Of a DNA stretch of 64,000 nucleotides, positions 1 to 64,000 are shown piece after piece. The DNA comes from Pseudomonadota bacterium. Lineage in GTDB: Bacteria > Pseudomonadota > Gammaproteobacteria > QQUJ01. Under the pieces are notes generated by a model that worked only from the letters and a program-made list of their open reading frames with translations, did no database searches and was not told where the DNA came from. Numbering within the stretch: the first letter of the stretch is position 1; every line of letters begins with the position of its first letter. Location: contig QQUJ01000019.1 of assembly GCA_008501635.1 (NCBI GenBank), positions 62,001-126,000 of the forward strand, in the 5' to 3' direction. The translations under genes and the position numbers were made by a program.

Positions 1-104
1 GTAAGATGAGGCGTCCAACGCATTTCGCGAACCTTACCATAAACAGGTTAGAGTAAATGAGGGGCCGGTAAGCTGGTTTACTATGAATTATTGGCCTATA
101 AGAT

Positions 105-132
105 TTGCTGATTAGGGGTAACCGGCTATAAT
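105..132 (+). promoter_or_regulatory. Sigma-70 type promoter for icd
   Basis: A TTGCTG -35 box (105-110) and a perfect TATAAT -10 box (127-132) are separated by 16 bp. They lie 38 bp upstream of the icd start codon, which is preceded by a strong GGAGGGG ribosome binding site. Assignment is by consensus match only. Confidence 0.7.
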
Positions 133-169
133 CGCGCTCTTTTAAAGACTTGGTTGGAGGGGATTACCC

Positions 170-1426
170 ATGGCCTACGATAAGATTTCGGTGCCCACCG
201 ATGGCGAGCGAATTACCGTCAATGCGGACAATTCCCTCACTGTGCCGGAAAGACCGATCATCCCCTACATCGAGGGGGATGGGATCGGTGTGGATATCAC
301 GCCGGTGATGATCAAAGTTGTTGATTCAGCGGTGGAAAAGGCTTACGGCGGGACAAGGAAGATTGCCTGGATGGAGCTCTTCGCCGGTGAGAAAGCCACC
401 CGAGTTTACGATAAAGACACCTGGCTGCCCGATGAGACGTTGAATGCTGTAAAGGAATTCGTGGTCTCTATCAAGGGACCTCTAACCACCCCGGTTGGTG
501 GGGGCATCCGCTCGCTGAACGTGGCCTTGCGTCAGAACCTCGATCTTTACGTCTGCCTGCGCCCTGTCCGCTACTACAAAGGGACGCCGAGCCCGGTCCG
601 CGAGCCTGAAAAGACCGATATGGTGATTTTTCGCGAGAACTCCGAGGATATCTATGCGGGTATCGAGTGGGAAGCCAAGAGCGATGCCGCCAAGAAGGTC
701 ATCGACTTTCTCCAGCGGGAGATGGGTGTCAAGAAGATTCGTTTTCCGGAGTCCTCGGGCATCGGAATCAAACCGGTTTCACAGGAAGGAACGCATCGGC
801 TGGTTCGCAAGGCGATTCAATACGCTATCGACAATGACCGCCCCTCATTAACCCTGGTCCACAAGGGTAATATCATGAAGTTCACGGAGGGGGGATTCCG
901 CGACTGGGGCTACGAGTTGGCCAAACAGGAGTTCGGCGCCACAGAGATCAACGGGGGGCCATGGTGTGGCTTCAAAAACCCCAAGACGGGGCGGGAAATC
1001 GTGGTGAAAGATGTGATTGCCGATGCTTTTCTGCAACAAATCCTGCTGCGGCCGGCCGAGTACGATGTAATTGCCACATTGAACCTCAATGGCGACTATA
1101 TTTCGGATGCCCTGGCGGCTCAGGTGGGGGGTATAGGTATCGCCCCTGGAGCCAATATGTCTGACACCGTGGCCATGTTCGAGGCAACCCACGGTACGGC
1201 GCCCAAGTACGCGGGACAGGACAAGGTGAATCCGGGTTCGTTGATTCTGTCTGCCGAGATGATGCTCCGACATATGGGTTGGGTCGAAGCGGCCGATTTG
1301 ATCGTCAAAGGTATGGAAGGTGCCATCGATGCGAAAACGGTGACTTATGACTTCGAGCGGCTTATGGACGGGGCAAAGTTGCTCAGTTGCTCCGAATTCG
1401 GCGAAGCCGTGGGCTCCCATATGTAA
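170..1426 (+). CDS. icd: NADP-dependent isocitrate dehydrogenase
   Basis: TCA-cycle enzyme that oxidatively decarboxylates isocitrate to 2-oxoglutarate with reduction of NADP, in the cytoplasm. The 418 residues match the length of E. coli Icd. The segment GGIRSLN (Ser115) corresponds to the serine phosphorylated by AceK in E. coli. The motif [15 protein letters not shown] carries the Lys-Tyr pair typical of NADP rather than NAD specificity. The start is supported by GGAGGGG just upstream. The gene is monocistronic: it has its own promoter and a strong terminator follows at 1457-1492. Confidence 0.97.
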
Positions 1427-1456
1427 AAAGTCGCGATCGAGCCTTGCTGTTGTGGT

Positions 1457-1492
1457 GGCCGCTCAGCTCCGCAGCTGACCGGCCTTTTTTTT
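1457..1492 (+). terminator. Intrinsic terminator after icd
   Basis: A 12-bp stem (GGCCGCTCAGCT with AGCTGACCGGCC, one mismatch) around a CCGC loop is followed by eight T residues. It is placed 30 bp after the icd stop. The rest of the 238-bp gap before clpS shows no supportable gene. Confidence 0.85.
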
Positions 1493-1624
1493 GGCCGCCA
1501 CACACTGAGCCGTACGATGGATGCCACTGCCAGACAGAAAAAAATCTAATCTTTGGCTACTTCCACAACTTTTTTAATGCGCTAAAGTCAAAGAGACAGG
1601 GTTCGTGGATTTTGCCGTGAAGGG

Positions 1625-1656
1625 TTGACGAAAGTCACAGGCTTTTCCGCTACAAT
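1625..1656 (+). promoter_or_regulatory. Possible clpS promoter close to the start codon
   Basis: TTGACG (1625-1630) and TACAAT (1651-1656) resemble sigma-70 boxes, but the spacing is 20 bp, longer than optimal. If the -10 box is real, transcription would begin about 1663, within two or three bases of the clpS ATG at 1665. The mRNA would then be essentially leaderless. No ribosome binding site is visible before that ATG, which fits. Confidence 0.4.
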
Positions 1657-1664
1657 CTGGTCCC

Positions 1665-1982
1665 ATGAGCGAGCGGAAATCGGATCATGAAGACGGATTA
1701 GCCGTACAGGAGGCCAAACCGAAACTTAAACGGCCTCCATTGTTTAAGGTATTGTTGTTGAATGACGATTTTACCCCTATGGAATTCGTGGTTCAGATAC
1801 TGGAGCAGTTTTTTTGTATGAGTCGCGAGAAGGCAACACAGATCATGCTGCACGTACACACCCGCGGGAGAGGTGTGTGCGGCGTCTATACCTATGAGAT
1901 CGCTGAAACAAAGGTCGCCCAAGTAAATGAATATTCCCGCCGTCATCAACATCCTTTGCTCTGTACGATGGAGGAGGCGTAG
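1665..1982 (+). CDS. clpS: ATP-dependent Clp protease adaptor ClpS
   Basis: Adaptor (N-recognin) that binds proteins with destabilising N-terminal residues and delivers them to ClpAP. The 105 residues include the conserved [11 protein letters not shown] segment and the HTRGRGVCG segment that form the substrate pocket and the ClpA-binding face. A flexible, charged N-terminal extension of about 25 residues is present, as in the family. The gene sits 23 bp upstream of clpA in a probable operon. There is no Shine-Dalgarno before the ATG; see the promoter entry about a possible leaderless transcript. Confidence 0.95.
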
Positions 1983-2005
1983 GCGCTTGAGGGAGGTTCT
2001 GTCCG

Positions 2006-4273
2006 ATGCTTAGTAAAGAACTGGAACTAACCCTGAACAATGCCTTCAAGGAGGCTCGTGAAAAGAAGCACGAGTTTCTGACGGTAGAACATCTCCTGCT
2101 TGCCTTGCTGGATAACTCGACGGCCACCGAAGTGCTCCGGGCGTGCGGGGCGGATATTGAAGGGCTACGGCGTGATCTGGTCAGTTTCCTGGAGGAGACT
2201 TCACCGCTGATTCCGGTGAGTGATCAGCGTGAAACTCAGCCGACACTTGGTTTTCAGCGCGTACTGCAGCGGGCGGTGTTTCAGGCGCAATCCGCGGGAA
2301 AACGCGAGGTAACCGGCGCCAATGTTCTGGTTGCCATTTTTAACGAACAAAAGTCTCAGGCGGTTTACTTCCTGAACCGTCAGGATGTGGCGCGGCTTGA
2401 TGTGGTCAACTACATCTCTCACGGCATTTCCAAGGTTCACAACGACGATGAGAGCGACGGTATAGCGCCCACTGGTGCCGAGGAGGAGGGCGGATCAGAG
2501 TCATCGAGCCAGCCACTGGAGAACTTTGCCTCCAACCTCAATCAGCTGGCCCTTGCCGGCAAAATAGATCCGTTGATAGGGCGCCAGGACGAAGTCGAGC
2601 GCGTGGTGCAAATCCTTTGCCGGCGTCGTAAAAACAATCCGTTGCTGGTCGGCGAGGCGGGCGTGGGCAAGACGGCCATAGCCGAGGGTTTAGCGAAGAA
2701 GATCATTGAAGACGAGGTGCCTGAAGTCCTCAGAGGGTGCACCATTTATGCACTCGATCTCGGCTCGCTGGTCGCGGGGACCAAGTATCGGGGTGATTTT
2801 GAGAAGCGCTTGAAGGCCGTTCTCAAGCAATTGAAGAAAGAGCCCAAGGCGATCCTGTTCATCGATGAGATCCACACTGTGATCGGCGCCGGGGCCGCAT
2901 CAGGGGGCGTCATGGATGCCTCCAACCTCATCAAACCCATGTTGGCGTCGGGCGAGCTGAGATGCATTGGGTCGACCACCTACCAGGAGTTCCGCGGCAT
3001 TTTTGAAAAGGATCGTGCGCTAGCGAGACGGTTCCAGAAGATCGATGTATCCGAACCCTCGGTTGAAGATACCGTAAAGATTCTGGAAGGCCTGAAGACG
3101 CGTTTCGAGGAACACCATGGCATCAAATACTCGCGACCAGCGCTTCGTGCGGCAGCTGAACTTTCCCACAAATACATCAATGACCGCCACCTGCCGGATA
3201 AAGCCATCGATGTCATTGATGAAGCGGGCGCCAGCCAACACCTGCTGCCTCCCTCCAAGCGGAAAAAGACCATCGGCGTGACCGATATCGAGAATCTGGT
3301 TGCCAAGATAGCGAGGATTCCGCCGAAGAGCGTCAGTGCATCCGACAAGGAACAACTGCGACACCTGGAACGCGATTTGAAGATGGTGATCTTTGGTCAG
3401 GATCAAGCCATAGAAACACTCGCCACCGCGATCAAGATGTCACGCTCGGGACTGGGCCATGAAGAGCGCCCGGTAGGTGCGTTCCTCTTCGCCGGGCCCA
3501 CCGGTGTGGGCAAGACGGAGGTAACACGGCAGTTGGCGCGGGTGATGGGTGTGGAACTGATTCGCTTTGATATGTCGGAGTATATGGAGCGACACACTGT
3601 ATCGCGCCTGATTGGCGCACCGCCCGGCTATGTTGGATTTGACCAGGGAGGACTGCTTACCGAAGCGATCACCAAGAATCCTCACGCCGTGCTGCTGCTG
3701 GACGAGATCGAGAAAGCGCATCCCGACGTCTTCAATCTGCTCCTGCAGGTCATGGATCACGGCACGCTGACGGACAACAATGGCCGCGAGGCCGATTTCC
3801 GTAGCGTCGTATTGGTGATGACTACAAATGCCGGCGCCGAAATCATGAGCCGCCCCTCGATCGGCTTCGTCAGTCAGAACCATGCCTCTGATGGAATGGA
3901 GGCGATAAAGCGGATGTTTACGCCCGAGTTTCGCAATCGCGTGGACGCCATTATTCAATTCCAGTCACTGGATCGGGAGAACGTCAGCCGCGTCGTGGAC
4001 AAGTTCCTGATCGAGCTTGAAACTCAGCTGAATGAGAAGGGTGTCGCGCTAGAGGTCAGCGCGCCAGCAAGAGCCTGGTTGGCCGAGCATGGGTTCGACG
4101 AAAAGATGGGTGCCCGGCCGATGGCGCGTGTCATCCAGGAGCATATCAAACGGCCCTTGGCCGAAGAGTTGCTGTTTGGTTGCCTGGTCCAGGGAGGCAG
4201 CGTACTGGTGGATGCCGAAGATTCCAAACTCAAATTTGAAATCGAGGGCAAGAAACAACCGGTACACGAGTGA
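2006..4273 (+). CDS. clpA: ClpAP unfoldase subunit ClpA
   Basis: Hexameric AAA+ unfoldase that feeds substrates, including those brought by ClpS, into the ClpP peptidase. The 755-residue protein has the Clp N-terminal repeat domain (about 1-145), a first AAA module with Walker [10 protein letters not shown], and a second with GPTGVGKTE. An IGF tripeptide in SIGFVSQN matches the ClpP-docking IGF/IGL loop, so partnership with ClpP is expected. A GGGAGG ribosome binding site precedes the ATG. clpP itself is not in the window. Confidence 0.97.
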
Positions 4274-4290
4274 CGTGGGCCTAGGTTGTT

Positions 4291-4309
4291 GCTGCCTTTC
4301 CTCGGCAGC
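4291..4309. terminator. Possible terminator between convergent clpA and infA
   Basis: A perfect 6-bp inverted repeat (GCTGCC/GGCAGC) with a 7-base loop lies in the 96-bp gap between the two converging genes. There is no clear T run on either side, so termination is only suggested by position. Confidence 0.3.
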
Positions 4310-4369
4310 CACTGCTATTTAGCTGCTCGTTGCGTGGTAGTGCCGCACCGATGAGTACGGGCGGCGGGT

Positions 4370-4588
4370 TCAGCGGGCGCGGTAGGTGATGCGGCCCTTG
4401 GTGAGGTCGTAAGGGGTCAGCTGCACTGTCACTTTGTCACCCGTCAGTATCCGGATGTAGTGTTTGCGCATCTTCCCCGAGATATGCGCGGTCACGACGT
4501 GGCCATTCTCCAACTCGACTCGGAACATAGTGTTGGGCAGGGTCTCAACGACTGTGCCTTCCATCTCGATGTGATCTTCTTTAGCCAT
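4370..4588 (-). CDS. infA: Translation initiation factor IF-1
   Basis: Small OB-fold factor that occupies the ribosomal A site during initiation. The 72 residues have the expected start ([11 protein letters not shown]), the conserved centre [14 protein letters not shown] and the end RITYRAR. GGAG precedes the ATG. It is the last gene after aat and bpt, but a 115-bp gap to bpt leaves room for its own promoter. The position next to clpA and aat is the usual one in gammaproteobacteria. Confidence 0.97.
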
Positions 4589-4703
4589 CCAATCTCCAAA
4601 AATGGAAGCGCAGAACTCTTCGTGTGAAGGGGTATGTGTGCACTTCTCTTTGCCAGCGCGTAATTATGGGCATATTCACGGCATTGACAAGGGTTGAAGT
4701 CAT

Positions 4704-5432
4704 CTATATCGACGGAAAATCCCCCAGCAGAGCCCAATGCTGGTCCCGATAGCACTCCAGCGGTTGGAATCGGGCTTTGTAAAGCATCTTCGGTGACTCC
4801 TCGACCCAGTACCCCAGATAGAGCCATTGCAGCCCTCGCGACCGGGCTAGTGCGATTGCACTCAGGATGGCAAAAGTGCCCAGACCGCGATCAGCGAGAT
4901 CCGGATCGAAAAAGGTGTACACGGCGGAGAGGGCGTTGGGCACTTCGTCCAGTATGGAAACCGCGACCAGTTGATCGTTCAAATGCCATTCCAGCGTCAT
5001 CCGCTCCATCCACGCACAGTATAGAAACCCCTCAACTTCTAAGTTATTGGCGTAGTCCATATCGCCGCCTGGATGGCGCCGGCGTTGATATTTCCGGTAA
5101 AGCTCGAAGGCATTATCGCTGATCCCGAGATTGTGAAGAGACAAGCGAAGATCTTGGTTCTTTTTCAGGTTGCGCTTTGCCCAGCGCCGCGAGGTGAATA
5201 ACCCAACAGGTATCCGCACTGGTATGCAGGCCGTGCAATCGGGGCATGCCGGGCGATAGACAAAGCTTCCGCTCCGCCGAAAACCCTGTGCCAGCAACAG
5301 CGCATACAGGCTGGGAGTCAGTGGCAGCGCGGGATCGACGAACCAGCTGCATGCTGAGCGCCCGGGCAGGTAACCGCAGGCGTGCTTTGGACCGGCATAG
5401 AGTGTAATCGACCGAATCTGCTCAGGCCTCAC
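4704..5432 (-). CDS. bpt: Leucyl-tRNA--protein transferase Bpt (Ate-like)
   Basis: Aminoacyl-tRNA-protein transferase that, in characterised bacterial relatives, attaches leucine to N-terminal Asp or Glu and so creates a ClpS-recognised N-degron. The 242 residues contain CGYLPGRSA near the N terminus and the CPDCTACIPVR cysteine cluster of the family. The GTG at 5432 is chosen because GAGGAG lies 7 bases upstream and the protein then begins with the conserved region. It overlaps the end of aat by 11 bp, which implies translational coupling. An upstream ATG would add 28 unconserved residues. Confidence 0.9.
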   Translation of the reverse strand: MRPEQIRSITLYAGPKHACGYLPGRSACSWFVDPALPLTPSLYALLLAQGFRRSGSFVYRPACPDCTACIPVRIPVGLFTSRRWAKRNLKKNQDLRLSLHNLGISDNAFELYRKYQRRRHPGGDMDYANNLEVEGFLYCAWMERMTLEWHLNDQLVAVSILDEVPNALSAVYTFFDPDLADRGLGTFAILSAIALARSRGLQWLYLGYWVEESPKMLYKARFQPLECYRDQHWALLGDFPSI

Positions 5433-6138
5433 TACGGCTCTCCTCAAGGGCCCCGTCGAGAGGGTGCTCCGGCTGCTGCTCACACAGGGTTGCGAGCAAT
5501 TGGATAAAACGCTCACGCGGGATAGACACCGCGCCCAGGGATTCGAGGTGTGGCGAGTGCATCTGGCAGTCGAGCAGCCGGTAGCCGCGGCGGCATAATT
5601 CGTCTGCCAAACGCACCAAAGCTACCTTGGAGGCGTCGACCTCACGGCTAAACATGGACTCACCAAAGAACACGCGCCCGATGGCAACCCCATATATACC
5701 GCCTACCAGTCGATCCTCCAACCAGGTTTCTGCTGAATGAGCGTAGCCCAACCGTGCCAGCGCGCGATAAGCGTCGATCATTTCGGCCGTGATCCAGGTG
5801 CCTTCCTGATTTATCCGTATGGCAGCGCACGCGGCTATGACCGCATCAAACTCGTGATCCAAGGTTGTCACGTAGCCGCGTTTGCGGCACGAACGCCGCA
5901 AACTGCGCGACACATGCAGGTCGCTGGGATAGATCACCGCCCGGGGATCGGGGGACCACCACAGAACGGGCTGGTCCTCGCTGTACCACGGGAATATGCC
6001 GCGGCGATAAGCGGTTAGCAACAGTGCGGGTTGCAGGTCTCCGCCGACGGCCAGCAGACCGTTGGGATTGGAGAGTGCACGGCCCACATCCGGAAAGGGA
6101 TCGTGCGTCGCGCAAGGGTCGATCCAAGCCAGATTCAT
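5422..6138 (-). CDS. aat: Leucyl/phenylalanyl-tRNA--protein transferase
   Basis: Transfers Leu or Phe from aminoacyl-tRNA to proteins with N-terminal Lys or Arg, making ClpS/ClpAP substrates. The 238 residues show the family signatures YRRGIFPWY, WWSPDPRAV and GVAIGRVFFGESMFS. The ATG at 6138 is preferred over an in-frame TTG three codons upstream; neither has a strong ribosome binding site. It is the first gene of a leftward aat-bpt-(infA) run facing the clpSA operon, so all the N-degron genes sit within 4.5 kb. Confidence 0.95.
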   Translation of the reverse strand: MNLAWIDPCATHDPFPDVGRALSNPNGLLAVGGDLQPALLLTAYRRGIFPWYSEDQPVLWWSPDPRAVIYPSDLHVSRSLRRSCRKRGYVTTLDHEFDAVIAACAAIRINQEGTWITAEMIDAYRALARLGYAHSAETWLEDRLVGGIYGVAIGRVFFGESMFSREVDASKVALVRLADELCRRGYRLLDCQMHSPHLESLGAVSIPRERFIQLLATLCEQQPEHPLDGALEESRSEA

Positions 6139-6351
6139 GGAAATCAACTAACGCCTAGTATCCATTAGAACAAGTGTATCTCCAGCTCCCTTGCACGGCA
6201 TCCTCGGTAAAGCAGTCCGGAGCGGGCCCCGCTGTGCCAATGGCGAAAACAGGAAACTGACGATCGGCTCGGGGACACAGATGGCCGGTAAGGCATTTTT
6301 CGAAATCCTGCCTTATACTACCGAAAACCGTGATAGGTTAGGTGCAGTCGC

Positions 6352-7785
6352 ATGGATTTTGCCACAACGGTATCCAACGCCCTCAAGGAATCGGGGGTGA
6401 AGTACAAGGTAGTCAGGCATACCTGCGTACACTCCTTGGAGCAGGCTGCTCAATCTGCCGGGATTGCACCGGAACAGGTCGCCAGGGCCGTTCTACTGCA
6501 CGACGATCAAGGAATCCTGATGGCGGTTGTGCCGTTGACGGCCATGATCGATTTCAATGCCCTTCGTCAGGTGACACTTCGCAATCTCGCCCCGGTCACC
6601 CACCTGCCGCTCAATCGTCTTTTTACCGATTGCGATGAAGGCTCGGTACCGCCACTCGGGCCCCGCTACGATATTCACACAATGATCGACGAGAGCCTCA
6701 TGCAGGTACCGGAAGTCTTCTTTGAGCCGGGCCGCAAAGGGTGTCTGATAGGTGTTTCAAATCAGGATTTCCGTCACCTGATGCGCGGCGCGAAACTGCG
6801 ACCTTTCGCGCGCAACGAATCCAATGTGAAGCGGCTGCCGACGCATGATTTTCTGGTGCCTGAGGACCGTGAGGTGCGGGATACCTTGCGGGATCTCACC
6901 CCCGTCGGCGATGTCGATACCGTGATCAAGGGCGTCGACAAGCTGCCCGCCATGCCGGAAATGGCACACCGGCTTTTGCTCCTGCGCAATGATGCAACGG
7001 CAAACGCCCGCGACCTGGCCGCCATCGTTGAGCAGGATCCCAGCCTTGCAGCCCAGATAATCCGCTACGCGCGATCGCCTTTCTTCGGTTACCGCGGGCG
7101 CATCGATTCCCTGCACGAAGCGATCTCACGGGTGCTCGGTTTCGATACGGTGATGAACATGACGGTGGGGATCGCCGCCGGTAAAGGCTTTAAAATTCCT
7201 TATGACGGACCGCTCGGTCTTCACGAGTTCTGGCGTCATTCAGTCTACAGTGCTGCTCTGATGCAGCTTCTGGCTAGTGTTCTTCCTAAAAAAATTCGCC
7301 CAAAACCCGGTGTGGCCTATCTCGCGGGCCTGTTGCACAACTTTGGCCAGCTTCTGGTGGGACACCTCTTCCCGGCGCACTTTTTCGTACTTAACAAGCT
7401 GGCTGAGGCCAATCCCGATGTCCCGCTCGGTGTCATAGAAAGGCGCGTCCTGGGTAATGGAAACGGCAATGGGGGCGAGACCAGCCACAGCTATGTGGGC
7501 GGGGCCTTGTTGAGCGCCTGGAACCTGCCCGAGGAGATCGTCGCAGCCGCGCTTCATCACCATAATGAATCGTATCGTGCCGAAGATGGCGTGCTTGCCA
7601 ATCTGGCATTCGTTACCGACCAACTGTTGAAGCGGTATGGCATGGGGGACGCGCCGACGGGAGAACTCTCACGCGCAGTTTTGACAGCATTGGGACTGGC
7701 GGAAGATATGGCTGAATCGTTGCTGGAGCGAGTAATGAACGGCAATGATCAACTGGAGCAGATGTCGCGTGACCTGGCTGCCTAG
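6352..7785 (+). CDS. YbaK/aminoacyl-tRNA deacylase-like domain fused to an HDOD domain
   Basis: Two-domain protein of 477 residues. Residues 1-150 resemble YbaK/EbsC-type trans-editing deacylases, including the PLGPRYDIHTMID region. Residues about 193-395 form an HDOD domain (start LPAMPEMAHRLLLL, then DPSLAAQIIRYA and ISRVLGFDTVMNM), a degenerate HD module found in bacterial signalling proteins. Where YbaK has its catalytic Lys (in a V-F/A-K-T/A-L/V context) this protein has Arg45 (VARAVLL), so deacylase activity is doubtful. The next gene, on the other strand, is a c-di-GMP protein, so a signalling role is plausible but inferred. Confidence 0.8.
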   Translation: MDFATTVSNALKESGVKYKVVRHTCVHSLEQAAQSAGIAPEQVARAVLLHDDQGILMAVVPLTAMIDFNALRQVTLRNLAPVTHLPLNRLFTDCDEGSVPPLGPRYDIHTMIDESLMQVPEVFFEPGRKGCLIGVSNQDFRHLMRGAKLRPFARNESNVKRLPTHDFLVPEDREVRDTLRDLTPVGDVDTVIKGVDKLPAMPEMAHRLLLLRNDATANARDLAAIVEQDPSLAAQIIRYARSPFFGYRGRIDSLHEAISRVLGFDTVMNMTVGIAAGKGFKIPYDGPLGLHEFWRHSVYSAALMQLLASVLPKKIRPKPGVAYLAGLLHNFGQLLVGHLFPAHFFVLNKLAEANPDVPLGVIERRVLGNGNGNGGETSHSYVGGALLSAWNLPEEIVAAALHHHNESYRAEDGVLANLAFVTDQLLKRYGMGDAPTGELSRAVLTALGLAEDMAESLLERVMNGNDQLEQMSRDLAA

Positions 7786-7794
7786 GGATGCCCG

Positions 7795-10377
7795 TCAGCT
7801 CAGCTGCTTCTGCGGCTGCAGTGGGTTGTGTGCCTCCACCAGCAATTCGAGATCGGGTAGCGGCTGCGAAATGTAGTTTCCCTGCACCCAATCCACCCCG
7901 CACTGCCGCAACATGTGCAAGACCTGCGGGTTCTCGACGTATTCCGCTATGGTCTTTCGGCCCAGGGTGTGCGCGATTTCATTCATATGAGTGACCATGG
8001 TGCTGTCGACAGAATCTATCACCATGTCTTGAACGAACTGACCGTCGATCTTGATGAAATCGACCGGCAGGTGCTTCAGGTAGGTAAACGAGCTGAAGCC
8101 GGATCCGAAATCATCGAGCGCGAAACGGCATCCCGACTGACGCAACTCGCCCATGAATCGCTGCGCAGCCGCGAGATTGGTTATGGCGGATGTCTCGGTC
8201 ACCTCGAAGATCACCGCGTCAAGCGCGAGGTCGGTAGCGGCTAGCAGATTCCTGATCATTTCGAGCAACGTGGGATCTTCAAGCGTGCGGGATGAGAGGT
8301 TTATTGAAAAAGCAACGTTCGCATAGCGTCGCCTTATCTTGCTCAGCACCTTGAGTGCGCGGCTTACCACCCACAGATCGATGTCCTTCAGCAGATCAAA
8401 TCGTTCCGCGCTGGGTAGAAAAGCATGGGGAGGCGTAATCTCCCCGTTAGGGCCGGTAAGACGAACGAGAACCTCAAAGATCTGCTCGCGTTCGCTCTTG
8501 AGGCAATCGGCATTCCAGATCACCCCCTCGCCGGGAAGAGGGTCGCATGCGATGTCGGCCATAGCCAGGATGGGCTGATAGTAGAGTTGAAAGCCATCCC
8601 CACTCAGGGCCTCGCGCAGCCGCTCAGACCAGCTTGATTCTATTGGGTCTGCTGCCACGCCTGGCGGATCCTCGGGCTCCTGCATTACATAGGTCTGGTT
8701 GCGTCCTCTGCGCTTAGCCATCTGACAGGCGAGTTCAGCGGATTTAAACGCCTCTTCCGCGCTCTGGACGGACTTGTTCAGCAGGGCAGCCCCGACACTG
8801 CCGTAAATACGCAAGCTGCGCCCACCGTAGCTGAAACTGCTTTCGCTCAGCACGTCGCGGAAACTGTTGGCGATATAGTAAAGATTGCGCGGATCGATGT
8901 TGCGCAGCAGAATGCCGAACTCGTCGCCTCCAATGCGCGCCAGTATGTCCGACTCGCGCAGGCGTGTGCGCAGTATCCGCGCCACCTCTACCAGCAGATG
9001 GTCACCTACCGTATGCCCCGAGAGATCGTTGACGAACTTGAAACGATCGAGATCGATGATCAGCAGGGCGCTGCGATCACTCCCGCGGCGCAGTTGGGCA
9101 AGTTCATCCTCGACCTGCTCGATGAAGTAACGATTGTTGTACAGTTCGGTAAGTGGGTCGTGATTGGCCTGCCAGCGCAGCTCTTCAATACCTTTGCGCT
9201 CCGATATATCGCGAAACGCGACAACCGATCCCTCGAGCCTGCCTTGTATGCGCAGCGGAAAAATGGTGCATTCAACGGGCAGTGGTTTGCCGCTGCGGTT
9301 CCAGAAAACGGTCTCCCAACAGTGCAACTCGTTGCCGGTTCCGTAGGCGCGGCAGAGAAAGCAGTGTTCGGTGACTCTGGCGGTACCATCCTCATGCGCA
9401 AAATGAAAAAGCACGTGTGCGAGTTGTCCTTCCAGTTGGGTCGGAGAATCCACGTAACCCAAGATGCGTCGCGCCGCAGGGTTGATGAAGGTGATGCGCC
9501 CGGAACGATCGACCCCGTAAACGCCGTCTCCCACTGATCCCAGGATGCCTGCGAGTCGCTTGCGTTCAGCTTCCGCCGACTTGCGTGCCCGAATCAGCCG
9601 TGAAATCGCGGAAACCCGTGCCATGAACAGTTCTTCGGATTCGTCCTTGAAAATGCATTCGACGGAACCGGCTTCGAGCGCATCGTGAATAACCTGTTCG
9701 ACGTAGGTTGCGGTGAGAATGGCACAGGCGATATGCGTGGTATGGGGATTGCTGCGCAACTTGCGGCACAACACATCGCCATTTTGATCGGGCATGAAAT
9801 AATCGATGATAGCGATATCGAAGGGTTTGGTCAGCGCCAGGCGCAGTCCTTCCTCTACGGAATAGGCGGTTTCCGTATAGTAGCCGTGATCCGAAAGGAG
9901 TCCGCCGAAGTGACGTCGAACGGTGGGTGAATCGTCAACCAGCAGGATCCTTATGGGAATCTGCAAATCGGCGGCGGGCGGTGAAATCGACTGCGATCTG
10001 CTGCGATCGACGATACTCGCGAGCACGGAGAGTACCTGGCGGTAGTTCTCCCACAGAACCGGGGTTGCGTTGCCTTGTTGTGTGCACCAACCTTGGATGG
10101 CGGGTTCGACCTCCTGCGCGAGCACGGCGACGCCGGTCTGCCGATAGGGATCCCGCAACAGGCGGTCGAGCAGGCGTTCAGCATTCGGCTCGCCGTGCTT
10201 GGGCCAACCCAGCAGCACTATGTCATAAGGTGTGTGGTCGGGCGACAATGAGACCAGTCGATCATGCGCCTCGAGGTAGTTGGCGGTTGCGTCAGTCTCA
10301 AAACCGGCGTTCTCCAAGAGACGGGTCAGCACATGGCGCAGGGTATCGGAGCGTTCGACTAGTAGGACGTGAGGCAT
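7795..10377 (-). CDS. Receiver-receiver-PAS-GGDEF-EAL c-di-GMP protein
   Basis: Cytoplasmic signalling protein of 860 residues. The order is: a degenerate receiver (1-120) with Gly57 where the phospho-acceptor Asp is expected; a receiver (142-260) with Asp192 and the acidic pair in LLVDDS; a PAS domain (about 272-392) with a CFLC pair; GGDEF (about 403-565) with an intact GGDEF at 483-487 and an RESD inhibitory site five residues before it; and EAL (about 585-845). The EAL signature reads EVL, but the DDFGSG, KIDG and AEYVE elements are present. Both synthesis and breakdown of c-di-GMP are therefore possible. The cognate kinase is not nearby. Confidence 0.9.
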   Translation of the reverse strand: MPHVLLVERSDTLRHVLTRLLENAGFETDATANYLEAHDRLVSLSPDHTPYDIVLLGWPKHGEPNAERLLDRLLRDPYRQTGVAVLAQEVEPAIQGWCTQQGNATPVLWENYRQVLSVLASIVDRSRSQSISPPAADLQIPIRILLVDDSPTVRRHFGGLLSDHGYYTETAYSVEEGLRLALTKPFDIAIIDYFMPDQNGDVLCRKLRSNPHTTHIACAILTATYVEQVIHDALEAGSVECIFKDESEELFMARVSAISRLIRARKSAEAERKRLAGILGSVGDGVYGVDRSGRITFINPAARRILGYVDSPTQLEGQLAHVLFHFAHEDGTARVTEHCFLCRAYGTGNELHCWETVFWNRSGKPLPVECTIFPLRIQGRLEGSVVAFRDISERKGIEELRWQANHDPLTELYNNRYFIEQVEDELAQLRRGSDRSALLIIDLDRFKFVNDLSGHTVGDHLLVEVARILRTRLRESDILARIGGDEFGILLRNIDPRNLYYIANSFRDVLSESSFSYGGRSLRIYGSVGAALLNKSVQSAEEAFKSAELACQMAKRRGRNQTYVMQEPEDPPGVAADPIESSWSERLREALSGDGFQLYYQPILAMADIACDPLPGEGVIWNADCLKSEREQIFEVLVRLTGPNGEITPPHAFLPSAERFDLLKDIDLWVVSRALKVLSKIRRRYANVAFSINLSSRTLEDPTLLEMIRNLLAATDLALDAVIFEVTETSAITNLAAAQRFMGELRQSGCRFALDDFGSGFSSFTYLKHLPVDFIKIDGQFVQDMVIDSVDSTMVTHMNEIAHTLGRKTIAEYVENPQVLHMLRQCGVDWVQGNYISQPLPDLELLVEAHNPLQPQKQLS

Positions 10378-10500
10378 TCCGCAATCGGTTCGTTGGTTTC
10401 TGTTTCGGTTTCGCCGGTGACGATGGTGCGAGTATACGGAAAAGCCTCAGTGGCGTCGCGGCGGGGTAGGCAAGGCGGTCAAACGAAAACGGGGAGGTGA

Positions 10501-11193
10501 GTGGTGGAGGATCTCAAGTCATCGGAGGCGTGGCGGGTGTTTCGCATCCAGGCGGAGCTGATCGATGGTATCGAAACGCTGAATGAACTGGGACCGGCGG
10601 TCACGGTATTTGGCAGCTCGCGCCTGCCGCCGGGCAACCCCTACTATGAGGCTGCGGTGGCAACCGGAAGGCTGCTCGCGGATATGGGGGTATCCGTAAT
10701 CACTGGTGGCGGTCCCGGGATCATGGAAGGGGCCAACAAGGGGAATTTCAATAGCGGTTCCCGTTCGGTCGGGCTCAACATTGCACTGCCCCATGAGCAG
10801 ACGCCCAATCCCTTCCAGAACGTCAGTCTGACCTTCCATTATTTTTTCACACGCAAACTTATGTTTGTCAAATACGCCTGCGGTTTCATCATCTTCCCCG
10901 GGGGGTTTGGGACGCTGGATGAGCTCTTTGAGGCCCTTACCCTGGTGCAGACAGAACGCATCCGGCACTTTCCCATCGTGATGGTGGGAAGAGACTACTG
11001 GCAAGGTCTTATAGATTGGCTGCACGCGCAGGCAGTCCGGCGCCATTGCCTGGATGCCGGAGATCTGGAGCTCTTGACACTGGTGGATACGGCTGAGGAA
11101 GCGGCCGCCATCATTCAAAGCCATCTTGAGAGGCTCGCGGAGCACTACCCTGGCGATCGGCGCAAAGGCGGTGACAATACCTCTGATCTATGA
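10501..11193 (+). CDS. LOG-family nucleotide 5'-monophosphate phosphoribohydrolase
   Basis: Rossmann-fold protein of 230 residues carrying the LOG (lysine decarboxylase-like) signatures GGGPGIMEGANKG (69-81) and PGGFGTLDE (133-141). Members release free base and ribose 5-phosphate from nucleoside monophosphates; the physiological substrate here is unknown. It starts with tandem GTG codons (10501 and 10504) after GGGGAGG; the second has the better spacing. It is transcribed away from the c-di-GMP gene, and its end overlaps the convergent kinase gene by 6 bp. Confidence 0.88.
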   Translation: MVEDLKSSEAWRVFRIQAELIDGIETLNELGPAVTVFGSSRLPPGNPYYEAAVATGRLLADMGVSVITGGGPGIMEGANKGNFNSGSRSVGLNIALPHEQTPNPFQNVSLTFHYFFTRKLMFVKYACGFIIFPGGFGTLDELFEALTLVQTERIRHFPIVMVGRDYWQGLIDWLHAQAVRRHCLDAGDLELLTLVDTAEEAAAIIQSHLERLAEHYPGDRRKGGDNTSDL

Positions 11194-12762
11194 GTCACCT
11201 GGGAATGATCGCGTCATCCACTGCGCCATGCTGGCGGGGTCACGGGTGTCGATAACAACCGCGCAGGACTGCTCCGGTGCGGTGAGTGATTCGCGTTGCG
11301 CGATCTGATGGTGCAGCACCTCCAGGGTCGCCTCTGAAGCATCGGTCGCGTCCCGCAGACGACGCTTGATGCGGCCCTCCAGGACATCCACGGGTGCCGT
11401 AAAATGAAACAGCGTGATCGGCACTTTCAAGCACCGCGCAAGCTCGAAGAATGGCGTCCGTTGATCAACGCGAAGAAAGGTGGCATCGACAATGACCGAC
11501 CAGCCCGCGGTCAGCAGCGCAGCCGCCAGGTTCTCCAACTCCAGGTAGGTGCGCTCCGTGGTATCCCTGCTGTAGAGCCCGGCGCCGAGCGCCGAACGGC
11601 TGCTGGCCTCTTGCTCCAGACCGGAAAGGCGTTTGCGCTCCACGTCGGAACGAATGCGCACCATGCCTCCCTTCTCGAGCAACTCCTGCGTCAACGTCGT
11701 TTTACCGCTGCCGGATAGTCCATGGGTGAGATAGAGGTGCGGTGCCGCCGGCTCAATATATCGAGAGGCCAATTCGAGGTATCTGGCCCCCGCACTCAAG
11801 GCTGCTTGTCGCTCATCCCGGGATACACCAGGCTGACCGCTGCGGATGGCATTTACCTTGGCGCGCACCAGTGCGCGATAGACGAGATAAAATGGCAGGA
11901 CAGCCATGCCGCGGTAATCGCCTGTCACTTCCAGATACCGATTCAAACAACGATGAGCGAGCGATGTTTCGCCTCGATCATCGAGGTCCATGATCAGAAA
12001 GGCGATCTCGCTCAGGGTATCGATCCAGCGCAGATCAGGGTTGAATTCGAGACAGTCAAAGGGCACCACCGTCTGCTCCAGGGCGACTATATTGCCCAGA
12101 TGCAGATCGCCGTGGCATTCGCGGATATGCCCCTCCGCCCGGCGTCGCGAAAAGAGATCGTGCTTCGTGGTATGCTCCCGCCCGCTCCAGTCCCGCAAGC
12201 GCTCGAGGCGCTCGCGCTGAGGCATGGCCAGCGGTGTTCCATCGATCTGCAGGAAATTCTGCTCGACGGGAGCCCAGATCTGCTCAGGCGTACCGTAGTG
12301 CGAATCCGTCGGCGCGGGCTCCAACTGCTGGTGAAAGCGGGCGATTTCGTCGGTGACGGTGTCGATGAGTGCGGCGGTTAATTGACCATTTTCCTGCAGC
12401 CTGTCGAGGAGTTGCGATTGCGGGAAGCGACGCATTTTAACCGCATAGTCCAACGGCACTCCCTTGCCCTCGACACGGGGCGAGTGTGCAGCTCCGGTGA
12501 TGGCTACCACTGCCTCATAGAGGCGGGGGGCCAAGCGTTGGTTGAGTCGCAGTTCCGCCTCGCAGGCTGCACGCCGCTTTTCGAGCGTGGAAAAATCGAG
12601 AAAACCCAAGTCAAGCGGTTTCTTGATTTTATAAGCCCAATTGCCCGCGAGGAGCACCCAGGAAATGTGGGTTTCGATCAACTCAACGGGTTCGCCAGCG
12701 TCCGCCAGGATGCCGGGTTGCATCAGGGCTGCAATGAACTCGGGTTGAGATGCGGCGGTCAT
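11188..12762 (-). CDS. Bifunctional APH-like kinase / P-loop ATPase
   Basis: Protein of 524 residues with two nucleotide-binding halves. The N-terminal half has an aminoglycoside-phosphotransferase/choline-kinase fold signature, CHGDLHLGN (216-224), followed by FDCLEFNP, which carries the metal-binding Asp. The C-terminal half has a Walker A GLSGSGKTT (348-356) typical of zeta-toxin-like or AAA_33 small-molecule kinases. Such fusions are widespread in proteobacteria and usually of unknown substrate. It converges on the LOG gene with overlapping 3' ends and diverges from mrcB with only 57 bp between starts. Confidence 0.85.
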   Translation of the reverse strand: MTAASQPEFIAALMQPGILADAGEPVELIETHISWVLLAGNWAYKIKKPLDLGFLDFSTLEKRRAACEAELRLNQRLAPRLYEAVVAITGAAHSPRVEGKGVPLDYAVKMRRFPQSQLLDRLQENGQLTAALIDTVTDEIARFHQQLEPAPTDSHYGTPEQIWAPVEQNFLQIDGTPLAMPQRERLERLRDWSGREHTTKHDLFSRRRAEGHIRECHGDLHLGNIVALEQTVVPFDCLEFNPDLRWIDTLSEIAFLIMDLDDRGETSLAHRCLNRYLEVTGDYRGMAVLPFYLVYRALVRAKVNAIRSGQPGVSRDERQAALSAGARYLELASRYIEPAAPHLYLTHGLSGSGKTTLTQELLEKGGMVRIRSDVERKRLSGLEQEASSRSALGAGLYSRDTTERTYLELENLAAALLTAGWSVIVDATFLRVDQRTPFFELARCLKVPITLFHFTAPVDVLEGRIKRRLRDATDASEATLEVLHHQIAQRESLTAPEQSCAVVIDTRDPASMAQWMTRSFPGDS

Positions 12763-12819
12763 AGCGACGTCAATCTAGCACGGTAGCGAAATGCTGTCGT
12801 ATCGAATTCGGAACAGGTA

Positions 12820-15099
12820 GTGGCAAAGAGAAAAAGACGAAAACCACGCACCCGACGCGCCCCGGCTCCGCGGCGTTGGCGCAGCGCGGGGTGGATCGTG
12901 CTGATCGGGTTGATGACATTCGCCGGCTATGCCGTTTATCTGGATTTCGAAATACGCGGCGCCTTCGAGGGTCGGCGCTGGGCGGTGCCGGCGCGCGTCT
13001 ATGCGCGGTCGCTGGAGCTTTTTGCCGGCGCACCGATCTCGATAGAACAATTGACGGAAGAGCTGCAGCGGCTCGAGTACCGCTCCGTGACCAATCCCCA
13101 GCGGCCGGGCGAGTATCACCGCGCGGGTAATACCCTCCATGTGCATACTCGCCAGTTCAGATTCTGGGACGCTGAAGAGCCGGCGCGCCGCCTGCGCATC
13201 CAATTCGACGGTGGTGTGCTTCGCGCCGTGGGACCTGACACCTTTGGTGCGGCATTGCCCATAGCGCGACTCGATCCACCCCAGATTGGCGCCATTTACC
13301 CGGCGCACCGGGAGGACCGCGTACTGATCCGACTCGCCGATGTGCCGCCGCTGCTGATTCAGGGACTGCTGGCGGTCGAGGATCGCAATTTCTACCAGCA
13401 TTCCGGCATCGATTTACGCGCCATAGCGCGTGCCGCCTGGGCCAATCTGCGCGCGCTCAGTCTCGTTCAGGGCGCCAGCACTGTCACGCAGCAGCTGGTG
13501 AAGAACTTTTTTCTGACACCTGAGCGCACGCTCTGGCGCAAGTCCAACGAAGCGCTGATGGCGCTCCTGTTGGAGTGGCATTACGACAAGGACGAGATTC
13601 TGCAGGCGTACCTCAATGAGATCTATCTGGGCCAGCGGGGGCGCTACGCGATTCATGGCTTCGGGCTCGCTTCCCGGTTCTACTTCGGACGACCGATCGA
13701 GCAGCTCGATGCGGCACAACTGGCCACCCTGATCGGTTTTGTCCGCGGTCCCTCCTACTACGACCCCTGGCGTCATCCTCAGCGCGCGCTCGAGCGACGC
13801 AACCGGGTTCTGCGGCAAATGGCCGGGCAACGGCTGCTGGACAGCGCCGAGGCGAAGCGGCTGCAGAAGCAACCCTTGGGTATCGGCGAGCGCCCCGCCG
13901 GGGGAGCCACACCCTATCCCGGCTTCATGGATCTGGTGCGTCGCCAGTTGCGTCAGTTCTATCGCGAAGAGGACCTCACCTCAGAGGGACTGCGCATCTT
14001 CACCACCCTGGACCCGGTGGTGCAGGCGCAGGCTGAACGCGCGGTCGCCCGATGGATGGGGCGTCTCGAGCGGCGCAGCAATCTGTCTGCCGGTACGCTG
14101 GAGACGGCATTGCTGGTCAGCGCACGTGAACGTGGTGAGGTGCTGGCCCTGGTGGGTGGCAGCGAACCCCGTTACCCCGGTTTCAACCGTGTGCTGGATG
14201 CCGCCCGGCCGATCGGATCGCTTATCAAACCGGTGGTCTATCTTGCTGCCCTCAGCGAACCGGATCGTTACCATCTCGCCACCCGGATCGATGACTCGCC
14301 TATCCGCATCCAGGGACAGAATGGCACTATCTGGTCGCCGCAGAACTTTGATGGCGAGTATCGGGGGGCTGTCACGTTACGGGATGCCTTGACGAACTCC
14401 TATAACGTGCCGGTGGTGCGAGTGGGAATGGACCTCGGCATGGAGCGCGTTCTCAACAGCTTGCGCCAACTGGGTGCCCGTCGTTCGCTCGATCCTTATC
14501 CCTCACTGTTCTTAGGGGCTGCCGCCTTGACACCGCTGGAGGTGGGCCAGATCTATCAAAGCCTCGCTGATGGCGGTTTTGCGACGCCGTTACGAGGCAT
14601 CCGGGAGGTGCTCTCCGCGGATGGCCAACCACTGCAACGCTATCCTCTGGTGGTGGAGCAAGCCGCCGATCCCAGGGCGGTCTTCCTGGTCTCGTCCGTA
14701 TTGCAGCAGGTGGTAAGTGTTGGGACCGCCAAACAGCTTGCCGAGCAGATATCTCCCAACGCGGCCATCGCGGGCAAGACAGGCACCACCGATGGGATGC
14801 GAGACAGCTGGTTTGCGGGTTATACGACCGATCATGTCGCCGTGGTGTGGGTAGGGCGTGATGACAATGAACCCACCGGACTGACCGGCAGCAGCGGGGC
14901 GATGCGGATCTGGGGTGAACTGATGGCGCGGTTGCCGCTCCGGCCTCTGGAGTTGCTGCCCCCGGAAGGCATAGAGTGGGCGCGTGTCGATCGTGACTCC
15001 GGCCTGATCGCCAACGACCGCTGTGAGCGGAGCGACTGGCTGCCATTCGTTCGCGGCAGCGAGCCGCGCCAGCAGGCGCCTTGCGCGACCCCCTGGTGA
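12820..15099 (+). CDS. mrcB: Bifunctional penicillin-binding protein 1b
   Basis: Inner-membrane peptidoglycan synthase of 759 residues that polymerises and crosslinks glycan strands. A basic cytoplasmic tail is followed by one membrane helix (about 24-41), a UB2H-like region, and the GT51 glycosyltransferase with catalytic Glu187 in EDRNFYQHSGID. The transpeptidase domain has Ser467-x-x-Lys470 (SLIK), Ser527-Tyr-Asn529 and Lys653-Thr-Gly655. The GTG start at 12820 has only a weak ribosome binding site. The gene diverges from the APH/P-loop gene, and a lipoprotein gene follows. Confidence 0.95.
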   Translation: MAKRKRRKPRTRRAPAPRRWRSAGWIVLIGLMTFAGYAVYLDFEIRGAFEGRRWAVPARVYARSLELFAGAPISIEQLTEELQRLEYRSVTNPQRPGEYHRAGNTLHVHTRQFRFWDAEEPARRLRIQFDGGVLRAVGPDTFGAALPIARLDPPQIGAIYPAHREDRVLIRLADVPPLLIQGLLAVEDRNFYQHSGIDLRAIARAAWANLRALSLVQGASTVTQQLVKNFFLTPERTLWRKSNEALMALLLEWHYDKDEILQAYLNEIYLGQRGRYAIHGFGLASRFYFGRPIEQLDAAQLATLIGFVRGPSYYDPWRHPQRALERRNRVLRQMAGQRLLDSAEAKRLQKQPLGIGERPAGGATPYPGFMDLVRRQLRQFYREEDLTSEGLRIFTTLDPVVQAQAERAVARWMGRLERRSNLSAGTLETALLVSARERGEVLALVGGSEPRYPGFNRVLDAARPIGSLIKPVVYLAALSEPDRYHLATRIDDSPIRIQGQNGTIWSPQNFDGEYRGAVTLRDALTNSYNVPVVRVGMDLGMERVLNSLRQLGARRSLDPYPSLFLGAAALTPLEVGQIYQSLADGGFATPLRGIREVLSADGQPLQRYPLVVEQAADPRAVFLVSSVLQQVVSVGTAKQLAEQISPNAAIAGKTGTTDGMRDSWFAGYTTDHVAVVWVGRDDNEPTGLTGSSGAMRIWGELMARLPLRPLELLPPEGIEWARVDRDSGLIANDRCERSDWLPFVRGSEPRQQAPCATPW

Positions 15100-15164
15100 C
15101 CCTTGCATCCTCCCCAGAACCCGATATGGTTAGTCCGGTTACGGAGCTGATGTGGTGGAATGGG

Positions 15165-15665
15165 ATGAATGACGGGCGACCAAGATCGCCGCTGCAGGGG
15201 CTTGCCGCGATCCTGCTCGCGCTGCTCGCCGGGTGTGCGGGTGTGGCGCCCGATGCGCAGGATAGGCACTTGGATACCACCGCCATTGCGGCGCCCGTCA
15301 GTGATCTGTCGACACCCGTTCAGGCGCCTGCGACCCAGGAGTCGCCCGCGGTGGTGGCGCTGCTCGACCAGGCTGACAACCAACGTTCGGGCGGGCAGTT
15401 GGAGCGCTCGGTCGCCACTGTGGAGAGGGCGCTGCGCATAGAGCCGCGCAACCCGCGCCTCTGGTTGCGGTTGGCTGAGTTGCGTCTTGCGATGGCGATG
15501 CCGGAAAGAGCGGAACAGCTCGCCATGAAAGCCAAGGCATTGGCGGTAGCCAATCCCGTGTTGATCGAAAAAAGCTGGCGATTGATCGCCCAGGCCCGCT
15601 ACCAGAGGGGTGATACTGCCGGAGCCGCCGAGGCCTTGCGCCAGGCTGGAAACTACCGTGAGTGA
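15165..15665 (+). CDS. TPR-repeat lipoprotein
   Basis: Predicted lipoprotein of 166 residues. The chosen ATG gives a signal peptide of about 23 residues ending in a good lipobox (LLAGC), so the mature protein would be lipidated and probably sent to the outer membrane. After a Pro/Ala/Thr-rich linker, residues 60-160 hold about two tetratricopeptide-like helix pairs (ERALRIEPRNPRLWLRLAELRL is typical TPR sequence). The position directly after PBP1b suggests, but does not prove, a role in cell-wall synthesis. Earlier in-frame starts exist at 15081, 15126 and 15150, but they would bury the signal peptide. Confidence 0.8.
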   Translation: MNDGRPRSPLQGLAAILLALLAGCAGVAPDAQDRHLDTTAIAAPVSDLSTPVQAPATQESPAVVALLDQADNQRSGGQLERSVATVERALRIEPRNPRLWLRLAELRLAMAMPERAEQLAMKAKALAVANPVLIEKSWRLIAQARYQRGDTAGAAEALRQAGNYRE

Positions 15666-16203
15666 TGAAGACAAAAAAGAACAGCCCGCAGTCTACTCGC
15701 TCGATAAGTTGATCGGTGAGGCGCGCCGCCTGGCCGCCGACTACCGGCGGGCAACCGGGAAGCCTTTACCCGGCGTAAGCATCGAGATCGCTCTGCATGA
15801 TGCGGCTCGTCTGCTCGACCTGGATTTGACTCCAGGTGCCGGCGGCTATGATGCGATCGGTCGCGGGGCACGCGACGGCAAGCGAATTCAGATCAAGGGG
15901 CGCGTGATCTTTGACGAAGCCAAAGGCGGGCAGCGTATCGGGCAATTGAGCAGCGGTGAGGCCTGGGACTGCCTGGTGCTGGTGTTGATGGACGACGAAT
16001 ACCAGCCCTTCGAAATCTACGAAGCCGCGCGTGATGAGATCATGGCCGCATTGGCTGAACAGACCAGCAGCGCACGTGCAAAACGCGGCGCCCTCTCGGT
16101 GGCCAAATTCAAGATGATCTCGCGGCTGGTTTGGGATCGCGATACGGGACTCGATCCCCAAGGCTGGGAAAACCGACCGGCCGATTCAGACCTCCGCAAG
16201 TAG
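15658..16203 (+). CDS. Conserved hypothetical protein, possible PD-(D/E)xK-like core
   Basis: Protein of 181 residues whose GTG start overlaps the stop of the TPR lipoprotein gene by 8 bp. No family is recognised with confidence. A central stretch (about 60-115) reads GYDAIGRG..RIQIKGR followed by the hydrophobic WDCLVLVLMD and FEIYEA. An Asp followed by a Q-x-K strand and such hydrophobic strands resembles the core of restriction-endonuclease-like (PD-(D/E)xK) folds. That is a pattern impression only. It lies immediately before a DNA helicase gene (10 bp), which would suit a nucleic-acid role. Confidence 0.6.
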   Translation: MSDEDKKEQPAVYSLDKLIGEARRLAADYRRATGKPLPGVSIEIALHDAARLLDLDLTPGAGGYDAIGRGARDGKRIQIKGRVIFDEAKGGQRIGQLSSGEAWDCLVLVLMDDEYQPFEIYEAARDEIMAALAEQTSSARAKRGALSVAKFKMISRLVWDRDTGLDPQGWENRPADSDLRK

Positions 16204-16213
16204 GTCCACCGTT

Positions 16214-18175
16214 GTGAGCCACTTTGACGCTTCCCTGCGCGAACTGTTCGCCGCTGATGGCCCCATTGCCGGGCAGCTGGAGCGCTATACGCCACGGCAG
16301 GCGCAGAGCGAAATGGCCGAGGTGGTGGAGCGCACGCTGGAGAACGCCGATATCCTGATATGCGAGGCCGGTACCGGAACCGGAAAAACCTTCGCTTATC
16401 TGGTCCCCGCGCTGCGTTCGGGCCTGCGTGTTCTGATCTCCACCGGCACCCGCAATCTGCAGGATCAGCTCTTTCATCGCGACCTGCCACGCGTGCGCGA
16501 GGCGTTGGGTATCCCGGTGCAGGCGGTGCTGCTCAAAGGGCGGTCCAATTATCTGTGCCAGCACCGCATGCAAGTTACGGCCGCCGAGGGACGCTTTGCA
16601 CGCCGCGAAGACGCGAGCCACTTCCAGTGTATTCAAGCCTGGTCAGGACGTACGCAGGATGGCGACATCGCAGAGGTGGAGGGTATCCCCGAGGACTCCT
16701 ATCTCTGGGCTCGCGTCACGTCCACTACCGACAACTGCCTGGGGCAGGAGTGCGAACACCTGCAGCGCTGCTTTCTCTATAAGGCGCGCAAGCGGGCGCT
16801 GGAAGCCGATCTGGTGGTGATCAATCACCATCTGCTGTTTGCCGATCTGGCGTTACGGGAAAACGGTTTCGGCGAGTTGCTGCCGAGCGCCGATGCCGTT
16901 GTCGTGGACGAGGCCCACCAGCTGCCCGAAATAGCCGCGAGTTACTTTGGTCAATCGTTGAGCGCGCGGCGGCTGGAGGAACTGGCGAATGATGCAATCA
17001 CCGAGCGTTTGCGCGATGCACCGGATGCCCGGGGTATCGAGGATGCCGCCTGTCAGCTCGAGAAGGCGACGCGCGATATGCGTCTCGCCTTTGGCCGTGA
17101 GGCGCGACGGGGCCCCTGGGATGCCGTCCGCGACCTGCCCGCGGTGAGCGTCGGTGTCGCCCGCGTACTGGAAGGGCTGGTGGCGCTACGCCAGGAGTTG
17201 GAAGCCCATGCAGCACGCGGCAAGGGGTTGGAGAGCTGCTGGCGTCGCAGTGATGAGCTGCGCGGTCTGCTTGCCACCTTGTCGGGTACGGCCGTTGCAG
17301 GCTATGTGCAATGGTTTGAGACCACCCGGCGAGGGTTCAACCTGAACCTGACGCCACTCGACGTCGCTGAGCCTTTTCAGGCTTATCTCAAGGCTGCGGA
17401 GCGGGCCTGGATCTTTACCTCGGCGACACTGGCGGTGGGCGGGCGTTTCGAGCACTTCGCCCGTCGACTTGGGCTCGAGGACTTCACCTCCGGCCGCTGG
17501 GAGAGCCCTTTCGATTACGCCAGCCAGGGGCTGCTCTATCTGCCGCCTCAATTGCCGGAGCCCAATGATCCTGGCTATACGCGTGCCGTGGTGGAGTGCG
17601 CGTTGCCGATACTGGAAGCGAGTGGCGGTCGAGCCTTCCTGCTCTTCACCAGTCATCGTGCACTCCAGGAGGCTCACGATCGTCTGAAGGATCGTATCGA
17701 TTTCCCGCTACTGGTGCAGGGAAGTGCCCCCAAGGGTGAACTGCTGGATCGATTTCGTGCGGCCGGCAACGCGGTACTGCTGGGTACCGCCAGTTTCTGG
17801 GAAGGTGTGGATGTACGCGGCCCGGCGCTCTCCTGCGTCATCATCGACCGGCTGCCGTTCGCCTCACCCGGCGATCCGGTCCTGGAGGCGCGTATCAAGG
17901 CACTGCGGGAGGCGGGAGGCAATCCTTTTCGCGACTACCAGCTGCCGCAGGCGGTCATCGGCCTGAAACAGGGTGTGGGGCGTCTGATTCGCGATGAAGA
18001 GGATTCGGGCGTTCTGGTTGTCTGCGATCCGCGTTTGCGCACCAAATCCTATGGTCGTGTCTTTCGCCAAAGCCTGCCACCCATGCCGGTCACGCAGGCG
18101 ATTGACGATGTCAGGCGTTTCTTCAACGATCCACGCCATCATCTGACCGCGTTGAACGAAGCGGTTTCGAGTTAG
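16214..18175 (+). CDS. yoaA: XPD/DinG-family ATP-dependent DNA helicase YoaA
   Basis: Superfamily 2 helicase of 653 residues. It has Walker A EAGTGTGKT, the DEAH box VVDEAHQL and C-terminal helicase motifs including QGVGRLIRDEEDSG. Four cysteines between motifs I and II (in YLCQH, DNCLG, QEC and QRC) match the Fe-S cluster of XPD-type helicases. The length fits YoaA better than DinG. In E. coli YoaA aids replication and repair tolerance. A GTG start is used. The gene follows the unknown 181-residue protein and precedes tsaB, the same neighbour as in many gammaproteobacteria. Confidence 0.88.
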   Translation: MSHFDASLRELFAADGPIAGQLERYTPRQAQSEMAEVVERTLENADILICEAGTGTGKTFAYLVPALRSGLRVLISTGTRNLQDQLFHRDLPRVREALGIPVQAVLLKGRSNYLCQHRMQVTAAEGRFARREDASHFQCIQAWSGRTQDGDIAEVEGIPEDSYLWARVTSTTDNCLGQECEHLQRCFLYKARKRALEADLVVINHHLLFADLALRENGFGELLPSADAVVVDEAHQLPEIAASYFGQSLSARRLEELANDAITERLRDAPDARGIEDAACQLEKATRDMRLAFGREARRGPWDAVRDLPAVSVGVARVLEGLVALRQELEAHAARGKGLESCWRRSDELRGLLATLSGTAVAGYVQWFETTRRGFNLNLTPLDVAEPFQAYLKAAERAWIFTSATLAVGGRFEHFARRLGLEDFTSGRWESPFDYASQGLLYLPPQLPEPNDPGYTRAVVECALPILEASGGRAFLLFTSHRALQEAHDRLKDRIDFPLLVQGSAPKGELLDRFRAAGNAVLLGTASFWEGVDVRGPALSCVIIDRLPFASPGDPVLEARIKALREAGGNPFRDYQLPQAVIGLKQGVGRLIRDEEDSGVLVVCDPRLRTKSYGRVFRQSLPPMPVTQAIDDVRRFFNDPRHHLTALNEAVSS

Positions 18176-18187
18176 TATCGATTGACA

Positions 18188-18895
18188 ATGAACGAGAACA
18201 TCGAGGTCATGGCGGACCCAAGCATCCTCGCAGTCGAGACATCCACCGAAGCCTGCTCAGCGGCGTTGCTGATCGGCGGTGAAATCGCTGAACGCTACGA
18301 GATCGCGCCGCGGGCGCATGCCCGGCTGATCCTCGGTATGGTGGATGAACTGCTCGCCGTGGCGGAACTGAAACCGCAGCAACTCGACGCCATCGCCTTT
18401 GGGCGTGGTCCGGGGGCCTTCACCGGTGTCCGTATCGCGGCGGGGGTCGTACAGGGAATCGCTTTCGGGGCCGACCTGCCGGTGATCCCGGTCTCGTCGT
18501 TGGCGGCGTTGGCGCAGGATGCAATAGATTACAGCAATCAGACGCGGATCCTGGCTGCGATTGATGCGCGGATGGGAGAACTCTACTGGGGAATCTATCG
18601 GTGCGGTGATCAAGGCTACGCGGTTGCCGTTGGAGATGAACAGGTAACCGATGCCGCAAGAGTGGTTATCCCCGACTCGGAAACCTGGTTTGGCGCAGGA
18701 TCGGGATGGGATGTCTATGGCGTACAGCTGCGCGATCGCCTGGAACAGCGCTTGGCCGGTGTTGCTGCCGAGACCTTTCCGCGTGCGCGTTCCATTGCGC
18801 GATTGGCGGTCAGGGAATGGAGCGCTGGCAATACCGTGGCCGCCGACCAGGCCCTACCGGTCTATCTGCGCAACAGGGTGGTTCAGGCACCTTGA
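18188..18895 (+). CDS. tsaB: tRNA threonylcarbamoyladenosine synthesis protein TsaB
   Basis: Partner of TsaD in making t6A at position 37 of ANN-decoding tRNAs. The 235 residues start with the ASKHA-fold strand ILAVETSTEACSAAL and include the diagnostic FGRGPGAFTGVRIA. The ATG at 18188 is taken; a TTG six bases earlier and an ATG at 18209 are alternatives, and none has a strong ribosome binding site. The gene follows yoaA by 12 bp and is probably cotranscribed. Confidence 0.93.
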   Translation: MNENIEVMADPSILAVETSTEACSAALLIGGEIAERYEIAPRAHARLILGMVDELLAVAELKPQQLDAIAFGRGPGAFTGVRIAAGVVQGIAFGADLPVIPVSSLAALAQDAIDYSNQTRILAAIDARMGELYWGIYRCGDQGYAVAVGDEQVTDAARVVIPDSETWFGAGSGWDVYGVQLRDRLEQRLAGVAAETFPRARSIARLAVREWSAGNTVAADQALPVYLRNRVVQAP

Positions 18896-18927
18896 TCGGG
18901 TGTCGGTCTGCAAGTTCCCGGCGGACC

Positions 18928-18949
18928 GCGGTCGGGCCACACCGACCGC
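18928..18949 (+). other. Stem-loop after tsaB
   Basis: A perfect 8-bp inverted repeat GCGGTCGG/CCGACCGC around a 6-base loop lies 32 bp after the tsaB stop. There is no T run, so this may be an mRNA 3' end stabiliser or a Rho-dependent site rather than an intrinsic terminator. Confidence 0.35.
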
Positions 18950-19022
18950 TAGCCCGCCCGGGCAGGCATCGCCATTGTGCCTGTTATGAAATGACCAATA
19001 ACAAACAACAGGGAGAGAAACG

Positions 19023-19379
19023 ATGAAAAAGTGTTTACTGGCAGGTGGGGTGCTGTGCCTGTTGTGGGTGGTGACGGTGGGCGCCGCGCCCAAGGGGTCG
19101 GATATGAGTTGTGCCTCGTTGGAGTTTCTGAATGCATGCGCCCTCAACGGCGGCATAGTGTCCTGCAGCAAGGGTTCGATAAATGGCCGACCGGAGACCA
19201 CAGCGATGTGCTGCAAGGAAGGCGCGGGTGGCAGCCGGGTCTGCTCTTACGATCCCAATGACATCGCCCGCGGTGCGGTGGCGCCGCGTGCTTTGAACGC
19301 TGATAAGCGCGCACCGCTACGCGGTCGGGAAGCAGGTGCGCCCGCTAACCCCACGGGGAAACGGCCAATCGGCCGGTAA
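19023..19379 (+). CDS. Small secreted cysteine-rich protein, unknown function
   Basis: Protein of 118 residues with a clear Sec signal peptide (MKKCLLAGG... ending GAAP, about 22 residues) and a strong AGGGAGAG ribosome binding site. The mature part carries six cysteines between about residues 30 and 73, including an adjacent CC pair, in a compact region that could form three disulfides. The rest is a Lys/Arg/Pro/Gly-rich tail. No family was recognised. It would act in the periplasm or outside the cell. The neighbours (tsaB, dapE) give no functional hint. Confidence 0.7.
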   Translation: MKKCLLAGGVLCLLWVVTVGAAPKGSDMSCASLEFLNACALNGGIVSCSKGSINGRPETTAMCCKEGAGGSRVCSYDPNDIARGAVAPRALNADKRAPLRGREAGAPANPTGKRPIGR

Positions 19380-19477
19380 CCCGGCGACCGGCTGAACACC
19401 GATTCGAGAAGCAGTCTGCACCGGGAGAGGGGGAGTTTGAGTGATAATCGGGCGCGATTGACCTGAACCAGGGGCAG

Positions 19478-19819
19478 GTGTCTGGCACCATGCAAATCAG
19501 TTCCACCAATGCCACTCTACTACCCGCTCCGCGCCCACGAGTGGATTCGGGGCGTTCCCCGCGCCTGCCCGGGCCCGATCCGGAGGCGCAGCAACAGCTA
19601 CCCGAGTCGCGTGCCGCCCGCCAATACGCCACCAGCCAGGCGGAGGTGGTCGATTCGCTGCGGCGGTTTGCGCAACTGCGCGGACAGGCAGAACCCCAGG
19701 ACGGGCGGACGGTATTACCGCTGCGCAGCCGACAGGCGCTGGACGCCTATGTCGAAACCAGACGCGAGGAAGAAAGGGCGTTCCTCCACGATGTGATGGG
19801 AGTGGATATCTTCGCCTGA
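19478..19819 (+). CDS. Small conserved-type protein, unknown function
   Basis: Protein of 113 residues with no signal peptide. The N-terminal half is Pro/Arg-rich and looks disordered. The C-terminal half is helical and charged and ends in ALDAYVETRR..FLHDVMGVDIFA, a pattern I associate with short uncharacterised gammaproteobacterial proteins. The GTG at 19478 follows AGGGG closely; an ATG at 19490 is an alternative. It converges on dapE. Function is unknown. Confidence 0.55.
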   Translation: MSGTMQISSTNATLLPAPRPRVDSGRSPRLPGPDPEAQQQLPESRAARQYATSQAEVVDSLRRFAQLRGQAEPQDGRTVLPLRSRQALDAYVETRREEERAFLHDVMGVDIFA

Positions 19820-19879
19820 TCGAGTAACGACACAGTGCCGGGGTTTGCGCATCGGGATCCACGGACATGTTGTCGAGGC

Positions 19880-21010
19880 TCAAGTGAGCAGCAGATTCTC
19901 CAACACCCTCCGGTAGGTCCGCGACAGGGTGTCCAGATCGTCCACGGCCACGCATTCGTTGACCTTGTGGATAGTGGCGTTGAGGGGGCCGAACTCGACC
20001 ACTTGCGATCCGGTGGGGGCGACGAATCGGCCATCGGATGTTCCGCCAGCGGTCGAAAGCCGGCATTCCACGCCAAGTTCGGTACGCACCGCCGCCTGGA
20101 GAGCCGCGGTCAGTTCGCCCGGTTGCGTGATGAAGGGTAAACCGGAGGACTTCCATTTCACCTCGTAATCCACTTCGTGCCGATTCAGGCACTCGGTGAG
20201 CCGTGCGCGTAACCCCTCGAAGGTCTGTTCCGTGGAGTAGCGCCAGTTGGCTTGGACGTCCAGGTGGCCCGGTATGACGTTGTCGGCGCCGGTGCCGGCG
20301 TTGATATTGGCCACCTGAAAACTGGTGGGTGGGAAAAACTCGTTGCCAGAGTCCCATTCGGTGGTCGTCAGTTCCGCCAGTATCGGTGCGAAGCGGTGCA
20401 CCGGATTGTCGGCCTTGTCGGGGTAAGCGACATGGCCCTGGACGCCGTTGATGCGCAGATGCACATTGAGTGACCCGCGACGGCCGTTTTTGGCGACATC
20501 GCCCAGCGTCATCTCGCAGGAAGGCTCACCCAGAAGGCACCAGTCGATGTATTCGCCGCGTGCCTGCAGCGCCTCGACAACCTTGACGGTGCCATCGATG
20601 GCAGGGCCCTCTTCGTCGCTGGTCAGCAAAAACGCGATGGATCCTCGATGATCGGGGTGTGCGGCGATGAATTCTTCGCAGGCGGTAACCATTGCGGCAA
20701 TGCCGCCCTTCATGTCCGCGGCGCCACGTCCGTAGAGCATGCCGTCGCGAATCGTTGGCTCAAAGGGTGGCGCAACCCAGCGTTCGGCCGGTCCGGGTGG
20801 CACCACATCGGTGTGACCGGCGAGTACCAGCAGCGGCGCCTCCGTCCCGCGCCGCGCCCAGAGATTGCTCACGTCCCCGTGATCCATGCGCTCGATGTGG
20901 AACCCGACGGTGTCCAGGCGTGCGGCGATCAACTCCAGGCAGCCGGCATCGTCCGGTGTCACGGAGGGACGCCGAATCAGCTCCTGGGTCAACTTCAGGG
21001 TGGCGGACAT
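19880..21010 (-). CDS. dapE: Succinyl-diaminopimelate desuccinylase
   Basis: M20-family zinc hydrolase that removes succinate from N-succinyl-LL-diaminopimelate in the lysine and peptidoglycan precursor pathway. The 376 residues match the family length. The metal ligands are visible in [26 protein letters not shown] and the C-terminal INKVNE-like stretch (here TIHKVNECV). The ATG at 21010 is preferred because the sequence before it is not conserved. It follows dapD by 71 bp, giving a dapC-dapD-dapE leftward cluster. Confidence 0.95.
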
Positions 21011-21081
21011 CAGGGTTTGTGAACGCGTCCAGGTGCGTTCAGGAACAGCCGCAACAGGCGAGGGGATGCGTTCACTACCAC

Positions 21082-21906
21082 TCAATCCTGGCGCAGCAGT
21101 TCGTTGATGCCGACCTTGCTGCGGGTCTTGGCGTCCACCTGTTTGATGATCACCGCGCAGTAGAGGCTATGGCTGCCGTCCTGGGCTGGTAGATTGCCGG
21201 AGACCACTACGGAACCGGCAGGAATGCGCCCGAAGCTGGTTTCGCCCGTTGCGCGATTGTAGATTTTGGTGCTTTGCCCGATGTAGACGCCCATGGAGAT
21301 GACGGAGCCCTTCTCCACGATCACGCCCTCAACGACTTCGGAGCGGGCGCCGATGAAGCAGTCGTCCTCGATGATCGTCGGGCTGGCCTGCAGCGGTTCC
21401 AGAACCCCGCCGATACCGACGCCGCCGGAGAGATGGACGTTCTTGCCGATCTGCGCGCAGGAGCCCACGGTGGCCCAGGTATCGACCATGGTTCCGCTGT
21501 CGACATAGGCGCCGATGTTGACATAGGAGGGCATCAATACCACATTCGGCGCGATGTAGGCCCCGCGGCGCGCCATGGCGGGGGGTACCACACGCACGCC
21601 GCTGGCGGCCAGCTCCGCCTTGCCCATATCGGCAAATTTGGGTGCCACCTTGTCGTAGTAATGGGTGAATCCTCCCTGCATGACACGGTTCTCCTCCAGC
21701 CGGAAGGAGAGCAATACCGCCTTTTTCAACCACTGATTCACCACCCATTCACCCACGCCCCGTTGCTCGGCCACCCGCGCCTTGCCGGTATCGAGCAGAT
21801 TGAGCGCCTCCGCCACCGCTTCGCGAAGGGCGGGGTCGGCGTTATGCGGATTGAGTTCCGCACGGTGTTCGAAGGCCTTTTCGATGGTGTTCTGCAGGTC
21901 AGTCAT
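21082..21906 (-). CDS. dapD: Tetrahydrodipicolinate N-succinyltransferase
   Basis: Left-handed beta-helix acyltransferase that adds succinyl from succinyl-CoA to tetrahydrodipicolinate. The 274 residues have the N-terminal helical domain, hexapeptide repeats ([30 protein letters not shown]) and the conserved [13 protein letters not shown]. It is the middle gene of the dap cluster, 55 bp after dapC. Confidence 0.96.
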
Positions 21907-21961
21907 TCACGATTCTCCAAAGATATTGCCAACGTCTTTTCGATTGCGGGAAGCGCGACGC

Positions 21962-23158
21962 TCACAGCGCCGCCACGAAATCACGGATGCGGATTGCGGC
22001 TGCAACGCACTCCTCCAGCGGCGCCACCAGCGCCATACGCACCCGGTTGGTGCCGGGATTGACGCCGTGGGCGTTGCGCGACAGGTAACTGCCTGGAAGA
22101 AGGCGCACATTGTACTCGGCAAACAAGCGATGGGCGAACACCGTGTCGGAGATAGGCGTTCGCGGCCAAAGGTAGAAGCTCGCCGGCGGGCGATAGAGTT
22201 CCAACGTGTCGCCAAGCACCTCCAGAACGGCATCGAATTTGGCGCGATAGGCCGTGCGGTTTTCGACCACGTGTCTTTCGTCGCGCCAGGCGCTGACACT
22301 GGCTGACTGGGTGGGCGGAGGTAATGCGCAACCATGATAGGTGCGATAGAGCAGAAAACGTTCGATTAGACGCGCGTCACCCGCGGCGAACCCCGATCGC
22401 AGACCCGGCAGATTGGAACGCTTGGAAAGACTGTGAAAGACGATGCAGCGCGCGTAATCGTCACGACCCAGGCCCGCCGCCGCGGCAAGCAATCCCGGTG
22501 GGGGAGCGGTTTCATCCTGATAGATCTCCGAATAGCACTCATCGGAGGCAATGATGAAATCGTGACGATCCGCCAGATCGATCAGACGCTGCAGCGTCTC
22601 GAGGTCGGCGACAGCGCCCGACGGGTTGCCAGGCGAGCACAGATAGAGCAGTTGACAGCGGTCCCACACCCGTTCCGGCACTGCGTTCAGATCGGGCAGG
22701 AAGCCCGTTTCGGCGGTGGTGTTGAGGAAGTAGGGTTCCGCGCCCGCCAACAGTGCGGCTCCTTCATAGATCTGGTAAAAGGGGTTCGGCATCACCACCA
22801 GCGGATTGGTTGAGCGATCGATCATCGCCTGTGCGCAGGCGAACAGCGCCTCGCGTGTACCGGCCACCGGGAGTATGTGCAGTTCGGGATCGACGGAACC
22901 CGTCTTGAGGTTGAATCGCCGAATCAGCCAGTCTGCGATGGCATTACGCAACTCCGGTATCCCCTTGGTCAGTGGGTAACTCCCCAGTCCGTTCAGGTGG
23001 CCGATGAGATCTTCGATCACGAATCCCGGCGGTCGATGTTTGGGTTCACCGATCGAGAGGTTAACGGGTGCGAACTCGGGGTTGGGTGTGACGCCGCTTA
23101 GCAGTTCGTTGAGGCGCTGAAAGGGATAGGGTTGCAGTCGATTGAGATCGGGGTTCAT
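21962..23158 (-). CDS. dapC: Succinyldiaminopimelate transaminase DapC
   Basis: PLP-dependent class I aminotransferase that makes N-succinyl-LL-diaminopimelate, the substrate of DapE. The 398 residues start MNPDLNRLQPYPF and include LSIGEPKH, CSPGNPSGA and the PLP lysine in FHSLSKRSNLPG. The ATG at 23158 is chosen; an upstream in-frame extension of 47 residues is unconserved and would overlap the divergent eamA gene. The DapC family is used in bacteria that do not rely on ArgD for this step. The location with dapD and dapE supports the assignment. Confidence 0.92.
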   Translation of the reverse strand: MNPDLNRLQPYPFQRLNELLSGVTPNPEFAPVNLSIGEPKHRPPGFVIEDLIGHLNGLGSYPLTKGIPELRNAIADWLIRRFNLKTGSVDPELHILPVAGTREALFACAQAMIDRSTNPLVVMPNPFYQIYEGAALLAGAEPYFLNTTAETGFLPDLNAVPERVWDRCQLLYLCSPGNPSGAVADLETLQRLIDLADRHDFIIASDECYSEIYQDETAPPPGLLAAAAGLGRDDYARCIVFHSLSKRSNLPGLRSGFAAGDARLIERFLLYRTYHGCALPPPTQSASVSAWRDERHVVENRTAYRAKFDAVLEVLGDTLELYRPPASFYLWPRTPISDTVFAHRLFAEYNVRLLPGSYLSRNAHGVNPGTNRVRMALVAPLEECVAAAIRIRDFVAAL

Positions 23159-23187
23159 GCGTGGCCAATCAGGGTGGCGAAGGGTCG

Positions 23188-24099
23188 ATGACAACGCGCC
23201 GTAGTATAGGCGATGGCCAGGCGCCGTCCCAAGGTGTATGGCTCCCGGTTGGCAGTCTTCTGCTGTGCGCGACGCTCTGGGGCGTGGTCTGGTATCCACT
23301 GCGCCTGCTGGAAGAGGCGGGACTTAGCGGTTTGTGGTCGTCGCTGGTGATGTATCTCGCAACACTTTGTGCCGTCCCTTTGATAGTGCGGGGTGCAGGA
23401 CGGGCATGGCGCAGTCACCTGTCCTGGTTGCTGGCGCTGGCGCTTTCCAGCGGCTGGTGCAATGTCGCTTTTATCCTCGCGGTGCTGGATGGGACCGTGG
23501 TGCGGGTGCTGCTGCTCTTCTATCTGGCGCCCCTGTGGGCGGTTCTACTGGGACACTGGTTGGTTGGCGAACGCATCACCCCCACGGCGTTGGTGGTGCT
23601 CACCCTGGCCATCGGTGGGGCCGCGGTGATGCTGTGGGATCCCGCCATTGGCCTGCCTTGGCCGCGCGAGCGCAGCGATTGGCTGGCACTCTCCAGCGGC
23701 TTCACATTCGGCCTGAACAACGTGCTGGTGCGACGGCTGCAAAGCGTATCGATCGGGGTGAAGACAACGACTGCCTGGCTGGGTGTGGTGGGTATTGCTT
23801 TGCTGTGGCTGGTGTTAAGCGGGGCCGAACTGCCCGCAGTGCCCAACGGCGTCTGGTTGGGGGCAGGGGCATTGGGACTGTTTGGTATGACGTTGATGAC
23901 CTTATCATTGCAGTATGGCGTCACCCATCTGCCGATCCAACGCTCTTCGATCATCCTGCTGTTCGAACTGGTCGCGGGGGCACTGAGTGCCTACTGGTTG
24001 GCGGGAGAGCTGTTGCATGGCAGGGAGTGGCTGGGTGGGGCACTCATCGTCGCAGCGGCCTACGTTTCGGGGCGCCGCAGCCCCGGGTGCGCAAACTAG
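23188..24099 (+). CDS. EamA/DMT-family membrane transporter
   Basis: Inner-membrane protein of 303 residues with about ten hydrophobic helices arranged as two EamA repeats (the first with LLFYLAPLWAVLLGHWLVGE, the second with RSSIILLFELVAGALSAYWL). The family exports amino acids or other metabolites; the substrate here is unknown. The start at 23188 follows AAGGG and lies only 29 bp from the divergent dapC start. The 3' end overlaps glnD by 4 bp. Confidence 0.85.
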   Translation: MTTRRSIGDGQAPSQGVWLPVGSLLLCATLWGVVWYPLRLLEEAGLSGLWSSLVMYLATLCAVPLIVRGAGRAWRSHLSWLLALALSSGWCNVAFILAVLDGTVVRVLLLFYLAPLWAVLLGHWLVGERITPTALVVLTLAIGGAAVMLWDPAIGLPWPRERSDWLALSSGFTFGLNNVLVRRLQSVSIGVKTTTAWLGVVGIALLWLVLSGAELPAVPNGVWLGAGALGLFGMTLMTLSLQYGVTHLPIQRSSIILLFELVAGALSAYWLAGELLHGREWLGGALIVAAAYVSGRRSPGCAN

Positions 24100-26774
24100 C
24101 CGTCCAGATAGCGATGGATGGCGTCGGTGAGACATTGAAACTGCGCCGGACTGCTGAGCGGCTGGTTTTTGTTATCCGTGATGTAGAAGATGTCCTCGGC
24201 CCGCGCCCCGAAGGTGGCGATTTTGGCGTTTTTCAGGCGCACGCCACACTCGGCGAACGCCTTGCCCACCGATGAGAGCAGCCCCGGCCGATCGGAGGTA
24301 AACAATTCCAACACCGTTCGGTTGTTGGGTTCGTCGAGATTGAAATGGATCTCCGAGGGCATGGTAAAGTGCTTTAGCTGGCGCGGAATGCGACGCCGGA
24401 TGGGTGGGATGGGTTGGTCTGGAGCCGCCAGCATCCGACGCAGCTGGTCGCGAATCTCATCGAGCCGGAAAGGATCCGTCACCGGTGTTCCCGATTCGTC
24501 GAGCACCAGGTAGGTGTCAAGCGTGTAACCATTGTTCGTCGGCATGATGCGCGCATCCGCGATGGTCAATGCCAGTTGATCGAGCATTGAGGTCGTCTGG
24601 GCGAAGACGCGGTCGCTGTCGCGGGTGTAGATGAAGATGACGGTGCCGCCCTGTTTCTCGTGCGGACGAACCAGAACCAGGGGTAACTCCTCGCGCGGGG
24701 TGCGTACTATGGCCTTGGTTTGCCACGCCAATTCGTCGACCGAGCAACGCAGGACATACTCTTCGTGCACGTGCCGCCACAGGCTGTTGATCTCCTCGTT
24801 GCTCAGGCCCTCGCGGCGCAGTTGCGCACGGGCCATGGCGCGAATGCCACGCAGACGGTCGTCGCGATCGATCGGGATCTCCAGGCCGCGGCGCAGCGCC
24901 CGTTTGGTCCGCGTGTAGAGGTCGTGAAGCAACGTGTTCTTCCACGAGTTCCAGATGGTGGGGTTGGTGGCCCGGATATCGGCAACCGTCAACAGAAACA
25001 GGTAATCGAGGTGATCCTGATCGCCCATGGTATGTGCAAATGCCGTTATGACTTCAGGATCGCTGATGTCGCGCCGCTGTGCGGTCAGGGACATGACCAG
25101 GTGATTGGCCACCAACCAGGAGACCAGGCCGGCGTCGTAAGCGCTCAGGTGGTGCTCTTCACAGAACCGAAGTGCTTCGTCGGCGCCGATTTTGCTGTGA
25201 TCCCCACGGCGACCCTTGCCAATATCGTGGAACAATCCTGCGAGATAGAGCAGTTCCATCTTCGGAATGCGCTGGCTGATTTCGCTGCAATGGGGAAATT
25301 CCCCGAAATGCTCGGCGACCGTGAAACGGCGCAGATTGCGTATTACACGCAAGGTGTGTTCGTCGACGGTGTAGACGTGAAACAGGTCATATTGCATCTG
25401 CCCGACGATGTTCTCGAAGGCCGGGATATACGCCGCCAGCACACCGTAGCGGTTCATGCGCCGCAATTCATGGGTGATGCCCTGTGGTTGGCGCAGGATC
25501 TCCATGAACAGGCTCTGTGCCCGCAGATCGCGCCTGAATTCATCGTTGATCAGATGCCGGTGGCTGCGGATGAGCCGAATGGTCGTGGCGCGCACCCCCT
25601 TGAGGTCGGGGCGCTGCTCCATGATCAGAAACACCTCCAGCAGCGCATAGGGGAAGCGCCGGAAGACATCATCGCTGGTAACCTCGATGAAACCGCGCTG
25701 CGCCTGGAAACGGCGGTTGATGGGTTCAGGCTCGCTGGTGTCGTCCGCGTACAGAATGACTTCCTGGAAAAGCTGCAACAGCATTTCGTTGAGGCGTGAC
25801 AGTTCCATGATGGTGCGGTAGTAGCGTTTCATGAACTTTTCGACCGCAAGGCGGTGATCGTCATCCTGGTAGCCGAACTGACGGGCCAAGGCGCGTTGAT
25901 GATCGAAAAGCAGGCGGTCCTCGCGCCGCCCGGTGAGTATGTGCAGGGCGAAGCGGATATCCCACAGGTAGTTCTGGCGGGCGATCAGATCGCGATACTC
26001 GGATTCGGTGAGGAAGTTGCGGGTTACCAGGTCGTGCAACGCGCTGGCGCGAAAATAGCGCTTGGCCACCCAACCGATCATTTGGATATCGCGCAGACCG
26101 CCGGGTCCTTCCTTGATGTTGGGCTCCAGGTTGTAGGCGGTTTCGTGGTATTTGACATAGCGCTCCTGCTGCTCGCGCCACTTGGCCTCGAAGAATTCGC
26201 GGCTTGGCCAGAGGTGATCGGGGCCAACCGCCTCACTGAGCTGATCCATGAGCTCCGTCGTTCCTGCCAGCAACCGCGCTTCCATGAGATTGGTGGCGAC
26301 CGTGATGTCCTTTTGCGATTCGGTCACGCACTCTGTCAGCGAACGCACGCTGTGCCCCACCTCGAGACCGATATCCCAAAGCAGCGTGATGAAGTCTTCA
26401 ATCGGGGAGCGGAACCGGTCGTGATCCTCGCCGCGCAGCAGGATCATGACGTCGATATCGGAGGCCGGGTGCAGCTCGCCCCGTCCATAACCTCCCACGG
26501 CGATCAACGCGATATCAGCGCCACTGTCCGCCAGATGCAGCCCCCAGGCACGTACCAGCAACTGATCTATGAAGACGGCGCGTTGGGGCACCAGTTCGCT
26601 GGCGGGGACACCGGCGAGAAAACGGTCCCGCAGTGCCTTGTCGCCCGCAGCAAGCGCCTTGCGAAACAGCGGTATCGGTTTCTTTGTGGCCGCCAGCGCC
26701 AGATCGAAGCTGGCTTCAGCGAATATCGGATGATCGACCGTGGCGACTGTGGGATCGGGCAGTTGCGCGGTCAT
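24096..26774 (-). CDS. glnD: Bifunctional uridylyltransferase/uridylyl-removing enzyme GlnD
   Basis: Nitrogen sensor that uridylylates PII proteins when glutamine is low and removes UMP when it is high. The 892 residues include the nucleotidyltransferase motif GGYGRGELHPASDID (94-108), the PII-uridylyltransferase linker, the HD domain (FHDIGKGRRGDHS) and two C-terminal ACT domains (about 700-780 and 820-892) that bind glutamine. It lies downstream of map in the same direction, a common arrangement. Its substrate gene glnB is not in the window. Confidence 0.97.
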   Translation of the reverse strand: MTAQLPDPTVATVDHPIFAEASFDLALAATKKPIPLFRKALAAGDKALRDRFLAGVPASELVPQRAVFIDQLLVRAWGLHLADSGADIALIAVGGYGRGELHPASDIDVMILLRGEDHDRFRSPIEDFITLLWDIGLEVGHSVRSLTECVTESQKDITVATNLMEARLLAGTTELMDQLSEAVGPDHLWPSREFFEAKWREQQERYVKYHETAYNLEPNIKEGPGGLRDIQMIGWVAKRYFRASALHDLVTRNFLTESEYRDLIARQNYLWDIRFALHILTGRREDRLLFDHQRALARQFGYQDDDHRLAVEKFMKRYYRTIMELSRLNEMLLQLFQEVILYADDTSEPEPINRRFQAQRGFIEVTSDDVFRRFPYALLEVFLIMEQRPDLKGVRATTIRLIRSHRHLINDEFRRDLRAQSLFMEILRQPQGITHELRRMNRYGVLAAYIPAFENIVGQMQYDLFHVYTVDEHTLRVIRNLRRFTVAEHFGEFPHCSEISQRIPKMELLYLAGLFHDIGKGRRGDHSKIGADEALRFCEEHHLSAYDAGLVSWLVANHLVMSLTAQRRDISDPEVITAFAHTMGDQDHLDYLFLLTVADIRATNPTIWNSWKNTLLHDLYTRTKRALRRGLEIPIDRDDRLRGIRAMARAQLRREGLSNEEINSLWRHVHEEYVLRCSVDELAWQTKAIVRTPREELPLVLVRPHEKQGGTVIFIYTRDSDRVFAQTTSMLDQLALTIADARIMPTNNGYTLDTYLVLDESGTPVTDPFRLDEIRDQLRRMLAAPDQPIPPIRRRIPRQLKHFTMPSEIHFNLDEPNNRTVLELFTSDRPGLLSSVGKAFAECGVRLKNAKIATFGARAEDIFYITDNKNQPLSSPAQFQCLTDAIHRYLDG

Positions 26775-26796
26775 GGCGGGCGTGGAGCGGTAGCGC

Positions 26797-27552
26797 TCAG
26801 TTACTCAGCGTGAGGATTTCGTGGCCGTCATCGGTGACCAGAATCGTATGCTCCCATTGTGCTGAGAGGCTGCGGTCCTTGGTCACCACGGTCCAGCCGT
26901 CGGGCAGTACCTTCACGTGGCGTTTGCCACTGTTGATCATGGGTTCTATTGTGAACGTCATTCCCGGCTCCAGCACCAGTCCGGTTCCCGCCTGTCCGTA
27001 GTGGAGCACTTGCGGCTCCTCGTGAAAGGCGCGACCGATCCCGTGGCCGCAATACTCCCTTACTACCGAGCAGTGCTGCGTCTCGGCGTGGCGCTGGATC
27101 GCCGCCCCGATATCTCCCAGCCGGACGCCCGGTCGCACCATTTCAATGCCCAAATTGAGGCACTCCCGGGCGATACGCACAACGCGCTTTGCCAGAATCG
27201 ATGCCTCTCCAACGATGAACATACGGCTGGTATCGCCATGGAATCCATCCTTGATGACCGTGATATCGACATTGATAATGTCGCCCTTTTTCAGCTCTCG
27301 CGGCCCTGGTATCCCGTGGCATACCTGATGATTCACCGAGGTGCAGATCGATTTCGGAAATCCATGATAGTTAAGGGGTGCCGGAACAACCCGCTGTACG
27401 TCGACCATATAGTCGTGGCAGATCTGGTCCAGCGCCTCGGTGGTTACACCGGGCTCGATATACGGACCAATCATGTCAAGAACCTGAGCGGCGAGCCGCC
27501 CTGCGGCACGCATTTTCCCAATTTCTTCAGGGGTTTTAATGGTAACGCTCAT
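26797..27552 (-). CDS. map: Methionine aminopeptidase type I
   Basis: Removes the initiator methionine from nascent proteins. The 251 residues carry the five metal ligands in VDITVIKDGFHGDTS (two Asp), GHGIG (His), FTIEPM (Glu) and WEHTI (Glu). It diverges from rpsB, the standard gammaproteobacterial arrangement, with the S2 leader region between them. It is followed by glnD after 22 bp. Confidence 0.97.
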   Translation of the reverse strand: MSVTIKTPEEIGKMRAAGRLAAQVLDMIGPYIEPGVTTEALDQICHDYMVDVQRVVPAPLNYHGFPKSICTSVNHQVCHGIPGPRELKKGDIINVDITVIKDGFHGDTSRMFIVGEASILAKRVVRIARECLNLGIEMVRPGVRLGDIGAAIQRHAETQHCSVVREYCGHGIGRAFHEEPQVLHYGQAGTGLVLEPGMTFTIEPMINSGKRHVKVLPDGWTVVTKDRSLSAQWEHTILVTDDGHEILTLSN

Positions 27553-27616
27553 GCGGTTCAGAACGATCGGTGGGCCGGGATCGAGCTATGGTAGCAGTCC
27601 CCGGTATGGCGGGCCA

Positions 27617-27646
27617 TTGGCCGTTTAGGCCGGGGTATGGTATAAA
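27617..27646 (+). promoter_or_regulatory. Probable rpsB promoter
   Basis: TTGGCC (27617-27622) and TATAAA (27641-27646) are spaced by 18 bp. Transcription would start near 27653 and leave a leader of about 140 nt before rpsB. Called by consensus only. Confidence 0.5.
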
Positions 27647-27664
27647 GCGCGCGCTGCGACGATC

Positions 27665-27761
27665 CCCCGCGCGGGGTAGCGGCACTAAACCCACACACAC
27701 GTCGACACATGCGGCGGGGTGCCTGAGCCTCAGGGCTTCAGGTCGGCGCATGGGACGTGTG
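27665..27761 (+). ncRNA. Structured leader of rpsB (possible S2 autoregulatory site)
   Basis: The leader begins with the 12-bp palindrome CCCCGCGCGGGG (27665-27676). A nested stem follows: CACACGTC (27696-27703) pairs with GACGTGTG (27754-27761), inside it CATGCG (27708-27713) pairs with CGCATG (27747-27752), and the tip holds CCTGA/TCAGG (27722-27726 with 27730-27734). In E. coli, S2 represses its own operon through the rpsB leader. The folding shown here is direct; the same function is inferred. Confidence 0.55.
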
Positions 27762-27794
27762 GAGGCCTAACCCCATACAATTTGGAGTATTACC

Positions 27795-28694
27795 ATGGCA
27801 ACTGTGTCTATGCGCCAGATGCTGGAAGCTGGCGTGCATTTCGGTCACCAGACCCGTTACTGGAACCCCAAGATGGCACCTTTCATCTTTGGGGAACGCA
27901 ATAAAATCCATATTCTGAATCTGGAAAAAACACTCCCGCTGTACAAGGAAGCGACTAACTTTATCAGCAAGGTCGTTTCGCAGCGCGGATCGGTGCTTTT
28001 CGTCGGCACCAAACGTGCTGCCCGCGAGATCATGGCCGAGCAGGCCAAGCGTTGCGAGATGCCCTATGTAAATCAACGCTGGCTGGGCGGCATGCTCACC
28101 AATTTCAAGACCATCAAACAGTCGATCAAACGGCTCAAAGACCTTGAAGCCATGGAGCAGAGCGGAGCCATCGAACGCTTCAATAAAAAGGAGCAACTGG
28201 GGCTGCGCCGCGAGATGCAGAAACTTGAAAGCAGTCTGGGAGGCATCAAAGATATGCCGAGCCTGCCCGATGTGCTCTTCATCGTCGACGTGGGTCACGA
28301 AGACATTGCTGTCAAAGAGGCTGCGAAACTGGGTATTCCGGTAGTGGGCGTGGTCGATTCCAACAATCCTCCCGACGGCGTCGACTACATTATCCCTGGC
28401 AATGACGATTCGATGCGTGCCATTGAACTGTATGTGAAGGGGATCGCTGATTCGGTGATCGAAGGTCGTTTGAGCATGACCCAAGTGGGCGGAGCCGCGG
28501 ACGAATTCATCGAACTCGACGAAGAGGGCAATATCGCAGGCCACGCGGACACCAAACCCCGCAAATCGGCCGAAACCGCGGAACCCAAAAAGCCCGTCAC
28601 CAAGAAAAAGGCGGTGATTAAGAAAAAGGCCGCCCCCGCCAAGAAGGCGGAGGAAAGCACCGAAGAACCTGCCCAATCGGCTGACGAGTCGTAA
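27795..28694 (+). CDS. rpsB: 30S ribosomal protein S2
   Basis: Ribosomal protein of the small subunit, also required for S1 binding. The core begins [24 protein letters not shown] and runs to about residue 240. The protein is 299 residues, some 55 longer than E. coli S2: the C-terminal tail from about residue 243 is rich in Lys, Ala, Glu and Pro ([20 protein letters not shown]) and probably disordered. GGAG precedes the ATG. It is transcribed with tsf, separated by a terminator-like hairpin. Confidence 0.97.
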
Positions 28695-28707
28695 GTCAAG
28701 TCTATGG

Positions 28708-28758
28708 ACGGCGGGAGCACACTGCCTGATAAGGTGCGGGTGCCCCGCCGTTGTTTTT
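28708..28758 (+). terminator. Terminator/attenuator between rpsB and tsf
   Basis: ACGGCGGG (28708-28715) pairs with CCCGCCGT (28744-28751), and GCAC (28717-28720) with GTGC (28740-28743), leaving a single bulged base. TTGTTTTT follows. This is a strong intrinsic terminator inside an operon, so it probably gives partial readthrough and lowers tsf relative to rpsB. Confidence 0.85.
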
Positions 28759-28799
28759 CCAGGAGTGACTAATGTATTTCCCGTACGAGGATAAAACCG

Positions 28800-29678
28800 A
28801 TGCAGATTACCGCAGCGCTAGTTAAAGAGCTTCGCGAGCGCACAGGCGCTGGCATGATGGAGTGCAAGAAAGCCCTGGTCGAGTGCCAAGGCGACATCGA
28901 GGCCGCCGTTGAACTGATGCGTAAAAGCGGTGCTGCCAAAGCTGACAAGAAAGCAGGTCGTGTGGCGGCTGATGGCGCGATTGTGGTCGCCGCCGATACC
29001 GGTGTGGCAGCGATCGTCGAGGTCAACAGCGAAACGGATTTTGTCGCTAAAGATTCCGGTTTCAAATCCTTCGCAGACGCCGTGGCCGCGATCATACTTG
29101 CCTCACGCCCTGCGGATGTTGAAGCGCTGAAGGATGCGACATTAGCGGACGGTTCCACCGTCGAGGCAGCGCGCCAGGCGCTTGTGGCCAAGATCGGCGA
29201 AAACATCAATGTACGCCGTTTTGTCGTTGTCGAGGCTGCCGGCGCTACGGTCGCTCACTATCTGCATGGCGGCCGCATTGGCGTCGTTGTCACCATGAAG
29301 GGCGGCAGCGAAGATTTGGCGCGCGATGTGGCCATGCATATCGCCGCGAGTCGGCCCGTGTGCATCGCAGAGGAACAGGTGCCTGCAGACCTATTGGCGA
29401 AGGAGCGTGAAATTTTTGCTGCCCAGGCTGAACAAAGCGGTAAGCCGGCGGAAATCATTGACAAGATGGTCGATGGCCGGATCAAGAAGTATCTCAAAGA
29501 GGTCACGCTGTTGGGTCAACCGTTCGTGAAAAATCCCGATGAAACAGTCGCACAGCTGTTGCAAAAAGCAGGCGCGGAAGTGCTGCAATTCGTGCGGCTC
29601 GAGGTCGGTGAGGGTATCGAAAAGAAACAGGACAATTTTGCTGAAGAGGTAATGGCGCAGGTTAAGGGCAGCAACTGA
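28800..29678 (+). CDS. tsf: Translation elongation factor Ts
   Basis: Nucleotide exchange factor for EF-Tu. The 292 residues start [26 protein letters not shown], the family's N-terminal UBA-like module, followed by the conserved [13 protein letters not shown] site lies 10 bases before the ATG. It is downstream of the rpsB-tsf terminator and 26 bp before pyrH. Confidence 0.98.
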
Positions 29679-29704
29679 CAGGCATCGATGACCGAGGAGA
29701 GAGG

Positions 29705-30442
29705 ATGGCCAGCGAGGACTATCGATATCGGCGTGTACTGCTGAAGCTGAGCGGTGAAGCACTCTTGGGGTCGGGTAGTTTCGGCATCGATCCGTCGATA
29801 CTCAATCGATTAGCCGAGGAGATTACGGAAGCCGTCAAGGCGGGCGTTCAAATAGGCCTGGTGATAGGCGGCGGTAATCTTTTTCGGGGAGCTGGTCTGG
29901 CGCAGGCGGGGCTTGATCGCGTGACAGGCGATCATATGGGAATGCTCGCTACGGTAATGAACGCCTTGGCCATGCAGGCAGCTTTGGTTCAGGTGAACGT
30001 CGACGCTCGGGTGATGTCTGCACTGCGAATGGATCAGGTGTGTGAGGATTTTTCGCGCCGCCGCGCCGTTCGGCATTTGGAGAAGGGAAGGGTGGTGATT
30101 TTTGCCGCGGGTACTGGTAATCCCTTTTTTACAACGGATTCCGCTGCCAGTTTGCGCGCTATCGAAATTGGTGCCGAGTTGATGCTCAAAGCTACGAAAG
30201 TTGACGGTGTCTACTCAAAAGACCCTGTCAAGCATCCGGATGCCGAACACTACCGAACCCTTTGTTACGACGAGGTTTTATCGAGGAAGCTCATGGTCAT
30301 GGATGCAGCCGCGGTGGTACTATGCCGCGATCATCAACTGCCATTGCGGGTATTCAATATGAACCAGCCTGGAGCATTAAAACGTATTCTGCAAGGCGAG
30401 CCGCTTGGCACTCTGGTACATGGGGAGACCGCAGATGATTGA
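29705..30442 (+). CDS. pyrH: UMP kinase
   Basis: Phosphorylates UMP to UDP at the entry to all pyrimidine nucleotide synthesis. The 245 residues belong to the amino-acid-kinase fold, with [19 protein letters not shown], the acidic [14 protein letters not shown] and [12 protein letters not shown]. It has a strong ribosome binding site (GAGGAGAGAGG) and overlaps frr by 8 bp, so the two are coupled. Confidence 0.97.
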
Positions 30443-30992
30443 GGATATCAAGAAAGATGCAGATACTCGCATGCACAAGAGTATCGACTCATTGCGGCAG
30501 GAGCTGTCCAAACTACGCACCGGCCGAGCGCACACCAGTTTGCTCGATCACATCACTGTTTCTTACTACGGTACCGACATGCCACTCAATCAGGTGGCTA
30601 ACGTCGGTGTGGAAGACTCGCGGACGCTCGTGATAAATCCGTGGGAAAAGAGCATGGTACAGCCGATCGAGAAGGCCATCATGACTTCTGATCTGGGTTT
30701 GAATCCAACCACGGCAGGCACGGTGATTCGCGTCCCGCTTCCGCCGCTCACCGAAGAACGTCGTAAGGACATGGTGCGTATAGTGCGCCAAGAAGCAGAA
30801 GGTGCGAAAGTGGCAATACGCAATATTCGACGTGATGCGAATCATCATATAAAGGAGCTTCTAAAAGAGAAGGAAATCTCTGAAGACGAGGATCGGCGTG
30901 CTGAGGAAGGTATCCAAAAACTTACCGATAAGTATGTTGCAAAGGTAGATGAGCTTCTTGCTGTAAAAGAAGAGGAATTGATGGCGATCTAG
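30435..30992 (+). CDS. frr: Ribosome recycling factor
   Basis: Splits post-termination ribosomes together with EF-G. The 185 residues begin [20 protein letters not shown] and include [12 protein letters not shown] and the C-terminal three-helix bundle. The ATG at 30435 overlaps the pyrH stop and has GGGGAGA upstream. An earlier in-frame start would add ten residues unlike the family. Confidence 0.97.
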
Positions 30993-31054
30993 ATGCGAGC
31001 GATTCAACCTCACGTAATTTGCACTGATCGGAACAACATCATTAGCTAAAGCTC

Positions 31055-31801
31055 ATGTCTCAAAAGGAAGACTCCAAGCTGCCCCGCCATGTCGCCATTG
31101 TCATGGACGGAAACGGTCGTTGGGCAAAGCAGCGCGGGCTTCCACGTCACGCTGGACACCGCGCGGGTGTCAAATCGGTCCGTTCCACCGTTGAAGCTTG
31201 TGCACGACTAGGAATTGGTTTCCTGACACTGTTCGCTTTTAGCAGTGAGAACTGGCGGCGTCCGCAGACCGAGGTAGGAATGTTGATGCAGCTGTTTCTC
31301 ACTTCGCTTCGCACCGAAGTCAAGCAATTGCACAAGAACAGTATCCGATTACAGTTCATCGGCGATCGATCCGCTTTTAGTGAGCAACTGCAGCAAAAGA
31401 TCAACGAGGCGGAGCGTCTGACAGCTTTGAACACCGGACTCACGCTGATCATAGCCGCCAACTACGGTGGACGCTGGGACATCACTCAAGGCGCGAAACG
31501 TATCGCAAAACAGGTGACGGAAGGTGAGTTGACCATCGACGATATCACCCCTGAGAGATTACATGGTGAGTTATCGTTGGGTAATGCGCCTGATCCGGAT
31601 CTCTTCATCCGGACGGGTGGCGAGCAACGGGTAAGCAATTTTTTGCTTTGGCACATGGCCTACAGCGAGTTTTATTTCAGCGATGTTTTATGGCCCGATT
31701 TTGATCGAGCCACCTTCGATACCGCACTGGAATGTTACGCGAGCCGGCAAAGGCGATTTGGGCAGACTGGCGAACAAGTGGAGACGTGCCGCGGTGCTTA
31801 A
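31055..31801 (+). CDS. uppS: Undecaprenyl diphosphate synthase
   Basis: Cis-prenyltransferase that elongates farnesyl diphosphate with isopentenyl units to the C55 carrier of cell-wall and O-antigen synthesis. The 248 residues have the catalytic Asp18 in VMDGNGRWA, FSSENWRRP, and RTGGEQRVSNFLLW. The cdsA start lies inside its last codons, so the two are translationally coupled. Confidence 0.97.
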   Translation: MSQKEDSKLPRHVAIVMDGNGRWAKQRGLPRHAGHRAGVKSVRSTVEACARLGIGFLTLFAFSSENWRRPQTEVGMLMQLFLTSLRTEVKQLHKNSIRLQFIGDRSAFSEQLQQKINEAERLTALNTGLTLIIAANYGGRWDITQGAKRIAKQVTEGELTIDDITPERLHGELSLGNAPDPDLFIRTGGEQRVSNFLLWHMAYSEFYFSDVLWPDFDRATFDTALECYASRQRRFGQTGEQVETCRGA

Positions 31802-32621
31802 GCAGCGCATTATCACCGCGCTGATTCTCATCCCGATCACTATCTGGGCCATCTTTGGCCTGCCAAACATCTACCTGGCATGGGTGCTGGGAGTATTGGT
31901 GATGATGGGTGCCTGGGAGTGGACCAGGATGATCCCGTTGCGCAAAACCGCAATGCGATTGATTTATCTGGCCTTGATTGGTACCGCCCTTGTCGCAACC
32001 GGGATGTACATCTTTCGGACGGGCGCCCCGGCATGGATTCTCATTGTCGCACTGGTGTGGTGGCTCATCGCGCTGATCTGGGTGATTACCTACCGTTTAC
32101 CGACCGAGGTAATCGATCGTTTTCGCGCCATTAAGTTTGTCGCTGGTTTTCTGACTTTGGTACCTGCATGGTCAGCATTGGTTGCAATTCATGCGGACTC
32201 GGCGCGAGGACCTTGGATGCTGCTGTTTGTGATGGTTTTGATGTGGGTAGCGGATAGTGGTGCCTACTTTGCGGGACGTAAATGGGGGCGGCACAAACTC
32301 GCGCCACGCGTCAGTCCAGGAAAAACCTGGGAGGGCGTTGCAGGCGCACTGGTGGCGTCCACCTTGTATAGTTCTGCAGGTGGTTGGCTGTTTGGTTTTC
32401 ATGATTATCGGTTGGGAGCGTTTGTTTTGCTTTGTACCGTCGCCGTCGCCTTTTCCATCCTTGGTGATTTGTGGGAAAGCCTGCTCAAACGAGACCAGGG
32501 ATTGAAAGACAGCGGTACGTTGTTACCTGGCCATGGGGGCGTGCTTGATCGTATAGATAGTCTTACTTCCGGGGCACCGCTCTTTCTATTGGGATTACTC
32601 CTGTTGGAAGGGTGGCAATGA
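31794..32621 (+). CDS. cdsA: Phosphatidate cytidylyltransferase
   Basis: Inner-membrane enzyme making CDP-diacylglycerol from CTP and phosphatidic acid. The 275 residues hold about eight hydrophobic helices and the full CDS signature [19 protein letters not shown](GG)..DR near the C terminus. The GTG at 31794 is chosen since it gives the usual start just before the first helix and has GGAGA upstream. It overlaps uppS by 8 bp and dxr by 4 bp. Confidence 0.95.
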
Positions 32622-33799
32622 TCGGGGTAACGGTGCTGGGCGCAACGGGATCCATCGGGCGGAGCACGCTCGATGTCATGGCGCGCCATTCAGATCGTTT
32701 TTCAGTGTTCGCGCTGACGGCAAATACGTCGTGGCATAAGCTGCTTGAGTTATGCCGGATTCACAAACCAAGATACGCTGTGATCGCGGATAGCCGTTAC
32801 GGGAAAGAGTTTGAAGAGGGGTTGAAGGTGGCCGCGCTACCCACCCAGGCGTTGTGTGGCGCTGATGCCCTGATGGAAGTCGCCAGTGCTCCCGCTGCGG
32901 ATTACGTGATGGCGGCTATCGTCGGCTCGGTTGGGTTGCCACCCACCTTGGCCGCCGCACGCGCTGGAAAGAGGGTGATGTTGGCCAACAAAGAATCTCT
33001 GGTCATGGCCGGATCGCTGTTCATGGAAGCGGTAGAACAGGGGGGGAGTGTATTACTGCCGATCGACAGTGAGCACAATGCGTTGTTTCAGTGTTTACCG
33101 GCTACTTACAAAGCCGGCGATCGGCCGGCTGGTGTGACAAAGTTAGTACTGACCGCTTCTGGCGGACCGTTTCAACAAACCTCGTTAGAGACACTGGACA
33201 AGGTCACCCCAGCTCAGGCCATTGCGCACCCTAACTGGGAAATGGGGCGGAAAATCTCTGTCGATTCGGCAACCATGATGAACAAAGGATTGGAGGTCAT
33301 CGAGGCGAGCTGGTTGTTTTCAATGGCCTGGCAACAGATCGAGGTGGTTATTCACCCGCAGAGTGTCATTCACTCAATGGTGCACTATGAAGACGGCTCC
33401 GTTCTGGCTCAGCTTGGCAATCCCGATATGCGCACTCCTATCGCACATGCGCTGGGTTGGCCGGAGCGGATTGCGTCAGGAGTGAGCACGCTCGATTTAC
33501 TGCAAATTGGAAAATTCACATTTGAAAAACCGGATCCACGCCGATTTCCATGTCTGGTGTATGCCTACGAAGCATTAGCCGCCGGTGGCCCCTACCCTGC
33601 GTTACTCAACGCGGCCAATGAAATCGCCGTGGAGGCTTTTTTACAGGGGCAGTTGCCGTTTACCGATATTCCCAAGGTTGTTGCAAGTGTGCTGGCAGCG
33701 AAAGTAGATGCTGATATTCGCTCATTGGACGGTATCTTAGAAACGGATCGACGCGGCAGGGAACTCGCTCGTCGGTGTCTTGTCCAGTTGTTGGGATAG
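32618..33799 (+). CDS. dxr: 1-deoxy-D-xylulose 5-phosphate reductoisomerase
   Basis: First committed enzyme of the MEP isoprenoid pathway, converting DXP to MEP with NADPH. The 393 residues have the NADPH-binding [22 protein letters not shown] and the metal-binding [10 protein letters not shown]. The ATG overlaps the cdsA stop as ATGA and has GGAAGG upstream. IspD and IspF of the same pathway are encoded at 53.1-54.3 kb. Confidence 0.97.
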
Positions 33800-33806
33800 T
33801 GTAGAG

Positions 33807-35177
33807 ATGTCGATGTCCTCATTTATGATTTCAGCAGTTTCGTTTCTCGTCGCGATCGGGGTACTGATCACTGTGCACGAGTTCGGGCACTATTGGGTGG
33901 CGCGCAAACTCGGTGTCAAAGTACTGCGTTTTTCAATTGGATTTGGAAAACCGTTGTGGCGAAGAGTGAGTGGACCCGACCAAACGGAGTATGTCATCGC
34001 AGCCATTCCTTTGGGTGGCTATGTGAAAATGCTCGATGAACACGAAGAAAATGTCCCTCCTGAGGAGAGCCATCGCGCTTTCAATCGACAGCAACTCTGG
34101 AAACGCACGGCGATAGTTGCCGCAGGGCCGGTGTTTAATTTCCTGTTCGCAATTTTGGCATACTGGATGGTCTTTATAGGTGGGGTGGAAGGTGCGCGCC
34201 CAGTGGTGGGCGAGGTTGCCGAGAATTCTATAGCCGCTCTGAGCGGATTGCAGCAGGGAGATGAACTGACAAAGGTGGGGGATAAGCAGACTCAGACTTG
34301 GGATATCGCCACTCTGACGCTTTTGGATGAAGCGATGAAAGGCGGTAGAACAGCGGTTCAGGTGCGCAGGGAAGGCGCGCTGCGTATCGTGCAACTCGAC
34401 CTGACGCGTGGTAGCGCTCTTCTCGAAGGGACCTTCATCCTGGAAACGCTCGGCATCACGCCATGGAGGCCGGTACTTCCGGCGGTGCTAGACAGAGTCG
34501 TGAGCGGTGGTGCAGCGGACGCCTCCGGCCTGAAGGGGGGTGACCTGATTCTATCGGTGGATGATCATGCTATATCCAACTGGGCGGAGTGGGTGGCATA
34601 TGTTCAGCGCCATCCGGGACAGCGTATTGTTGTGGGCGTCGAACGAGACGGGGCCAGAATCGAGCTCAATCTGACACCTGAACCGTCATCCAATGAAGCG
34701 AAGGGAACGATTGGTAGAATAGGGGCCTATGTCCGGTTGCCGGAGGGCCTGGGAGAGTCCATGCGCACCGAGGTGCGCTACGGCCCCTTGGACGCATTGG
34801 CGGAATCGCTACGTAAGAGTTGGAGCATGTCAACGTTGATGATCAAGATGTTGGGGAAAATGATCGTTGGTGAGGCATCCGTCGAAAATTTAAGCGGTCC
34901 GATCAGCATCGCGCAGTATGCAGGGCAATCCGCGAGTATTGGGCTGGTTCCCTTCATAATGTTCTTGGCGGTTATAAGTCTGAGCCTTGGTATAATTAAC
35001 CTCTTACCGGTACCCCTCCTTGATGGGGGGCATCTCCTGTACTATCTGATTGAAGCCATAAAAGGGGGGCCACTGTCCGAAACTGCTCAGGCATTGGGAC
35101 AGAGACTCGGCGTCGCATTTCTGGTCGTGTTGATGGGTTTGGCGTTCTATAACGATCTCTCGCGAGTGTTCGGCTAG
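33807..35177 (+). CDS. rseP: Site-2 protease RseP
   Basis: Inner-membrane zinc metalloprotease that makes the second cut in anti-sigma factor RseA and clears signal peptides. The 456 residues have the HEFGH zinc site in the first helix (residues 24-28), two tandem periplasmic PDZ domains (about 115-300) and the C-terminal LLPVPLLDGGHLL. The ATG at 33807 is one of several close in-frame ATGs (33813, 33825). It is followed, as usual, by bamA. Confidence 0.94.
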   Translation: MSMSSFMISAVSFLVAIGVLITVHEFGHYWVARKLGVKVLRFSIGFGKPLWRRVSGPDQTEYVIAAIPLGGYVKMLDEHEENVPPEESHRAFNRQQLWKRTAIVAAGPVFNFLFAILAYWMVFIGGVEGARPVVGEVAENSIAALSGLQQGDELTKVGDKQTQTWDIATLTLLDEAMKGGRTAVQVRREGALRIVQLDLTRGSALLEGTFILETLGITPWRPVLPAVLDRVVSGGAADASGLKGGDLILSVDDHAISNWAEWVAYVQRHPGQRIVVGVERDGARIELNLTPEPSSNEAKGTIGRIGAYVRLPEGLGESMRTEVRYGPLDALAESLRKSWSMSTLMIKMLGKMIVGEASVENLSGPISIAQYAGQSASIGLVPFIMFLAVISLSLGIINLLPVPLLDGGHLLYYLIEAIKGGPLSETAQALGQRLGVAFLVVLMGLAFYNDLSRVFG

Positions 35178-35305
35178 CGCCATTTGAGGAGGCACCTGGT
35201 GTCGTGGTGGGGTGGGCTGGTGTGCTTGGGTTCATCGCCCTGGAGGCGGTTTACTTTCGCAGGCCACACAACTTCTTGGGCCTAAAAACGATAATAGGGG
35301 TGGTT

Positions 35306-37609
35306 GTGGTTCCTACTATACAAGCGTGTCGAAGATTGCTGAGGCTTTGTGTATTGGCGACCTTCCTGGGTTACGCGAGTGCCGGGTGGGGTTTTGAAAC
35401 ATTTTCTGTTTCTGATATTCGTCTGGAGGGCCTGCAGCGAATTTCGGCGGGTACCGTGTTCACCTACCTGCCGGTGAAGGTGGGTGACCCATTAACCCGG
35501 CAAGGAAGTCAGGATGCGGTGCGTGCTCTGTTCAAGACCGGGTTTTTCGAAGATGTTCGGTTGGAACGAGATGGGGATGTGCTTGTTGTATTTGTAAGAG
35601 AACGGCCAGCGTTGGCAGAAATCAACATATCAGGCAACGACAGTATGGATACAGAGGATTTGCTGACGGGCTTGCGGGGAATAGGGTTTTCAGTGGGGCG
35701 GGTATTCAATCAGGCGATATTGGAGCAGGTCGAACAGGAACTGCGGCGACAATATATCAGCCAGGGAAAGTACAGCATTCGGCTGGATTCGGAAGTTGTT
35801 CCTTTGCAACGCAACCGCGTGAAGTTGAATCTTAAAATCGCCGAGGGATGGGTTGCGAAGATAAGGCGAATCAACATCGTTGGCAACACTACCTTTGATG
35901 ACGAGAAACTCCTGGACCAGTTCGAATCGGGTATACCGGGGTCGTTTTCATTCTTTTCCAGCAAGGATGAATACTCGCGGGCAAAAATTGCGGGCGACCT
36001 TGAGAAACTTCGTTCCTACTACCTGGATAGAGGGTTTCTTAATTTCGCAGTGGATTCCACCCAGGTTTCAATAACGCCGGACAAAAAGGACATTTATATA
36101 ACCGTCAATGTTCGTGAAGGTAAAAAATACAATGTCGGTGATGTCAAGGTGGCGGGCGATTTGGTTATAGCTGAAGAAATAGTTCGATCGCTTATAAAGG
36201 TAAAATCGGGTGAAAGTTTCTCACGAAAACTGGTTACAGAATCAGCAGTGGCCGTCACCGAAAGGCTGGGAGACGAGGGATACGCATTCGCCAACGTTAA
36301 TACCATTCCCGAAGTGAATGAAGAAGCGAACGAAGTGAAGCTGACGTTCTTTATTGATCCGGGCAAAAGAATATTTGTCAGGCGCATATCGATTGCAGGA
36401 AACTTCAAGACACATGATGAAGTGATCAGACGCGAATTGAGGCAATACGAAGGCGCCGCCCTGTCGGGAAAATCGCTAAAGCTTTCCAGGGAGAGATTGA
36501 ACAGACTTGGTTTCTTTCAGAGCGTAACTGTAGAAACACCCTCGGTACCGGGTGATGACGACAAAGTAGATATCGTCGTAAAAGTGGTGGAAAAGCCGTC
36601 AGGGAATGTTCTTGCCGCCGTCGGGTACTCCGACACGCAAGGAGTCATTTTTAGCTTCAGCGTCAATCAGGAAAATTTTCTGGGTACGGGCAGCAAGGTC
36701 AGTCTCAAATTCGATAATAGTGATGTCAGCAAAACCTATAGTTTTTCCTACAACAACCCCTATTATACCCAAGATGGCATCAGTCGCGGTTTTAGTGTCT
36801 ATCGGCGCGAGACCGATGCGGGGAGCGCATCCGTTTCCGATTACACATCGGATGAAATTGGCGCAAGCATAAACTACGGCATACCCGTCAGCGAAGTCGA
36901 TCGGTTAGGTGTCGCGCTTGAGATCAAAAACACCGCATTGGATACAACAGCATCAACTCCAACTGAGATCTACGATTTCATCAACACCTATAGCGATAAA
37001 TTTGATACGGCTAAAGTGACCTTCTCTTGGCATAGAGACTCCAGAGATCGTTCTTTTTTTGCCACACAAGGTAGTTCCGCCCGCGCAACGCTTGAGTTGA
37101 CAGGCGGCGATCTGGAGTTCTACAAACTGGGTTATCAACATAGCTGGTTTTACGGCCTGTCGAATAGCATGACACTGGCCCTGAAAGGGGTGTTAGGATT
37201 TGGCGAAGGAATTGGAAAAACCGACGCATTGCCCTTCTTTGAAAACTACTATGCCGGGGGTATAGGATCTGTAAGAGGATTTGATGGCAACTCCCTCGGC
37301 CCAAAGGACTCAAACGGTAATCCAATCGGGGGCAATTTGAAAGTTGTAGGTGGTGCAGAGGTGATATTCGTACCACCTTGGCTTGAAAGCAGTGATTCGG
37401 TCCGCATGGGTCTGTTTCTTGATGTTGGAAACGTGTTTGATACCGTTTCAGGCGAGTATGATGCCAGCGAATTTCGAGCATCAATGGGGGTGGTACTTAA
37501 TTGGTTTTCCCCAATAGGTCCATTAGTATTCAGTTTTGCAGAGCCTATTCAGGAAAAGGCCGGAGATGATATCCAGCAATTTCAGTTCACACTAGGTTTC
37601 GCGTTTTAG
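35306..37609 (+). CDS. bamA: Outer-membrane protein assembly factor BamA
   Basis: Essential beta-barrel that inserts other outer-membrane proteins. With a GTG start at 35306 (AGGGG five bases upstream) the protein has 767 residues: a signal peptide, five POTRA domains (about 30-425) beginning FSVSDIRLEGLQRIS, then a 16-strand barrel. The barrel has the conserved lid-loop motif VRGFDGNSLGP and ends with Phe (QFTLGFAF), the C-terminal signal of barrel proteins. Earlier in-frame starts would mask the signal peptide. skp follows after 14 bp. Confidence 0.95.
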   Translation: MVPTIQACRRLLRLCVLATFLGYASAGWGFETFSVSDIRLEGLQRISAGTVFTYLPVKVGDPLTRQGSQDAVRALFKTGFFEDVRLERDGDVLVVFVRERPALAEINISGNDSMDTEDLLTGLRGIGFSVGRVFNQAILEQVEQELRRQYISQGKYSIRLDSEVVPLQRNRVKLNLKIAEGWVAKIRRINIVGNTTFDDEKLLDQFESGIPGSFSFFSSKDEYSRAKIAGDLEKLRSYYLDRGFLNFAVDSTQVSITPDKKDIYITVNVREGKKYNVGDVKVAGDLVIAEEIVRSLIKVKSGESFSRKLVTESAVAVTERLGDEGYAFANVNTIPEVNEEANEVKLTFFIDPGKRIFVRRISIAGNFKTHDEVIRRELRQYEGAALSGKSLKLSRERLNRLGFFQSVTVETPSVPGDDDKVDIVVKVVEKPSGNVLAAVGYSDTQGVIFSFSVNQENFLGTGSKVSLKFDNSDVSKTYSFSYNNPYYTQDGISRGFSVYRRETDAGSASVSDYTSDEIGASINYGIPVSEVDRLGVALEIKNTALDTTASTPTEIYDFINTYSDKFDTAKVTFSWHRDSRDRSFFATQGSSARATLELTGGDLEFYKLGYQHSWFYGLSNSMTLALKGVLGFGEGIGKTDALPFFENYYAGGIGSVRGFDGNSLGPKDSNGNPIGGNLKVVGGAEVIFVPPWLESSDSVRMGLFLDVGNVFDTVSGEYDASEFRASMGVVLNWFSPIGPLVFSFAEPIQEKAGDDIQQFQFTLGFAF

Positions 37610-37623
37610 AGGGGGCACGTGCG

Positions 37624-38151
37624 ATGAGGTTCACGTCGAAAGTAGCAGCGGTAAAAACGGTCGCCTTTTTATGCGCTTTGATTTCTCCAATGGCGATTGG
37701 TGCACAGGATTTAAAGGTAGGATTCGTAAACGCGGCACAATTGCTGGAAAAGGCTCCACAGGCAGATGCGGCACGAGCAAACCTGGAAAAGGAATTTGCG
37801 CCGCGAGACAGGAGATTGGTAGCAGAACAGAAGGAATTGCGTCAATTGGAAGAAAAGCTCAGCAAAGACGGCGCCATAATGAGCGATGCAGAACGAAAGA
37901 AAATTGAGAGAGATATACTTTCCGGGAAGCGGGATTTGAAACGCTCGCGGGATGAGTTCAGGGAAGATTTGAACATACGACGCAACGAGGAATTGGCCAA
38001 ACTGCAGAAGTTGGTAGTCGAGTCCATCCGGGCACTGGCAAACGAGGGGGGCTATGATCTGGTGCTGACCGATGGAGTTCTGTACGCCAGCGATAACGTT
38101 GATATCACTTCACTCGTTTTAGAAAAGTTGAAGAAAGAAGCAACCAAATAG
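37624..38151 (+). CDS. skp: Periplasmic chaperone Skp (OmpH)
   Basis: Trimeric holdase that carries unfolded outer-membrane proteins to the Bam complex. The 175 residues have a signal peptide of about 27 residues (ending IGAQ), the short beta segment KVGFVNAAQLLEKAPQ, a long charged helical hairpin (60-130) and the C-terminal YDLVLTDGVLYAS. The setting between bamA and lpxD is the classical one. Confidence 0.94.
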   Translation: MRFTSKVAAVKTVAFLCALISPMAIGAQDLKVGFVNAAQLLEKAPQADAARANLEKEFAPRDRRLVAEQKELRQLEEKLSKDGAIMSDAERKKIERDILSGKRDLKRSRDEFREDLNIRRNEELAKLQKLVVESIRALANEGGYDLVLTDGVLYASDNVDITSLVLEKLKKEATK

Positions 38152-38165
38152 GCACGACGATCCAG

Positions 38166-39203
38166 ATGGGTGAGATCACTCTGGGGGAGTTGGCACAATA
38201 CCTTGGATTGCAACTCGAGGGTGATCCGGGGATTGTCATCAGGCGAGCGGCCTCCCTGGAGAGCGCCAAGTCTGGCGATATTTCGTTCGTCGGGAGCGCC
38301 AAGCACAAAAAGGCACTTGCCGACTGTGGGGCAAGTGCGCTGATAGTACATCAGGAACTGGGCAGCGAATTTATTGGTAACACACTCATCTCGAACAACC
38401 CGTACGCTGATTTTGCACGTGCAGTTAATCTCATTACACCGACGGAGATCAAAAGTGGTGTTCACGAAACTGCGGTAATCGACCCATCGGCGAGCTTGGC
38501 GAAAAGCGTTTATGTTGGACCTAATGCAGTAGTGGAACAGGGGGTAGTGGTCGGGGAGAAAACATCCATAGGACCAAACTGTGTAATAGGCGCCAGAAGT
38601 GAATTGGGATCCGAATGTAGTTTGAAAGCCAATGTAAGCATTGCACACGATGTTTGTATCGGCGATCGGGTGCTGGTTCACCAGGGAGCAGTGATTGGTG
38701 CGGACGGGTTCGGACTGGCCAAGGACGGGATTGCGTGGCTGAAAATTCCGCAGATAGGCCGCGTAGTAATCGGCAATGATGTTGAGATAGGCGCCAATAC
38801 AACGATCGATCGAGGAGCGCTGGACGACACCTACATAGCCGATGGCGTCAAACTCGATAATCAAATACAGATTGCGCACAATGTGCGCATCGGGGCACAT
38901 ACGGCAATAGCCGCCTGCGCAGGCATCGCGGGAAGTGCAAAGATAGGCAGTAATTGCACTATTGGAGGCGCAGCGGTGGTGCTGGGGCATCTCGAAATTG
39001 CAGATGATGTACATATAACGGCAATGTCGCTTGTAACAAAGTCAATAGAAAAACCCGGTGTTTACTCATCAGGAACACCCCTGCAATCAAATGCCGAATG
39101 GCACAGAAATTACGTCCGCTTTAAGCAACTCGACGATATGGCGAAACGCCTGAAGGCACTCGAACGAAAAGTCGAGGGTTACGATCAGGAGGGTTCGAGT
39201 TGA
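38166..39203 (+). CDS. lpxD: UDP-3-O-acyl-glucosamine N-acyltransferase LpxD
   Basis: Third enzyme of lipid A synthesis, N-acylating UDP-3-O-acylglucosamine with acyl-ACP. The 345 residues have the N-terminal uridine-binding domain (about 1-100), the left-handed beta-helix of hexapeptide repeats (100-315) with [14 protein letters not shown] that contains the catalytic-type His, and a C-terminal helix. It lies between skp and fabZ as in most gammaproteobacteria. Confidence 0.96.
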
Positions 39204-39231
39204 GTGTTCTAATGACTCCATGGAGGTTTCT

Positions 39232-39678
39232 TTGAGCGTTTTAGATATTCACCAGATTCGCGAATTCTTGCCTCATCGCTATCCCTTTTTGTTGATAGAT
39301 AGGGTGATCGAATCGGAACCTGGAAAACGACTGGTCGCGTTAAAGAACGTGACAGTCAATGAGCCATTCTTTCAGGGGCATTTTCCGATCAAACCCGTAA
39401 TGCCAGGCGTTCTGATAATGGAAGCAATGGCACAAGCAACCGGGATGCTCGCGTTTTTGACGGCGCCCGAGGAAGTATCAGGTAACAAACTCTACTACTT
39501 TGCCGGCATGGACAACGTCCGGTTCAAGCGCACGGTCGAGCCGGGGGATCAGCTCTTTCTTGAGGTGGAGCTCAATAAGTGTAAACGCGGGATATGGATG
39601 TTCTCGGGGGTCGCAAAGGTGGATGGTAAGACTGCAGCCTCCGGGGATCTGATGGGCGCTATAAAGGATCTAGAGTAG
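39232..39678 (+). CDS. fabZ: 3-hydroxyacyl-ACP dehydratase FabZ
   Basis: Hot-dog-fold dehydratase of fatty-acid elongation that competes with LpxA and LpxD for hydroxyacyl-ACP. The 148 residues have the catalytic pair His50 (FQGHFP) and Glu64 (LIMEAMAQ). The TTG at 39232 is preferred: GGAGG lies five bases upstream and the protein then begins [18 protein letters not shown], as in relatives. An ATG at 39220 overlaps that ribosome binding site. The stop shares one base with the lpxA start. Confidence 0.95.
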
Positions 39679-40448
39679 TGATACATCCATCTGCCTTGAT
39701 AGACGGGAAAGCTGAGATCGCCGCGGGGGTCACGATTGGCCCTTTTACTGTGGTCGGTCCAGGAGTCGTAATTGAAGAGGGCTGCCACATCGGATCGCAT
39801 GTGGTTATACAAGGACCTACTCATATTGGCAGAGACAACAGAATCCATCAATTTGCATCGCTCGGTGATGCCCCGCAGGACAAGGGCTACAAAGGTGATC
39901 CAACACGGCTGGAAGTCGGTGATCGAAACGTCATTCGTGAATATGTGACACTCAACCGCGGTACCGTGAACGGAAATGGGGTGACCCGCCTGGGTAACGA
40001 TAACTATATGATGGCGTATAGTCATCTTGCCCATGATTGCCAGGTTGGCAATAACACCATTTTTGCCAATGCGGCTTCCCTGGCTGGACATGTCACGGTT
40101 GACGACTGGGTTATTATGGGCGGCTTTGCGATCGTTCATCAATTCTGCCGCATAGGTGCGCACAGCTTTTGTGCACTGGGTAGTGTGATCTTCAAGGACG
40201 TGCCTCCCTTCGCGACCGTTTCTGGCAATCCGGCAAGTCCGCATGGAATCAATGCCGAAGGTTTGCGCCGCCGGGGTTTTTCCCAGGAAACAATTCAACA
40301 CATACGCATCGCCCATAAAACACTCTATAAATCTAAGCTGCCACTGGCCAAGGCACAGGAAGAGTTAGTGGAGATGGGAAAAATATGCAATGAAGTAGCT
40401 TCCATCGAACGGTTCATCAGCCAGTCTCGGCGCAGTATCGTGCGCTGA
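39678..40448 (+). CDS. lpxA: UDP-N-acetylglucosamine O-acyltransferase LpxA
   Basis: First step of lipid A synthesis. The 256 residues form a left-handed beta-helix of hexapeptide repeats starting IHPSALIDGKAEIAAGVTIGPF. The catalytic His lies in SHLAHDCQVGNN, and a C-terminal helical domain follows. The GTG start overlaps the last base of the fabZ stop, so translation is coupled. Confidence 0.96.
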   Translation: MIHPSALIDGKAEIAAGVTIGPFTVVGPGVVIEEGCHIGSHVVIQGPTHIGRDNRIHQFASLGDAPQDKGYKGDPTRLEVGDRNVIREYVTLNRGTVNGNGVTRLGNDNYMMAYSHLAHDCQVGNNTIFANAASLAGHVTVDDWVIMGGFAIVHQFCRIGAHSFCALGSVIFKDVPPFATVSGNPASPHGINAEGLRRRGFSQETIQHIRIAHKTLYKSKLPLAKAQEELVEMGKICNEVASIERFISQSRRSIVR

Positions 40449-40470
40449 GTACAGGCCATCGGGAAACCAA

Positions 40471-41637
40471 GTGGAGAAGAGCGGCGTGTCGACGCTGCGG
40501 GTTGGCATAGTAGCCGGAGAGACATCTGGAGATCTTTTAGGTGCCGGCTTGATTCGCGCTATGCGCTTACAACACCCGAGTATCGAGTTCGAGGGTATCG
40601 CCGGGCCGCAGATGATCTCCGAAGGCTGCCGAGCACTCTACCCTGCAGAAAAACTCTCGCTCCTGGGTCTCGTAGAAGTTCTTGGGCATTTACCCGAAGT
40701 ACTCCGCATTCGAAAACGTTTGGTCAAACATTTTTCTCACGCGCCACCTGATGTTTTCATTGGCATCGATGCGCCCGATTTCAATCTCAACCTTGAACGT
40801 CACCTTCGGGCGAAGGGAATACCAACGGTTCATTATGTCAGTCCCACTGTATGGGCCTGGCGCACATATCGTATCCACAGCATAGCCCGTGCAGTTGATC
40901 TGATGCTCACGGTGTTTCCTTTCGAAGCTGAGTTCTACAGGGAGCACAATATTCCCGTCCGCTTTGTCGGTCATCCCCTGGCTGATTTGATACCGCTGGT
41001 CAGTGATCGCCTGGAGGCGCGGCGGGATCTAGGCCTATCATCGCGCGGACAGATTGTCGCCTTGCTCCCGGGTAGCCGCTCCAGTGAACTCAAGTATCTC
41101 GGGTCGCGTTTCGTTGCGACCGTCGATTGGTGTCGACAGCGAAAACCGAATCTCGGGTTTATAGCTCCGATGGCAAGTCCAAAGATACGCGGCATGTTTG
41201 AAGCTTTCATCGCGCAATATGATGAAAAGCTTCCCATTACCCTGATTGATGGCCACTCAAGAGAAGTCATGGAAGCAGCGGATGTTGTGCTGGCGGCGTC
41301 GGGCACGGCAACCTTGGAAGCCATGCTCCTCAAGCGACCGATGGTGGTTGCCTACAGAATGGCGTTTCTGACGCAATTGATGATGCGTCGCCTGCTTAAA
41401 GTCCCGAATTTCTCCCTTCCCAATCTTTTGGCGGGACGAGAGGTAGTGCAAGAGTTCTTTCAAAACGATGTCGATCCTGAAAAGCTGGGCCCCGCAGTGC
41501 TGTCCTTCCTTGATAATCCGGATCGGACCCATGAATTGCAGGAGACCTTCGCGGAAATTCATTTTCAGTTGCGCAAAGATGCGAGCAAACAGGCCGCCAG
41601 CGCGGTTCTCGAGTTGGTCGGCACTAAAGGGCGATGA
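40471..41637 (+). CDS. lpxB: Lipid A disaccharide synthase LpxB
   Basis: GT19 glycosyltransferase that joins lipid X and UDP-diacylglucosamine. The 388 residues carry the family start [26 protein letters not shown] and PGSRSSEL. The GTG at 40471 lacks a clear ribosome binding site; a GTG at 40486 with GGAGAAGAG upstream is a good alternative and gives a more typical N terminus. rnhB starts two bases after its stop. Confidence 0.95.
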
Positions 41638-41638
41638 T

Positions 41639-42223
41639 GTGACTGTAGAACTTCAAGCACTCGTGGCAGGTGTGGACGAGGCAGGCAGGGGACCGCTGGC
41701 TGGACCTGTTGTCGCCGCCGCAGTGATTCTTGACCCGCTTCGCCCCATCGAGGGTTTGACCGATTCAAAAAAACTAGGCAGCAAACGCCGAGCGTTTTTG
41801 GAGAAGCAGATCATTGCAAATGCGCTTTGTTGGTCTGTGGCGCGTGTGGAGGCTGCGGAGATTGATCGCATCAATATATTGCAAGCTACACTGCTCGCGA
41901 TGCGCAAGGCAGTCATGGCATTGGCACAACAACCAACCCGAGTGCTGGTGGACGGTAATCATTGCCCTGATCTGGAAGTGCCTGTTGAGGCGATCGTCAA
42001 AGGTGATTTGACGGAGGCAGCCATATCTGCTGCCTCGATTCTGGCCAAAGAGTCACGAGATCGCATCATGCGGGAGCTTGATGAACAATACCCGGGATAT
42101 GGATTATGCGAGCACATGGGGTATCCGACTAAAAGACATATCATGGCTTTGGGCCTGCATGGTCCCTGCCAGGAGCACCGGCGCAGTTTCGCCCCCGTTC
42201 GTCGTCTTGTATCGACGAAGTGA
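41639..42223 (+). CDS. rnhB: Ribonuclease HII
   Basis: Removes ribonucleotides and RNA primers from RNA-DNA hybrids. The 194 residues contain the catalytic [17 protein letters not shown] and TDSKKLG, with further acidic residues in VLVDGNH. The GTG at 41639 has AAAGG eight bases upstream and starts directly before the conserved region; a longer frame inside lpxB is not supported. Order lpxB-rnhB-dnaE is standard. Confidence 0.95.
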
Positions 42224-42322
42224 TCGCAGGCATTTCGCAGGTATGGACACACATCGGAATAGATGAGGACCGTGATTGTCGATGAGCACCATCCACAACG
42301 GTAGCTGAACAGTGCGAGTTCG

Positions 42323-45300
42323 ATGAAGCAAACGCCCTTCGTACATTTACGACTCCATACCGAATACTCGTTGGTAGATGGTGTGGTACGCATCAAACCC
42401 TTGATAGATGCGGTTGCGGGACATGGAATGGGCGCGGTCGCCGTTACGGATCAAACCAACCTTTTTGCGATGGTCAAGTTCTATAAGGCAGCGTTAAAGG
42501 GCGGGATAAAGCCAATCGTTGGTGTCGATCTCTGGCTCCGTCCTCATGATGAGTCCCTTGTTCCCGCTCGTGTCACCTTGTTGTGTCAGCATGCCCAGGG
42601 TTATCGCCACCTGACTCGCCTGGTGTCGCGTGGTTATCTGGAAGGGCAGCATCGCGGCGTGCCGATGATCGATTCGGCGTGGCTCGCCGAGGAGGGAGTG
42701 GATGGCTTGATAGCGCTTTCCGGCGGGGTGAATGGTGAGATCGGCCGTGCGTTGTTCGGTGGGCGAAGCGAGGAGGGAGCGATGCTCATCGACCGCTATC
42801 AAAACTTGTTCGGCGACCGCTTCTATATGGAAGTCTGGCGAACAGAACGTGACGGGGAGGAGGAGTATCTGCATCAAGCAGTGGATCTTGCAACCCGACA
42901 TGGGGTTCCAATCGTGGCAACGAATGATGTGCGATTTCTGCGTAACGACGAGTTTGAAACCCACGAAGCACGGGTTTGTATCCATGATGGACGCACCCTG
43001 AATGATCCTCGCCGCCAACATCGCTACAGTCCGGAACAGTATCTCAAATCGCCCCAGGAAATGGCCGAACTGTTTGCCGATCTGCCCGAGGCGCTTGCCA
43101 ACTCGGTAGAGATAGCCAAACGCTGCAATCTCGAACTGACGCTGGGTGAAAATTACCTGCCGGAATTCCCGGTTCCCTCGGGGATGACGGAGGATCAGTT
43201 CTTCAGACGCGAAGCGGAGCAGGGGCTGGAACAGCGGTTGAAGAAAACCCGAATTCTCCACGATGGGCAACTCCCGTTGCCGGAGGCGGAGTACCGAGCA
43301 CGATTGAAGCACGAACTGGAAGTCATCACCCAGATGGGTTTTCCCGGCTATTTCCTGATCGTTGCCGATTTTATTCGCTGGGCGCGGGAGAACGGTGTTC
43401 CGGTGGGACCTGGGCGTGGATCCGGAGCCGGCTCGTTGGTCGCCTATTGCTTGGGTATCACGGATCTCGACCCCCTGACGTACGATCTTCTCTTCGAACG
43501 TTTCCTCAATCCTGAACGCGTGTCGATGCCGGATTTCGATATCGACTTCTGCATGGAGGGGCGTGATCGGGTTATTGAGTATGTCGCACAACGGTACGGT
43601 CGAGACCGCGTCAGCCAAATCATCACTTACGGAAGCATGGCTGCTCGTGCTGTGGTCCGGGACGTGGGCCGCGTGCTCGGACACCCCTACGGCTTTGTTG
43701 ATCGAGTCGCCAAACTGATTCCCTTCGAACTCGGCATAACCCTTGATAAGGCGCTTGAGCAAAGTGAGGAACTGCGCACCGGTTACGACACCGATGAAGA
43801 GATACGAACGCTCATCGATCTCGCCCGTTCCCTGGAGGGAATTACCCGTAACGCCGGCAAACACGCTGGCGGCGTGGTCATAGCACCCTCGGTGCTCACC
43901 GATTTTGCACCTCTCTACTGTGAACAGGGTGGCGGAGGACTGGTGACCCAGTTCGACAAAGATGACGTCGAAGCAGTGGGTTTGGTCAAGTTTGATTTCC
44001 TGGGCTTGCGCACCTTAACCATCATCGATTGGGCCCTCAGGACCATCAACAGCGGCAGAACGGCGAACGGTGCCGACCCAGTGGATATCACCACAATCGC
44101 TCTTGATGATCCCCCGACCTTCACGCTGTTGAAGCGTTGTGCCACAACGGCGGTTTTTCAGTTGGAATCGCGGGGCATGAAAGATCTGATCAAGCGCCTG
44201 CAGCCCGATTGCTTCGAAGATATCGTTGCGCTGGTAGCCCTGTTTCGTCCCGGGCCGCTGCAGTCTGGCATGGTCGATGACTTCATCAATCGCAAGCACG
44301 GACGGGCGAAAGTCGACTATCCCCACCCGGAGCTGGAACCGATTCTCAAACCCACCTACGGCGTTATTCTCTATCAGGAACAGGTGATGCAGATCGCCCA
44401 GGTGCTGGCCGGGTACACGCTGGGCGGCGCGGATTTGCTGCGCAGAGCAATGGGCAAGAAGAAACCCGAAGAGATGGCCGAGCAGCGCAGCATCTTTCTC
44501 GCGGGAGCGGCAAAAAGGAAAGTTGAGGAGAAGACCTCGGGGCATATCTTCGACCTCATGGAGAAATTCGCCGGATACGGTTTCAACAAGTCCCACTCAG
44601 CGGCCTACGCGCTGGTCTCCTACCAGACTGCCTGGTTAAAAGCTCACTATCCGGCCGCGTTTATGGCCGCGGTGCTTTCCGCGGATATGGACAATACCGA
44701 TAAAGTGGTGGGAATGATAAACGAGTGCCATAACCTGTCGCTGGAAGTTCTCTCGCCCGATATCAACAGTTCGGAATATGCATTCAGTGCCATTGATGAG
44801 GCGCGGATCCGGTATGGCCTGGGGGCTATCAAAGGGGTGGGACAGGCGGCGCTGGAGGGCATCGTTGCCGAGCGCACACAACACGGTCGCTTTAAGGATC
44901 TTTCGGAGTTCTGTCGTCGAATTGATCAACGCAAGGTCAATCGACGGGTTCTCGAGGCGTTGATACGTGCGGGAGCTCTCGATGCTTTGGGAGCCAATCG
45001 GGCCACCCTGATGGCGCAGCTCCCGACCGCGCTGCAGATGGCGGTACAACACACCGCGATGGAAGCGGTGGGTCAGGTGGACCTTTTCGGGCTTGCCGAC
45101 AATGGCGCGGGGACGACGCAGGCCATACCCGAGGCGCTCCTGGAGCTTGAAGAGTGGGATGAAGAACAGCGTTTGGCAGCCGAAAAAGAGACCTTGGGAC
45201 TGTATCTGACGGGACACCCCATCCTGCGCTATGAAGCGGAATTGAGTCGATTCACCAGCGGGCGGATCGCTGATTTTATCGGCGACGAAGATACGGGTAA

Positions 45301-45829
45301 CAACGGGCGCGGTAAGCGCGAACAGAGCGTGATTCTGGCGGGCTTGGTGATAGCGCAACGCCTGACGACCACAAAGCGCGGTGGCAAGATCGCTTTCGTC
45401 ACACTGGATGATCGCAGTGGCCGGATCGAGATCACACTGTTCAGCGAAACCTTTCAACAGTTTCGGGATTTGCTGGTCAAAGACCGGCTGGTGGTCGTCG
45501 AGGGGACGTTGAGCTTCGATGACTATTCAGGTCGTCAACGATTGATGGTGGAGCGGGTCCTGAATATTGAACAGGCGCGCACCCAATTCGCCCGCCATCT
45601 GCGTATCACGCTGCATGGTTCTCCGGCATCGGGCGATCTGGCGGGGAAGCTTGTCAAAGCCCTGGACCCCTTCCGTGGAGGCACGACACCGGTTTGGATC
45701 CATTATCGCAACGAATCTGCCACCACCACCCTGATGCTCGACACATCGTGGAACATAGTGCCCAGCGATGAACTTCTCATGCGACTGACAAAGCTGGAGG
45801 CGGCAGAGAATGTGGAACTCGTTTACTAG
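42323..45829 (+). CDS. dnaE: DNA polymerase III alpha subunit
   Basis: Replicative polymerase of 1168 residues, close to E. coli length. It has the N-terminal PHP domain (VHLRLHTEYSLVDG), the palm with the catalytic aspartates in MPDFDIDFCMEGRDRV, the fingers, a tandem HhH region and a C-terminal OB fold (VILAGLVIAQRLTTTKRGGKIAFVTLDD). The TAG stop lies inside the terminal repeat of the palindromic element that follows, at 45826. Confidence 0.97.
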   Translation: MKQTPFVHLRLHTEYSLVDGVVRIKPLIDAVAGHGMGAVAVTDQTNLFAMVKFYKAALKGGIKPIVGVDLWLRPHDESLVPARVTLLCQHAQGYRHLTRLVSRGYLEGQHRGVPMIDSAWLAEEGVDGLIALSGGVNGEIGRALFGGRSEEGAMLIDRYQNLFGDRFYMEVWRTERDGEEEYLHQAVDLATRHGVPIVATNDVRFLRNDEFETHEARVCIHDGRTLNDPRRQHRYSPEQYLKSPQEMAELFADLPEALANSVEIAKRCNLELTLGENYLPEFPVPSGMTEDQFFRREAEQGLEQRLKKTRILHDGQLPLPEAEYRARLKHELEVITQMGFPGYFLIVADFIRWARENGVPVGPGRGSGAGSLVAYCLGITDLDPLTYDLLFERFLNPERVSMPDFDIDFCMEGRDRVIEYVAQRYGRDRVSQIITYGSMAARAVVRDVGRVLGHPYGFVDRVAKLIPFELGITLDKALEQSEELRTGYDTDEEIRTLIDLARSLEGITRNAGKHAGGVVIAPSVLTDFAPLYCEQGGGGLVTQFDKDDVEAVGLVKFDFLGLRTLTIIDWALRTINSGRTANGADPVDITTIALDDPPTFTLLKRCATTAVFQLESRGMKDLIKRLQPDCFEDIVALVALFRPGPLQSGMVDDFINRKHGRAKVDYPHPELEPILKPTYGVILYQEQVMQIAQVLAGYTLGGADLLRRAMGKKKPEEMAEQRSIFLAGAAKRKVEEKTSGHIFDLMEKFAGYGFNKSHSAAYALVSYQTAWLKAHYPAAFMAAVLSADMDNTDKVVGMINECHNLSLEVLSPDINSSEYAFSAIDEARIRYGLGAIKGVGQAALEGIVAERTQHGRFKDLSEFCRRIDQRKVNRRVLEALIRAGALDALGANRATLMAQLPTALQMAVQHTAMEAVGQVDLFGLADNGAGTTQAIPEALLELEEWDEEQRLAAEKETLGLYLTGHPILRYEAELSRFTSGRIADFIGDEDTGNNGRGKREQSVILAGLVIAQRLTTTKRGGKIAFVTLDDRSGRIEITLFSETFQQFRDLLVKDRLVVVEGTLSFDDYSGRQRLMVERVLNIEQARTQFARHLRITLHGSPASGDLAGKLVKALDPFRGGTTPVWIHYRNESATTTLMLDTSWNIVPSDELLMRLTKLEAAENVELVY

Positions 45830-46095
45830 AACCTATCTCAGAGTCCCGCGCGAGCTGTGCCGGTCGCTCGTGGTTTCAGCGCCAGGCGCGGCGAGCGTGG
45901 TTGGGTCATTCCCAATGAGCGAGCCGCAACACCACGCTGGAGTCATGAGCGGCCGGCCCTGCGGGTTGGCCCCGGAGGTGCGCTGGCGGTGTTCTCGACT
46001 TGCCAATAGCGCTGCTATTGGCTGCGCCTTCGGGCCTACCCAGCGCACCTCTGGGGCTCAACACAGCACGCGCGGGACTCTGAGATAGGTTCTAG
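45826..46095. mobile_element. Palindromic repeat element 1 (MITE-like), with a nested insertion
   Basis: A 270-bp element is bounded by a perfect 27-bp inverted repeat, CTAGAACCTATCTCAGAGTC... at 45826-45852 and its complement at 46069-46095. Its left part (45828-45933) is homologous, in inverted orientation, to element 2 next to it. The pieces of that homology are split by about 126 bp (45933-46058) flanked by the direct repeat CAACAC (45927-45932 and 46059-46064). Element 2 has only one CAACAC there. No transposase is present; short open frames inside look spurious. Confidence 0.75.
45970..46056. repeat. Hairpin core of the inserted segment in element 1
   Basis: CCCCGGAGGTGCGCTGG (45970-45986) pairs with CCAGCGCACCTCTGGGG (46040-46056), 17 bp with one G-T. 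Inside it CCAATAGC (46003-46010) pairs perfectly with GCTATTGG (46014-46021). Such a double hairpin in a segment flanked by a direct repeat looks like a second small repeat family inserted in the first. Confidence 0.65.
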
Positions 46096-46227
46096 AATCT
46101 ATCTCAAAATCCCCCGCCTGCGGTGTTGCGGCTCGCTCATTGGGAATAAACTAACTACGATTGCAGCGCCTGGCGCTGCAAGCGCGAGCGACCGGCACAG
46201 CTCGCGTGAAATTTTGAGACAGGTTCT
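46094..46227. mobile_element. Palindromic repeat element 2 (MITE-like)
   Basis: A 134-bp element abuts element 1. Its ends AGAATCTATCTCAAAAT and (reverse complement) AGAACCTGTCTCAAAAT form an imperfect 17-bp terminal repeat. It contains a perfect 10+10 palindrome, TTGCAGCGCC-T-GGCGCTGCAA (46161-46181). Two blocks are perfect inverted copies of element 1: 46122-46147 with 45908-45933 (26 bp) and 46185-46206 with 45849-45870 (22 bp). The remaining 46228-46350 before accA shows no gene. Confidence 0.72.
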
Positions 46228-46350
46228 GAAATTGGAAGCATGTGACAATCAGCTGCCGCAGAGTCATAATGTGAACCCTGTGCCTGTGAGGGCTCGGAAA
46301 AATCCAATCATAAAAGTCGGTTATGCTAATCATTTAAAGTATGTTCTAAC

Positions 46351-47307
46351 ATGAATCTCAACTTTCTCGATTTCGAACAACCCATCGCGGAGCTTCAGGC
46401 CAAGATTGAAGAGCTGCGTCTGGTGGGCGATGACAACGAGATCAACATAAGCGAGGAGATCTCACGGCTCGAAGCCAAGAGCCGCACGCTGACGGAGTCG
46501 ATCTTCAGCGCACTGAAACCCTGGCAGGTCGCGCAGCTGTCGCGTCATCCGCAACGGCCCTATTCCCTGGATTATATCGAGCGAATCGTCACCGATTTTC
46601 AGGAGCTGAGCGGCGATAGAGCCTTCGCCGATGATCCCGCCATCGTTGGCGGTGTAGGGCGGCTCGATGGACGCCCGGTGATGCTCGTCTGCCATCAAAA
46701 GGGTCGTGATACCAAAGAAAAACTCCGGCGCAACTTCGGTATGCCGCGACCGGAGGGTTACCGCAAGGCCCTGAGACTTATGCAGATGGCCGATCGCTTC
46801 CAACTCCCGATTGTGACTTTTATCGATACTCCGGGTGCCTATCCAGGGGTAGACGCTGAAGAGCGCGGTCAGAGCGAGGCGATTGCTCGCAACCTCTTCG
46901 TCATGTCCAAACTACGCACACCCATTGTCTGCACGGTTATCGGTGAAGGGGGATCGGGTGGTGCGCTCGCCATCGGGGTCGGGGATCGGGTGTCGATGCT
47001 CCAGTACAGCACTTACTCGGTGATTTCGCCCGAAGGATGTGCTTCGATTCTGTGGAAAAGCTCTGAACGTGCCTCGGATGCAGCCGAAGCCATGGGTATC
47101 ACGGCAAGACGGCTCAAGTCTCTCCATCTCATCGACGAGATCGTTGCGGAACCTTTGGGTGGCGCACATCGCGATATAGATGGTATGGCCGAGACCTTGA
47201 AGGTCGCGCTCATCGCCAATCTGGACGAATTGGAAGAACTCGATACGGAAGCGTTGCTTGAGCAACGCTATCAACGTCTTATGGGCTACGGTTCGTTCAA
47301 GAGCTAA
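46351..47307 (+). CDS. accA: Acetyl-CoA carboxylase carboxyltransferase subunit alpha
   Basis: Forms with AccD the carboxyltransferase that moves carboxyl from biotin to acetyl-CoA, giving malonyl-CoA for fatty acids. The 318 residues start [15 protein letters not shown], as in relatives, and hold the crotonase-fold segments [16 protein letters not shown] and [14 protein letters not shown]. No clear ribosome binding site is visible. The palindromic element upstream separates it from dnaE, its usual neighbour. Confidence 0.96.
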
Positions 47308-47333
47308 ATCGCCCCGGGCAAAGCGCCCTCCAC

Positions 47334-48671
47334 ATGCCTTTCACTCCCGAAACCCTGCTGCCGCCGCTGCTTGAGATACCCGATGTCAGACGCTTGCGCG
47401 TCGCTTTCAGCGGTGGTCTTGATTCCATGGTGCTACTCACAGCGCTGCAGCGCTTGCGCGAATCCGGAGCTCTCCTGGCGGCGCTGGATGCCATCCACAT
47501 CCATCACGGGCTGAGTCCCTATGCCGACGAATGGGCCCAACACTGCGCTCAAGTTTGCTGTGAACTGCGCGTGCCTCTCGTGCAGTTCAATGTGGTCGTG
47601 GATACGGAAAGCGGTAAGGGAATCGAGGCCTCGGCGCGGAACGCACGGTACAGCGCCCTGGCGCGGGAAACGGAGCCTGGCGATTGCCTGCTCATGGCCC
47701 ATCATGCGGATGACCAGGCCGAGACTCTGTTGTTGCAGCTGCTTCGTGGCAGCGGTCCGCATGGGTTGGCTGCCATGCCCTTTTTGCGCCCCTTCGGCAA
47801 TGGCCTGCTGGTGCGGCCGCTGTTGGATTTTCGGCGTGATCAGCTCTTTGCCTGGGCCTCGCAGGCAGGTTTGTGCTGGGTTGAAGACCACAGTAACCGG
47901 CAGCAGGATTTGGATCGCAATTTTTTGCGGCTCAGCGTTATCCCGCTCCTGAAGCAGCGCTGGCCGTCACTGGCGACGACGCTCTCACGCAGCGCACGCC
48001 TCTGCGGCGAATCAGCGCAACTGCTGGAGGAGCTGGCGGCGAGCGATATTGCGGCGGCAAGTACCCCCCATCCCCGTGAACTGCGCTGGAAGGTGCTTGC
48101 CGATCACTCGGTCGTGAGAAGACGCAATCTGCTGCGCGCCTGGATTGCTCGTTGCGGTTTTCCAGTGCCGAATGCCCGGCGACTGGAGCGCATGGCAACC
48201 GATTTCTGGGATGCGGCGCCCGACCGCAATCCTGCACTGCGCTGGGAAGGCGCCGAAATGCACCGTTATCGGGAGATGCTCTACCTCATGCCGACGCTTC
48301 CGGCCGTTGATCCTGCACTCCGGCTGTCGTGGGATCCCGAATTACCCCTCGAACTGCCGGGTGGGGGGAGGCTTGGCGCACAACGACGGCCCGGCGAGGG
48401 ACTGTCAGTGTCGAAATTGCTTTCAGGTCCGTTGATCGTGCGCTTCCGGCAGGGCGGTGAGCATTGCCATCCCGCAGGACGGCGTGACTCCCATTCGTTG
48501 AAAAAACTGCTGCAGGAGCACGCCGTGCCACCCTGGCTGCGTGATCGCATTCCTCTGATCTACCACGGCGAGGAGTTGATAGCGGTTGCCGACCGGATCA
48601 TCAGTGAGGGGTTTGCCGCCTCTCCAGACGAATGTGGATGGGTGCTGAAATGGAGGCCCGCAAACGACTGA
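47334..48671 (+). CDS. tilS: tRNA(Ile)-lysidine synthase
   Basis: Modifies C34 of the CAU-anticodon isoleucine tRNA to lysidine so that it reads AUA. The 445 residues have the PP-loop ATPase motif FSGGLDSMVLL, HHADDQAETLLLQLLRGSG, and the C-terminal substrate-binding domains. It follows accA by 26 bp, a common arrangement. Confidence 0.95.
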   Translation: MPFTPETLLPPLLEIPDVRRLRVAFSGGLDSMVLLTALQRLRESGALLAALDAIHIHHGLSPYADEWAQHCAQVCCELRVPLVQFNVVVDTESGKGIEASARNARYSALARETEPGDCLLMAHHADDQAETLLLQLLRGSGPHGLAAMPFLRPFGNGLLVRPLLDFRRDQLFAWASQAGLCWVEDHSNRQQDLDRNFLRLSVIPLLKQRWPSLATTLSRSARLCGESAQLLEELAASDIAAASTPHPRELRWKVLADHSVVRRRNLLRAWIARCGFPVPNARRLERMATDFWDAAPDRNPALRWEGAEMHRYREMLYLMPTLPAVDPALRLSWDPELPLELPGGGRLGAQRRPGEGLSVSKLLSGPLIVRFRQGGEHCHPAGRRDSHSLKKLLQEHAVPPWLRDRIPLIYHGEELIAVADRIISEGFAASPDECGWVLKWRPAND

Positions 48672-48753
48672 GCAGCTTCTTTGATGCGACGACCGGCGTT
48701 GTGGAAGTGGGGTGCTTTCTGGTATTTTTACCTCCCGTCCGTAGTACCTCTGA

Positions 48754-51296
<2,543 letters not shown>

Positions 51297-51356
51297 AAAT
51301 TCATTCAATAAAGCACATTAATAAAACCAGGTATCTCATTGAGAAAGAAAAGGATA

Positions 51357-52643
51357 ATGTCAAAGATCAGGCAAGTCATTGGTCGGGAGATCATCGATTC
51401 AAGGGGCAATCCGACCGTCGAGGCGGATGTCATCCTCGACTCCGGAATTCTGGGGCGTGCGGCCGTTCCTTCCGGTGCGTCAACCGGATCTCGCGAAGCT
51501 GTCGAGCTGCGAGATGCCGATGCCCGGCGCTATCTGGGCAAGGGTGTTCTGCATGCCGTGGCCAACGTCAATGGTGAGATCCGCAACGCCGTCGTCGGTA
51601 TGGAGGTCGGGGAGCAGGCCGAGATCGATCGCACCCTGATTGAGCTCGATGGCACAGAGAACAAGGGGCGACTTGGCGCCAACGCGCTGCTGGCGGTTTC
51701 GCTGGCCGCAGCGCGCGCCGCCGCTGCCCAGAACGGTGTAGCGCTGTATCGCCACCTCCAGCCGCAAGGGCCCTACCTTTTTCCAGTGCCCATGATGAAC
51801 ATTCTCAATGGCGGTGCCCATGCCGACAACAATGTCGATATCCAGGAGTTCATGGTGTTACCGACCGGAGCCCCGAGTATCGCGGAAGCCATTCGTTGTG
51901 GTGCCGAGGTGTTCCATTCGTTGAAAGAGGTGCTGAAGGGGCGCGGTCTCAACACCGCTGTCGGTGATGAAGGGGGGTTTGCACCTGATCTGCGCTCCAA
52001 CGAGGAGGCCATCGAAGTGATCATGGAGGCGATTGCCCGGGCCGGTTACCACGCCGGCAAGGACATCCATCTCGCGCTCGATGTGGCGAGCTCGGAGTTC
52101 TACAAGGACGGCCTCTATCACCTGGCCTCGGAAGACAAACACCTCGATGCATCGGCTTTTGCGGCCTACCTGGAAGAGTGGGTCGAGAGGTACCCCATTA
52201 TCTCCATCGAGGACGGCATGGAAGAGAGCGATTGGGATGGCTGGAAACATCTGACAGAACGCCTCGGCCAGCGTTGCCAACTGGTTGGCGATGATCTGTT
52301 CGTTACCAACACCAGGATTCTCAAGGAGGGCATCGATAAGGGGATTGCTAATTCGATACTCATAAAGGTCAATCAGATCGGAACCCTGACCGAGACTTTG
52401 GATGCGATTCGAATGGCGCATGACGCCGGCTATTCCTCAGTGGTGTCGCACCGTTCCGGCGAGACCGAAGATAGCACGATTGCCGATCTCGCCGTTGCGA
52501 CGACGGCGACACAGATCAAAACCGGCTCTTTATCGCGTTCCGATCGTGTCGCCAAGTACAACCAGTTGCTCCGTATCGCAGAAGAGGTGGGCGCGGAGGG
52601 AGCCTATCCGGGTCTGGCCGCATTTCCCCATCTGCAGAGCTGA
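51357..52643 (+). CDS. eno: Enolase
   Basis: Glycolytic enzyme that interconverts 2-phosphoglycerate and phosphoenolpyruvate. The 428 residues include [17 protein letters not shown], the catalytic-site segments GDEGGFAP and [10 protein letters not shown], and [10 protein letters not shown]. The ATG at 51357 follows AAAGGAT; an in-frame TTG at 51339 would add six basic residues. Confidence 0.98.
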
Positions 52644-52677
52644 CTCGTCGCCATTTGCTGATCGTCACTGATGATGA

Positions 52678-52702
52678 GCGCCTGGGTTTCATGCCCGGGC
52701 GT
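52678..52702 (+). terminator. Possible terminator after eno
   Basis: GCGCC-T-GGG pairs with CCC-G-GGCGT around a short loop. The tail TCTCCTTAT is pyrimidine-rich but has no T run, so termination may be weak. Confidence 0.4.
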
Positions 52703-52780
52703 CTCCTTATATGCTCTAAACACGCTGCGGATCGATGATGAACCCGGCACAAAGGGTCAGAATAGAGGGCGTTACAGGCG

Positions 52781-53113
52781 GTGTGGATAAAAGTCCTGGT
52801 CACCATCCTCGCGGTACTGCTATTGGTGCTGCAGTACCGCTTGTGGGTGGGCGATGGCAGCCTGGCAGAAGTGTGGCAGCTGCGCCGCGAGATTGCCGTT
52901 CAGGAGGCCGAAAACCTCAGGCTGCTGGAACGCAATCGGGTTCTCGAGGCGGAGGTGCAGGATCTGAAAAAAGGCGTCAAGGCAATCGAGGAACGCGCGC
53001 GCAGCGAGCTGGGTATGATCCGCAAGAACGAAACCTTCTACCAGATCGTCGAACCTAAAGTACCTCCGTCGGGTACGGCGCAGCAGTCGTCCGAAAAGCC
53101 AACCGGCCAATGA
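52781..53113 (+). CDS. ftsB: Cell division protein FtsB
   Basis: Small bitopic divisome protein that works with FtsL and FtsQ. The 110 residues have an N-terminal membrane helix (about 4-21), a coiled coil (about 32-72, LRREIAVQEAENLRLLERN) and a GMIRKNETFYQIV segment typical of the family's periplasmic end. The GTG start has only a weak site (AGGCG). It overlaps ispD by 4 bp. Confidence 0.92.
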   Translation: MWIKVLVTILAVLLLVLQYRLWVGDGSLAEVWQLRREIAVQEAENLRLLERNRVLEAEVQDLKKGVKAIEERARSELGMIRKNETFYQIVEPKVPPSGTAQQSSEKPTGQ

Positions 53114-53820
53114 CGAAGTTCCCTTCCGTATGGGCGATCGTGCCGGCCGCAGGGGCGGGACGCCGTATGGAGGCGGACCTCCCTAAACAGTATCTGCAGC
53201 TGAACGGGCAAACACTGCTGCAACATACTTTATCGCGCGTGCTTGATTACCCCGGGCTCAGTGGAGTCGTAGTGGTCGTGGCCCCGGGAGACCAGTGGGT
53301 GAATGACGTCGCGGATGCATTCAAGGAATCGCGACTCGAAGTGGTCACCGGTGGTGTTGAACGGTGTCATTCTGTGCTCAACGGTCTTCACGCCCTGGCT
53401 GCACGCGCGGCGGAGCATGATTGGATCATGGTTCACGATGCAGCCCGGCCCTGCGTGAGCCATAGCGATCTCGACCGGCTCTTCGCCGCAATCCGGGATG
53501 AGCCGGCCGGAGGCCTGCTGGGCATGCCGGTACGCGACACCATGAAACGCGCTGGCGCCGATTCTCATGTCATGGAAACGGTTGATCGCGACCGGCTGTG
53601 GCACGCGCTTACGCCACAGGTATTCCGATTTCAGATGCTGCTGGAGGCGCTCGAAGGCGCGATTCAGACGGGTGTCAGCGTGACCGACGAGGCGGCTGCC
53701 ATGGAGCACGCCGGCCACCGGCCGTTGATGGTTGAAGGGCGCGCCGATAACATCAAGGTGACACGGCCCGAGGACCTGGACTTGGCGGCCTTCTATCTTC
53801 GACAGCAGGAGGGGGAATGA
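53110..53820 (+). CDS. ispD: 2-C-methyl-D-erythritol 4-phosphate cytidylyltransferase
   Basis: MEP-pathway enzyme that attaches CMP to MEP. The 236 residues have the nucleotide-binding [19 protein letters not shown] and VHDAARPC. Both ends overlap neighbours as ATGA (ftsB and ispF), so the three genes are translationally coupled. Confidence 0.97.
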
Positions 53821-54296
53821 AGCTGCGTATCGGTCATGGTTACGACGCGCATCGATTCGGGACCGGTGATCGGGTGGTCCTGGGGGGGGTTGCCATTCCC
53901 CACGACCAGGCGTTGATCGCCCACTCGGACGGCGATGTACTGATCCACGCAGTTTGTGACGCGCTGCTTGGGGCGGCGGCCCTTGGTGATATCGGTCGCC
54001 ATTTTCCGGACAGTGATCCTGCCTATCGGGGGATCGATAGCCGGACACTGTTGATTCGGGTCGTGCAGCTGGTGGCCGGGCAGGGCTATGGCATCGTGAA
54101 CCTGGATGCCACTGTGATAGCCCAGGCCCCCCGTTTGGCCCCCCACATAGTACGCATGTGCGGCAATTTGGCGCAGGATCTTGGTGTCGATCCCAGCGCG
54201 GTCAACATCAAGGCAACGACGACCGAAGGAATGGGTTTCGCCGGTCGGGGCGAGGGCATAGCAGCCCACGCGGTGGTGCTCTTGAGTTCGATCTAG
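53817..54296 (+). CDS. ispF: 2-C-methyl-D-erythritol 2,4-cyclodiphosphate synthase
   Basis: Trimeric zinc enzyme that cyclises CDP-ME 2-phosphate. The 159 residues have the metal site [20 protein letters not shown] and the C-terminal [16 protein letters not shown]. It is fused to neither IspD nor IspE and overlaps ispD by 4 bp. Confidence 0.97.
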
Positions 54297-54298
54297 CG

Positions 54299-55351
54299 GT
54301 GCCCCAGGCGACGCTCACAACGCGCTCACTCCCCTGCGCGTTTGAAGGTCCACCGGTTGCCGGTAAGTTGCGCCAGCAGCCAGAGGATTTCCAGGTCGAG
54401 GAGTTGCTCTCCTTCGAGCCCAGCGGGTCAGGCGAACATGCCCTGATAAAGGTGCGCAAACGGGGCGAGAACACGCTGTGGGTGACCCGCCAGCTGGCGC
54501 GCGTGGCGGGGGTGCCATCCCGCGATGTGGGGTACGCGGGACTGAAGGATCGACACGCAGTGACCACGCAATGGTTCACTGTCGGCCTGGCCGGGAAGCT
54601 CGAGCCCGATTGGGGCGCCTGCGTCTCGGACTCCCTGGAGATCCTCGAGGTCGTTCGCCACAATCGCAAGTTGCGCCCCGGCGCGGTGGTCGAGAATCGT
54701 TTTTCGATTCACATCCGTGAACTGAAGGGTAGCCGCGAAGCGCTCGGCGAGCGTCTGGATTGCGTAGCCGCCGCTGGTGTCCCCAACTACTTTGGTGAAC
54801 AGCGTTTTGGCAGGGATGGCGACAACGTCAATCAGGCCCTGGCGCTCTTTGCGGACGAGATTCGCGTACGCGATCGCAAACTGCGCGGCATCTATCTCTC
54901 GGCGGCGCGCTCGTGGCTCTTCAATGCGGTGCTTGCGGAGCGGGTTACGACCAAATGCTGGAATAGAGCCCTGCCGGGCGATGTCATGGCGCTCGACGGG
55001 AGACGTGCTGTGTTTCTTGCCGAGCGTCTGGATGACACCCTGCTCCGGCGGGTTGAGGAGCATGATATTCATCCCACCGGTCCGCTGTGGGGTCAGGGCG
55101 AGCCAATGACGGTCGGCGCACCGGCTGACCTTGAGAAACGGGTTGCCAGCGAGCACGAGACGCTGGCCGACGGCCTGATCCGGGCAGGGATGAAACAGGA
55201 GCGCCGCGCCCTGCGTCTCCGCGTTCGAAACCTGAAATGGGCACTCGGTACGCACGGAATCGAACTGTCATTCGGCCTCCAGGCCGGCAGTTTCGCGACA
55301 GCGGTGCTCCGGGAACTCACCGACTACCGGAGTGCGCCGCACCTCGATTGA
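54299..55351 (+). CDS. truD: tRNA pseudouridine(13) synthase TruD
   Basis: Isomerises U13 of glutamate tRNA. The 350 residues match E. coli TruD (349). The catalytic Asp is in GYAGLKDRHAVTTQWF, and NYFGEQRFGRDGDN is the other family signature. The GTG at 54299, two bases after the ispF stop, gives this length; an earlier frame inside ispF is not supported. In E. coli surE follows directly; here two genes intervene. Confidence 0.94.
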   Translation: MPQATLTTRSLPCAFEGPPVAGKLRQQPEDFQVEELLSFEPSGSGEHALIKVRKRGENTLWVTRQLARVAGVPSRDVGYAGLKDRHAVTTQWFTVGLAGKLEPDWGACVSDSLEILEVVRHNRKLRPGAVVENRFSIHIRELKGSREALGERLDCVAAAGVPNYFGEQRFGRDGDNVNQALALFADEIRVRDRKLRGIYLSAARSWLFNAVLAERVTTKCWNRALPGDVMALDGRRAVFLAERLDDTLLRRVEEHDIHPTGPLWGQGEPMTVGAPADLEKRVASEHETLADGLIRAGMKQERRALRLRVRNLKWALGTHGIELSFGLQAGSFATAVLRELTDYRSAPHLD

Positions 55352-55535
55352 GCAACATCGGCGCACCGGCGGAACTGCCGCACTCCGGGGCCGGGTGCGC
55401 GTCGCCCGTTGCGCACAACGATCACGGGCAGTATGCGGAGCACCCCTGTCGCGCTGGGAAGAGGTCAGACCGGGTGCGTTATACTGGCGCCTGTTAGCAG
55501 GCCCTGGTCGCTTGTGCCAATTGCTGGATCTCAAT

Positions 55536-56708
55536 ATGCCGGACAGGCTCCACATCACTTATCAGTTGACCCCTGTGGCAGGGCAGAGCATCGAGGGATT
55601 GTGTCGCGGCATCGCTTTGGAACAGACGGTGGAGATGGCCGAGGATCTGGTGCGCAGCGACGAGATACGCGAACAGATCATCGGCGAGACCCTCGAGCTG
55701 GAGCCACTGCCCGACCTATCCGGCAGCTACCGCGCGGTGATCGCCTATCGACCGGAGACCACGGCCTATGCGTTGCCGCAGCTGTTGAATCTGCTCTACG
55801 GCAATATCTCGATCAAGAACAACATCCGCATCACCGCTATCGAAATGCCCGGCTCACTGCTCGCACATTGGCCCGGACCCAATTACGGCATTGAAGGGAT
55901 ACGGCGACTGACCGGCGTCAGGGATCGCGCCTTGGCGATGACGGCGCTAAAACCCATGGGCATGCCGGCGGCCGACCTCGCTCTCATGGCGGGCGCTTTC
56001 GCGCAGGGCGAAGGCGATATCGTCAAGGACGATCATGGGCTTGCCGACCATCCGTTCTGCGGCTTTGCTGAACGCGTCGAGCGTTGCCAGGAAGCGGTCG
56101 CCCGTGCCAATCAGAGCACCGGCCACACCACGCTCTATTTTCCCAACATCAGCGCCCCGCTCGAGACCTTGGAGGAGCATCTGCAGCTTGCCGTCGAGCT
56201 GGGAGTAAAGGGTGTATTGGTAGCGCCCTTTCTACTCGGATTGGATACCGTGCGGTATCTGGCTTCGCGTTACGACCTGGTTTTTGCCGGCCACCCGGCG
56301 TTTTCGGGTACACACTTCCACGACCGCCGTCATGGCATGACCCCGGGGGTCCTGCTGGGAACACTGTTTCGCCTGATTGGGTGCGATATCTCGATTTACC
56401 CCAACTTCGGCGGCCGTTTCGCGTTCACTCCGGAAGAGTGCCACGGCATCAACGCCGCACTGCAGCAACCGCTGGGCGAACTCAGGCCAGCATTTCCTGC
56501 ACCTGCCGGCGGCATGACGCTGGACCGTATTCCCGAGATGGCGGCAGCGTACGGTAGCGATGCGGTCTATTTGATTGGATCGGCACTGCTGCGTGAAGAC
56601 ATCGACCTCGTCGTGGCGACTCGACGGTTCATGGCACGTATCCACGAAAGTTTTGCGCCCGTTACGGGGGTGAGGCCATGTCGAACGGGATCTGGCGGTG
56701 GGACCTGA
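55536..56708 (+). CDS. RuBisCO-like protein (form IV type)
   Basis: TIM-barrel protein of 390 residues related to the RuBisCO large subunit. ALKPMG (137-142) corresponds to the TxKPKLG catalytic segment. DIVKDDHG (161-168) corresponds to the carbamylated-lysine loop, with Lys164 and Asp166 kept but His167 in place of the metal-binding Glu. GHPAFSGT (252-259) corresponds to the active-site His294 region. The loop-6 lysine and the N-terminal active-site residues of true RuBisCO are missing, so carbon fixation is not expected. The KDDHGLADxPF signature resembles RuBisCO-like proteins linked to D-apionate catabolism, but no such genes are nearby. The start at 55536 fits the fold start. Likely an enolase, isomerase or decarboxylase; substrate unknown. 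Confidence 0.85.
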   Translation: MPDRLHITYQLTPVAGQSIEGLCRGIALEQTVEMAEDLVRSDEIREQIIGETLELEPLPDLSGSYRAVIAYRPETTAYALPQLLNLLYGNISIKNNIRITAIEMPGSLLAHWPGPNYGIEGIRRLTGVRDRALAMTALKPMGMPAADLALMAGAFAQGEGDIVKDDHGLADHPFCGFAERVERCQEAVARANQSTGHTTLYFPNISAPLETLEEHLQLAVELGVKGVLVAPFLLGLDTVRYLASRYDLVFAGHPAFSGTHFHDRRHGMTPGVLLGTLFRLIGCDISIYPNFGGRFAFTPEECHGINAALQQPLGELRPAFPAPAGGMTLDRIPEMAAAYGSDAVYLIGSALLREDIDLVVATRRFMARIHESFAPVTGVRPCRTGSGGGT

Positions 56709-56740
56709 TGAAGCTCGCTTCGCGCTCGTAGAAGATGGAT

Positions 56741-57286
56741 TCAGCGCCGTTTGCGCAACAGGATATAGACCGCCCCCGTCCCGCCGTCATGGGGCGGGGC
56801 AGAGCAAAAAGCCAGTACCTCGCCGTGCTTCAGGAGGCGGCGCACAACCATCCCCCGCAGCACTGGCTCCCGGCCTGGCGACCGATTGCCCTTTCCGTGA
56901 ACCACCCGCACGCAGCGTCGGCCTAACTGCTGGTTTTGATTGAGAAAGTGTGCCAATTCGGACGACGCCTGCTGTTTGGACATGCCGTGCAGATCAAGGT
57001 GTGCCTCGATACTGAACTGACCGCGGCGCAGACGGCGCAGTGTCATGCGGTCGATTCCGGTGCAGGCGTAGACGCTCTCCTCACCCGTGCGATGTTCGAC
57101 CAGATCCAGAGGTGCGCGGCGCAGATCTTCCACCACCGCCGCCTCATCGAGCAGTGTCTGGCGCGGCTCCGCGGTCGGTGGAGGGGGACGCAGCATGACC
57201 TTGTTGTGCCGCAACGGCCGCGCATCACGCAGCTTACTGCGAAACAGTTCGCGTTCGTCGTCGTCGATGTCGTAGCGCTTGGTCAT
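56741..57286 (-). CDS. Smr-domain protein (endonuclease-like)
   Basis: Protein of 181 residues with a charged N-terminal region and a C-terminal Smr domain (about 90-180) with LDLHGM and VVHGKGNRS. Stand-alone Smr proteins of this kind (E. coli SmrA/SmrB relatives) act on nucleic acids, and SmrB cleaves mRNA at collided ribosomes; which applies here is not clear. It is the only minus-strand gene between 27.6 and 63.1 kb, convergent with the RuBisCO-like gene and divergent from surE. Confidence 0.88.
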   Translation of the reverse strand: MTKRYDIDDDERELFRSKLRDARPLRHNKVMLRPPPPTAEPRQTLLDEAAVVEDLRRAPLDLVEHRTGEESVYACTGIDRMTLRRLRRGQFSIEAHLDLHGMSKQQASSELAHFLNQNQQLGRRCVRVVHGKGNRSPGREPVLRGMVVRRLLKHGEVLAFCSAPPHDGGTGAVYILLRKRR

Positions 57287-57449
57287 CTGCGGGTAGCTGT
57301 GGAAGTCCCAAGATCCGGAGTCTAGCGATTTTACCTCCTGTCAGACCAGGGTTCATCAGGTGCGTTCCCACCATCGTGGCAGTGGGAGAGACATCGGGAT
57401 TTCGGTATAGTTAGCGCGCCGCGAATCCTGATGAAGATGTTGCCACCCA

Positions 57450-58205
57450 ATGAAGATTCTTTTAAGTAACGACGATGGTTATCAGGCCCCGGGCCTGATC
57501 TGTTTGGCCCGCATGTTGAATGAGGTGGCCGAACTGACGGTGGTGGCGCCGGAGCGTGACTGCAGCGGGTCCAGTAACTCGCTGACGCTGGTGCTGCCAC
57601 TTCGTGCCCAGTCTATGGAAAACGGCTTTGTTCGCGTCGATGGCACTCCGACCGATTGTGTCCATCTGGCCATCACCGGCCTGCTCGAGGAGGAACCCGA
57701 CATGGTGATCTCGGGAATCAATGCCGGCGCGAATCTGGGTGACGATATCCTCTATTCGGGGACCGTGGCTGCCGCCATGGAGGGGCGATTTCTGGGTCTG
57801 CCAGCCATCGCCGTTTCGATGACAGAGCACGAACCCAGTCACTTTGAGACCGCCGGAAAGGTCGTGCTCGATTTGCTGGAGCGCCTGGTCAGAGATCCGC
57901 TGCCACCTGATACGATCCTGAACGTGAATGTTCCCGATTTACCCTGGAGTGAGCTCAAGGGTTATCAGGCTACCCGCCTTGGCTACCGGCACAAAGCGGA
58001 ACCGGTGATCAAAGATCGAGATCCACGCGGGCGGACCATCTACTGGGTCGGGCCCGCCGGCCTCGAACAAGATGCGGGCCCCGGGACCGATTTCTACGCG
58101 ATACGCAACGGATATGTCTCTGTTACTCCATTGCAGATTGATCTGACTCGCTACGATACGCTTGAACCTCTGGCAGGGTGGCTGGGCAACGCCCTCCATC
58201 CATGA
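57450..58205 (+). CDS. surE: 5'/3'-nucleotidase SurE
   Basis: Survival protein that removes phosphate from nucleoside monophosphates. The 251 residues start with the metal site [15 protein letters not shown], and show [25 protein letters not shown]. The 4-bp overlap with pcm is conserved in gammaproteobacteria. A TATAGT box at 57406-57411 may belong to a promoter, but no good -35 box was found. Confidence 0.97.
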
Positions 58206-58867
58206 AGTACGATGTAACCCATCGTGGCATCGGTATGACGTCGCAGCGCACCCGTGAGCGACTCATCCAACGGCTGCGCGACGCCGGGGTCAAGAACTCG
58301 CTGGTACTCGAGATCATTCGCAATACTCCCCGCCATATCTTTGTCGACGAGGCGTTAGCCAGTCGCGCATACGAAGATACAGCGTTACCCATCGGCAACG
58401 GGCAGACGCTGTCGCAGCCCTACGTGGTTGCTCGTATGACCGAAGCGCTGCTCGAACATGGCACACCGGAGAGGGTGCTGGAGATCGGTGCCGGTTCCGG
58501 CTATCAAACGGCGATATTGGCACAACTGGTGAAGCACGTTTTTGCGGTGGAACGCCTCGGCGCTCTCGCTGGTAAAGCCCGGGAACGATTGCGGGACCTG
58601 GGTCTCTACAATATTCAGTTGCGCCATGCCGATGGCTTTTTGGGTTGGCCACAGCACGCCCCCTATGATGCAATTCTGGTGGCGGCGGCGCCGGACGAGA
58701 TCCCTGGTGCGTTGCTCGCGCAGTTGGCTTTGGGCGGACGCCTCGTCATCCCCGTCGGTTGCGGGGCGGATCAGAACCTGATACGAGTAACGCGCACGGC
58801 AGATGGCTATGAACGGGAGACGCTTGGAGAGGTCAATTTCGTACCGCTGCTCGGCGGGCGCAGTTGA
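58202..58867 (+). CDS. pcm: Protein-L-isoaspartate O-methyltransferase
   Basis: Repairs isoaspartyl residues in aged proteins with S-adenosylmethionine. The 221 residues have the motif [14 protein letters not shown] and [14 protein letters not shown]. The ATG at 58202 overlaps the surE stop (ATGA); an ATG at 58235 ([10 protein letters not shown]) is also a common family start. The next gene starts on the last base of its stop. Confidence 0.94.
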
Positions 58868-59448
58868 TGCGGATCTTCTCGATACTCTACGAACGCGTGA
58901 TGCGCTGGTCGGAGCACCCTTACGCACCCTGGTATCTCGGCGGCCTCAGTTTTGCCGAATCATCGTTTTTCCCCATTCCTCCGGACGTAATGCTCGCGCC
59001 CATGGCGCTGGCCAAGCCCGACCGTGCGCTGAGCTATGCATTGCTGACGACGTTGGCGTCCGTGGCAGGCGGCATCGTCGGCTATCTGATCGGGATTCTC
59101 GCGTTCGATGCGATCGCGCCATGGGTGCGCGAACTGGGGTATTGGCAGAAGTACGAACTGGCGCAATCGTGGTTTGCGGAATGGGGTTTCTGGGCTATCC
59201 TGCTGGCCGGATTCTCTCCTATACCGTACAAAATTTTCACTATCACGGCGGGTGCCATCTCGATGAGCTTTGCGCCGTTTGTCGTCGCATCGATAATCGG
59301 TCGTGGGGCACGTTTTTTTCTGGTCGCCATGTTGATGCGTTGGGGCGGCGAGCGCATGCGCAATCTGTTGCGCGACTACATTGACCGAGTCGGATGGGTA
59401 TTACTGCTTTTTGCCGTTATTGTTTACGTGGTGGTCGAAACCACTTAA
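58867..59448 (+). CDS. YqaA/DedA-like (VTT-domain) membrane protein
   Basis: Inner-membrane protein of 193 residues with about four or five hydrophobic helices. FFPIPPDVMLAPMAL, GGIVGYLIGI and LLAGFSPIPYKIFTITAG match the SNARE-associated/VTT group related to DedA, which includes lipid scramblases and flippases. It is inserted between pcm and nlpD, a frequent arrangement outside enterics, and is coupled to pcm by a one-base overlap. nlpD begins inside its 3' end. Confidence 0.85.
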   Translation: MRIFSILYERVMRWSEHPYAPWYLGGLSFAESSFFPIPPDVMLAPMALAKPDRALSYALLTTLASVAGGIVGYLIGILAFDAIAPWVRELGYWQKYELAQSWFAEWGFWAILLAGFSPIPYKIFTITAGAISMSFAPFVVASIIGRGARFFLVAMLMRWGGERMRNLLRDYIDRVGWVLLLFAVIVYVVVETT

Positions 59449-60194
59449 ACGCGAAACTGCTGGTTGTGCTGCTGGCTTTGGTTCAGAGCGGATGCGGTAG
59501 TTTGATTAGTTGGGACGCCGGGCGTGCCAGCGGTGTGACGGTGGAAGAGGGCGGCACAAGTTATTACATCGTCAGTAAGGGCGATACGCTCTATTCCATC
59601 GCCTTTCAGGTGGGCCGTGACTATCAGGAGATAGCGCGTTGGAACGGAATCCGTTGGCCGTATCGTATCTTTCCAGATCAACGCTTGCGGTTGACGCCCC
59701 CGGCAGTGACTGCTCGCAGGACGGCTCGGACACCGCAAACAAGTTCACCATCGTCACCTAACCGCTCATCGGCGGCGGCTCAACGCCCGCAGCGCACCCG
59801 TACACCCTCAACAGCTGGCGCTGCATTGGCTTGGCAATGGCCTACCGAAGGTACAATTCTCAAGACGTTTTCCCATGGCGAACCCGGAAGAAAAGGGCTG
59901 GATGTCGGCGGTCGCCGCGGCCAACCGGTGCGCGCTGCGGCGCCCGGTCGCGTGGTCTACAGTGGGAGTGGACTTCGCGGTTACGGACAGCTTATTATCG
60001 TCAAGCACAACAGCGTCTACCTCAGCGCATACGGGCACAACCAGCGGCTATTGGTAAAAGAGGGTGAGACGCTGCGTGCCGGTCAGTTGATCGCGGAGAT
60101 GGGTGACAGTGAAGCCACACAACCCATGCTCCACTTTGAAATACGTCGCAATGGAGAGCCCGTCGATCCGCAAAGTCTGTTACCGAAACGCTGA
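59394..60194 (+). CDS. nlpD: Amidase activator lipoprotein NlpD
   Basis: Outer-membrane lipoprotein that activates the amidase AmiC during cell separation. The 266 residues have a hydrophobic signal followed by Cys (LVQSGC, residue 34; Gln at -3 is unusual for a lipobox), a LysM domain (YYIVSKGDTLYSIAFQVG), a Ser/Arg/Pro linker and an M23 domain. In the M23 domain the zinc ligands are lost (GLDVGG without the His, MLHFEIR in place of HLHFEIR), as in known NlpD. The ATG overlaps the previous gene by 55 bp. Confidence 0.9.
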   Translation: MGITAFCRYCLRGGRNHLNAKLLVVLLALVQSGCGSLISWDAGRASGVTVEEGGTSYYIVSKGDTLYSIAFQVGRDYQEIARWNGIRWPYRIFPDQRLRLTPPAVTARRTARTPQTSSPSSPNRSSAAAQRPQRTRTPSTAGAALAWQWPTEGTILKTFSHGEPGRKGLDVGGRRGQPVRAAAPGRVVYSGSGLRGYGQLIIVKHNSVYLSAYGHNQRLLVKEGETLRAGQLIAEMGDSEATQPMLHFEIRRNGEPVDPQSLLPKR

Positions 60195-60335
60195 TCCGCG
60201 ATAAAGGGCAACCAGGCAGGGAACCCAACCACGAATTCCGGGTCGTAGTGTAATTCCCAGCAATGTCTTCGGTGATATTGTCTGGGTTTTTATCCTTCAC
60301 TGTTCTGGACGCCATGCCACCTGGGAGAACAGGGG

Positions 60336-61421
60336 ATGCCGAAACGCAGTAAGTCATCGCAGGGTTCCATCAAATCCCGCAAGAAGATGGACATTGCGGA
60401 GAATGGACAGATGTCCGAAGAAGATTCTATCGGTTTCGATGTCGAAGATGATGCTGTCGACCCTAAGGAGCTGGACGATAGCGAGGGTGAGAATCTGGAC
60501 GCCGATGATGATAATGACGATGACGATCCAGAAGTAGAGAAGGCGCGGCTTAGATCCAAAGTCACATCGCGCCGATTCTCCTCCGACACTGATGCGGAGA
60601 TGGATGCCACCCGGCTTTACCTCAACGAGATCGGTTTTTCGCCGCTGCTCACGGCTGAGGAAGAGGTTCACTTTGCCCGGCTCGCGCAACGCGGCGACGA
60701 TTCAGCGCGTAAGCGCATGATCGAAAGCAATCTGCGTCTGGTCGTAAAAATAGCGCGACGTTACCTCAATCGTGGGATGCCTTTGCTCGATTTGATCGAG
60801 GAGGGGAATCTCGGTTTGATTCGTGCGGTCGATAAATTCGATCCGGAACTCGGGTTCCGGTTCTCGACCTACGCCACATGGTGGATACGGCAAACCATCG
60901 AACGGGCAATCATGAATCAGACACGCACCATCCGCCTGCCGATTCATGTCGTCAAAGAGATAAATGTTTATTTGCGCGCGGCACGCCAACTGGCACAGAA
61001 GCTGGATCATGAACCCAGCGCCGAAGAAGTCGCAACGTTGCTCGACAAACCGATCAGTGAAGTGAAACGCATGCTGGGGCTCAATGAGCGCATCGCATCC
61101 GTTGACACTCCCATCGGCAAAGACGAAGACAAATCACTACTCGACTCGATTCCTGACGAACACAATCAGGACCCTTCCGATCTGTTGATCGATGAAGACC
61201 TTTATAACAACCTGGAGCTGTGGCTTGATCAACTCAACGATAAACAGCGGGAGGTTGTCGAACGACGTTTTGGTCTGCGTGGGTACGAGAAGGCGACACT
61301 GGAAGAGGTGGGTAACGAGATTGGTGTGACACGCGAGCGGGTGCGGCAGATTCAAATGGATGCACTGCGCAGACTGCGCGAGATCATGCGCAAGCAAGGG
61401 ATCACAGAAGACATCCTTTAA
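60336..61421 (+). CDS. rpoS: RNA polymerase sigma factor RpoS
   Basis: Stationary-phase and general stress sigma factor. The 361 residues have region 1.2 ([15 protein letters not shown]), region 2 ([45 protein letters not shown]), region 3 and the region 4 helix-turn-helix ([16 protein letters not shown]). It is longer than E. coli RpoS (330): residues about 28-68 form a very acidic insert ([12 protein letters not shown]). GGGAGAACAGGGG lies before the ATG. The order nlpD-rpoS is conserved; the 141-bp gap may hold part of the leader. Confidence 0.96.
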
Positions 61422-61450
61422 AAACCCATGCGATGAACTGGTGCACCTTT

Positions 61451-61479
61451 AAAACGCTGCCGCCCAGGCGGCGTTTTTT
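61451..61479 (+). terminator. Intrinsic terminator after rpoS
   Basis: AAAACGC-T-GCCGCC pairs with GGCGGCGTTTT around a very short loop, with six T residues. It lies 29 bp after the rpoS stop. Confidence 0.85.
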
Positions 61480-61552
61480 GCTGGTACATTTCGCAAGACG
61501 AGTTCCTGCATAAACACTACAATTGAAGCCGCCCCCCAGTCCCGCGCTTGCT

Positions 61553-62725
61553 ATGCACAAAAAGTCCGTTCACATTGCCCGCCGCATGACCGATATCCAA
61601 CCCTTCCACGTCATGGATATATTGGCACGCGCGCGACAATTGGAGGCGGCAGGTCGTTCCATCGTGCATATGGAGATTGGGGAACCCGATTTCGTCACCG
61701 CCGAGACTGTAGTGCGGGCGGGGCAGCAGGCTTTGGAAGAGGGCAAAACCCACTACACCCCTGCGATGGGTATTACGGAACTGCGGCAAGCCATTTCCAA
61801 TCACTATCGTAACAGTTATGGAATCGATGTGGCGCCGGAACGGATCATCATCACACCCGGTTCATCGGGTGCGCTGCAGCTGATATGCGGAGTACTTATC
61901 GATCCCGGACAGCAGCTGTTGATGGCTGATCCCGGATACCCCTGCAATCGCCATTTCGTGCGGCTCATGGAAGGATCGGCCACTTCAGTTCCCGTAGGCC
62001 CCGAGACAAGCTATCAGTTGACCGCTGAGCTGGTTACACGTCATTGGCAGGAGGCGACTGTTGCCGCTTTGCTGGCATCGCCCTCGAATCCGACCGGCAC
62101 CGTCATCGGTCAGGAGGAACTGCAGGCGATTCTGAACGTCGTCAGCGAACGCGATGGACGGTTGATCGTCGATGAAATTTACCATGGCCTGATCTATGAG
62201 GGAGGAACCACCAGCGTGCTGGCGCTAACGGATCAGGCTTTCGTGGTCAATAGCTTCTCCAAGTACTTTGGCATGACCGGTTGGCGGATCGGTTGGCTGG
62301 TCGCCCCGCTTGAATACGTACGCGAGATCGAAAAACTCGCACAGAACATTTTCATTTCCGCCTCGACTCCCGCGCAATATGCCGCGCTTGCGGCTTTCGA
62401 TCCAGAAACCATTGCAATTCTGGAACAGCGCAAGGCTGCCTTTCGCGAACGCCGTGATTTTCTCCTGCCAGCATTGCGTGAACTTGGATTCGAGATTCCG
62501 TTGATCCCGCCGGGGGCATTTTATATCTACGCTGATTGCAGCCGCTTTACCGATGACAGTTATCGATTCGCATTACAACTTCTCGAGGCGACGGGAGTGG
62601 CGATCACACCTGGTGTCGATTTCGGACACTATCGGCCTGAACGGCATGTGCGCTTTGCCTACACCACTTCGCTCGCCCAGCTGCGCGAAGGTGTCGCCAG
62701 GCTAAAGCGCCATCTCGCGGCATAA
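61553..62725 (+). CDS. PLP-dependent class I/II aminotransferase
   Basis: Fold-type I aminotransferase of 390 residues. VHMEIGEPDF, ASPSNPTGT, the Asp/Tyr in VDEIYHG and the PLP lysine in NSFSKYFGMTGWRIGW are all present. This subgroup resembles AspC/ArgD-like or alanine-type transaminases; the substrate cannot be read from sequence. The ATG at 61553 has no clear ribosome binding site, and an in-frame TTG lies 30 bases earlier. It follows the rpoS terminator and precedes a small unknown gene by six bases. Confidence 0.9.
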   Translation: MHKKSVHIARRMTDIQPFHVMDILARARQLEAAGRSIVHMEIGEPDFVTAETVVRAGQQALEEGKTHYTPAMGITELRQAISNHYRNSYGIDVAPERIIITPGSSGALQLICGVLIDPGQQLLMADPGYPCNRHFVRLMEGSATSVPVGPETSYQLTAELVTRHWQEATVAALLASPSNPTGTVIGQEELQAILNVVSERDGRLIVDEIYHGLIYEGGTTSVLALTDQAFVVNSFSKYFGMTGWRIGWLVAPLEYVREIEKLAQNIFISASTPAQYAALAAFDPETIAILEQRKAAFRERRDFLLPALRELGFEIPLIPPGAFYIYADCSRFTDDSYRFALQLLEATGVAITPGVDFGHYRPERHVRFAYTTSLAQLREGVARLKRHLAA

Positions 62726-62731
62726 GTCGCG

Positions 62732-63100
62732 ATGAAAACACCGCGCAAAACCAAACAGTGGGCTGCGGAGGCGTTCGATGCGTTGACGGTTGCGTGGCGG
62801 CTCGCAGCCGCCGAGCAGAATGATCTGACGCTCGATGCGAAGCAGCACCTCTATAAGTTCGCGCCGCTTTTCTGTGCGCGCAATCGTGGTATCAGGGACA
62901 AAGAACAGATGCGCAAGATCGCCCACTACTGTTTCGGTCGCCGCCTTGCAGCAATTCAGCAGGAGCCAGAGCGGGTTGATCGCTACGCCGTCAATTTCCT
63001 TATCGCCTACCTCGATGCGCATGTAGCGCTCGATTTACTCACTGCGCAGCGCGCTGCAGAGGTTGTACGTTACCTCGTAGACAATTATGAGATTGCCTAG
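62732..63100 (+). CDS. Small hypothetical protein
   Basis: Protein of 122 residues, predicted all-helical and soluble, with alternating basic and hydrophobic stretches (RKIAHYCFGRRLAAIQQ; LDAHVALDLLTAQRAAEVVRYL). No family was recognised and no signal peptide or membrane helix is seen. Two cysteines are present. It is probably cotranscribed with the aminotransferase six bases upstream and converges on cysZ. Confidence 0.65.
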   Translation: MKTPRKTKQWAAEAFDALTVAWRLAAAEQNDLTLDAKQHLYKFAPLFCARNRGIRDKEQMRKIAHYCFGRRLAAIQQEPERVDRYAVNFLIAYLDAHVALDLLTAQRAAEVVRYLVDNYEIA

Positions 63101-63142
63101 GACGGTTTCCGAACGTGGTCCCTGTGGGAGCGATCTGACAGG

Positions 63143-63865
63143 TCAGCTCTTATTGTGAAAGTGATCGAGAAACATCAAAGTGGCACCCGCTACGGCTGCG
63201 GGCATAACAAAAAAGTTGAGTATCGGCACCATGCTGGCAAGCAGCACCGTCCCTCCGAATCCCAGCGCGAGCAGCGGGCGACGGCGTAATGCCTGTCGTT
63301 GCGATTTGAAGGATAGGCCGTGATTCTCAAAAGGATGCGAAGCATACTCCAGGCTCAGCACCCATGCACTGAACAGAATCCACAGCGCCGGGGCAACCAG
63401 ATTCAGTACCGGAATCAGGAACAGCAACAACAGGGGTAACGCGCGAATCAAAAAATAGACGATACGCTGTAACTCGGTCCCGATAGAGGCCACCACGTCT
63501 TTGAGTAAGCCTGGGCTGCCGGTCAACTCCATCGTGCCCAGTTCGTGACGTTCCACGGCTGCGGAGAGCGCGCTGTTAAACGGGGCACCTGCGAGATTGG
63601 CAACCAGGGTGAACCCATAGACCAGAACCAAAAGCACCGAGATGGCGATTAACGGCCATATCAGCCATTGCAGCCACTCATAGCCTTGCGGCAGAAAGCG
63701 CTCCATTAGTCCGTCGAAACCGTAGTAGACGGCAAGGATCAGCGCGCTAAAGAGCGTCATACTGATACCGACCGGGGTGATCGCATAGCGCCGCACGCCC
63801 GGCTGGCGTATGATCCGCATTCCACGTCCGAGGTAACCCATGCCCCGGAAGAAATCGAACACCAT
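63143..63865 (-). CDS. cysZ: Sulfate transporter CysZ (EI24 family)
   Basis: Inner-membrane protein of 240 residues that takes up sulfate for cysteine synthesis. It starts in the family manner (FDFFRGMGYLGRGMRII) and has four to six hydrophobic segments plus the conserved GAPFNSALSAAVE and LEYASHPFENHG. It lies three bases after the stop of queF on the same strand, so both are probably cotranscribed. Confidence 0.9.
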   Translation of the reverse strand: MVFDFFRGMGYLGRGMRIIRQPGVRRYAITPVGISMTLFSALILAVYYGFDGLMERFLPQGYEWLQWLIWPLIAISVLLVLVYGFTLVANLAGAPFNSALSAAVERHELGTMELTGSPGLLKDVVASIGTELQRIVYFLIRALPLLLLFLIPVLNLVAPALWILFSAWVLSLEYASHPFENHGLSFKSQRQALRRRPLLALGFGGTVLLASMVPILNFFVMPAAVAGATLMFLDHFHNKS

Positions 63866-63868
63866 GGC

Positions 63869-64000
63869 TTAGGGGAGCGTCACGGCAGCAGCGGGTTGCC
63901 AGCCGCTGGCGCGGTGCTCGGCAACTACAGTCGTATAGATACCGCCCCGAACGTTGAACTCTGCGCTCAATCTCATGAAACGGGGGCTGCAGCTATTGAC
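63869..64000 (-). CDS. queF: NADPH-dependent preQ0 reductase QueF, 3' end only
   Basis: The last 43 codons of a gene enter from the right edge. The translated end has [20 protein letters not shown] and then VAEHR..W..AAAVTLP, which matches from memory the C terminus of the type I QueF enzymes that reduce 7-cyano-7-deazaguanine in queuosine synthesis. The catalytic Cys region lies outside the window. The reading frame is open from 64000 to the TAA at 63869. Confidence 0.7.

Follow-up and report, generated by a model that had tools for sequence, protein, structure and literature searches.

The closest described counterpart of the gene analyzed here is RLP1 of R. palustris, a RuBisCO-like protein (RLP) of the DeepYkr clade that converts 5-methylthioribulose-1-phosphate (MTRu-1P) to 1-methylthioxylulose-5-phosphate (MTXu-5P) with a kcat of 1.3 per s, and for which there is also in vivo evidence (PMC5893883). 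Its partner is a cupin, which in the characterized cases acts on the methylthio sugar (PMC5893883), and Rru_A2000 of R. rubrum is the MTXu-5P methylsulfurylase of the MTA-isoprenoid shunt (PMC4958253). The window (the whole stretch of 64,000 nucleotides that was analyzed) encodes an RLP that we predict, with a probability of roughly 0.85, to be an MTRu-1P 1,3-isomerase of sulfur salvage feeding DXP. The window gene thereby joins an enzyme type that is already known, and the surprise lies in its relatives rather than in the gene itself.

The RLP gene (55536-56708, + strand) is an intact open reading frame with an ATG start and a product of 390 residues, in which RuBisCO_large is the sole Pfam domain (71 bits, E 1.4e-19). 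The order of the locus is ispD-ispF-truD-RLP-smr(-)-surE-pcm-DedA-nlpD-rpoS. Upstream are two called open reading frames (53110-53820 and 53817-54296, both +) which, from recognition of their sequences, we take to be the MEP isoprenoid genes ispD and ispF, with a homologous block in locus L036; truD (54296-55351, +), identified by a profile match, lies 185 bp upstream of the RLP gene on the same strand. Downstream, the gene for an Smr-domain protein (smr, 56741-57286, - strand) is convergent with the RLP gene, and surE and pcm (57450-58867, +) form the downstream border of the insertion. The window also carries dxr, encoding DXP reductoisomerase, which takes DXP onward in the pathway (32627-33781, +; converted from G000:C19:94627-95781). 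The initial annotation had described the position between truD and smr/surE, as well as the lack of a sugar-catabolic gene nearby; open reading frames and Pfam matches bear out the former, and no sugar-acid genes were seen among the neighbors of the RLP gene. In E. coli, as it noted, truD, surE, and pcm are adjacent. A scan for promoters and terminators around the RLP gene gave nothing above chance. No cupin gene lies directly downstream of it, smr following after ~30 bp, and an N-terminal cupin remnant between the two was considered and found unconvincing. Elsewhere, the genome holds two further superfamily members, a RuBisCO on contig C17 (L041) and a second RLP on contig C10 (L040, 9581-10936), the latter of a different form IV group.

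Homologs were searched for in 94 relatives, 369 gammaproteobacteria, 398 Pseudomonadota, and 385 alphaproteobacteria. The subfamily profile search showed a sharp gap, with about 35 genomes at E <1e-115 and the next best match at 1e-63, and the window RLP is 36-46% identical to about 35 relatives over its full length. A maximum-likelihood tree against the form IV subgroups, an analysis that the initial annotation had proposed, places it in the DeepYkr clade together with the R. palustris structure 3qfw (support 100/99); this clade is sister to MtnW and far from the OiaX-like proteins, the RLP on contig C10, and RuBisCO. The structure 3qfw, to which the window RLP is 38% identical, is also the best fold match of its structure model (pLDDT 93.8; TM 0.86/0.95), and 3qfw is probably R. 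palustris RLP1 (RPA2169), judging by its place in the tree and by the assignment of 2qyg to RLP2.

Aligned to the RuBisCO of its own genome, the window RLP keeps K175, K201, D203, and H294, whereas the positions of K177, E204, R295, and K334 hold Met, His, Pro, and Arg, respectively. The equivalent of the general base K175, Lys139 (55950-55952, +), is invariant in the clade. KDDHG, which the initial annotation had read at the carbamyl-lysine loop, was confirmed at residues 164-168 (56025-56039, +), with the K201 and D203 equivalents kept and His in place of E204. The loop-6 Lys that had been reported missing is indeed not there, but its position (K334) is filled by Arg294 (56415-56417, +) rather than simply absent. 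The earlier conclusion that the protein is not a carboxylase of RuBP stands, K177, E204, and the loop-6 K334 all being replaced. These features are real, but they belong to a clade other than the apionate type: KDDHG and the loop-6 Arg are signatures common to the DeepYkr clade and not particular to the window protein, as the E204 position is His in every clade member compared (Gln in one subgroup), the K334 position is likewise Arg in every clade member compared, and all clade-invariant residues are present in the window RLP. In the subgroup with Gln (L038, L103, L110, L111, and L113), most of whose members are fused to the cupin, the motif reads KDDQN and not KDDHG. In a separate case, the RLP of L115 (2765-3829) apparently lacks the segment holding the H294 equivalent, through either a deletion or an assembly error.

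With the RLP, a cupin, mtnA, mtnP, and dxs/dxr all found, the genome encodes all parts of the shunt. It has one shunt cupin, unlinked (G000:C6:60956-61384, E 4.2e-56) and 57% identical to R. rubrum Rru_A2000; mtnA is on the contig of the window, 28 kb past the window end (455 bits), and mtnP is on contig C25 (279.7 bits), both over cut-off. More widely, mtnA is present in all 17 of 17 RLP genomes vs. 205 of 352 others of the class (Fisher p 1.4e-4, kinship ignored). In the predicted route, MTA from polyamine synthesis would be split by MtnP to MTR-1P, which MtnA would isomerize to MTRu-1P, and the RLP would shift the carbonyl to yield MTXu-5P, by means of a metal site of carbamylated Lys164/Asp166 and with Lys139 as base. 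The unlinked cupin would strip methanethiol (for methionine) from MTXu-5P, leaving DXP, which would enter the MEP pathway via Dxr and IspD/IspF, whose genes likewise lie in the window. We infer the substrate, reaction, and flux of the window RLP, and likewise only infer a functional tie to its location beside ispD/ispF. An ordinary dxs is encoded in addition to dxr, so the shunt is not needed in this genome for DXP, and there may be another MTA route besides it.

In 25 of the loci examined, a cupin of 125-155 residues is the immediate neighbor of the RLP or forms one protein with it (fusions in L036, L038, L103, L111, and L113), and the RLP-adjacent cupin of the relatives matches PDB 3jzv, named Rru_A2000 (E 9.4e-44). 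Such adjacency is absent from the window genome, and RLP and cupin are also unlinked in G331, indicating that linkage is not required. A genome from another family, G060, has the same block as the window (tilS-pyrG-kdsA-eno-ftsB-ispD-ispF-truD...smr-surE-pcm-DedA-nlpD-rpoS), with smr in the same place. Between its truD and smr lies an RLP fused to the cupin, preceded on the truD side by what, as read from the sequence, are an apparent response regulator and sensor kinase. Conservation of the location, which the initial annotation had suggested checking, thus extends to G060, but this was the only other genome found to share it, so the position is not one of general housekeeping. A sister relationship of the window and G060 RLPs is neither shown nor rejected by the tree (AU p 0.20), and common ancestry of the location is possible, not proven. 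Of the two alternatives to an apionate substrate that had been offered, sulfur salvage gains support from the DeepYkr kin paired with the MTXu-5P cupin and from the cupin, mtnA, and mtnP in the genome. As an aside, a phosphoribulokinase-like kinase is encoded upstream of the RLP-cupin in L037 (8245-9285; 280 bits vs. a cut-off of 236) and L107 (12120-13151), and the genome of L037, G071, gave no match to RuBisCO at 1e-3.

A role as an OiaX-type enzyme of apionate or other acid-sugar breakdown, to which the initial annotation had likened the signature of the protein, is virtually out of the question. The window RLP is a member of the RuBisCO superfamily with weak OiaX similarity (E 2.4e-20), but it scores 72.7 bits against an NCBIfam cut-off of 700, falls in a clade distant from OiaX rather than clustering with it, lacks the E204, R295, and K334 kept by OiaX-like proteins, and has no sugar-acid genes in view nearby; a true OiaX, L092, scores 780 bits and has KDDEK, R295, and K334. 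On score, clade, and residues we therefore rejected this function. By NCBIfam the window RLP is far below every curated cut-off, and the best score, 185.7 bits, is to a model of MtnW, the 2,3-diketo-5-methylthiopentyl-1-phosphate enolase of the ordinary methionine salvage pathway. That score and the sister position of the MtnW clade are what speak for an MtnW function, which is nonetheless highly improbable: the score is under both MtnW cut-offs (409 and 513.6), the window RLP is outside the MtnW clade (100/99), and MtnW proteins retain E204 and carry Ser at the Arg294 position. Scores and tree together led us to reject MtnW membership. (Among the MtnW-type RLPs, that of L044 is apparently fused to a class II aldolase/MtnB-like domain, as read from its translation.)

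Two other readings were weighed. The same isomerization could have as its main substrate 5-deoxyribulose-1-phosphate from 5'-deoxyadenosine salvage, as MtnK/MtnA-type routes are described as promiscuous for 5-deoxypentoses in the DHAP shunt (PMC10986504); we regard this as unlikely, given that the cupin partner acts on a methylthio sugar in the characterized cases (PMC5893883) and that the window holds no indication of radical-SAM waste. The gene could also be a relic, or its function could have drifted after loss of a linked cupin, since the cupin is no longer adjacent and the gap from the RLP to smr is only ~30 bp. However, the intact reading frame, the retention of every clade-invariant residue, and the presence of an intact cupin at another site of the genome make this quite improbable, and the MTRu-1P isomerase remains our preferred reading.

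Two genomes with this RLP, G043 (locus L038; one contig, 99% complete) and G071 (locus L037; 100% complete), have the cupin and dxr and no dxs, the only matches to dxs in the profile search looking like ordinary transketolase; G184, of the genus of G043, has dxs. In G043 and G071 the shunt may be the source of DXP. As this hypothesis was already raised for five species that have both shunt genes and no Dxs (PMC10663253), the two genomes add cases and not a new idea. They do make the question of Dxs-less bacteria directly testable, as the shunt could be their only DXP source.

The clade also includes members linked to transketolase, so that belonging to the clade is not enough to settle the step after the RLP. 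The shunt cupin is absent from seven of 21 RLP genomes, and all seven have the C-terminal half of a split transketolase (E <1e-170), which was found in none of the 14 genomes with the cupin (best match 2.7e-52, ordinary DXS/transketolase). Cupin and split transketolase therefore never occur together in the 21 genomes, a 14:7 partition that by counting has a chance of 1 in 116,280 but is not an independent test, because the tree needs only one partner change: the transketolase-linked RLPs form a single clade (100/99), indicating one switch of partner and not seven. The methylthioribose link of this branch is direct, through the order mtnK-mtnA. In L114 (8935-14428), mtnK, mtnA, the N- and C-terminal transketolase halves, and the RLP abut, and in L197 (4991-9119) MtnA and the N-terminal half are fused in one 656-residue protein, followed by the C-terminal half and the RLP. 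Named references for these operons were drawn from plasmids, as the window RLP query against genome contigs gave one MAG fragment. Plasmids of Rhizobium, Pararhizobium, Ensifer, Mariluticola, and strain NT-25 carry genes for a sugar-ABC transporter, mtnK, mtnA, both transketolase halves, and the RLP in the same order; in Rhizobium sp. BG6 the order mtnK-mtnA-transketolase-RLP was read by profile (the record is unannotated), and Ponticoccus has mtnA with transketolase and RLP (plasmid loci L215-L217, L219, L221, and L222, by profile or annotation). A plasmid of Shinella zoogloeoides (L220) has an RLP of the same clade that is N-terminally shorter and stands alone, with no transketolase, cupin, or mtn genes.

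We consider it fairly probable that the RLP family feeds two pathways, a presumably ancestral one in which the cupin leads to DXP and another, of the derived clade, in which the split transketolase takes over from the cupin and splits the product of the RLP. From transketolase chemistry we propose that cleavage would give, for example, glyceraldehyde-3-phosphate together with a methylthio unit of two carbons that could then release methanethiol. The window RLP belongs to the cupin side, and a profile search of its genome found no protein comparable to the transketolase C-terminal half. Our literature search, with subscription journals mostly outside its reach, found no description of the transketolase-linked branch, and this version of the pathway is apparently undescribed; if the proposal is true, it is a route for methylthioribose not yet described, on rhizobial plasmids.

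For the window gene itself, the result is a well-supported predicted function in an unusual and partly conserved location. The RLP is almost certainly no carbon fixer and is predicted to recycle a waste sugar that contains sulfur, yielding a precursor of isoprenoids, so that a RuBisCO homolog in a central housekeeping block has given rise to a concrete prediction, sulfur salvage supplying an isoprenoid precursor beside isoprenoid genes. The relatives present this type of RLP as a hub with two alternative partners, of which the split transketolase is seemingly undescribed.

Among known systems, the nearest solved relative of the transketolase C-terminal half accompanying the sister clade of the window RLP is the split transketolase of Carboxydothermus hydrogenoformans (6yaj), which is not known to have a link to RLPs or MTA. 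With OiaX (3-oxo-isoapionate-4-phosphate decarboxylase) the window RLP has only the RuBisCO superfamily in common, differing in its distant clade and in the R295 and K334 that OiaX keeps. MtnW (YkrW), the DK-MTP-1P enolase, is nearer, with a sister clade, a place in methionine salvage, and the same fold, and differs in lying outside the clade and in E204 and the loop-6 residue. The closest likeness is to R. palustris RLP1 (RPA2169) and R. rubrum Rru_A1998, with which the window RLP shares the clade (via 3qfw, which also carries KDDHG), the loop-6 Arg, and the fold, and whose genomes, like that of the window, contain the shunt cupin. Unlike R. palustris RLP1, the window RLP is unlinked from its cupin and is set in an ispD-ispF-truD-surE block.
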